From Candidatus Omnitrophota bacterium (lineage in GTDB: Bacteria > Omnitrophota > Gorgyraeia > Zapsychrales > Zapsychraceae), in assembly GCA_015233195.1 (NCBI GenBank), contig JADFYE010000021.1, positions 1-32,886 of the forward strand: 32,886 nucleotides of DNA. Direction: 5' to 3'. A program made the position numbers and the translations under genes. Every line of letters starts with the position of its first letter. Position 1 is the stretch's first letter. A model generated the notes under the pieces. The model saw only the letters and a list, made by a program, of their open reading frames with translations, searched no databases and had not been told where the DNA came from. Positions 1-32,886 of this stretch are shown piece after piece.

Positions 1-1
1 A

Positions 2-31
2 AGTATACCGACCAGTCGGTATAGTTGTCAA
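2..31 (-). promoter_or_regulatory. Strong outward sigma70-type promoter at left edge
   Basis: On the minus strand a perfect -35 TTGACA (26-31) is followed after 18 bases by TATACT (2-7), five of six matches to the -10 consensus. It points leftwards out of the window, so it probably serves a gene whose start lies beyond position 1. It sits just after the stop of the NlpC/P60 gene, so that operon either ends here or reads into the next unit. The spacer is almost entirely a palindrome (separate entry), which suggests repression. Confidence 0.65.
4..23. promoter_or_regulatory. Palindromic operator, TetR-like
   Basis: The arms TATACCGAC and GTCGGTATA form a perfect 9+9 dyad around a 2-base centre. 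The size and the ACCGAC/GTCGGT half-sites resemble operators of TetR-family repressors; that assignment is inference. The dyad overlaps the -10 and fills most of the spacer of the leftward promoter, so a bound dimer would block RNA polymerase. No TetR gene is visible here; the regulator or its target would lie to the left of the window. Confidence 0.55.
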
Positions 32-48
32 GTCCCAAAATAAATTAT

Positions 49-1425
49 TTAATTTTCATAATGATCATTAAGGATCTGAATTGAAAGTATTCGATCTAAA
101 AGCGAGCCTTTTGCTGAGCCTTCTCCTATAGATAGATCAGTTACTGCAACTCTATTTATAAGCCGGATCACATCTTCTCCTCGTCCGGCAGGTTCTCGAT
201 AAGCCCAAGTATCATGGATCGCATACGGGATGCTATTAACAACACCTAAAAATAAAATTATATGACCCTTCATGTATAAAATACTGTTAGCCGGGGAAGT
301 ATCATTTAAAATAAAATTTAATTTTTTATCATTTTTATCTGATCCATCAAAATGTATCAGCAGTTTTCCGACTTTTGCTTGGTCAGCCGAATTTCTTGGT
401 AAATTTATACCCATGGTGCTAAAAATTTCTTGAATAAATTGAGAACAATCCTGCTCCCCATTTATTCCTCCCCAGCCATAAGGAGTGTTCAACATTTCAA
501 AAGCTTGCAGATAAATGTTCCGTGCTGTCATATCTAGATAATCATCATTAATCATGGAACGTGAAATATACCCCGGTACTAACTCGAGCCAGCCCTTATC
601 ATTTCTGGTTGGTAAAAATATATTAACTGTTTTAGTGCTGTCACTATTTTTAACAAAAAAACGTGTTCCCATACGGATAAAACCATAAAATTTTGTCAAA
701 TTTTCATCAAGATAAATATCAGCTTTTGACCTGACAACTATGATGAATCTACGTTCTTGATAAAGAGTTTTAAAGTCAGATTTTTCGCATAATGCGATAT
801 TGTCAGCTTTTATCCATCCCATGCTTGATGGTCCTAAAACTAAATACCATTTTCCGTCTAAAGAATTGTGAAGAATTACAACCGGCATGCCGATATCAAG
901 CGCATTCTCCTGCAATTCATCAAAATCAACATCGCCAGGTCTAAGAAAAAAACTTTTATCACTTGGCAAAATACGCTGGTCAGCATTATGGATTATAAAA
1001 CCAAACTGGGTTTTAATTTTTGCTGGTAAGGTTTTCAAATTTGCGTTATCAATTATTAAACGCTTTAAATTAGCTTCAACTATTCTTCCATTATTATCAA
1101 ATAATTTGTCCGTTGAAAATCCTATATTTTTTCGGTTTAAAAAATCATAAGCTTCGCTATTAGAAACTTCTGAAGGAAAATTAATAATATCGGTCGTAGA
1201 TTTTAATTGATCTTGGATATATAAATTTAAATTTTCGATTTTTTTACGAGATAAAATTATGTCATCCGGAGCTGGATGCCGACCGATCCAAAATCCTGGT
1301 GTCTTCATTTCGGTCGTTACATTTGGTAATGTAGTTGGCGCGGAATAATATTTGGCGATCTCATCCGCGTGCACAATTCTAATGTTAATTGTTAAAATAA
1401 TAAAAATCAGTGTAATAATTTTCAT
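49..1425 (-). CDS. Secreted NlpC/P60 (C40) peptidase with SH3 domains, YkfC-like
   Basis: Probable gamma-D-glutamyl-L-diamino acid endopeptidase cleaving murein peptides outside the cytoplasm. The start at 1425 is preferred over an upstream codon at 1443 because a GAGGGG ribosome site precedes it; this gives 458 residues with an N-terminal signal peptide (MKIITLIFIIL onward, probably cut after VHA). The middle carries the N-terminal NlpC region and two SH3-like stretches typical of YkfC-type enzymes. The catalytic part has the nucleophile in GEQDCSQF, a His in KGHIILFLG and a second His in IHDTW. The usual DCSG is DCSQ here. It is the last gene of the long minus-strand run, downstream of DUF819 and the Ala-Glu epimerase, which act on the same kind of peptide product. 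Family confident; exact bond cleaved inferred. Confidence 0.85.
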   Translation of the reverse strand: MKIITLIFIILTINIRIVHADEIAKYYSAPTTLPNVTTEMKTPGFWIGRHPAPDDIILSRKKIENLNLYIQDQLKSTTDIINFPSEVSNSEAYDFLNRKNIGFSTDKLFDNNGRIVEANLKRLIIDNANLKTLPAKIKTQFGFIIHNADQRILPSDKSFFLRPGDVDFDELQENALDIGMPVVILHNSLDGKWYLVLGPSSMGWIKADNIALCEKSDFKTLYQERRFIIVVRSKADIYLDENLTKFYGFIRMGTRFFVKNSDSTKTVNIFLPTRNDKGWLELVPGYISRSMINDDYLDMTARNIYLQAFEMLNTPYGWGGINGEQDCSQFIQEIFSTMGINLPRNSADQAKVGKLLIHFDGSDKNDKKLNFILNDTSPANSILYMKGHIILFLGVVNSIPYAIHDTWAYREPAGRGEDVIRLINRVAVTDLSIGEGSAKGSLLDRILSIQILNDHYEN

Positions 1426-1447
1426 AGATAAATATCCCCTCACCCTC

Positions 1448-1472
1448 CCCTCTCCCCAGAGGCTGGAGAGGG
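1448..1472. repeat. Small GC-rich hairpin upstream of the NlpC/P60 gene
   Basis: CCCTCTCC (1448-1455) and GGAGAGGG (1465-1472) form a perfect 8-bp stem with a 9-base loop, about 20 bases before the start codon at 1425. An alternative inner CCAG/CTGG pairing is also possible. The left arm lies beside the complement of the GAGGGG ribosome site, so in the mRNA it could compete for that site or stabilise the 5' end. It is not followed by a T-run on either strand, so it is not a clear terminator. This kind of CCCTCTCC hairpin is widespread as an intergenic repeat. Confidence 0.5.
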
Positions 1473-1494
1473 AACTAATATTGTATAATAAAAT

Positions 1495-1648
1495 ATTTTA
1501 AAGTCAGAGGTATTTAAGCGGACGTAGATAATTTGAGCGGGCACGGATCGTACGTGCTTTACCGTACGAGAGCGAAAATTATCTTCGAGCGCAGTTTAGG
1601 CTCGCAGGGACTAACCAGCGTTCCGCGAAATACCTCTGACTTTAAAAT
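1495..1648. repeat. 154-bp inverted-repeat element (MITE-like or structured RNA)
   Basis: The outer arms 1495-1515 and 1628-1648 are perfect 21-bp inverted repeats (core GTCAGAGGTATTT). After a short bulge GCGGA (1518-1522) pairs with TCCGC (1622-1626). Inside are further nested pairs: AGATAATTT (1526-1534) with AAATTATCT (1576-1584), and TCGTACG (1548-1554) with CGTACGA (1563-1569). A side hairpin CGAGC/GCTCG lies at 1586-1604. The element starts exactly at the DUF819 stop codon and carries no ORF. The end-to-end symmetry fits a non-autonomous mobile element or a folded RNA. As a terminator it is much larger than needed and lacks a clean T-tract. Confidence 0.7.
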
Positions 1649-2812
1649 TTAACTTATTATCTTACAAACATATCCAGTTATAATTCCAATATACGTCCCA
1701 ACAATATTCCCGAATATTGCTAACAACAATCCAACTGATGCCAGTTCAGGCTCATATAAGGCCGCAACTACTGGCGCGGAAGCTACTCCTCCCACATTCG
1801 CTTGACTGGCAGTTGCAACCAAAAACATTGGCGCTCGGAGAATACGTGCAGTAATCAATAAAAATATTAAATGAACAAACATAGCTATAAAACCAGCGCC
1901 TATCAAAATCGCGGTAGATCCAATATTAGATAAACTAGCTTTTGCGCCGATAGTAGTTAAAACAAAATATAAAATGTAATAGCCAATCTTAGACGCGTGA
2001 AATGTTTCTAGTTTTCTGGCTGGAGTAAAAGATAAAGCAATACCTAATCCAGATGCGATTATTATAACCCAGGTATATTGAGAGATAATACCTTTGATAT
2101 TTGGTAAATAATTAGACCCAAATTTTGCAATAACAGAACCTATTAAACCTATTCCAATAATGAGACACAAGGATAATAAAGTAATTCGTTGAGGATTTGA
2201 TTTGGTTTTATCTATACGGGCATTGAGCTCGTCTAAAATATCCCGACGCGATTTATTCCATTTATCATAAATCGGTTGAAACGCTACCAAAGCTACCAGC
2301 AATCCCATCCATACATAGGGCACAATAGTATCAACAATTACCATAGGCGAAAAAACCGCATCCGGCGTATTTAATGCTTCTTTAACCGCGATCATGTTAG
2401 CGCTACCGCCGGTCCAGGAAGCAGATAAAGCCCCAAAACCCGCCCACATCTGTGAACCGACCAGGTTTTTAACGCACCAGAACGCAAAAGGTATGCCGAC
2501 CATGATTCCTAAACTGCCGGCAAGCATCATGATAAGAGCGCTTGGTCCTAAACGTAGAATCGCTTTTATATTTGCTGACAAAAGTAATATGACCAGACTC
2601 ATGGGCAAAAGCAGATCAGTAATTGTCTTATAAATATCACTTTTATTATCAATTAACCCTGCTGTTGACAATAGCATTGGGATAAAATAAATCCAAAATA
2701 CCGAAGGCAGAAAATGAAAATATTTTTCAAAAGTTTTGCGACTGGATATGAATAATATAAAAAATTCAACTGAAAAAAGTATCGCGATTAAAATTATTGG
2801 ATTTTTTATCAT
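1649..2812 (-). CDS. DUF819 (YjcL-like) integral membrane protein
   Basis: A 387-residue polytopic inner-membrane protein with about ten hydrophobic segments, including MIKNPIILIAILFSVEFFIL at the N-terminus and a glycine-rich ASWTGGSANMIAVKEAL loop near residues 130-150. The pattern and length match DUF819. The biochemical function of this family is not established as far as I know. The start ATG overlaps the epimerase stop as ATGA, so the two are translationally coupled, and an NlpC/P60 endopeptidase follows. This context suggests a permease for murein-derived peptides, but that is inference. The gene ends against the 154-bp inverted-repeat element. Confidence 0.8.
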   Translation of the reverse strand: MIKNPIILIAILFSVEFFILFISSRKTFEKYFHFLPSVFWIYFIPMLLSTAGLIDNKSDIYKTITDLLLPMSLVILLLSANIKAILRLGPSALIMMLAGSLGIMVGIPFAFWCVKNLVGSQMWAGFGALSASWTGGSANMIAVKEALNTPDAVFSPMVIVDTIVPYVWMGLLVALVAFQPIYDKWNKSRRDILDELNARIDKTKSNPQRITLLSLCLIIGIGLIGSVIAKFGSNYLPNIKGIISQYTWVIIIASGLGIALSFTPARKLETFHASKIGYYILYFVLTTIGAKASLSNIGSTAILIGAGFIAMFVHLIFLLITARILRAPMFLVATASQANVGGVASAPVVAALYEPELASVGLLLAIFGNIVGTYIGIITGYVCKIIS

Positions 2813-3876
2813 ATTACATTACCAATTCCGGATTTTACTTTTCGCAAATCGTATTTACCGTTTGACGACAAATATGGATTAGGTTTACTGTTTTTTAAAA
2901 AGAACGGTGTATCCAGATCCACAAAATCAAAGCAGCCCATGCCTGCGGCTAAATGCGCGGAACAAGTCATGGCTAAGGAACTCTCCATCATCCCGCCTAT
3001 CATTAGTCGAAGCCCAGCTGATCTTGCTAGAAATGCAATGTTTCGTCCCTGGATAAGTCCGGACTTCATTAATTTAATGTTGATTACATTTGCGGCTTTT
3101 TCTTGGATAACTGCTAAACAATCTCGCAGATCTTGCACTGTTTCATCAGCGCATATTGGAATTCCGCAAGTTTTGGTAAGACGTTTCATACCTTCCCAAT
3201 CATTTTTAGGCACAGGCTGTTCAATTAGGTCTGGATAAATTCCATATTTTTTCAAAGTTTTTAAAAAAATTAAAGTTTGTTTATAGTTATATCCTTGATT
3301 CGCGTCGATGATTATTGAAGATTTATGTACTGCTTTTTTTACTATAAATACCCGTTTAATATCTAAATCTGGATCTTTTCCAACTTTAATTTTAAACGCA
3401 CGAAAACCTTGTTGATAATACTGACGGGCTGATTTTTCAGTTTCCTCCAAAGAATCAATCACTATAGTAATATCAGTTTTCAATATTCTTGATCTTGGAC
3501 CAAACAAATTCCATAAAGGCATTTTTTTATGTTTAGTCACTGCATCTAATAACGCCATTTCAATAGCTGCTAACGCGGCTTTATTTTTTGGTAAAGTTTG
3601 ATGCAAAAAAACTGATATATCCTGATAATTTAACGAATCTTGTCCAATCAATTTTTTACCAACTGTTTTAAGATTACGTTCAGTATCCCCAATAGTTTCA
3701 CCAGTAATATGAGTGGCAATAGCTGCTTCTCCGTATCCTTTGGTACCGTCGGATAAAGTTATATTAAATAATAAATTATCCAATGTGTCATGCTGACCTA
3801 ACGCTGTACGAAACGGGCGGATCAGCGGCAAAGTCAGACGTTTAACTGCGATTTCTTTTATAAAAGTATGTTTCAT
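2809..3876 (-). CDS. ykfB: L-Ala-D/L-Glu (dipeptide) epimerase
   Basis: Enolase-superfamily enzyme of the muconate-lactonizing subgroup that epimerises L-Ala-D-Glu to L-Ala-L-Glu during murein peptide breakdown in the cytoplasm. All expected residues are visible in 355 residues: the KxK pair K162/K164 (FKIKVG), metal ligands D191 (DANQG), E219 (EQP) and D244 (ADE), the second base K268 (IKLMKSG), and a DLDTP motif at about 320-322 of the kind that binds the dipeptide amino group. These positions agree with what I recall for B. subtilis YkfB. The ATG at 3876 is preceded by AGGAC. It overlaps DUF819 by 4 bases and lies 10 bases after the MATE gene. Other dipeptide specificities are possible. 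Confidence 0.88.
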   Translation of the reverse strand: MKHTFIKEIAVKRLTLPLIRPFRTALGQHDTLDNLLFNITLSDGTKGYGEAAIATHITGETIGDTERNLKTVGKKLIGQDSLNYQDISVFLHQTLPKNKAALAAIEMALLDAVTKHKKMPLWNLFGPRSRILKTDITIVIDSLEETEKSARQYYQQGFRAFKIKVGKDPDLDIKRVFIVKKAVHKSSIIIDANQGYNYKQTLIFLKTLKKYGIYPDLIEQPVPKNDWEGMKRLTKTCGIPICADETVQDLRDCLAVIQEKAANVINIKLMKSGLIQGRNIAFLARSAGLRLMIGGMMESSLAMTCSAHLAAGMGCFDFVDLDTPFFLKNSKPNPYLSSNGKYDLRKVKSGIGNVI

Positions 3877-3886
3877 TTTTGTCCTA

Positions 3887-5302
3887 TTAGTAAGTTATAT
3901 TGTGACTCGCATGTAACGGCAGGATTTCAGGTTCAACTACTTTGATGTTACGCCAATAACCAGACTTATACCGCAAATATACAAAAAATGAAAATAATAA
4001 AAATATTGCGACCATAAATGACCAGCCTACTTCTGGTGTCCAGCGCATAATTCTAAGCGCGAATACTACTACAAAAACCATTGACCAATGTAAAGTAACA
4101 GATATGAACATCGCCCAGAAAGTATCTCCTGCCCCGCGTAAAGCGCCTATAAAAACCACAAATAAAGCTTCAACTAAAATATATAAAGATGCTGCACGAA
4201 TCATAAATAATGCCATAGGTACAGATTTTAAAAATGTTTCTTGTGTTCCGCTTGGATGAAATACTTCTACTAAATACCAAGGAAACCCGACGAACAAAAT
4301 AAGAATAAATGTGGAGAATATCAGACCTACTTTAAGACCAGAAATAACTGATTTATGCGCAGTATCAGGGTCTTGGGCTCCCATATATCTTCCCACCATA
4401 CTGGTAACTGCAATTTCAATTCCTAATAATGGGACGAATGAAACCATATCCCAATTTAATACTATGGTAGCAGCAGTCGCGGTTATTGGACTGTGCGACT
4501 GAAATACCATTACCATAGAATTAAAAGCTAATAGGTTAAGAAATAATTCAAGCCCAGGAGATGTACCGAAACGTAAAAGTTTCGAAATAACTTCACGGCT
4601 GAATTTAAATGAATTTACAATATTAAATTCCAGCATATTATTTTGTTTAAAATATGCGCAGGCTAATACAATTAAGCCACTTGATCCTCCGAGTAAAACT
4701 CCATATGCAGCTCCTCTAATACCCAGCGCGGGCAAACCAAATTTCCCAAATATTAAAATATAACCAGCTACCGCATTTACGACCATAGCTGTAAATGATG
4801 CTGCCATAACTATTCGAGTTCTGCCTATACCGGAAAAAAAACAACTGAAGATCCCTCGTATCAAAGTAATGATCGAACCATAAAGTAAAATATCAAAATA
4901 AAGATTTTGATAAACTAATTGACTTAAAGGTACGCCCATAAATAAAAACATTTTATGCGCTAACGGACGGCATACCAATATCGGAATATACGCGCACAAA
5001 GCCACAATTACTGACTGGGTTATTACTGATGGGCACTTTTGTTTTTGATCTGCGCCAAAATATTGTGCTACTAAAGCTGTTGAATATCCGGTTAAGCCGA
5101 TAAAAAAGGAGATCATCATAAATACGGTGAGTCCTCCGCCCATGGATGCGTTCATCATTTCAGGATGTAATCTTGAAAGGAATATACGATCTGTGACTAT
5201 CATAATCGTGTCACACGTCATGGAGACCAGCATTGGCAAGGCAATAGTGAGCATTTCCCTAACGCCGCCTGGTTTATAGGTAAAATTATCTGATTTTTTC
5301 AT
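3887..5302 (-). CDS. MATE-family efflux transporter
   Basis: A 471-residue integral membrane protein with twelve likely helices in two similar halves. The N-terminus has the MATE-type REMLTIALPMLVSMTCDTIMIVTDRIFL helix (interrupted here only by family variation), and the half-sites QYFGADQ and RYMGAQDP occupy the conserved cytoplasmic loop of each half. MATE proteins exchange Na+ or H+ for cationic drugs or other small molecules; the substrate here is unknown. Its start overlaps the end of the glycosyltransferase gene by 17 bases and no ribosome site is obvious, so translational coupling is likely. Loss of a flippase-type substrate role cannot be judged from sequence alone. Confidence 0.88.
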   Translation of the reverse strand: MKKSDNFTYKPGGVREMLTIALPMLVSMTCDTIMIVTDRIFLSRLHPEMMNASMGGGLTVFMMISFFIGLTGYSTALVAQYFGADQKQKCPSVITQSVIVALCAYIPILVCRPLAHKMFLFMGVPLSQLVYQNLYFDILLYGSIITLIRGIFSCFFSGIGRTRIVMAASFTAMVVNAVAGYILIFGKFGLPALGIRGAAYGVLLGGSSGLIVLACAYFKQNNMLEFNIVNSFKFSREVISKLLRFGTSPGLELFLNLLAFNSMVMVFQSHSPITATAATIVLNWDMVSFVPLLGIEIAVTSMVGRYMGAQDPDTAHKSVISGLKVGLIFSTFILILFVGFPWYLVEVFHPSGTQETFLKSVPMALFMIRAASLYILVEALFVVFIGALRGAGDTFWAMFISVTLHWSMVFVVVFALRIMRWTPEVGWSFMVAIFLLFSFFVYLRYKSGYWRNIKVVEPEILPLHASHNITY

Positions 5303-6398
5303 ATAAGGCTTGAATTTGTTCTACCATTTTATCGTCAGAAAATCGCAGTGCTTTTTGTTTAGCGCGTTGCCCAATTTTTTCACAAAGATCAGGAGCATTC
5401 ATTAATTTTAAAGTTGAATCTGCAATAGCATCTGAATTATGTGAAGGTATTAATATCCCATCCTCGTCTGGCGTTATTAATTCTGAAACTGCATCTTCGG
5501 TTGCTATAATCGGTTTCCCGGCTGCCATAGCTTCAACTATTACTAGACCCATAGCTTCATAAAAGGATGATAGTATAAAAATATCGATTACATTTAATAA
5601 TTCAGGAATATCAAAACGTATTCCAGTAAAAATAACATTGTTGCGGATATTTAATTCATCAGTTAACTTTTCTAATTCCGCGCGGGATTTACCATCACCT
5701 ACAAATAAAAATGAAGTTTTTGGATAAATTTTAAGAATTTTTGGTATAGCGGTTAAAATGTATTTTTGTCCTTTTATTGGAACCATTCGGGAAACATTAC
5801 CTATGACTGCATGTTCTAAATTTATACCTAAGGAAACTTTTAACTGGTTTGAGAACAACTTACCTTTATTTTCAAATCTTTGGTCAATTTGAATTCCATT
5901 GTAAATAACTTCAACTTTACGTCGATTGATTTTAGTTGATTCGAGAAAATATTGGCTGACTTTTTCTGATACACATATAAATTTTTTAATAAAAAAAGCC
6001 ATAAAAAAATATCGGATGCGATGCCGGATAACTTCTAAAAATGGATGATGGGTATGAATATGGCAGATCATCGGGGTTCGAGTTAAAAATGCGGCACAAA
6101 AACCTAAGAAATCAGAATCCATAAAATGAGTGTGTAAAATATCAGCTGATGAATTTTTTAATATTTTTGCGATTTTAAAAATTAAATCCAAAGAAATGAT
6201 TTTTTTAGTATTTAAGCGGATAATATTAACTTCGGTAGCCTTTAACTGCGGAAGTAATGATTCATCGTCACCCCAATAAAGAACAGTCAGATCGAATTTA
6301 GTTTTATCGATTTTATTACAAATATTTACTAGAACTCGTTCTGCACCGCCGATGCCCAAATTAGGAATTAAATGTATGACTCTTATCTTATTATTCAT
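5286..6398 (-). CDS. GT4-family glycosyltransferase
   Basis: Retaining GT-B glycosyltransferase transferring a sugar from a nucleotide donor to a surface glycan or lipid acceptor. The start is placed at ATG 6398 (MNNKIRVIHLIP), one base after the upstream stop. The longer frame to 6497 would run back through the methylase gene and lacks similarity. This gives 370 residues. Motifs are GIGGAERVL near residue 17 (acceptor side), the linker VSRMVPIKGQKYI, and the donor-site EX7E region EAMGLVIVEAMAAGKP near residue 300, all typical of GT4 enzymes. It follows the RNA methylase and precedes the MATE exporter in the same operon. Donor and acceptor cannot be read from the sequence. Confidence 0.88.
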   Translation of the reverse strand: MNNKIRVIHLIPNLGIGGAERVLVNICNKIDKTKFDLTVLYWGDDESLLPQLKATEVNIIRLNTKKIISLDLIFKIAKILKNSSADILHTHFMDSDFLGFCAAFLTRTPMICHIHTHHPFLEVIRHRIRYFFMAFFIKKFICVSEKVSQYFLESTKINRRKVEVIYNGIQIDQRFENKGKLFSNQLKVSLGINLEHAVIGNVSRMVPIKGQKYILTAIPKILKIYPKTSFLFVGDGKSRAELEKLTDELNIRNNVIFTGIRFDIPELLNVIDIFILSSFYEAMGLVIVEAMAAGKPIIATEDAVSELITPDEDGILIPSHNSDAIADSTLKLMNAPDLCEKIGQRAKQKALRFSDDKMVEQIQALYEKIR

Positions 6399-6399
6399 T

Positions 6400-7548
6400 T
6401 TATTGAAGTTGTTTTGGTTCTTTTTCACTGTAGTATTGATAATAACCAGCTTCGATAGTGCCATTATATAGTTTTCGGATTTTATCTGGACGAGCACGTT
6501 TAAAATGATTTGGGAAATTTTTATCTGCTGTAAGCAAAAATAATGACCAGCCTGGTTTATTTTTTAATAACTCATCTAAAGCACTATATATAGGTAAAAC
6601 TTCTTTTGCAGTTGATAATTTTATGCCATATGGAGGATTAGATATTATTATTCCTTGAGTTTCCTCGAGGATAAGATCTTTTATGTCTTTTTGCTGATAT
6701 ATAACATCATTCCCTACTCCGGCATTTTTGGTATTAATTTTACAATCTTTTATCCGCTGTGGATCAATATCATAACCAAATATTCGTGGTTTTATAGTTT
6801 TATCAATTGCATTTAACGCAGCGTCCCTTGCATCTGTCCAATATTTTATAGGAATACCTGGCCATTGTTCTGAAGCAAAATCACGATTTAACCCAGGCGC
6901 GATGTTGCGCGCGATCATAGCGGCTTCAATCAAAATCGTTCCTGACCCACATAAAGGATCAATTAATAATCGATCTTTTTTCCAAAAGCTTAATAACACT
7001 AAAGCTGCAGCTAAATTCTCGCGTAAAGGAACTTCACCTGTACTGGTTCGGTAATTGCGTCTATGCAAACCAAAACCTGTAGTATCCAGCGTCAATAAAG
7101 CCATATCTTTATATATAGAAACTTGCGCTTCAAATTCTGGACCAGTTTCTTCTAACCAATCGATGTTATATTTGGCTTTTAATCTTTCGATAATCGCTTT
7201 TTTAGTGATTGACTGATTAGACCTGACACTTTCCAGTACTGATTTTACTGATTTTCCATTAACTGTTATCTTTCCGTCTTTAGTGATCCACTCTTCCCAA
7301 GGTATGCTTTTGATATTGTCAAATAATTGATCGAAATCCAGAGCTTTGAATTCAGCCATTTTTATAACTACCCGGTCAGCTGTTCTAAGCCATAAATTTA
7401 CAATTGGAATATCTTTAACTTCTGCTTCAAATTCAATTCGTCCGTCAGATACGGAGATAATTTTTTTATAGCCAAGATCTTCTAATTCCTTACGCACAAT
7501 TGATTCAAGACCAAATGTCATGACAGCAATAAGTACAATTTTTTTCAT
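6400..7548 (-). CDS. THUMP-domain 23S rRNA guanine-N2 methyltransferase, RlmL/YpsC-like
   Basis: Cytosolic SAM-dependent RNA methyltransferase. Residues 1-65 are a ferredoxin-like part, about 66-160 a THUMP RNA-binding domain, and 165-382 a Rossmann methyltransferase. The SAM motif is DPLCGSGTILIEAA (197-210), followed by GYDID (258-262) and the catalytic NPPYG (304-308) that marks amino-methylation of a base. Length 382 is close to the single-domain YpsC type rather than the long fused E. coli RlmL. The target is probably m2G in 23S rRNA, by family. It lies 8 bases after the small membrane-protein gene, and the glycosyltransferase starts one base after its stop. Confidence 0.88.
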   Translation of the reverse strand: MKKIVLIAVMTFGLESIVRKELEDLGYKKIISVSDGRIEFEAEVKDIPIVNLWLRTADRVVIKMAEFKALDFDQLFDNIKSIPWEEWITKDGKITVNGKSVKSVLESVRSNQSITKKAIIERLKAKYNIDWLEETGPEFEAQVSIYKDMALLTLDTTGFGLHRRNYRTSTGEVPLRENLAAALVLLSFWKKDRLLIDPLCGSGTILIEAAMIARNIAPGLNRDFASEQWPGIPIKYWTDARDAALNAIDKTIKPRIFGYDIDPQRIKDCKINTKNAGVGNDVIYQQKDIKDLILEETQGIIISNPPYGIKLSTAKEVLPIYSALDELLKNKPGWSLFLLTADKNFPNHFKRARPDKIRKLYNGTIEAGYYQYYSEKEPKQLQ

Positions 7549-7556
7549 GAATTAGT

Positions 7557-7745
7557 TTAACCTTTAACAATAGAGAACATCCATAAAGATAATAGTAAAG
7601 AAAATATTAGTCCAAAAAAACTGAACCACAATTTAATTATATGGTTTCCAATTTTTACTTCTATTTTAAAAAATAATCTTACCAAATGTAGGATTGATAC
7701 TAGCATAAAAATAATGCCACTGGTTAATAACGCTATTTTTTCCAT
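7557..7745 (-). CDS. Small two-helix membrane protein
   Basis: A 62-residue protein with two hydrophobic segments (about 5-25 and 38-60) separated by a short polar stretch, FKIEVKIGNHIIK. An excellent ribosome site, AAGGAGG, lies 6 bases before the ATG, so it is translated despite its size. The pattern of a helix ending in HLVRL, then E-V-IG, then a second helix recalls a small uncharacterised family seen in many bacteria; I know no function. It lies between the TPR protein and the RNA methylase in one operon. Confidence 0.75.
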   Translation of the reverse strand: MEKIALLTSGIIFMLVSILHLVRLFFKIEVKIGNHIIKLWFSFFGLIFSLLLSLWMFSIVKG

Positions 7746-7763
7746 TTTATCCTCCTTATTATT

Positions 7764-8696
7764 TTAATAAAATTCTAAGCGTAAATAGTCGGGATAAAGA
7801 AATTGATCTAAATTAACACTTTGCTCTAAGGTCGTGGCTATTTGGGATATTTTTTGTGCGTCATCAAAGCGTCCATTTTTCATTAAAATATTAGCAGTGT
7901 AACGATATACTAATGGATTATTTGATTTTGCTTTAATTGCTTTATCAAAAAATAATAATGCATCTTCAGAATCCCCATTAAGTAGTGCAATATTACCTGC
8001 ATAAAAATAAAATGGCTCGCGATTCTTTATGTTTGGTTCAGTTATACCTTTCATAGCAAAAATTTTCGCTAAAGCATATTCTTTTTTATAACAATGAGCA
8101 GCTGTCAATAATAGGAGCACTTTTTCACGCGCGTGTGTCAATCGGTTAAATAAATAATCTCCAGATATTCCTGAAAGTATTTGACGATAAATAATTGAAT
8201 CTGCCATAGCTAATAATATCTTGTCACTTGGTAAAATTAACGCTCGTTCTAAGTAATAAATCGCTTGGTCAATTTTGCCATTTTTAAAAAAAATTATACC
8301 GGTATTATATGCATTCCAAAAAATAATAGGTCTATTATCTGTTGAGTGGCATAAATATTTTAAAGCTAAATCTTCCTGGTCAAATCCATAATATTCGCAT
8401 AACCCTAAAAACATTTCCGCAACTTCCTGCGAAGGGAAATAAGTTAATATAGTGCGAAAATATAATATTAATCTCTGCCAATTTACAGCTGATGCTTGGA
8501 TCTTACCTTCTGAAAAATCTATCAGTTGCGAAATGTTAAGATTTGCGTTTAAATCATTGATTTGGCGAATCCGGATATACCTTACAACGTTAGGCACATC
8601 AACCGCAATCATTGCAGCACTAATAATCAGCACATAAATAAAGCCATCCCTAAAGAAAAACCAACGAAAACGAGAAAGTATTTGCTTAGTGTTCAC
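7764..8696 (-). CDS. Membrane-anchored TPR protein
   Basis: About 310 residues: a basic N-terminus, one transmembrane segment (FIYVLIISAAMIAVDV), then an alpha-helical tail of TPR-like repeats, for example NTGIIFFKNGKIDQAIYYLE and AGNIALLNGDSEDALLFFD. TPRs bind partner proteins. The open frame begins at TTG 8714, but GTG at 8696 is at least as good a start because it lies in the overlap with the preceding gene, so the exact start is uncertain. It overlaps the YfhO-like gene, suggesting that the two are made together and may act in one envelope complex. Partner unknown. Confidence 0.75.
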   Translation of the reverse strand: MNTKQILSRFRWFFFRDGFIYVLIISAAMIAVDVPNVVRYIRIRQINDLNANLNISQLIDFSEGKIQASAVNWQRLILYFRTILTYFPSQEVAEMFLGLCEYYGFDQEDLALKYLCHSTDNRPIIFWNAYNTGIIFFKNGKIDQAIYYLERALILPSDKILLAMADSIIYRQILSGISGDYLFNRLTHAREKVLLLLTAAHCYKKEYALAKIFAMKGITEPNIKNREPFYFYAGNIALLNGDSEDALLFFDKAIKAKSNNPLVYRYTANILMKNGRFDDAQKISQIATTLEQSVNLDQFLYPDYLRLEFY

Positions 8697-10881
8697 AGGC
8701 TTCTTCTTTCTCAATAAGAAATTTTTCTTTAAAACCTAATATCACAATCATAGCCAGCGCAAACATAAATGAAAATAATAAAATATAAGCTTTTGTATAC
8801 TGCAATGGCGTAAGAAAACGAAATACTACAGTATGTTCACCTGAGGGTATCCAGGCTCCTTTAAATGCATAATCCGCTCGTAATAGCCGGCTTTCACGTC
8901 CATCGATATAGATATGCCATTCTGGATGATACCCGTCGGTCCATAACAAAAATTTGGGTTGATTGAGATTTGTTTTTAGGCGTAACGCATTAGCATCAAA
9001 ATATAAGATTTTAACTTCGGCACTACCTTTAACTAACACTTTTGCGTTCAATATATTTGGGGCAAGAGATTTAAAATCTTCAGGAACACTATCTTTGATC
9101 GGTAAAAAAACATGGTTTTGAAGTGCCCCCAACATATTATCAAGTTTAATATAAAATTGTTCAGAAGAAGAATTCTCTTCAGGGATAGTGTTGTCAAAAA
9201 GTAGTAGTTTGTTAGCAACAAATGTTCGAATATTATCTACATAAATTAACTGTTGAAGATGGTCGAGCCATGGATTTACGTAGTGCTGAGTTGGTGCAAC
9301 TTTTAACAAATCCCCCTTCTTTTTATTATTGTTATCTTGCGGCATTACAGATATTTTTGTCGGTAATGAAAAATCCCGCAGATAAAAAGATGCGCGATCT
9401 ATGAGATAAGAAGGCTCGGTTGCAATGGAATTGCTATTCATATATACAGCAATTTCTATGGGCTGAATTATTATACTTAGCCAGAGCAGCCAACTTAGTA
9501 TATCCTTACCCCAATATCCCAGGATAGCTTGGATAAAAAAAAGTAAAGACATTCCAACAGAAATATAAGAACTTAAGCTTACTCCTGGCTGTGTAAAAAG
9601 CCCTAGAAAAAAAAGACAATGGATTACAATAATAAATATCAGAACCTTGATATTTTTACGACCCTGATGTTGTTTTAGAAAAACCCGAAGCTGATCCATA
9701 ACTAACAGAATAGCTATCGGGAGTACTCCTAACCAAAGGAATAGATGCATCATCCGCATATAACGAAATAAAAATACGTGTTCAAAAAGAAATGGATACA
9801 ATTTTCCGCCATGGGTTATGGCAATTAATGTTAAAAAAATTCCTGATAGGAGTAATAATGCGGTCCTTCGGGACGCTGGATTTAAAAATGCTAATAACGG
9901 CACAATAAAAAATAAATATGCGATATTAAAATCTTCTATCCTCATATCTGGGTGATTAGAGAATGTTTTTTCAAAATATCCATGCGCGATAATATCCCAT
10001 ACAACAACCGGAGCGCTTTTACCTTGCTCATCTTTAATTTCTCCGATAGAGATTTCTGAGGAATTGCTTGATCCTGCATGGCGCGAAGGCATGGCAAATC
10101 CTCCAGCCTTGGACTCAAAATATAAATCAAAAGCGGGCGCACAAGTTAAAAGAAAAAACACAAAAGTCATCAGGGTAAATAATTTATTTGTGCGCGAAAA
10201 AATATATAGCGACTTTAAAAAAATAAATGATTTTTTGGTGAAAAATATAAAAACAAAAAATAAAAATACACCTACGACTGTTAAATCAAAAAAAGGAATA
10301 TATGTAGTAAGCATCAATCCCAGAGAAAACCAAATCCCAAGAAACTGGTGTTTTTTCTTTTCATCAAAAAAAGCAAAAAGAAAATAAAAAAACCATATCA
10401 ACGGAACAAATAATAAAACATCAAAGCTGTAAAAAATTTGTCCGCCCCAAGAAAACAGCAAAAGTAAAAAAGCTGCTATCGCGGTTAGGCGGTCTTTTAA
10501 AAAAAGTCTTGCAAGAAGCCAAAAACCAACCAGCCCCACAAAATAATAAAATACACAAAATATAATATATGAATTGAATGCGGACATCCCAAAAAGTTTT
10601 AGTACATTTATGATCTGATAAAAAGGGTTAAACTCCCCCATTCTTCTTAAAAAGAAATTCCAGGGTACTCCTCCGGAATAAAAGGGATTCCATAAAGGAT
10701 AAACCCCATGCATGATATTATCCAAAAAAAATCTACTATCCCAATAGGAGACAAAAGCATCAACTGTTAATGACAGCCGTCCGGAAATATATTCCCATTT
10801 GGAGATAACCCATATAAAAAAAGGAAGAATGATTAAAAAAAAGAATTCATGAAGAGTAGATGCCAAAACGAATTGAAACAT
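8686..10881 (-). CDS. YfhO-like multi-pass membrane protein
   Basis: A 731-residue protein with about a dozen hydrophobic helices in the first two thirds and a mostly soluble C-terminal domain. That domain has the YfhO-type signature YHPEWHIYIDG ... RADYAFKGAWIPSGEH near residues 645-685, then a last helix. Family members are GT-C-like; B. subtilis YfhO is implicated in adding sugar to lipoteichoic acid, so a role in envelope glycosylation is reasonable. The acceptor here is unknown. ATG at 10881 has a weak AGG upstream. A perfect TATAAT (10914-10919, minus strand) without a good -35 precedes it and may be the operon promoter. Codirectional with all genes to its left. Confidence 0.78.
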   Translation of the reverse strand: MFQFVLASTLHEFFFLIILPFFIWVISKWEYISGRLSLTVDAFVSYWDSRFFLDNIMHGVYPLWNPFYSGGVPWNFFLRRMGEFNPFYQIINVLKLFGMSAFNSYIIFCVFYYFVGLVGFWLLARLFLKDRLTAIAAFLLLLFSWGGQIFYSFDVLLFVPLIWFFYFLFAFFDEKKKHQFLGIWFSLGLMLTTYIPFFDLTVVGVFLFFVFIFFTKKSFIFLKSLYIFSRTNKLFTLMTFVFFLLTCAPAFDLYFESKAGGFAMPSRHAGSSNSSEISIGEIKDEQGKSAPVVVWDIIAHGYFEKTFSNHPDMRIEDFNIAYLFFIVPLLAFLNPASRRTALLLLSGIFLTLIAITHGGKLYPFLFEHVFLFRYMRMMHLFLWLGVLPIAILLVMDQLRVFLKQHQGRKNIKVLIFIIVIHCLFFLGLFTQPGVSLSSYISVGMSLLFFIQAILGYWGKDILSWLLWLSIIIQPIEIAVYMNSNSIATEPSYLIDRASFYLRDFSLPTKISVMPQDNNNKKKGDLLKVAPTQHYVNPWLDHLQQLIYVDNIRTFVANKLLLFDNTIPEENSSSEQFYIKLDNMLGALQNHVFLPIKDSVPEDFKSLAPNILNAKVLVKGSAEVKILYFDANALRLKTNLNQPKFLLWTDGYHPEWHIYIDGRESRLLRADYAFKGAWIPSGEHTVVFRFLTPLQYTKAYILLFSFMFALAMIVILGFKEKFLIEKEEACEH

Positions 10882-10949
10882 TAGTTAACCTAAAAATATG
10901 TTTATGATTTTTAATTATAAAGTAATACCATAAATTTTCTAACAAAATC

Positions 10950-11987
10950 CTATATAATTTTTACTTCTCCCATAACCGTTATCTCTTCTCGGTCATGGTA
11001 CAGCTGACGAATTTTAAATAATTTACAAAGACTGATCAACCCAGTCTGTGGATTTCTAATTTTTTCTATGACTGTAATTGGATCAGCATATCCGACTTTA
11101 AAATTGATAATAAATTTATGACACCATTTATTTTCAACCCATTTTTTGATCAAACGCATAATAAGTTCTGGTTTTTCAATAATATCGCAAAATAACCAAT
11201 CTACACATTTCAATGAAGGCGGATGAAAACTTAAAGCATCTTCTTTCAAATGTTTAACATTCGGGTAAGTCAATAGCTCATCAGTAAGCGCGCCATTATC
11301 AACGGCAATTACATTCGCACCGCGTTTTAACGCGCTATAAGTCCATCCACCTGGAGCAGCACCCAGATCAATGACGGTCTCACCTGCCTTAGGACCTATG
11401 CCCATTATTTGATAAGCTTCTTCTACTTTTAGATAAGACCGGGACGGAGCGCGCGCATCCATTTGCATGCGTTGTTGACCGAATGCCATAGCCTGCAAAG
11501 ATACAAAAGCATGTTTAGAATCAATGAAATAAACAAAGAAACCAAATAGAAAATTTGATGAATATGGAATACCATTTTTTGCTAACTTCGCAACTCGAGA
11601 CATCCGTTTGCGTAATTTTTCAAACCAGCTTTGCTCGATCGTTTTAACCCGTTGAACACAATTATCTTCACCGGCTGATGAAAATCCGTAGAACCAAGTG
11701 CTCTCAATTTTCATAGCTTTGATTTTATCTATAAAAATACTAATCAAAGTCTCCACAAAATTATTTACAGATGAACCTTCAATATTTAAGGGGTTTTCTA
11801 ACATTATCAATGGAAAACACATTTCCCTGCAACGCGTATCTGGCAAGCCTAAGCTCTCATCAATATTGGCTAAAACCCATCCTGAACCATTTTTTATCGA
11901 CGAAAATTTATTTAATACTAATTCCCTTGATAAAATTTGCTCAAAACCACTTTTACATGTTACAAAAATATTCATAGAAATTTTCAT
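10950..11987 (-). CDS. RlmM-like 23S rRNA 2'-O-ribose methyltransferase
   Basis: Related to E. coli RlmM, which methylates C2498 of 23S rRNA. The open frame begins at TTG 12008, but ATG 11987 (or ATG 11975) is a better start and gives 345 residues, near the 366 of RlmM. The N-terminal half should hold the THUMP-like RNA-binding region. The SAM site DLGAAPGGWTY starts near residue 207, then IAVDNG. The K-D-K-E catalytic set is visible as K187 (RSYLKVEEAY), D268 (LFCDI), K297 (INFKVGY) and a Glu at 334-335 (REEITVMG). It is divergent from the next gene, with about 110 bases between. Target site inferred by family. Confidence 0.85.
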   Translation of the reverse strand: MKISMNIFVTCKSGFEQILSRELVLNKFSSIKNGSGWVLANIDESLGLPDTRCREMCFPLIMLENPLNIEGSSVNNFVETLISIFIDKIKAMKIESTWFYGFSSAGEDNCVQRVKTIEQSWFEKLRKRMSRVAKLAKNGIPYSSNFLFGFFVYFIDSKHAFVSLQAMAFGQQRMQMDARAPSRSYLKVEEAYQIMGIGPKAGETVIDLGAAPGGWTYSALKRGANVIAVDNGALTDELLTYPNVKHLKEDALSFHPPSLKCVDWLFCDIIEKPELIMRLIKKWVENKWCHKFIINFKVGYADPITVIEKIRNPQTGLISLCKLFKIRQLYHDREEITVMGEVKII

Positions 11988-12100
11988 TTTTGGGGTATCA
12001 AGTAACAAATTATTTGTTTCAATAATACCATAATAAATATTGAAATAAAAAATAACATTTTTTCTTGGTCAAGACAATTTAATCATGTAAATTAAATTAT

Positions 12101-12865
12101 ATGAAAAACCTCATGTGTAATAGTTATTGGAATTCATTAGCAGAAAACTATACCGATCAGGTTTTGGAAATCGCAAACTATGATATAAGCGGCGTATTAA
12201 AAGAAGAAATAAAATTTATTTCTAAAAACGCGGATACGGTTGCTGATTTAGGCTGTGGACCAGGTAAAACGCTTGAATTATTAAGTCCACATTTTAAAAA
12301 TGTTAAAGCAGTTGATTATGCTGCTGACCTGCTTAAACGCGCGCAAAAACGTTATAATTTTCGTAACGTTGAATACATTAAGCATAATCTTACCAGTACC
12401 AGATCAATTGGATTTAAAACTGACGCAGTTTTTTGTGTTAATGTAATGATCAGTCCGGTATTTGAACAACGTAAACGTATTGCAAAGAAAGTATGGCAAA
12501 CCACTAAGAAAAACGGATTAAGTGTTTTTGTGGTACCTTCATTTGAATCCATTCTGCATGTATATAATACTTTGCTTAATTATCAGATTCGTTTTGGTGT
12601 AAAACGCAATAAAAGTGTGGCTGATCTGGAACGAGTTTTTAAAAAAGAGGTTATTTCTGTTGTTGACGGGATAGTATCAATCGGCGGCACGCCGACTAAA
12701 TGTTACACAAAAGAAAAACTCGAATCGTTTATTTCGTCAATAGGATTTGAGCCAATAAGAACGCGTAAGATTGAATTCTCATGGGAGGAAGAAATGGAAA
12801 ATGTCCCCCAAAAAATAGCTGAACCATACCCGTGGGATTGGTTTTTATTGGCGCAGAAAAAATAA
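12101..12865 (+). CDS. Class I SAM-dependent methyltransferase
   Basis: A 254-residue Rossmann methyltransferase of the Methyltransf_11/25 type. Motif I is VADLGCGPGKTLELL (about 47-61), the acidic end of strand 2 is KAVDYAADLL, and motif IV is DAVFCVNVMISP. The substrate is unknown. It is the first plus-strand gene in the window. There is no Shine-Dalgarno sequence before ATG 12101, only an AT-rich stretch, so it may be leaderless or may start at the next Met four codons on. It ends 4 bases before the convergent lipoprotein gene without a terminator between them. Confidence 0.82.
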   Translation: MKNLMCNSYWNSLAENYTDQVLEIANYDISGVLKEEIKFISKNADTVADLGCGPGKTLELLSPHFKNVKAVDYAADLLKRAQKRYNFRNVEYIKHNLTSTRSIGFKTDAVFCVNVMISPVFEQRKRIAKKVWQTTKKNGLSVFVVPSFESILHVYNTLLNYQIRFGVKRNKSVADLERVFKKEVISVVDGIVSIGGTPTKCYTKEKLESFISSIGFEPIRTRKIEFSWEEEMENVPQKIAEPYPWDWFLLAQKK

Positions 12866-12869
12866 ACTT

Positions 12870-13331
12870 TTACTTGTTTATTTCGACTTTCCCTTCGCCA
12901 AATAGCCTCCATGGTCCGGTATATTTTAAACTTTGCTCTGTATCTTTCGTAATAACGATCACTTTTTTGGTTAGATGACCAAAGGCCACCTTCTCGCTTT
13001 GTTTAGGATCAGGAAATGTAGCATAGAATTTTATAGTATGTTCCCCCGCGTTAAGTTTTATATCTGTATCACTTTCTTTAGTGACAACCAAAGGAGGATT
13101 AGAATCTATGGCGATAGCATATCTGTCAACAAACATCTGATTGCTTGGAGGTCTACAATGCACTATCAATTTACCAGTATCCGCCCCAGGAGTTGATACG
13201 TCAAAACTAAATTTGTCTTGTGTTGCAGTTGTTGCCATTGCCGTAGCTTTCTCAATAGCCATAGTAGAAGCGCACCCAGACAAAGGCAATAACATCATAC
13301 CTAATATTACAATTAACAAATTTTTCTCCAT
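12870..13331 (-). CDS. Predicted outer-envelope lipoprotein
   Basis: The start at 13331 is fixed by AAGGAG eight bases upstream and gives 153 residues; the open frame extends further but without this signal. It has a signal peptide ending in the lipobox LPLSGC, so Cys20 should be lipidated. Residues 21-45 are an Ala/Thr-rich linker, followed by a beta-rich domain with an IAIDSNPPLVV ... IKLNAGEHTIKFY pattern. That resembles DUF2846/PEGA-like surface domains, but the match is weak. There is no catalytic motif. It sits 49 bases after the pyrimidine-dimer glycosylase gene. Confidence 0.75.
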   Translation of the reverse strand: MEKNLLIVILGMMLLPLSGCASTMAIEKATAMATTATQDKFSFDVSTPGADTGKLIVHCRPPSNQMFVDRYAIAIDSNPPLVVTKESDTDIKLNAGEHTIKFYATFPDPKQSEKVAFGHLTKKVIVITKDTEQSLKYTGPWRLFGEGKVEINK

Positions 13332-13380
13332 TTGATCATCTCCTTTTTGTTTGTTCCTTCCGGTGTCACACACTGTAACC

Positions 13381-13722
13381 TTATTTATTTTGATTATACA
13401 CGCATGCGCATTTTTTTGTTTTTAAAATTTTTATTTGTTGTTGCGGCGAATGAACAAATGCAGTCTGACTTTTATTACCGATAGCTAATTTTTTATCCAG
13501 GGCGCTATGGTGATTAAATCCGCGTAAATGCATTTCTTTGACTAAGAGTTCATGCCGTGCATATAACGCTGCCAGCTTGCCGTTCCATCGAAGTGTTTCA
13601 GGATGGCGGGAATATCCTTTTTTATGTAATGTAATAACAGACCAGATCGCGTGTAATTCGCGATGCTCGCCTAAAAGATGATTACGGCACAATTTTTGAG
13701 GTGGAAGATCCCAAATTCGCAT
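13381..13722 (-). CDS. Pyrimidine dimer DNA glycosylase (PF03013-type)
   Basis: DNA repair enzyme that excises UV cyclobutane pyrimidine dimers and nicks the abasic site. The proposed start is ATG 13722 (MRIWDLPPQKLCRNHLLGEH), with AGGAAG upstream; the longer frame to 13749 adds only nine residues. Length 113 residues, slightly shorter than T4 DenV at 138. The N-terminal LCRNHLLGEHRELHAIW has the HLL-GEHREL core of the family, which should supply the catalytic Glu, followed by RHELLVKEMHLRGFNHHSPL-like helix features. In T4 the N-terminal amine acts as nucleophile; here the exposed residue would be Arg or Met depending on processing. Typically found sporadically by transfer, which fits this accessory stretch. 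Confidence 0.82.
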   Translation of the reverse strand: MRIWDLPPQKLCRNHLLGEHRELHAIWSVITLHKKGYSRHPETLRWNGKLAALYARHELLVKEMHLRGFNHHSALDKKLAIGNKSQTAFVHSPQQQIKILKTKKCACVYNQNK

Positions 13723-13814
13723 ATGTAATAAAACTTCCTGAAGACACAATACAAAATTTTAAAATTCATTGTTATTAGTTATAGCATATTTTGGGAAGTT
13801 AAACTTAAAAATGG

Positions 13815-13840
13815 CATAAAAAAAGCCTGTTCAAAATAAT
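13815..13840. repeat. Terminator-like repeat unit, left copy
   Basis: The run of A followed by GCCTGTTCAAAAT resembles the left half of the tRNA-Asn terminator at 15021-15041 and a degraded copy at 14823-14838 (AAAAAAGCCCATCAAAA). The first two copies flank the BRO gene as direct repeats. Here only the left arm is present, so it cannot form the full terminator. The rest of the 210-base gap before the BRO gene holds the ribosome site GGAG (13951 region) and no recognisable gene. Confidence 0.45.
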
Positions 13841-13960
13841 ATTCTTAAAACCAGTTGTTTCAAAGGATATTTCGCTATAGAATGAAAATCAAAAAAAGAT
13901 TCTAATTGTCTTGCATTATGATATTTAATCAATAAGTATTAAATTTCCGGAGATACCAAC

Positions 13961-14800
13961 ATGACCAACGAATTGATCCCTCAAACAAAAATTGCAGTTT
14001 TTAGAAAAAAAGAAATACGAAAAACACTCCATAAAAATGAATGGTGGTTTTCTGTTGCAGATGTTGTAGAAGCATTGACTGACAGTAGTGACGTTAAACA
14101 ATATATTAAAAAAATACGCCAGCGCGATCCTCAACTGGACAGCAACTGGGGTACAATTTGTACCCCCCTTGAATTACTGGCGCCAGATGGCAAGTTGCGA
14201 GAAACAAATTGCGCCAACACTGAAGGCGTTTTCCGTATTATCCAATCTATCCCCTCGCCTAAAGCTGAACCTTTCAAGCGTTGGCTGGCTCGCGTTGGTT
14301 ATGAACGGGTACAGGAAATTGAAGACCCTGAATTGGCAACCAAGCGGACACGCGCCCTTTATAAAGCCAAAGGATATTCGGATGACTGGATCGAAAAACG
14401 GATGCGCGGCATTGCGATTCGGGAAGAATTAACCGATGAATGGAAAAAACATGGCGTTAAAGAAAACAAAGAATATGAAATTTTAACCGCTGAAATATCT
14501 AAAGCTACTTTCGGGCTTACACCCAGCAAATATAAAAAAATTAAAGGATTAAAACGCGAAAATCTCCGCGACCATATGAACGACCTTGAATTGATCTTTT
14601 CCATGCTTGGCGAGGCGTCTACAACACAGATCACTCAGGTTGAAAATCCTGAAGGTTTTATTGAAAATAAAGCTGTTGCTAAACGCGGTGGGAATGTTGC
14701 CGGGGTTGCAAGAAAGAAACTTGAACAAGAAACAAAACAAAAAGTTATTAGCCGACAAAATTATCTTCAAAAACCACAAAATAAATTATTGAGTAAATAA
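13961..14800 (+). CDS. BRO-N/DinD-like protein (phage antirepressor family)
   Basis: A 279-residue protein. Residues 10-110 form a BRO-N domain: IAVFRKKEIRKTLHKNEWWFSVADVVEALTDSS is the start of the family pattern, and FRIIQSIPSPKAEPFKRWLA the end. The C-terminal half (about 150-275) has GLKRENLRDHMNDLELIFSM and GGNVAGVARKKLEQ, as in DinD-type DNA-damage-inducible proteins. BRO-N proteins bind DNA and often come from phage. GGAG lies 8 bases before the ATG. It stands alone on the plus strand, flanked by short repeats, with no other phage genes in the window, so it looks like an isolated acquired cargo gene. Its function in the host is unknown. Confidence 0.82.
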   Translation: MTNELIPQTKIAVFRKKEIRKTLHKNEWWFSVADVVEALTDSSDVKQYIKKIRQRDPQLDSNWGTICTPLELLAPDGKLRETNCANTEGVFRIIQSIPSPKAEPFKRWLARVGYERVQEIEDPELATKRTRALYKAKGYSDDWIEKRMRGIAIREELTDEWKKHGVKENKEYEILTAEISKATFGLTPSKYKKIKGLKRENLRDHMNDLELIFSMLGEASTTQITQVENPEGFIENKAVAKRGGNVAGVARKKLEQETKQKVISRQNYLQKPQNKLLSK

Positions 14801-14801
14801 A

Positions 14802-14884
14802 TGCGGAATAAAACTATTTAATAAAAAAGCCCATCAAAAATCTATGGCAACAAATACACACTGCGGAATAAAACTATTTAATAA
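14802..14884. repeat. Two 23-bp direct repeats, 60 bp apart
   Basis: The 23-bp unit beginning TGCGGAATAAAACTA occurs exactly at 14802-14824 and at 14862-14884, just after the BRO stop codon. The 37 bp between contain a degraded terminator-like unit (AAAAAAGCCCATC). Two copies are not enough for a CRISPR array. They look like a local duplication or the scar of an insertion at the right end of the BRO cargo. Confidence 0.75.
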
Positions 14885-15011
14885 CTCCCCGCGCTCGGTC
14901 GTCCCTTCGGGACTCCTCAAGGGGCTCTGCCCCTATGACGCTCCCTATGGTCGCTGATACCCCGAAAGCGTGGGGACAATCTCCCCACACCCCTTGCCTC
15001 GCGGCGGAGTT
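14883..15011. repeat. 129-bp GC-rich multi-hairpin element
   Basis: The ends AACTCC-CCGCG (14883-14893) and CGCGG-C-GGAGTT (15000-15011) form an 11-bp inverted repeat with one bulge. Inside are nested and side hairpins: CAAGGGG/CCCCTTG (14918-14924 with 14990-14996), GTCCC/GGGAC (14901-14913), GGGG/CCCC (14921-14933) and TGGGGA/TCCCCA (14971-14987). It is much richer in G and C than its surroundings and has no ORF. The end sequence also matches the 3' end of the neighbouring tRNA-Asn gene. It may be a MITE-like element or a structured non-coding RNA. Confidence 0.6.
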
Positions 15012-15075
15012 TTTTCCAATAAAAAAGCCCGTTCAAATTAATGAACGGGCTTTCGGAAAAAACTCCCCCGCGAGG
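14997..15075. repeat. Large inverted repeat spanning the tRNA-Asn 3' end and terminator
   Basis: CCTCGCGG-C-GGAGTTTTTTCC (14997-15017) is mirrored by GGAAAAAACTCC-C-CCGCGAGG (15055-15075): 20 of 21 positions pair with one C/C mismatch. The terminator hairpin lies in the centre. The right arm includes the last 13 bases of tRNA-Asn, from part of the T arm to the discriminator. The left arm is therefore an antisense copy of the tRNA acceptor end just downstream in the same transcript. Confidence 0.7.
15024..15053 (-). terminator. Rho-independent terminator after tRNA-Asn
   Basis: AAAGCCCGTTCA (15024-15035) and TGAACGGGCTTT (15042-15053) give a perfect 12-bp stem with a 6-base loop. Read on the minus strand the stem is followed by a T-run, so it ends the tRNA-Asn transcript about 10 bases after the discriminator base. 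The T-run is on the minus side only, so it is less effective for plus-strand reads from the BRO gene. Confidence 0.85.
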
Positions 15076-15100
15076 GCTCGAACCTCGGACATAGTGGTTA

Positions 15101-15668
15101 CTATCTGACCTGTTTTACAACAGGAGTCGGACTTTCTCTTAGCCGATGTTTTTACATGACGGCTGCAGGTGTAAAGTCTCTGCACTTGCCCTCCCGATTA
15201 TATTAATCGGAATGCTAGCTCAGGATTGCCCTCCTAACGGTTCGGGTTTCCCTGACTTAGCCTGCTTTTTCACTTTAGTGTTTCCACTAAAGGCTGCTAA
15301 CTTTGCGTGCAGTTCTCGGTGACAATTCGCGCATAACATTATGCACTTATCCAACTCTAATTTAACTCTATCCCAACTTCGGGTATATCCCTTGCTGGAA
15401 ATATTAAAGTCTTTTTGAGCTGGATCAATGTGATGAAATTCTAACGCGTCAATACATCGATCATATCCGCATTTTTCACATTTAAAGCCTTTATGCTCTA
15501 CAGCCATTAGACGAACTTTTTTTCGTCTTGCATAAACAGCTTTGATGAGATAATCTCTACGATCTTTGTATGTCCGGTTGTCTTTCGCCACCTGTCCCTT
15601 GCTTTCTGCATTGCGAGGAGTAAATTAAATTCTATTTAAAGAAAGTAATCGTACTCGCTACGCTCGTA
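15101..15668 (-). ncRNA. Group I self-splicing intron in tRNA-Asn, IC3/trnL-like
   Basis: A 568-nt intron. P1 pairs the 5' exon GCUGU with the internal guide GUAGC (15657-15661), putting a U.G wobble at the 5' splice site; the last intron base is G. The core elements are present in order: P AGTCAGGGAAACC (15245-15259 region), Q GGCAATCCTGAGC (15218-15230), R GTGCAGAGACTTTACAC (15169-15185) and S AAGAGAAAGTCCG (15128-15140). P3 is GCAGG/CCTGC (15261-15265 with 15165-15169), P7 GACTTT/AAAGTC, P8 AGCCG/CGGCT, and P9 CCTGTT-GTAA-AACAGG (15109-15124). The P, Q and R elements resemble those of cyanobacterial trnL(UAA) introns. An HNH ORF is inserted between P2 and P3. Confidence 0.92.
15220..15591 (-). 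CDS. Intron-encoded HNH homing endonuclease
   Basis: A 123-residue protein on the same strand as the tRNA and its intron, starting at GTG 15591 with an AAGGGAC-type ribosome site. The HNH fold is clear: zinc knuckle C38-x2-C41, catalytic FHHID (H53, H54), and CANCHRELH with C87, C90, H91 and H95. The N-terminus is basic (RRDYLIKAVYARRKKVRL), as expected for DNA binding. HNH proteins in group I introns cut intronless target genes and drive intron spread; here the target would be tRNA-Asn. The last 24 codons overlap intron structure, including P3, P and Q, and the stop codon TGA lies inside Q. Confidence 0.9.
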   Translation of the reverse strand: MAKDNRTYKDRRDYLIKAVYARRKKVRLMAVEHKGFKCEKCGYDRCIDALEFHHIDPAQKDFNISSKGYTRSWDRVKLELDKCIMLCANCHRELHAKLAAFSGNTKVKKQAKSGKPEPLGGQS

Positions 15669-15695
15669 ACAGCCACTCGCTCTACCAACTGAGCT

Positions 15696-15855
15696 ACAGG
15701 GGAATGAAATATTTTATTGAAAGAACAAATTCCCGCCATGCGTTTTGAGCTTCACTGCTTCGCTCCAGCTCGCAGTATTTCGTCGTCCGTTTGATAGCTA
15801 TCGCAAATTAAACGGACTCGGTCACAGGGGAATAAATACTCATATTTAAAGAACA
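15696..15855 (-). repeat. Duplicated tRNA-Asn leader with hairpins
   Basis: The 32 bases before and including the tRNA-Asn start (15696-15727) recur 128 bases upstream (15824-15855), 24 of 32 identical, with TCCCCTGT, the tRNA start, fully kept. The upstream copy diverges after about nine tRNA bases and does not fold into a tRNA. Between the copies are a hairpin GTCCGTTT/AAACGGAC (15785-15817 region) enclosing the palindrome GATAGCTATC, and a GAGC/GCTC-rich stretch. It looks like a partial tRNA-leader duplication. No gene lies in this 196-base gap. Confidence 0.6.
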
Positions 15856-15863
15856 GTGTTCAG

Positions 15864-15891
15864 ATTATACTAATTTTTCTTTAAAAGTCAA
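15864..15891 (-). promoter_or_regulatory. Promoter of the tRNA-Asn transcript
   Basis: Minus strand: -35 TTGACT (15886-15891), 16-base spacer, perfect -10 TATAAT (15864-15869). The predicted start near 15857 lies about 155 bases before the mature 5' end, so RNase P would remove a long leader. It sits immediately after the recR stop codon, so recR itself must be expressed from further upstream. Confidence 0.75.
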
Positions 15892-15899
15892 TGGGGCAG

Positions 15900-16505
15900 T
15901 TAAACCTTTATTTCACGACGGCTGTTTAAAGATACTCCAAGGGTTGACATATCCGCAAACTCCAAGGAGCTTCCTACTGGCAGACCAATTCCAATGCGGC
16001 TGATGCGTACATTAGCAAAATCTTTTAATTGTTTAATAATATACAAGGCAGTCATTTCGCCTTCATTATCTGGGTCTGTAGCCAAAACTACTTCTTGTAT
16101 CTCCCCCACACTTATACGGTTCAATAATGAATTTATTTGAATATCGTCTGGACCTTTGCCTTCAGCCGGAGAAATGTTACCTAACAATACATGATATAAC
16201 CCGCGATATGATCCAGTACGTTCAATTGCCAATAAATCTTTAGGTGTCTCGACTACACAAACCATACTTTGGTCACGGTGCAAATCGCTGCAAACCAGAC
16301 AAATTTCAGTTTCACTTAAATTATGGCAAATACGGCAGAACATTAAACCTTCTTTTAAGTCTAAAATACTTTTTGCTAAGACCTCGGTTTGCTCTTTAGG
16401 ATGATTAAGCATCCAAAAAACCATGCGCTCAGCACTGCGTCGACCAATGCCAGGCAGCTTAGATAAATTTTCAATTAAATTTTCTATTAACTTAGGATAA
16501 GACAT
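15900..16505 (-). CDS. recR: Recombination mediator protein RecR
   Basis: A 201-residue RecR that with RecF/RecO loads RecA at gaps. In order: helix-hairpin-helix KLPGIGRRSAERMVFW (about 17-32), C4 zinc finger CRIC ... CLVC (57-72), and a Toprim domain starting VCVVETPKDLLAIERTGSYRGLYHVL (83 onward) with the conserved GNISPAEGKGPDDI. The length is normal (E. coli 201). It follows dnaX by 25 bases with GGGAG before the ATG. The usual middle gene ybaB/ebfC is absent between them. Cytosolic; confident. Confidence 0.95.
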   Translation of the reverse strand: MSYPKLIENLIENLSKLPGIGRRSAERMVFWMLNHPKEQTEVLAKSILDLKEGLMFCRICHNLSETEICLVCSDLHRDQSMVCVVETPKDLLAIERTGSYRGLYHVLLGNISPAEGKGPDDIQINSLLNRISVGEIQEVVLATDPDNEGEMTALYIIKQLKDFANVRISRIGIGLPVGSSLEFADMSTLGVSLNSRREIKV

Positions 16506-16530
16506 TATGTACTCCCCCGTACAACATTTT

Positions 16531-18120
16531 TTACTCTTCGTGCCAACGCTGAACTATTTCACCGCCGAAGGCGTCAACTACATCCTGTACAGCGCCGTCT
16601 TCTTCTTTAGGTTTTATATCATCGACTATCTTATATTTTATTCTTATTACTAGACCAAACAAGTCTTTTAACACATTTTCAATCATCATTTGGTTATCTA
16701 AATGTTCTAAGGATTCTTTATTAAAAATACAATCTGGAGCAAATCCAACTATCAAAATATTATTCTCAAATAAAATTGGAACGCCATCTTGTAAAAAAGT
16801 TGCTACAGACATTTTTTTCTTACTTATGGCAGCGGTAACTGCTCCCCATTTTTGTTTAATATCTTTGATAGTTAAAACGGTTGGCTCGTCATTACCAATT
16901 ATATCAATGTGTCCTTTATTATTGCTCAATATACTAATCGGTGTTTTTTTTTCTTCGACGGGTTCAAATTTAACAGTTGGCGCAGCTTTCCTGGCTGGAG
17001 CAGGTTGAACAATATTCTGCGCATCTTTATCTGCCTGATAAGTCAATTTTGCAAAAGCCACTTCTAATGGCAATCTAAATGATTCAGTTATACGCGCCAT
17101 TTCGCTCGCCTGAATAAAAATATCTATAGCAGTAATGATTTGTTTTAATAGAAATTTATTAGATTGTTCCAGAAATAATGTTTTAATATTCGAGGGATAA
17201 TCGATCATACTTCCCAATTTGGTCTGACCGATTTTAACTATCATCAAATTACGGAAATGCTCGATTATATCTTTACTTAACTGCCGGATATCTTTTCCTT
17301 TATCAATGATCTGATCCAGCATACTTAAAGCACTCGAACAATCTTTTTCTGCTATTGCGTCCACGATACCAAATAATAATTCTGTCTCGACTAACCCTAA
17401 CATTGAAGTAACATCAGTAGCAATTATTTTTTTATCAGATAATGCGCTAACTTGATCCAGCACGGTTAAAGCATCACGCAAACCGCCTTGTGCGGCTTTA
17501 GCTATAGCGTATAAAGCGTCTTGTTCAATATCCAGGTTTTCACTTTTACAAATATCAGTTAATATCCCGACAATAGTTTTAATTAATATCCGTTTAAAAT
17601 CAAAACGCTGACAACGGGATAAAATAGTTGACGGTACTTTATTTGGTTCAGTAGTAGCAAAAATAAATTTAACGTGTTCAGGCGGTTCTTCTAAAGTTTT
17701 AAGCAAGGCGTTAAACGCTTCAGCAGTCAACATGTGAACTTCGTCGATAATATATATTTTATATCTGCCGTAACCGGACGCATATTTTACGTTTTCGCGT
17801 AAATTACGGATTTCATCAATTCCACGGTTAGAAGCGCCGTCAATTTCAAGAACATCAAAATTAGAACCTTTGGCTATTTCAAGACATGAAGTACATTTAC
17901 CGCAGGGATCAATAGTCGGACCTTTTTCACAATTTAATGATTTTGCCAAAATACGAGCGCAAGAAGTTTTTCCTACCCCGCGTGGACCGGTAAAAAGATA
18001 GGCATGAGCAACTTTATTAGAAGTAATGGCTTTTTGAATGATCTCAGTTATGTGATCTTGACCAATAACCTCCTGGAAAGTTTGAGGACGATATTTACGG
18101 GCAAAAACAATATATGACAT
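16531..18120 (-). CDS. dnaX: DNA polymerase III subunit tau/gamma (DnaX)
   Basis: Clamp-loader ATPase of the replisome, 529 residues. The N-terminus FARKYRPQTFQEVIGQ is diagnostic; Walker A is GPRGVGKTS (about 45-53), the zinc module C-x8-CGKCTSC (69-84), Walker B IIDEVHML, and the sensor 1 and SRC motif (ATTEPNKVPSTILSRCQRFDF) follow. Domain III extends to about 370, and the tau-specific tail begins after. A nine-A run at codons 390-393 could yield a short gamma form (separate entry). The tail is shorter than in E. coli tau. It precedes recR; upstream an AT-rich gap to tex holds a TATAAT (minus strand) with no good -35. Confidence 0.95.
   Translation of the reverse strand: MSYIVFARKYRPQTFQEVIGQDHITEIIQKAITSNKVAHAYLFTGPRGVGKTSCARILAKSLNCEKGPTIDPCGKCTSCLEIAKGSNFDVLEIDGASNRGIDEIRNLRENVKYASGYGRYKIYIIDEVHMLTAEAFNALLKTLEEPPEHVKFIFATTEPNKVPSTILSRCQRFDFKRILIKTIVGILTDICKSENLDIEQDALYAIAKAAQGGLRDALTVLDQVSALSDKKIIATDVTSMLGLVETELLFGIVDAIAEKDCSSALSMLDQIIDKGKDIRQLSKDIIEHFRNLMIVKIGQTKLGSMIDYPSNIKTLFLEQSNKFLLKQIITAIDIFIQASEMARITESFRLPLEVAFAKLTYQADKDAQNIVQPAPARKAAPTVKFEPVEEKKTPISILSNNKGHIDIIGNDEPTVLTIKDIKQKWGAVTAAISKKKMSVATFLQDGVPILFENNILIVGFAPDCIFNKESLEHLDNQMMIENVLKDLFGLVIRIKYKIVDDIKPKEEDGAVQDVVDAFGGEIVQRWHEE
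16944..16952 (-). promoter_or_regulatory. Possible frameshift/slippage site in dnaX (nine A)
   Basis: On the coding strand G is followed by nine A (codons GAA-AAA-AAA-ACA, residues 390-393). Adding one A leads to K-K-N-T-D-stop, about 395 residues; losing one A leads to K-K-H-R-L-V-Y-stop, about 397 residues. Both shorter products end just after clamp-loader domain III, as gamma does. Thermus dnaX makes gamma by transcriptional slippage on a run of nine A. Use here is inference. Confidence 0.5.
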
Positions 18121-18209
18121 ATATTAAACTTTCGAATTTAAGGTGGATTAATTATAATAATTTTGACAGTTAAAAATCCACAAAGCAACAAAAAATTCTT
18201 TTATTACAT

Positions 18210-20339
18210 TTATTGCAGCTTTTTTTTCATAGATAAGGCTATACGTTTACGTTTCTGGTCTATTTCAACCACTCGTACATTCACTTTTTGATGCACATGC
18301 ACAACCTGATTAGGATCTTTAACATATCGATCTGCCATTTCACTGATATGCACTAATCCGTCGTGGTGCACGCCAATATCCACAAAAGCACCGAATGCGG
18401 TTATATTAGTGACTACACCCGGTAATTCCATACCTGGTTTTAGATCATCCAGAGTTTCAACCCCTTCTTTAAAAGAAAACAATTCAAAAGCTTCACGAGG
18501 ATCACGACCAGGTTTTTCCAACTCATTTTTAATATCTACCAAAGTGGGCATACCAATCTTGTCTGTAACATACTTTGAAAGTTCGATTTTTTTACGCAAT
18601 TCTGAACTATCTACCAGATCTTTAACTGAACAATCTAAATCTTTAGCCATTTTCTCGACTATAGGATACGCCTCAGGGTGTACAGCGCTGGCATCCAAAG
18701 GATTTTCAGCATCATGTATACGCAAAAAACCAATAGCTTGCTCAAATGCTTTTGCAGTCAAACCAGGAGTCTTGCTCAGTTCCACTCTAGATTTAAATTT
18801 GCCTTTTTTATTTCGTTGTTCAATGATAGCTTGAGCTCTGGCTGGTCCTAAACCAGAAACATAAGTCAATAATTGTTTACTTGCGGTATTAACTTCTACT
18901 CCCACATTATTAACACAGCTAACTACTGTATCGTCCAGGTTTTGACGCAATAATTTTTGGTCAACATCATGCTGATACTGACCAACGCCTATCGATTTAG
19001 GATCTATCTTGACTAATTCAGCTAATGGATCCATTAAACGTCTGGCTATAGAAACTGAACCGCGTACAGTAACGTCCTGGTCTGGAAATTCTTCCCGCGC
19101 TACTTCAGAAGCCGAATAAATTGAAGCACCGCTTTCACTGACCAGAACAATAACTGGTTTAATCGGAAAAGGCAGCCGCTTAACAAATGCCTCAGTTTCA
19201 CGACTGGCAGTACCATTACCGATCGCAATAACTTCGATTTTATATTTTTTAAATAATCTAAGTACTATATCAGCAGCTTCTTCTAATTCACGTTCAGACT
19301 TAATTAAATAAATAACATCATTGTCCAATAATTTACCTTGCTCATCGAGACATACAATCTTACATCCAGTTCGTTGTCCGGGATCAATACCCATTACCCG
19401 TTTTTGTCCCATTGGCGACGCCATTAATAATTGCCGCAGATTTTTATTAAAAATATCAATAGCTTCCAAGTCAGCTCGTTTCTTTAATTCCATGCGTAAT
19501 TCTGATTCCATAGATAAAGACAGCAATCTGGTAAAACTGTCGTCGCAAGCCATCATCACCTGAGATGAATCAGCATTCTTACCTTTTACGAATAATTTCT
19601 GTAATATCTTTAGCGCTTCTTGTTCTTCGACTTCAATTCTGGATGTTAAAAGTTTTTCATTTTCTCCTCTGCGTACTGCCAAAATGCGATGCGACGGTGC
19701 AGTACGGGCAAGCTCTTTCCAATCAAAATAATCTTTATAATTTTGTCCTTCTTCTTCCTTACCTTTAATGATTTTAGAAGTCATTACACCGGTATCAGCG
19801 TATAACTTTCGTAATTGTTTACGTGCTTCTTCATTTTCATTGATCCACTCCGCAATTATGTGACGGCTGCCTTCTAATGCCTCATCAACAGACTTCACTT
19901 CTTTTTCAGCGCTGATATATTTTTCAGCTTCTTTTTTAGGATCAACACCAGTCTGTTCAAAAATAATTTGGGCTAAAGGCTCCAGACCTTTTTCTTTTGC
20001 TATAGTAGCTTTGGTGCGGCGCTTGGGTTTATATGGAAGATAAAGATCTTCGAGAACAGTCATGGTCGCAGCTGCTAATAATTTTGCTTTTAGCTCGTCT
20101 GTAAGCTTACCTTGTTTCTCTACTGATTCAAGAATAGCAGCTTTGCGTTTATCTAATTCACGTAATGCTTCGACCCGGTCACGAATAGAAGTGATAACAG
20201 TTTCATCTAAATTATCAGTAATTTCTTTACGATAACGTGAAATGAACGGTATAGTTGAGCCTTCATCTAAAAGTTTTATGGTTGCTTCGACTTGCTGCGG
20301 CTTAAGCTTTAATTCCTGCGCGATTTTTATATTGTACAC
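18210..20339 (-). CDS. tex: Tex-family RNA-binding transcription accessory protein
   Basis: A 709-residue cytosolic protein that binds nucleic acid and affects transcription. The N-terminal helical part starts IAQELKLKPQQVEATIKLLDEG, then the YqgF-like RNase H fold from about 315 (MGIDPGQRTGCKIVCLDE), the helix-hairpin-helix pair near 480-560 (YVSGLGPARAQAIIEQR), and a C-terminal S1 domain (VTNITAFGAFVDIGVHHDGLVHISE, about 635-705). The best start is GTG 20339, since homologues begin here. Its 5' end is 18 bases from ilvD, so it is the last gene of the kinase-DsbD-ilvD-tex run. Normal length. Confidence 0.93.
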   Translation of the reverse strand: MYNIKIAQELKLKPQQVEATIKLLDEGSTIPFISRYRKEITDNLDETVITSIRDRVEALRELDKRKAAILESVEKQGKLTDELKAKLLAAATMTVLEDLYLPYKPKRRTKATIAKEKGLEPLAQIIFEQTGVDPKKEAEKYISAEKEVKSVDEALEGSRHIIAEWINENEEARKQLRKLYADTGVMTSKIIKGKEEEGQNYKDYFDWKELARTAPSHRILAVRRGENEKLLTSRIEVEEQEALKILQKLFVKGKNADSSQVMMACDDSFTRLLSLSMESELRMELKKRADLEAIDIFNKNLRQLLMASPMGQKRVMGIDPGQRTGCKIVCLDEQGKLLDNDVIYLIKSERELEEAADIVLRLFKKYKIEVIAIGNGTASRETEAFVKRLPFPIKPVIVLVSESGASIYSASEVAREEFPDQDVTVRGSVSIARRLMDPLAELVKIDPKSIGVGQYQHDVDQKLLRQNLDDTVVSCVNNVGVEVNTASKQLLTYVSGLGPARAQAIIEQRNKKGKFKSRVELSKTPGLTAKAFEQAIGFLRIHDAENPLDASAVHPEAYPIVEKMAKDLDCSVKDLVDSSELRKKIELSKYVTDKIGMPTLVDIKNELEKPGRDPREAFELFSFKEGVETLDDLKPGMELPGVVTNITAFGAFVDIGVHHDGLVHISEMADRYVKDPNQVVHVHQKVNVRVVEIDQKRKRIALSMKKKLQ

Positions 20340-20357
20340 AAAACAAAACTTTCTATT

Positions 20358-22106
20358 TTAAACTCCGTTTTTTAACACCGCCCCTGTATCAGCGCTGGTA
20401 ACCAGCGACGCGTAACGTGCAAGCCATCCACCTTTAATTTTTGAAACAAAAGGTTTCAAAGCTTTCATACGTTTTGCTATCTCTATCTTGGACAAGCGGA
20501 CACTCATTTTATTTTTTGCAACATCAATATCAATGATATCGCCATTTTTTATAATTGCGATCTCTCCACCTGCAGCAGCTTCAGGAGCAACGTGACCAAT
20601 GCAAAGTCCACGGGTACCACCTGAGAATCGTCCATCTGTTATCAATGCCGCGCGAATACCAGCGCCTTTAATCGCTGATGTAGGTGAAAGCATTTCCTGC
20701 ATACCAGGACCACCTTTGGGTCCTTCATAACGTATAATAACTACATCCCCGTTTTTAACTTGACCTTTTAATACTCCGTGCAAAGCGTCTTCTTGCGATT
20801 CATATACTTTAGCTGGACCAGAAAATTTCATCATGTCTGCTTCAACGCCACTGGTCTTAACTACTGCGCCTTTACGCGCGATATTACCAAATAGAACAGC
20901 TAATCCTCCTTCCGGATAAAATGGATTTTTAGCTGTACGTAAAATTTTTCCGTCTGGTTTAGGAGAGCGTTTAACATATTGACCTAATGTGCCATAAACA
21001 GTTTTAGTGTTCAAATTGATAAATTGATTTTTACCCTCATAAACTGAACGCATGATAGCGCCCATACCTCCAATAGCTTTTACATGTTCCAAATGTACTT
21101 CTGGACGAGACGGCGCGATTTTTATAACATTCGGAGTAGCTTTTGAGATGGCTTCAATGCGTTTCAGATCATATTTTATGCCGGCTTCATTAGCCAGAGC
21201 CAAAACATGCAGAACAGTATTGGTTGATCCGCCCATAGCCATATCCAAAACAAATGCGTTATCAATCGCGTCGCGGGTCAAAATATCTAAAGGTCGCACA
21301 TTATTTTTTAGTAATTTCAATAATTGTTTAGCAGCGTCGCAGGCTAATTGAATCCGTTCTGGATTGACTACATGTTGATGGATTGCATTAGTTATCCTCT
21401 TAGTAGCTGGAATAGTCCCATTGCCTGGAAGAGCAAAACCTAAAACCTCACCCAGACAATTCATTGAATTAGCAGTGAACATTCCTGAGCAGCTGCCATA
21501 TCCCGGACAGGAACATTCCGCGATTTTATTTAATTCAGGTAAAGATATTTTTTTAGCGCTGAATTTACCCACTCCTTCAAAAACCGATATAAGATCTGAA
21601 TTACACGCGCCGGATAACATTGGTCCTCCGCTTACATAAATCGCAGGAATATTAACTCTAACCATGGCGTTATACATCGCAGGCACGATCTTATCGCAAT
21701 TACCAATCCCGATCCAAGCATCGCAGGGATGAGCTCCCATGATAGTTTCGATCTGATCAGCGATCAATTCTCGAGACGCTAAAGAATACTTCATCCCAAA
21801 ATGACCCATAGCAATACCGTCGCAAACCGCGCCGCCGATATTGGTATACCATACATTCACACCCATACTTTCTAATTGCGCCTTAACTGCTGCGCCTAAT
21901 TGGTCTAAATGCGCGTGCCCGGGTATTTGAGTAGTAAAAGAATTAACAATAGTAATTATCGGCTTTTTTAAATCTTTAACTGAACGGATAGCGCCTTCAG
22001 CTATCATCAATGAAACACTCGGCAGCATCTGCGGTCCAGAGCTGAAAATTTTACTTCCATGTTTTTGTATTTCTTTTATACCTTCATTAATCACTGGCTT
22101 AACCAT
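20358..22106 (-). CDS. ilvD: Dihydroxy-acid dehydratase
   Basis: Cytosolic iron-sulphur enzyme converting 2,3-dihydroxy-3-methyl(butanoate/pentanoate) to the 2-keto acids of valine, leucine and isoleucine synthesis. 582 residues. The N-terminal VNSFTTQIPGHAHL lacks the PCN cysteine of the [2Fe-2S] group and resembles E. coli IlvD; cluster ligands are expected in GNCDKIVPAM (C137) and CPGYGSCSGMFTANSMNC. C-terminal GRFSGGTRGLCIGHVAPEA is the conserved active-site region. AAAGGA lies 5 bases before the ATG. The other branched-chain genes are not in the window. An Edd-type activity is less likely on the motif pattern. Confidence 0.93.
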   Translation of the reverse strand: MVKPVINEGIKEIQKHGSKIFSSGPQMLPSVSLMIAEGAIRSVKDLKKPIITIVNSFTTQIPGHAHLDQLGAAVKAQLESMGVNVWYTNIGGAVCDGIAMGHFGMKYSLASRELIADQIETIMGAHPCDAWIGIGNCDKIVPAMYNAMVRVNIPAIYVSGGPMLSGACNSDLISVFEGVGKFSAKKISLPELNKIAECSCPGYGSCSGMFTANSMNCLGEVLGFALPGNGTIPATKRITNAIHQHVVNPERIQLACDAAKQLLKLLKNNVRPLDILTRDAIDNAFVLDMAMGGSTNTVLHVLALANEAGIKYDLKRIEAISKATPNVIKIAPSRPEVHLEHVKAIGGMGAIMRSVYEGKNQFINLNTKTVYGTLGQYVKRSPKPDGKILRTAKNPFYPEGGLAVLFGNIARKGAVVKTSGVEADMMKFSGPAKVYESQEDALHGVLKGQVKNGDVVIIRYEGPKGGPGMQEMLSPTSAIKGAGIRAALITDGRFSGGTRGLCIGHVAPEAAAGGEIAIIKNGDIIDIDVAKNKMSVRLSKIEIAKRMKALKPFVSKIKGGWLARYASLVTSADTGAVLKNGV

Positions 22107-22118
22107 ACAAATCCTTTC

Positions 22119-23810
22119 CTATTTTCCTCCCACGCCGACCAGCGCGGGATTAATCAACAAAATTATACCTAAAACTATCATAATAAGACCGCTGACATAT
22201 TTCATTATTTCCATATGTCGCTGGGTCAATTGGCGTCCACGGAAAGTAATAATAAACACGCCTACAATCATTAAAAGCGGAACAACATATATCAAATTAT
22301 AAAATGCTAAATATGAATAATATCCGAAGCCTTTGCCTAAACCATGCCCAATCAACACTTGAGTGTAAATTATTGGGAATCCCGCAGTACATGGAATCTC
22401 GACCAAAGAGGTCAAAACTGCTAATGCTACCGACGAGCTAAGTAACATTGGTAAAGAACCTTTTTGGACTACCTCTTTAAGTTTTTCCATGCGGGTTTTG
22501 ATTAAACCTTTATGTTCATCTTGTACCATTAAAGAAACACCTTTTCTAAAAAAGAACAACTCTTTGCAGTTGATTAAACCAGCTATAAGCGAGAATACTG
22601 CTATTCCGATACGTAAGGGCTTAACAAATGAAAGATAATTAAAGACATTTAGCCAGGCTGCCATAAATAAATAATAAAAAATGTATACCACTACCACAAA
22701 AGTTAGCCCAACGATATATAAACGGGCTCTTGAAGCTGATGTTGCGACCAGTAATGCCAACATCCCAGTCAACGCAAACATGTTACATGGATTAAAACTG
22801 TCTACTAAAGCGATTAAAAATGTAAATAACGGCAGCGGCATTGAATAACCGGATTGTTGTAGAAAATCTGGCGATACTTGTTTAGCAAACACAATGAAAG
22901 CTATAACTCCGCCTGAAGATAATATTGCAATTATAATATCCCGTATCCGAGTCTTCCAATTTACCTTGTGAACCGCGCCTTTTGCGACTTTACGTTCTTT
23001 AAAAAATAAAACCGGCACAAAAACAAAAACTAAAGATAATAAAAGTAAAAATATTATCCAACTACTATCTGTTTTTGGCTTTATTTTTTTGACGGACAAC
23101 TTACCTTCGGTAGTGGTTAATTTGCCAACTATTGTATTACCAGCCTCCAGATCATTCCATTGTACCCGCCAATCTCCGATCAAAACTGCGTGGGTAAAAT
23201 CAACTTGCGCGCCAGATATTTCAATTGATTCAGGAGCAACTTTTTTATGCTCGATACTTTTCAACGCTTTTTGAATATCTCCACTTAATAATATAGTTTG
23301 CAAATCTTTCAAAGGCGCATTATGTCCAGCTATCAAAACCCGATTTTTCGTCCAGATGTTAAACTTTCCGGTTAATTTATTAAGATCCAAATCTTTAAAC
23401 TCAACACTCCCGCCACCTTGTAACGGAAATGGATTGCTTGAAACAAAACCGATCGTGCTCACAAATTGCTTTACATTAATTCGTCCCATCGCAGCTACCT
23501 TCTCACCCAAAATAATAAAAGGCACGCCGGTCTGCCCTTCTTCAGAATAGGATTTATAATAATCATTTTTAATCAAAAGATTATCCAGCTCATGTTTAAA
23601 AACTTCATATTCAAAAACTAATAAATTTGGAAATTTTTGAGTCCACTCAAAAAATATTACTGGATCAGTTTGCGCGCAATTATGGCATCCAATACCGCTT
23701 AAATATACCGCGCAGATTGGTTTATCAGTATCTGGATACGCACAAAAACCAATACGTGCGAATGTTAAACTAATAAAAAAAGCCATTAAAAAAATACGCA
23801 GCAACTTCAT
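22119..23810 (-). CDS. Thioredoxin-like / DsbD-like membrane fusion protein
   Basis: A 563-residue envelope protein. Signal peptide (1-23), then an extracytoplasmic thioredoxin-like domain with C42-HN-C45 and the cis-Pro site GVPFII (about 96-100); a beta-rich stretch to about 245; one helix (250-270); then a polytopic DsbD/CcdA-like core with Cys342 in DSFNPCNMFAL and Cys474 in VEIPCTAGFPIIY. In DsbD/CcdA those two cysteines carry electrons across the membrane to periplasmic thiol proteins; the fused thioredoxin domain would be the first acceptor. This domain order is reversed from E. coli DsbD. AAAGGA precedes the ATG, 2 bases after the kinase stop; the two are surely co-transcribed. Confidence 0.8.
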   Translation of the reverse strand: MKLLRIFLMAFFISLTFARIGFCAYPDTDKPICAVYLSGIGCHNCAQTDPVIFFEWTQKFPNLLVFEYEVFKHELDNLLIKNDYYKSYSEEGQTGVPFIILGEKVAAMGRINVKQFVSTIGFVSSNPFPLQGGGSVEFKDLDLNKLTGKFNIWTKNRVLIAGHNAPLKDLQTILLSGDIQKALKSIEHKKVAPESIEISGAQVDFTHAVLIGDWRVQWNDLEAGNTIVGKLTTTEGKLSVKKIKPKTDSSWIIFLLLLSLVFVFVPVLFFKERKVAKGAVHKVNWKTRIRDIIIAILSSGGVIAFIVFAKQVSPDFLQQSGYSMPLPLFTFLIALVDSFNPCNMFALTGMLALLVATSASRARLYIVGLTFVVVVYIFYYLFMAAWLNVFNYLSFVKPLRIGIAVFSLIAGLINCKELFFFRKGVSLMVQDEHKGLIKTRMEKLKEVVQKGSLPMLLSSSVALAVLTSLVEIPCTAGFPIIYTQVLIGHGLGKGFGYYSYLAFYNLIYVVPLLMIVGVFIITFRGRQLTQRHMEIMKYVSGLIMIVLGIILLINPALVGVGGK

Positions 23811-23812
23811 AC

Positions 23813-25456
23813 TTAAGTCCTTTCTGGTGAAACTCTTAAACTTTTGGGAATAGTAAATCTAAATGTAGCGCCTTCTCCTAACTTTGATTCTACCCAAACT
23901 TTACCGCCATGGTCTTTAATTACATTTGCGACAATACCTAGACCAGCGCCTGTTCCCTCATATTCCTGATTAGTATGAAGACGTTTGAATACCACAAATA
24001 TTTCTTCATGATCTTCAGGAGCAATACCAATACCATTGTCTTTAATAAAAAACTCATGCGAATCATCATGTTCAATATGACCTATAATAACTTTAGGCGG
24101 CATTTGGGAATTTTTAGAAGAGAATTTTATAGCATTGCTAACTAAATTATAGAAAACCTCAACTAATTTTATGCGGTCACAAACTATAACTGGAAAATTG
24201 CCGTTTAATATAATCTCAACATTAAACCGTTTGATGTTATATTCCAATCGTTCTAAAATCTCATCAACCATTTCTTTTATACTGGTCAACTCATAAGGAT
24301 TTTTTATCCTCGATATTCGAGTAAGAGTTAAAAGATCTTTTATCATGGCATTCAAACGGAAAGCTGATTTACGCATTTTTTCCACGCAAGCTTGTCCTCG
24401 CTCATCTAATTTATCAGAATAATTCTTAGCCAGAAAATCCCCATATCCAATTATTCCCATTAACGGTGCGCCAATGTCATGGCTTACAGTGTAAACAAAT
24501 CTGTCCAACTCCTGATTTACCCGTTCCAAATCATATTTTTGTTTTGCAGTTATACTTAAGTTAGTCGCCAATTCTTTGTTACGCTCCTCTAACTTAATTT
24601 TAAAATCTTGGATGCTGTGCGACATTTGGTTAAACGCAGTACTGACTTCACCAATCTCATCTTTTGAATATGCGTCTAAATTAACTACAAAATTCCCTGC
24701 CCCGATCTGTTGAGTGGCTTTTACTAGACCACGTAATGGAAGATAAATGCTACGAATTATGGATAAAGCGACTATTAAACTTAACACCACGCTTATCAAC
24801 AATATAACTAATAAAAATTGTTGAGCAGACTGTTCTTCTTTTTGAGCTTTATCTACTGATTGTTGCGTGTAGCGTTGCATTTGTTCAACTAAAGTCTGAA
24901 GCTGGGCGGATAAATGTTTTTCTTTTTGCTGAATACTATAAATATCCTCGATATTTGATTCGTATTTTTGTGTATTGATCATTTGAAATATGCGGTTAAC
25001 TATTTGATCATACTCAATGTGGGCTTTTTCGATCTTCCTTATAATCTCTTCAGCTTTTTGAAATTCGTATTTTGTGTCAGCAAATTGTGCGCTGCGTATG
25101 CCTTTGGAAATTATATCTTTCCCTTTTAAAATATCGACAGCACCTTTTTGGGCTAAAAGATCGAATCCGCGTTCTGTGCGTAATATTTCATCCTTTAAAT
25201 GTTGTTTACGCGAGTCCGGAGTATTTTGAAAACCTAATTCTTCAACAATATTTAACACCCGCTCAAAAAGAATTGCTTTTTTTAACTGATATTGCGTTAC
25301 AGACGTGCTTATACCGGTAAGAACAATATCTTTATTCACAATATCTTTGAGTTCTTTTCCTATGCGGGAAATCCGTTGTAAGCCGAATAGTGTATTTATG
25401 ACCAGAACAGCCACCAGGAAAAAAATTATAAAACGTATTTTATTCGCGATTTTCAT
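23813..25456 (-). CDS. Membrane sensor histidine kinase
   Basis: A 547-residue kinase: TM1 (8-25), an extracytoplasmic mostly helical sensor (about 28-210), TM2 (213-235), HAMP (about 237-288), a coiled coil (290-318), the HisKA box VSHDIGAP with phospho-His 326, and the ATPase domain with N box N441 (NLVSNAIKF), DNGIG (473-477) and GTGAGLG (501-507). The H box SHDIGAPL and the following GIIGYGDFLAKNYSDKL resemble bacteriophytochrome-like kinases. There is no response regulator within the window, so the partner is elsewhere. Coupled to a thioredoxin-DsbD protein, which suggests a redox or envelope-stress signal. Weak ribosome site. Confidence 0.9.
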   Translation of the reverse strand: MKIANKIRFIIFFLVAVLVINTLFGLQRISRIGKELKDIVNKDIVLTGISTSVTQYQLKKAILFERVLNIVEELGFQNTPDSRKQHLKDEILRTERGFDLLAQKGAVDILKGKDIISKGIRSAQFADTKYEFQKAEEIIRKIEKAHIEYDQIVNRIFQMINTQKYESNIEDIYSIQQKEKHLSAQLQTLVEQMQRYTQQSVDKAQKEEQSAQQFLLVILLISVVLSLIVALSIIRSIYLPLRGLVKATQQIGAGNFVVNLDAYSKDEIGEVSTAFNQMSHSIQDFKIKLEERNKELATNLSITAKQKYDLERVNQELDRFVYTVSHDIGAPLMGIIGYGDFLAKNYSDKLDERGQACVEKMRKSAFRLNAMIKDLLTLTRISRIKNPYELTSIKEMVDEILERLEYNIKRFNVEIILNGNFPVIVCDRIKLVEVFYNLVSNAIKFSSKNSQMPPKVIIGHIEHDDSHEFFIKDNGIGIAPEDHEEIFVVFKRLHTNQEYEGTGAGLGIVANVIKDHGGKVWVESKLGEGATFRFTIPKSLRVSPERT

Positions 25457-25506
25457 AAAAGGTAGTATATCATTGATATTTTTTAGGATAAATAAATATT
25501 CATATT

Positions 25507-26253
25507 TTATGTTTTCACATGAATATCTGCATTTTTATCGAAAGGATTGGTGCGGATCTCAAGCGAGAATAGATACGGATATTTATTACGCAAATGATAC
25601 ATATATCTCGCCCATTCTTTAATCAATCCGGAATAAACCCGGCTTATATCTCCAGAAAGATGGTTATAATCGTCTGCAGGCAAATTGACTAAAGTCGGTC
25701 TGAAATCTAATTCTTCCTGCATATGCAAAACCGCCCACAATAAATTAGTGAATACTTCGTGCTCCAACAAATTACCATTACTTAAAAGAGTTAAAAGAAA
25801 GTCTCTGCGTTCTGCTAAAAATATTTTTAATCTCTGCAGATCACAGCCCTTACTTTCAATTAAACCTTTATGTGTATCAACTGCCCGTAACAAATCACGG
25901 ATATTTTTGTCTGACCAGTTCTCTGCAACTATTACTTGTTTTTGAAGATTTTCAACTGTGACATCTGCTTGTGCTAAATTTTTTAATAATTCCCTCCCGA
26001 TCTCACTAAAAAATGTTCCAATCACCATGTTAAGTTTTAACATCTTTTCGCGCTTATCTCGCTCGCCAAGAATGCTTTGAATAACTAGTGTAACTAAACA
26101 AACTTGCAGAAATAGAAATGCTATGTCATTTATTAAATAAAAAAAGATATCATGCGCGTCATGAAATATGACGTAATTTATTATGTAAAAGGTGATTGAT
26201 AAACTAATTAAAACAAAAGCAAGTTTTGTGTTTCGAGTAAAAATTTTTTTCAT
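25507..26253 (-). CDS. Two-helix membrane protein with helical cytosolic tail
   Basis: I do not recognise the family. The start is set at ATG 26253 by AAGGA eight to nine bases upstream (the open frame runs to 26280). 248 residues: TM1 (about 10-28) and TM2 (about 39-62), then a charged helical tail of about 180 residues with LLRAVDTHKGLIESKGCDLQRLKIFLAERRDFL and conserved-looking LLWAVLHMQEELDFRP. No enzymatic motif is visible. It lies 50 bases before the kinase and is co-directional, so it might belong to that sensing unit. It diverges from the FAD oxidoreductase. Confidence 0.7.
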   Translation of the reverse strand: MKKIFTRNTKLAFVLISLSITFYIINYVIFHDAHDIFFYLINDIAFLFLQVCLVTLVIQSILGERDKREKMLKLNMVIGTFFSEIGRELLKNLAQADVTVENLQKQVIVAENWSDKNIRDLLRAVDTHKGLIESKGCDLQRLKIFLAERRDFLLTLLSNGNLLEHEVFTNLLWAVLHMQEELDFRPTLVNLPADDYNHLSGDISRVYSGLIKEWARYMYHLRNKYPYLFSLEIRTNPFDKNADIHVKT

Positions 26254-26331
26254 TTTAACGTCCTTTAGGCTTATCGACATTTTTTAAAACCATTTCTTTT
26301 AATAAACCGAATTTTTTGTATTATAACATAT

Positions 26332-27453
26332 ATGGAAAAAACCAATATTACAATAATCGGTGCAGGAATAATAGGCTTAGCTTGCGCTTATGAATTAAGC
26401 AAAAAACATAAAGACATTCTTATCATAGAGAAGAATCCTTTTTTTGGTCAGGAAACCAGCTCCCGCAATTCCGAAGTTATACACGCCGGACTTTATTATC
26501 AACCAGATAGTTATAAGGCTAACCTATGTATCAGGGGTAAAGATCTATTGTATGCCTTATGCGCCAGTCACAATATCCCCCATAAGAAAGTTGGAAAACT
26601 TTTAGTCGCTAAAACCGAAGACGAAATTCAACGTATTGAAAAAACCTATAACAATGCTATTAAATCTGGTGTTGAAAAATTACGTTTTATTACCAAAGCT
26701 GAACTTAAGCAAATGGAACCTGACATCGAGGCTGAAAAAGCTTTTTTCTCTCCTGAAACCGGCATTATTGATACACACGCATTAATGAAGTTTTATTTAG
26801 ATTCATCTAAAAATAACGGCGCTGAAATAATTTTTAACACTCAGGTAATTGGCATAAATAAGACTTCTACTGGTTATTTAATCAAAGTTCAAGAATCGTC
26901 GGGGGATACATTTGAATTTACCACTAATGCAGTTATAAATGCGGCAGGATTTGATTCAGATAAAGTTGCAGCTATGGTCGGAATTGAGCCGGATAAACAC
27001 GGATATAAAATTTATTACAGTAAAGGTCAATATTTTCGCATTGAGCATCCTAAAAAATTTAGGATAACGCATTTAGTTTACCCACCACCCAGCCATACTG
27101 ATCTAGGTATACACGTTACACCTGATTTAGGCGGAGGATTGCGTTTAGGTCCAGATGCAAAATATATTGATTGTGTTGATTACAATCTAAACGTGGCAGA
27201 TAAAGAGATTTTTTACAAATCTTTTAGACGTTATTGTCCGAAATTAGAACTGGACGATCTAATACCAGATACTGTAGGGATACGGGCGAAGACTCAACAA
27301 AAAGACGATTTATTTAAAGATTTTGTTATCGAGGAAGAATCAAAAAAAGGATTTCCCAACTTTATAAATTTGATAGGAATTGAATCCCCAGGCGTAACTG
27401 CGTCATTAGCTATAGCTGAACAAGTTAGATCGCTGCTTCAAAAGACACTATAA
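26332..27453 (+). CDS. L-2-hydroxyglutarate dehydrogenase-like FAD oxidoreductase
   Basis: Likely LhgO-type flavoenzyme oxidising L-2-hydroxyglutarate to 2-oxoglutarate with electrons to the respiratory chain. 373 residues of the DAO fold: dinucleotide site GAGIIGLACAYELS (9-22), acidic end IIEKN, then SSRNSEVIHAGLYYQPDSYKA, which is the LhgO signature, and the C-terminal FAD site LIGIESPGVTASLAIAEQV. E. coli LhgO is about 50 residues longer. No Shine-Dalgarno sequence precedes ATG 26332; a -10-like TATTAT at 26319 would put the RNA start at the ATG, so the message may be leaderless. The 3' end overlaps the GH94 gene by 29 bases on the other strand. Other 2-hydroxy acid substrates are possible. 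Confidence 0.82.
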   Translation: MEKTNITIIGAGIIGLACAYELSKKHKDILIIEKNPFFGQETSSRNSEVIHAGLYYQPDSYKANLCIRGKDLLYALCASHNIPHKKVGKLLVAKTEDEIQRIEKTYNNAIKSGVEKLRFITKAELKQMEPDIEAEKAFFSPETGIIDTHALMKFYLDSSKNNGAEIIFNTQVIGINKTSTGYLIKVQESSGDTFEFTTNAVINAAGFDSDKVAAMVGIEPDKHGYKIYYSKGQYFRIEHPKKFRITHLVYPPPSHTDLGIHVTPDLGGGLRLGPDAKYIDCVDYNLNVADKEIFYKSFRRYCPKLELDDLIPDTVGIRAKTQQKDDLFKDFVIEEESKKGFPNFINLIGIESPGVTASLAIAEQVRSLLQKTL

Positions 27454-30145
27454 TTCTTACGCCATCCTGCAAAGCTTGTATAACATCACGGGCTATCTTA
27501 ACTTTTTTCGGAGTTATTTTTTCAAAATCTATAAGTTGGCTGCCAGCCATAATTTTAGCGATCTTATATTCGCCAAAATCTAAACCTTTATCATTGCGGT
27601 AACATACTTCAATATTTTTGCCTGCAAATTTTGATATAACACTAATAATCGGTTGACCAGCAAATTGTTCTTTAACTAATTTTGGTTCCAGTAAAAGATC
27701 GCCTTTGTCGCCGCGTACGCCGAATACTTGAGCTAATTCAGCATAAACTAACCAACTAGCTGATCCAGTCAAATAGTGATACATACCTCTGCCTTCAGAA
27801 TCCAGATACTCAGGAACGCCGGGATAAATCCGGCTTTTATCAGTATCCATGCACATATTATAAATTGATTTTAAAACTTCATAACCTGCAGGAACATAAC
27901 CGCGCTTATATAAGGCGAACGCATACATCACAATCATGTGTGAAAAAAACGCGCCATTTTCTTTTGTGCCGTAAGCAAAACCAAAAGCTCGCCCTAAATC
28001 AAGATAATGCGGAATTCCAAAATTAGTATTAAGACGATAACCGCCTAATTTTTTATCTTTTAAAAATTTTTGCACACTGCGTATGACTTCTGGAATATCT
28101 TTATCATCAGCTAAACCGCTCATTATCGGAAAAACTTGCCCGGTTAAAGTCATACGTATATTATTATCTTTCTTCCCCTCAACTCGTTCGGCTTTATTAT
28201 CATAATATCCATTAAACCATGAATACTCGCCGCCATCTTCCTCGACTGTGATCGTTTCCTGCTTACGTATAAAATCAAAAGCCCAAGCTGCTTTTAACCG
28301 TAGATCTTTGACCAGATCAACTATAGCAATTTTAGTTTTTCGTCCGCTCAATTCAGGTTGAACAACTTTAAAATAGGACTTAAATAATAAATCCTGTTTT
28401 TGAGACGCAGAATTATAATCAACTGTTTTACCGCTTAAAGTATCAAGCAAGATTTTTAGTTCATCAGCCAATTCAACTGAATCAATCTTTTTTACAACCG
28501 CCATTTTTTCAAGCATATTAGCTAGATCATTTAAATTACCAGCATACAAGCTCATAAACGTAACACTCTCGCCGCGTTTAAACGCCATATCCAAACCGTC
28601 ATTCCAATCTGCACTTTCCAGACGAGTAATATTATGTTCACCAACATTAAAGAACTGAACTAAATGCTGGACTAAAATATGTTCGAGTATACTGCCGTTA
28701 AAAATTTGCTCTTTTTTATCTTTTAAGAAATTGCCGTATTGCGCATTCCATTTTTCGTCTTTCTCAAAAGAACGGGACATTTGCGGATCACGGAAATAAG
28801 TAGTGTTATGCAATAAAATATCAAAATCACCTGTCTGGTCGATATAAAGCGCGGTTGTTAAATAAGGCCACACCCCGTGATCCATCCATACCCGGGTAAT
28901 TGCGTTACGATCAGCAATGAATTCGCCAGATTTGCTTCCTATAATTGTCGCATTAGAACCGTCAATCCGCACTCCGCCGAAATTATTAATTAAGTTTTCG
29001 CGGACTTGCTCAGGTTCAATCAAAATTAAAGATAAAAGATCCTGCCAAAGATCACGCCAGCCTTTTCCGCCTTTACCATAATCATGGTCAGGTAAAAAGG
29101 AACATCCGAATACCCGCCGTAAAACCGGCTGAATCGTAACCCAATGCATCCAGGCGTTAAATGAAGCATCGCCGGTTTTAAATGTTACAGCGTTGGATTT
29201 TGTTTTCCAAAAATCTTTATTCGTCTGCAAAGCTGCTTCAAATTTTTCCGCGGTATTAAACTGGCTAAAAATAGCTTTAACCTGGTCTTTATTATCAGCG
29301 ATCCCGGTCAAAATATAATAAGTTTTCGACCTGCGCGGTTCTAACGTTACCGGAGTAAAGCGTAAAGCACCTGCAGCCTCTTTACCTTGCATCTGTGTGG
29401 TCGTTAATTTTATGGCGGGTATATTTTTATAAACCGCTTGCGGTTTCTCCCAGACTCCTGAGTCACCCACAAAACTTTCTACTGTTGGAAATGAACCTTC
29501 AGGTGCAACGCCATTCTCAGCAAAACCTAAAACAAAATACGCGTCGCTGTTTGGTTTATGACCTTCTTCGTTAAAATACATAGCAGGCGAAACTATTACT
29601 CCGTTTTCAATTTGTTCGATACGGTTCAATAAAGCAGTAACATGCTCGTGGTCGTGTTTATTGGCTAATGCTCTGCCAAAAATTGCTAAGGACGATGTAG
29701 GCACAAAAGATATTGGTTTATCCGAGCGGTTACTGATTTTAACGGACATTAGTTCAACATTTTCACCTGAAACTGGAATAAAATTCAACGTTTCCATTTC
29801 CAAAGCACCACTAAAATAACGTTTGTTTAATTTTTGCCAAAGCAAACCAATTTCAACATCAGCAAAACCTCCGGCTACTTCTTGAGTTAATGACACAACA
29901 GTTTTACCGTCTACAAACAAAAAGAAATCGCGAGCCGAATGGCGCAGGTCTTCCCGCGACATTGGTTTAGTAAGATAGCGGAATTTATCAATTTTAATAT
30001 CACCGCTTAAGTAAGGAGTGATTGAAGATTTTAAACTTGTAGACTCTGGTCCGCATAATGGAAAATAAATATTCCGTAATTGCGCGGCTTTTTCCGAAGT
30101 AAAAGTTATACCGTCGTCTATATATTTAAAGAATGTATTTTTCAC
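27425..30145 (-). CDS. GH94-family glycoside phosphorylase
   Basis: Cytosolic phosphorolysis of a disaccharide to sugar 1-phosphate and a free sugar. The start GTG 30145 is preferred: AAGGAG lies 8 bases before it, whereas GTG 30154 abuts that site. 906 residues with an N-terminal beta-sandwich (FPLCGPESTSLKSSITPYL) and an (alpha/alpha)6 barrel holding GKGWRDLWQD (about 362-369), the general acid region SADWNDGLD (about 511-519) and YPGVPEYLDSEGRGMYHYLTGSASW. The family fits, but the substrate is not obvious: the GWRD form and long N-terminus differ from cellobiose phosphorylase. It is followed upstream by a symporter (12 bases), which would import the sugar. Confidence 0.85.
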   Translation of the reverse strand: MKNTFFKYIDDGITFTSEKAAQLRNIYFPLCGPESTSLKSSITPYLSGDIKIDKFRYLTKPMSREDLRHSARDFFLFVDGKTVVSLTQEVAGGFADVEIGLLWQKLNKRYFSGALEMETLNFIPVSGENVELMSVKISNRSDKPISFVPTSSLAIFGRALANKHDHEHVTALLNRIEQIENGVIVSPAMYFNEEGHKPNSDAYFVLGFAENGVAPEGSFPTVESFVGDSGVWEKPQAVYKNIPAIKLTTTQMQGKEAAGALRFTPVTLEPRRSKTYYILTGIADNKDQVKAIFSQFNTAEKFEAALQTNKDFWKTKSNAVTFKTGDASFNAWMHWVTIQPVLRRVFGCSFLPDHDYGKGGKGWRDLWQDLLSLILIEPEQVRENLINNFGGVRIDGSNATIIGSKSGEFIADRNAITRVWMDHGVWPYLTTALYIDQTGDFDILLHNTTYFRDPQMSRSFEKDEKWNAQYGNFLKDKKEQIFNGSILEHILVQHLVQFFNVGEHNITRLESADWNDGLDMAFKRGESVTFMSLYAGNLNDLANMLEKMAVVKKIDSVELADELKILLDTLSGKTVDYNSASQKQDLLFKSYFKVVQPELSGRKTKIAIVDLVKDLRLKAAWAFDFIRKQETITVEEDGGEYSWFNGYYDNKAERVEGKKDNNIRMTLTGQVFPIMSGLADDKDIPEVIRSVQKFLKDKKLGGYRLNTNFGIPHYLDLGRAFGFAYGTKENGAFFSHMIVMYAFALYKRGYVPAGYEVLKSIYNMCMDTDKSRIYPGVPEYLDSEGRGMYHYLTGSASWLVYAELAQVFGVRGDKGDLLLEPKLVKEQFAGQPIISVISKFAGKNIEVCYRNDKGLDFGEYKIAKIMAGSQLIDFEKITPKKVKIARDVIQALQDGVRIIVSFEAAI

Positions 30146-30166
30146 TTCCCCCACTCCTTATAAGAT

Positions 30167-31615
30167 TTATTTAAAGGCTTTATCAATCGTCGCTTGAGAT
30201 GGCGGCTTAGTAAACATACTTACTAATGGTACCACAAAAAATGGTACTATCATCCCAATTGATGACGCAATTGGAGATTTATCTTGTCCCCACATGAAAA
30301 ACAAAGTGACACTGGTAGCTACCCCAGTTATCATACCTAATCCTACGCCAATCTTGGTAGCGCGTTTCCAAAATAAACCATAAATATATGGTGCTAAAAA
30401 CGCTCCGGCTACAGCTCCCCAAGATAAAGCCATAAGAGTCACAATAAACGCGAATTGAAACCTTGCCAAAATATAAGATAACGCAATAAACAACCCGCTG
30501 AATATCCGTATCATTTTAACAGAATTTTCTTTTGACTGTTTTGGATTAATATATCCCTTATGAATATCTACAGTGATTGCTGATGCTGAAACTAAAACCA
30601 GCGACGATAAAGTAGACATTGACGCGGATAAAATCAAAAGCAAAATAATCGCCATTAATGATTCAGGCAATTGATTAAGAAGAAGATCAGGAATTATCCG
30701 GTCAAAAGCAGGTTTACCGTTAGCTAACATTGGAAGTTTATCGTAAAAAACATGCGCAGAAGCTCCGACAAAATACGCGGCAAAACTTACAATCGTTGCG
30801 AATAAAAATGTAATGATCGCGGCTTTTGGTATCATTTTCTCGTCTTTGATACTATAGTATTTTTGCACCATTTGCGGCATACCCCACGCGCCGAAAGATG
30901 TCATAAAAACTAAACATGCTAATAAAAACCATCCGGGTTGTTTAGCCAGCGGAATATGCTGTGTGTATGCCAAGCTTATATTATGAATAGCATGATGAAC
31001 GCCACCGCATTTGGTTAAAATTATCCACGCCATTAAAGACGCGCCGAAAATTTTAATTATGCCTTGAATAAAATCTGTAAGAATAACAGCGAAATATCCG
31101 CCTAACACCAAATATAAACCAGTAATACCAATCATAACCAAAAGTGACATGTCATAGGTAATATGAAAATTTACTTCAAACAAATAGCCTAAGCCTTTAA
31201 ATACAGACGCTGAATATGGAATAAGAAAAACAAAAGTAATTAACGCGGCAAACATCTTGATATATTTACCTTCAAAACGTTCCTGAAGGAATTCCGGCAT
31301 AGTAATTGCTTCTAAATTTTTTGTCATACGGCGAGTACGTGCGCCTAAAACCAACCATGCTAACAAAGAACCAATAAACGCGTTACCTGCAGCGATCCAA
31401 AGTCCGCGTAAGCCAAATCCCCAACCGATTTTACCTGCAAACCCAATAAAAAGCACTGCAGAAAAATAAGTCGCAGCATAAGCAAAAGCAGAAAACCAAG
31501 GTCCAATCGTACGCCCGCCTAACAAAAAATCACCCAGCGTGTCAGTCTTTTTCATGCCCCAAATACCGACCAAAACCATTAAGATTAAAAAGATAATTAA
31601 GCAAATCAGCGTCAT
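30167..31615 (-). CDS. Sodium/solute symporter (SSS family)
   Basis: A 482-residue LeuT-fold transporter with about 13 helices. The start ATG 31615 has AAAGG upstream; the longer frame to 31651 overlaps the preceding gene and lacks a ribosome site. DFLLGGRTIGPWFSAFAYAATYFSAVLFIG in helix 1-2 region (split by variation) and LLLILSASMSTLSSLVLVSASAITVDI near residues 330-355 carry the S/T residues of the Na2 site. It imports a solute with Na+. Next to the GH94 phosphorylase, so a sugar or glycoside is the best guess; amino or organic acids are not excluded. Confidence 0.85.
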   Translation of the reverse strand: MTLICLIIFLILMVLVGIWGMKKTDTLGDFLLGGRTIGPWFSAFAYAATYFSAVLFIGFAGKIGWGFGLRGLWIAAGNAFIGSLLAWLVLGARTRRMTKNLEAITMPEFLQERFEGKYIKMFAALITFVFLIPYSASVFKGLGYLFEVNFHITYDMSLLVMIGITGLYLVLGGYFAVILTDFIQGIIKIFGASLMAWIILTKCGGVHHAIHNISLAYTQHIPLAKQPGWFLLACLVFMTSFGAWGMPQMVQKYYSIKDEKMIPKAAIITFLFATIVSFAAYFVGASAHVFYDKLPMLANGKPAFDRIIPDLLLNQLPESLMAIILLLILSASMSTLSSLVLVSASAITVDIHKGYINPKQSKENSVKMIRIFSGLFIALSYILARFQFAFIVTLMALSWGAVAGAFLAPYIYGLFWKRATKIGVGLGMITGVATSVTLFFMWGQDKSPIASSIGMIVPFFVVPLVSMFTKPPSQATIDKAFK

Positions 31616-31635
31616 ATAATCCTTTCGTTTATGGT

Positions 31636-31971
31636 TTATTGAACATGACAACGTGCCGCATAATTAAAAGCAAAAAAATATTTCCGCCAAGATTCTGCAG
31701 TTGAATGATATTCATTAGATCCAAAAAAATAATCCACAAGCGTTTCTCGCATACGCGCAACCTCTTTTAACTTCGGAAAACCTTTTATTGTATCCAACGT
31801 AAGATCAGTCAATTCAAGCGCCCGCTCAAAAGCCTTTTTACTATAATCCAAATTTCCTTTAGCTTTCCAATTTAACGCCCGTTCAACTTCACTTCCAATA
31901 TTTGCCATCTGCTCAACCAAAGAAAGTTTTGCCCAGCGCCCGTCAGCAAGTTCTTGGTGTTGGATAATCAT
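31636..31971 (-). CDS. Conserved small helical protein, partner of DUF5674
   Basis: A 111-residue all-helical protein with no signal peptide. GRWAKLSLVEQMANIGSEVERAL and KAFERALELTDLTL are the conserved-looking parts, then VDYFFGSNEYHSTAESWRKYFFAF. I have a recollection of this type in uncultured bacteria but know no named function. Its ATG overlaps the DUF5674 stop by one base (TAATG), so translation is coupled. Ends 15-20 bases before the symporter start. Confidence 0.75.
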   Translation of the reverse strand: MIIQHQELADGRWAKLSLVEQMANIGSEVERALNWKAKGNLDYSKKAFERALELTDLTLDTIKGFPKLKEVARMRETLVDYFFGSNEYHSTAESWRKYFFAFNYAARCHVQ

Positions 31972-32309
31972 TATTTAATCCTCGCAGAAACAATCTTTAA
32001 AATCTTTTTTCGTATTTCAATATCATCAACACTTCGACTGAAATTGTTCTGATTCGGACGTAAATTTATCATAGAATCAAATTCAACAAAATCATCACCA
32101 GATAATTCCGGGTATAAATTTATACCCCAAAGATTTTTTTGTTCAGATCCATTCTCGAGAAGAAATGCTTCTAAATCAGCATGGAGGTTAGCATCAATGG
32201 CAAGTAAATTGCGATCGACATCAACTACGGCTTTAATAAGATTGCCAAAAATCTTTTTTGCCATTAATTTAAGTTCGTCAGACGTTAAAATTTGATCAAC
32301 AATTTGCAT
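31971..32309 (-). CDS. DUF5674 family protein
   Basis: A 112-residue cytosolic protein. The pattern VKAVVDVDRNLLAIDANLHADLEAFLLENGS, then NLWGINLYPE and DFVEFDSMINLRPNQNN, matches DUF5674 as I recall it. The family has no known function; HADLE and the DSMINLRP stretch are the obvious conserved sites. GGAG lies 8 bases before ATG 32309. It starts 24 bases after the tRNA-Ser gene and may be read from the tRNA promoter. Confidence 0.78.
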   Translation of the reverse strand: MQIVDQILTSDELKLMAKKIFGNLIKAVVDVDRNLLAIDANLHADLEAFLLENGSEQKNLWGINLYPELSGDDFVEFDSMINLRPNQNNFSRSVDDIEIRKKILKIVSARIK

Positions 32310-32332
32310 ACGATAAGCTCCATAAATAAAAA

Positions 32333-32419
32333 CGGAGAGACAGGGATTCGAACCCTGGGATCCCTTACGAGATCAACTGCTTAGCAGGCAGCTCCGTTCG
32401 GCCACTCCGGCATCTCTCC
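32333..32419 (-). tRNA. tRNA-Ser(GCT)
   Basis: A class II tRNA of 87 nt. Acceptor GGAGAGA/TCTCTCC, discriminator G, D arm with GTGGCCGA, anticodon loop CTGCTAA giving GCT, a long variable arm (TGATCTCGTAAGGGATC), and T arm CAGGG-TTCGAAT-CCCTG. The long variable arm and discriminator G are as expected for serine. CCA is not encoded. No intron. Confidence 0.97.
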
Positions 32420-32447
32420 ACATTTACTTCTATCAAAATCGGGTCTA

Positions 32448-32476
32448 TTTATAACAGATTTTATTTTGCCTGTAAA
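32448..32476 (-). promoter_or_regulatory. Promoter of tRNA-Ser
   Basis: Minus strand: -35 TTTACA (32471-32476), a 17-base spacer, -10 TATAAA (32448-32453). Each hexamer is one base from consensus. The expected start near 32441 is about 20 bases before the tRNA. With no strong terminator after the tRNA, the same transcript could continue into DUF5674 and the GH94 operon. A weak hairpin ATTTTGC/GCAAAAT (32463-32486) overlaps the promoter. Confidence 0.7.
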
Positions 32477-32499
32477 GGAGCAAAATTAAATACTAAATA

Positions 32500-32886
32500 T
32501 TAATTATTATTTTTATTCTGCTTCCTCTTATTCTGAAAAAAATCACTTAACAAATACCCGCAAGCCTCAGCCATTAACCCCTCTTGTACGTCACAACGAT
32601 GATTAAGCTCAGAATTGGCAATAACATTCGTAACTGACCCGCATCCCCCAGCTTTTGGATCTTTTGCTCCATAAATAACTTTTTTCATGCGAGCTAATAC
32701 CAACGCTCCAGCGCACATACTGCACGGCTCAAGCGTCACATAAAGCACACATTCGTTAAGCCATTTTATCCCCAAAAAATTTGTCGCCTGAGTAATAGCG
32801 ATCATCTCGGCATGCGCAGTTGGGTCTTTCAACATTTCAACTTGATTATGCGCTCGTGCAATGATCTTATTTTCATGCACGATCAC
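32500..32886 (-). CDS. tadA: tRNA adenosine(34) deaminase, 5' end outside window
   Basis: Deaminates A34 to inosine in tRNA-Arg(ACG). The visible 128 residues carry the zinc-deaminase motifs: HAEM with the catalytic Glu, and TLEPCSMCAGAL with the two zinc Cys, followed by GAKDPKAGGCGS as in bacterial TadA. The gene begins beyond 32886; TadA is usually about 150-165 residues, so some 25-35 N-terminal residues are missing. The GTG at the window edge is not the true start. Precedes tRNA-Ser in the same direction. Confidence 0.93.
   Translation of the reverse strand: MIVHENKIIARAHNQVEMLKDPTAHAEMIAITQATNFLGIKWLNECVLYVTLEPCSMCAGALVLARMKKVIYGAKDPKAGGCGSVTNVIANSELNHRCDVQEGLMAEACGYLLSDFFQNKRKQNKNNN

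Follow-up and report, generated by a model that had tools for sequence, protein, structure and literature searches.

An epimerase and an NlpC/P60 gamma-D-Glu-diamino-acid endopeptidase encoded beside a peptide importer, the gene combination considered here, are known from dppB-E/ykfA-D of Bacillus subtilis, as described in the sections of Xu et al. 2010 drawn on here (PMC2954226). The same sections report a signal peptide on YkfC of B. cereus and none on that of B. subtilis, propose cleavage outside followed by dipeptide import, with the importer left unnamed, and mention an unidentified stem-peptide permease in B. subtilis (PMC2954226). The E. coli system of AmpG/Opp, MpaA and YcjG has a cytosolic epimerase for the L-Ala-D-Glu portion of stem peptides, as we propose here. 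It differs in taking up muropeptides or peptides whole and in its endopeptidase, MpaA, which has no relation to NlpC/P60, according to the excerpts used of two papers (PMC2954226, PMC9928106). Our window, the whole stretch of 32,886 nucleotides analyzed from a Candidatus Omnitrophota bacterium (contig JADFYE010000021.1), encodes a DUF819 membrane protein between an epimerase and an NlpC/P60 protein. From gene context, this DUF819 protein is probably a cell-wall dipeptide permease.

The Locus and Its Enzymes

Open reading frames and profile searches place the three genes on the minus strand in the order epimerase, DUF819, NlpC/P60 protein (table 1). An earlier note on this DNA had described them as consecutive, with the first two overlapping by 4 bases, and the coordinates agree. 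The 205 bases separating DUF819 from the endopeptidase contain a MITE-like inverted repeat, which probably lies outside the function of the cassette. The MATE-family gene was rejected as a cassette member, as among the loci read it adjoins the epimerase in a same-genus relative only. Promoter- and terminator-like sites in the region do not exceed chance level.

Table 1. Features of the cassette and its surroundings in the window.
Feature	Position	Strand	Remarks
NlpC/P60 protein, SH3_6 + NLPC_P60, YkfC-like	49..1443	-	464 aa, predicted exported
MITE-like element, perfect 21-nt inverted ends	1495..1648		between DUF819 and endopeptidase
DUF819 (PF05684) membrane protein	1649..2812	-	387 aa, 293 bits; candidate secondary importer of murein dipeptide
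Overlap of epimerase stop with DUF819 start	2809..2812	-	exactly 4 bases
Epimerase, enolase superfamily (MR_MLE_N + MR_MLE_C)	2809..3876	-	355 aa, no signal peptide, predicted cytosolic
MATE-family transporter gene	3887..5302	-	ends 10 bases upstream of epimerase

The longest reading frame of the endopeptidase begins at a GTG (1443); translation more likely starts at an ATG (1425) immediately ahead of a hydrophobic signal sequence. Residues D332-C333-S334, H394 and H410 are present, the PYGWGG and PRNS stretches align with the nearest solved structure (3m1u), and the Tyr/Trp, Arg and Ser of the gamma-D-Glu site are retained. At the position of Asp256 of B. cereus YkfC (3H41) the window protein has Asn; among 25 window-side DUF819-linked peptidases this position is Asn in 12 and Asp in 10, with 3 unread.

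The epimerase aligns with 1JPM at the catalytic Lys, the three metal ligands and the DxD motif, and K162, K164, D191, E219, D244, K268 and D320-x-D322 are invariant in 16 DUF819-linked epimerases. We take the Lys positions to be catalytic and the DxD motif to serve the amino group of the dipeptide. The best NCBIfam match, NF041118, scores 268.6 bits under a cut-off of 500, and PRK15129 scores 93.1 bits under a cut-off of 343. Furthermore, Gly27 occupies the position of Arg24 of B. subtilis YkfB, presumably a Glu-binding residue; of the 63 window-side epimerases linked to DUF819, 57 have Gly there, and Arg is present in the epimerases of all 13 Bacillota DUF819 loci. The name Ala-Glu epimerase, given in the earlier note, is fair for the branch of the superfamily; with Arg24 absent and the score below the cut-off of the nearest Ala-Glu model, the preference of the window enzyme for Glu is putative.

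Linkage of Epimerase and DUF819

Among 193 Omnitrophota genomes, 34 encode an epimerase scoring at least 170 bits, and DUF819 is present in all 34 (Fisher p = 3e-29, phylogeny not corrected for). The 170-bit line was chosen post hoc, once the scores had shown a gap from 175 down to 108 bits; epimerase matches occur in 67 genomes, 33 of which have weaker superfamily matches only, under this line. In 33 of the 34 pairs the epimerase lies upstream of DUF819 on the same strand of a single contig; the remaining pair is divided between two contig ends. Of the 33, 30 lie within 500 bases. The window's DUF819 clade comprises 61 rows, and 53 of the 58 that are decidable are linked to an epimerase. The named loci are the best 80 of 544 relatives and hence lean towards this clade, and the trees come from quick IQ-TREE runs in which SH-aLRT was the sole support measure. 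Further wall-peptide genes near DUF819 encode VanY D,D-carboxypeptidase and YkuD, and a dicarboxylate symporter is also found.

An NlpC/P60 gene lies within 3 kb in 27 of 53 decidable rows of the window clade. That about half are without one would suit import by DUF819 of stem peptides longer than the dipeptide, or of the diamino-acid remainder after the cut; E. coli takes up murein peptides intact, and the same is proposed for Chlamydia, in the excerpts used (PMC9928106, PMC2954226). Even so, we find this very unlikely, given that the NlpC/P60 proteins linked to DUF819 are predicted to be exported, so that a tripeptide would be cut ahead of import, and that of all partners the epimerase, an enzyme for the dipeptide part, is kept most strictly.

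The pairing extends beyond the phylum, recurring in Geomonas/Geobacter, Planctomycetota, Elusimicrobia and Bacillota with differing epimerase subfamilies and NlpC/P60 architectures. In the trees the linked epimerases form several separate groups, one of them of the YkfB/1JPM type in Bacillota, and the DUF819 proteins of Bacillota and of the window side fall into separate clades. Could the pairing be merely an inherited gene order, with no functional link? A single ancestral operon could underlie most linked loci, and the trees show just 8 state changes. Yet 30 of the 64 linked pairs keep the 4-base overlap, linkage involves three or more epimerase subfamilies and differing gene orders (DUF819 first in Bacillota, epimerase upstream in Omnitrophota), and DUF819 substitutes for an ABC importer; we therefore hold simple inheritance to be scarcely credible.

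The link does not cover the whole family. In samples of 40 Bacteroidota and 20 Planctomycetota DUF819 places, each part of a longer list, an epimerase was found in 1/40 and 0/20, respectively, and NlpC/P60 in 1/40 of the Bacteroidota loci. This rules out a family-wide association and points to a function of certain DUF819 sub-clades. The earlier note had counted rarity of DUF819 beside epimerases against its reading; such rarity is real across the family, but not in these sub-clades. Lone Bacillaceae DUF819 proteins, named YjcL in published papers, belong to the same Pfam family as the window protein but to a different sub-clade, without epimerase or NlpC/P60 neighbors.

A Pfam scan of 101 neighbors, mostly of unlinked DUF819 loci, revealed no dominating family: histidine kinases (8), M24 peptidases (6), TPP enzymes (4), POT (3), Na+/sulphate symporters (3), M23 (2) and NlpC/P60 (2). 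In the excerpt used, a Neisseria DUF819 gene follows an M15 peptidase gene (PMC12671195). One speculative and rather doubtful scenario is that DUF819 represents a broad family of di-/oligopeptide secondary carriers with a CitS/AspT elevator fold in many phyla, used to salvage wall peptides and other peptides, and that land plants retained epimerase and permease together for a purpose specific to them. POT peptide transporters and peptidases of the M24, M23 and NlpC/P60 types are encoded next to DUF819 beyond the epimerase clades, and both DUF819 genes and an L-Ala-D/L-Glu-epimerase gene of bacterial origin occur in land plants.

DUF819 in the Place of an ABC Importer

In Bacillota, DUF819 and Dpp/Opp ABC importers exclude each other at the level of the locus: of 80 epimerase loci, 41 carry ABC parts, 13 DUF819, 26 neither and none both. 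(From one list of 79 epimerase places, 63 were covered.) Beside DUF819, NlpC/P60 proteins have a signal peptide in 32/37 cases by rule and in all 35 readable by eye; beside an ABC importer, in 2/39 by rule and 0/39 by eye. The rule is our own; applied to epimerases and binding proteins, it predicted a signal peptide in 2 of 155 and 38 of 41, respectively. Inspection by eye raised L051, L062 and L092, lowered L259, L310 and L234, and omitted L074 (truncated), L094 (unclear) and L247 (contig edge). On the tree, tested with L043 (contig split) set aside, independent importer switches number just 4-5 (sign test p = 0.5), so that the correlation is not significant once corrected for phylogeny. With a peptidase predicted to be exported beside DUF819 and a signal-less one beside the ABC importer, DUF819 probably imports a dipeptide freed outside. 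Three related Bacillales genomes have kept the exported NlpC/P60 protein and the epimerase and lack DUF819 entirely, indicating that a different importer is able to serve.

Genome-wide replacement of peptide ABC importers by DUF819 was not seen in Omnitrophota, where SBP_bac_5 proteins occur in 25 of 44 genomes with DUF819 and 91 of 149 without (Fisher p = 0.73); the exclusion is confined to the locus level in Bacillota. The window's own genome encodes one SBP_bac_5 protein, which would suit a reading in which another carrier does the importing and DUF819 is an exporter or exchanger releasing a product such as Glu, Ala or the diamino acid; AspT is an antiporter, and the fold alone does not give a direction. 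We judge this highly improbable, since no Bacillota epimerase locus combines DUF819 with the ABC importer and no other importer is constant among the loci read.

In brief, the earlier note had placed the endopeptidase before and the epimerase after transport, with DUF819 as the permease, and this order gains from the 4-base-overlap pairing across phyla, the predicted export of the peptidase beside DUF819 and the replacement of Dpp/Opp ABC importers in Bacillota.

Predicted Fold and Possible Substrates of DUF819

The PF05684 match of the window protein compares with a cut-off of 27 bits and covers profile positions 10-376 of 379. An AlphaFold2 model (pLDDT 90.9, pTM 0.86) aligns over most of its length with the CPA/AT reentrant fold of CitS/GltS/AspT-like carriers, over about 350-370 residues: Z is 25.1 over 371 residues for CitS and 24.2 over 351 for AspT, at an identity of just 9-15% in these two alignments. 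Other folds are missing from the structure comparison, an absence that carries no evidential weight. Comparison of linked and unlinked DUF819 proteins gave no separating charged residue and no nameable substrate-binding residue; they differ at few uncharged positions, for example 41, 77, 137 and 335. The DUF819 passages considered from open-licence papers make no connection to dipeptide or murein transport.

The known carriers transport carboxylates or amino acids (citrate for CitS, Asp/Ala for AspT), as opposed to the dipeptide proposed for DUF819, and the searches made found no peptide carrier of the CitS/AspT fold. DUF819 might carry a free amino acid of the pathway (D-/L-Glu, Ala or D-Ala) in the manner of AspT or GltS rather than a dipeptide. 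The closest structural matches are CitS and AspT, the latter an aspartate:alanine antiporter, the portion used of one paper puts DUF819 in the CPA/AT clan alongside carriers of the GltS type (PMC8396727), and one Bacteroidota DUF819 gene (L181) is followed by an Asp/Glu-racemase-family gene. We still regard free amino acids as an unlikely substrate: a cytosolic dipeptide epimerase requires an imported dipeptide, DUF819 occupies the place of dipeptide ABC importers, and a dicarboxylate symporter already lies near DUF819 in several loci (L040, L055, L073, L078, L092, L111, L143).

Proposed Salvage Route and Comparison with Known Systems

The position of DUF819 between an exported peptidase and an internal epimerase, combined with its substitution for an ABC importer in some bacteria, makes a dipeptide permease probable. 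In this context, we put forward, as a likely scenario, that stem peptides are salvaged by cutting outside. Outside the cytoplasmic membrane, the exported SH3b-NlpC/P60 protein would act on free stem peptides, cutting between gamma-D-Glu and the diamino acid to yield L-Ala-D-Glu, whose C-terminal Glu is a dicarboxylate. DUF819, as a putative elevator-type secondary transporter of the CitS/AspT fold, would import this dipeptide to the cytosol, with Na+ or H+ as the probable coupling ion, and the cytosolic epimerase would convert it to L-Ala-L-Glu, hydrolysable by ordinary dipeptidases. The alternative wiring, of the dpp-ykf type known from B. subtilis, is cutting inside: the peptide is taken up by a Dpp/Opp ABC importer, and the NlpC/P60 protein lacks a signal peptide.

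If DUF819 fills the importer place vacant since the outside-cleavage proposal of 2010, a widespread family gains a substrate class and the CitS/AspT fold a peptide carrier. Genomes would also become readable for recycling by cutting outside or inside from the signal peptide of the peptidase and the adjoining transporter. As cultured hosts carry the operon (Geomonas; Rossellomorea arthrocnemi), the claim is open to direct testing; in Rossellomorea the gene order is DUF819-ykfB-ykfC.

The pathway logic is that of B. subtilis dppB-E/ykfA-D. Where that system has an importer of the ABC type and a YkfC with no signal peptide, the window offers DUF819 as candidate importer and a peptidase predicted to be exported. 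The arrangement also resembles B. cereus ykfBC, for which an exported peptidase (YkfC, 3H41), a cytosolic epimerase and dipeptide import are put forward in the sections used (PMC2954226); the neighbors described there are divIC and oppA, with DUF819 not named and the importer not identified, and it is this vacant place that DUF819 probably takes in the window.

Gene linkage of DUF819 and dipeptide epimerases

The source genome of the window is an Omnitrophota bin of 2.0 Mb that is 77.6% complete. As the earlier note had described, the epimerase, DUF819 and NlpC/P60 genes are consecutive, the first two overlapping by 4 bases; all three are on the minus strand. The features that the epimerase shares with dipeptide epimerases are the catalytic lysine positions, the metal-binding residues and the DxD motif; it has no signal sequence. 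The NlpC/P60 protein, whose closest structure is 3m1u, retains Cys333, His394, His410 and an Asp-Cys-Ser stretch and carries a clear N-terminal signal sequence. A MITE-like element, bounded by perfect 21-nt inverted ends with 112 bases between them, sits between the DUF819 and endopeptidase genes; its end has no second exact copy across the window and the other loci compared. Elsewhere in the window, among mostly housekeeping genes, lies a BRO-N domain gene of a phage- or virus-associated family.

Coordinates of features in the window and in other loci (L numbers)
Locus	Feature	Coordinates	Strand
Window	Dipeptide-epimerase-like MR_MLE enzyme	3876-2809	minus
Window	DUF819 membrane protein	2812-1649	minus
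Window	SH3b-NlpC/P60 protein	1443-49	minus
Window	MITE-like element	1495-1648	
Window	BRO-N domain protein	13961-14800	
L250	Conserved 105-116-aa protein	4511-4828	
L251	Conserved 105-116-aa protein	5148-5498	
L255	Conserved 105-116-aa protein	5510-5827	
L257	Conserved 105-116-aa protein	5531-5848	
L181	Asp/Glu-racemase-family gene	4691-5524	

We searched 193 Omnitrophota genomes for both genes and found DUF819 in 44 and the epimerase in 67 (E <= 0.001), 34 of them with at least 170 bits. DUF819 is present in all 34, and none of the 193 genomes has an epimerase of this strength without it (Fisher p = 3e-29, kinship ignored). In 33 of the 34 the epimerase lies upstream of DUF819 on the same contig and strand, the matched stretches lying less than 500 bases apart in 30 and 2.2, 2.5 and 7.1 kb apart in three; in the last they lie on two separate contig ends. 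Ten genomes have DUF819 without the epimerase, one of them (G134) by a marginal, interrupted match only. An epimerase-free sub-clade (L031-L036) mostly has a same-strand gene of similar size upstream, which in L031, the one scanned, encodes an inositol-monophosphatase-family protein.

Among the 80 named loci most similar to the query, the epimerase adjoins DUF819 in 39 of the first 44, among them those of the cultured species Geomonas edaphica, propionica, azotofigens and paludis as well as of Planctomycetota, Endomicrobia and Syntrophales bins, and in only four of the last 36 (L128, partly, L130, L132 and L140); the lone-type DUF819 genes of Bacillaceae in this set have no epimerase alongside. 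In a tree of 179 DUF819 proteins the window falls in a 61-row clade (SH-aLRT 95), and the 119 rows outside it comprise 12 linked, 104 unlinked and three undecided. Of the 64 linked pairs, 30 have a spacing of exactly -4. The earlier note had made its reading depend on DUF819 co-occurring with epimerases; this holds in the window's clade (53 of 58 decidable rows), but co-occurrence is rare where other phyla were sampled evenly (Bacteroidota 1/40 loci, Planctomycetota 0/20), and we therefore claim a function for sub-clades rather than for DUF819 as a whole.

The adjoining epimerases belong to more than one lineage: those of L100, L109, L114 and L130 share 29-33% identity with that of the window, the L154 enzyme belongs to the YkfB/1JPM type (358 bits), the L209 enzyme is closest to 3Q45, and a 73-row epimerase tree requires at least eight changes of the DUF819-linked state. 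NlpC/P60 partners show three architectures (SH3_6, SH3_16 and N_NLPC_P60). Genes for other wall-peptide enzymes also occur nearby, namely VanY together with a dicarboxylate symporter (L040, L143) and YkuD L,D-transpeptidases (L111, L112). Unlinked DUF819 genes have mixed neighbours. In three Planctomycetota loci (L213, L215, L221) DUF819 immediately follows a gene for a POT-family peptide transporter; six others (L133, L141, L179, L189, L198, L207) conserve an M24 peptidase, a PAS histidine kinase and DUF819, with another conserved gene on the opposite strand; in a Bacteroidota locus an Asp/Glu-racemase-family gene starts 19 bases after a distant DUF819 paralogue. Land plants are described as having an epimerase gene that came from bacteria (PMC3605383), and a table for rice lists a DUF819 gene (PMC9460107).

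Predicted fold of DUF819

The AlphaFold2 model of the window protein (53 related rows, pLDDT 90.9) has CitS as its best solved match (Z 25.1, 371 residues, rmsd 4.6), followed by AspT (Z 24.2, 351 residues, rmsd 3.8). Next come an oxaloacetate decarboxylase beta subunit at Z 17.8 and, with Z of about 13 or below, Na+/H+ exchangers. These matches agree with the assignment of DUF819 to the CPA-reentrant group in PMC8396727. A carrier of acidic substrates, as the predicted fold may indicate, would suit a Glu-terminated dipeptide.

Importer type and site of cleavage

For Bacillota we chose the best-scoring epimerase places in two samples of 199 genomes each and read 80 loci: Dpp/Opp ABC parts occur beside the epimerase in 41, DUF819 in 13, neither in 26 and both in none. 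The Bacillota DUF819s form one clade with L154 (SH-aLRT 99), and the gene order is DUF819, epimerase, NlpC/P60, as in the operon of a genome assigned to Rossellomorea arthrocnemi EAR8 (G202, L250). A conserved 105-116-aa protein, which we take to resemble DUF3870, is encoded upstream of operons of this DUF819-ykfB-ykfC type and remains with ykfB-ykfC where DUF819 is absent. Across Omnitrophota, DUF819 and peptide-binding proteins show no genome-wide exclusion.

Dipeptide import by DUF819 would call for a peptidase that acts outside; uptake of stem peptides by an ABC system would allow the peptidase to act inside. By a simple hydrophobic-stretch rule (controls: 2/155 epimerases and 38/41 binding proteins called), NlpC/P60 signal peptides occur in 32/37 proteins beside DUF819, 2/39 beside ABC genes and 6/23 beside neither; by eye the counts are 35/35 (two unreadable), 0/39 and 4/22. 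The tree holds only five changes of importer state and four of NlpC/P60 export, and since it yields only three independent pairs on well-supported branches, two as expected and one without difference, the tree-corrected sign test of importer type against export is not significant (p = 0.5). Three close Bacillales genomes, with exported peptidase and epimerase but DUF819 nowhere in the genome, are a counter-example to strict dependence. Three loci from the phylum of Geomonas (L151, L152, L153) have a signal-less NlpC/P60 gene overlapped by that of a distant dipeptide epimerase; neither DUF819 nor peptide ABC genes were seen nearby.

Substrate and proposed function

The position of YkfB Arg24 is Arg in 13/13 Bacillota DUF819-partner epimerases and Gly in the window epimerase and most window-side partners; a Glu preference of the window enzyme is therefore inferred from the adjoining peptidase. 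In the latter, Asn replaces the Asp that in B. cereus YkfC is described as binding the free amino end (PMC2954226). Both replacements weaken the case, as do the genome-wide non-exclusion and the mixed neighbours of unlinked DUF819.

The DUF819 of the sub-clades concerned is most likely a secondary importer of a murein-derived dipeptide, in a recycling route in which cleavage would take place outside. The candidate permease of the earlier note is thus supported within those sub-clades, a family of unknown function gains a candidate function, and a known pathway appears in a new form. The signal-peptide split between NlpC/P60 proteins beside DUF819 and beside ABC genes is the same as that between the YkfC of B. 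cereus, which has a signal peptide, and that of B. subtilis, which has none; for B. cereus, the account in Xu et al. 2010 (PMC2954226) proposes cleavage outside followed by import of L-Ala-gamma-D-Glu, and leaves the importer unnamed.
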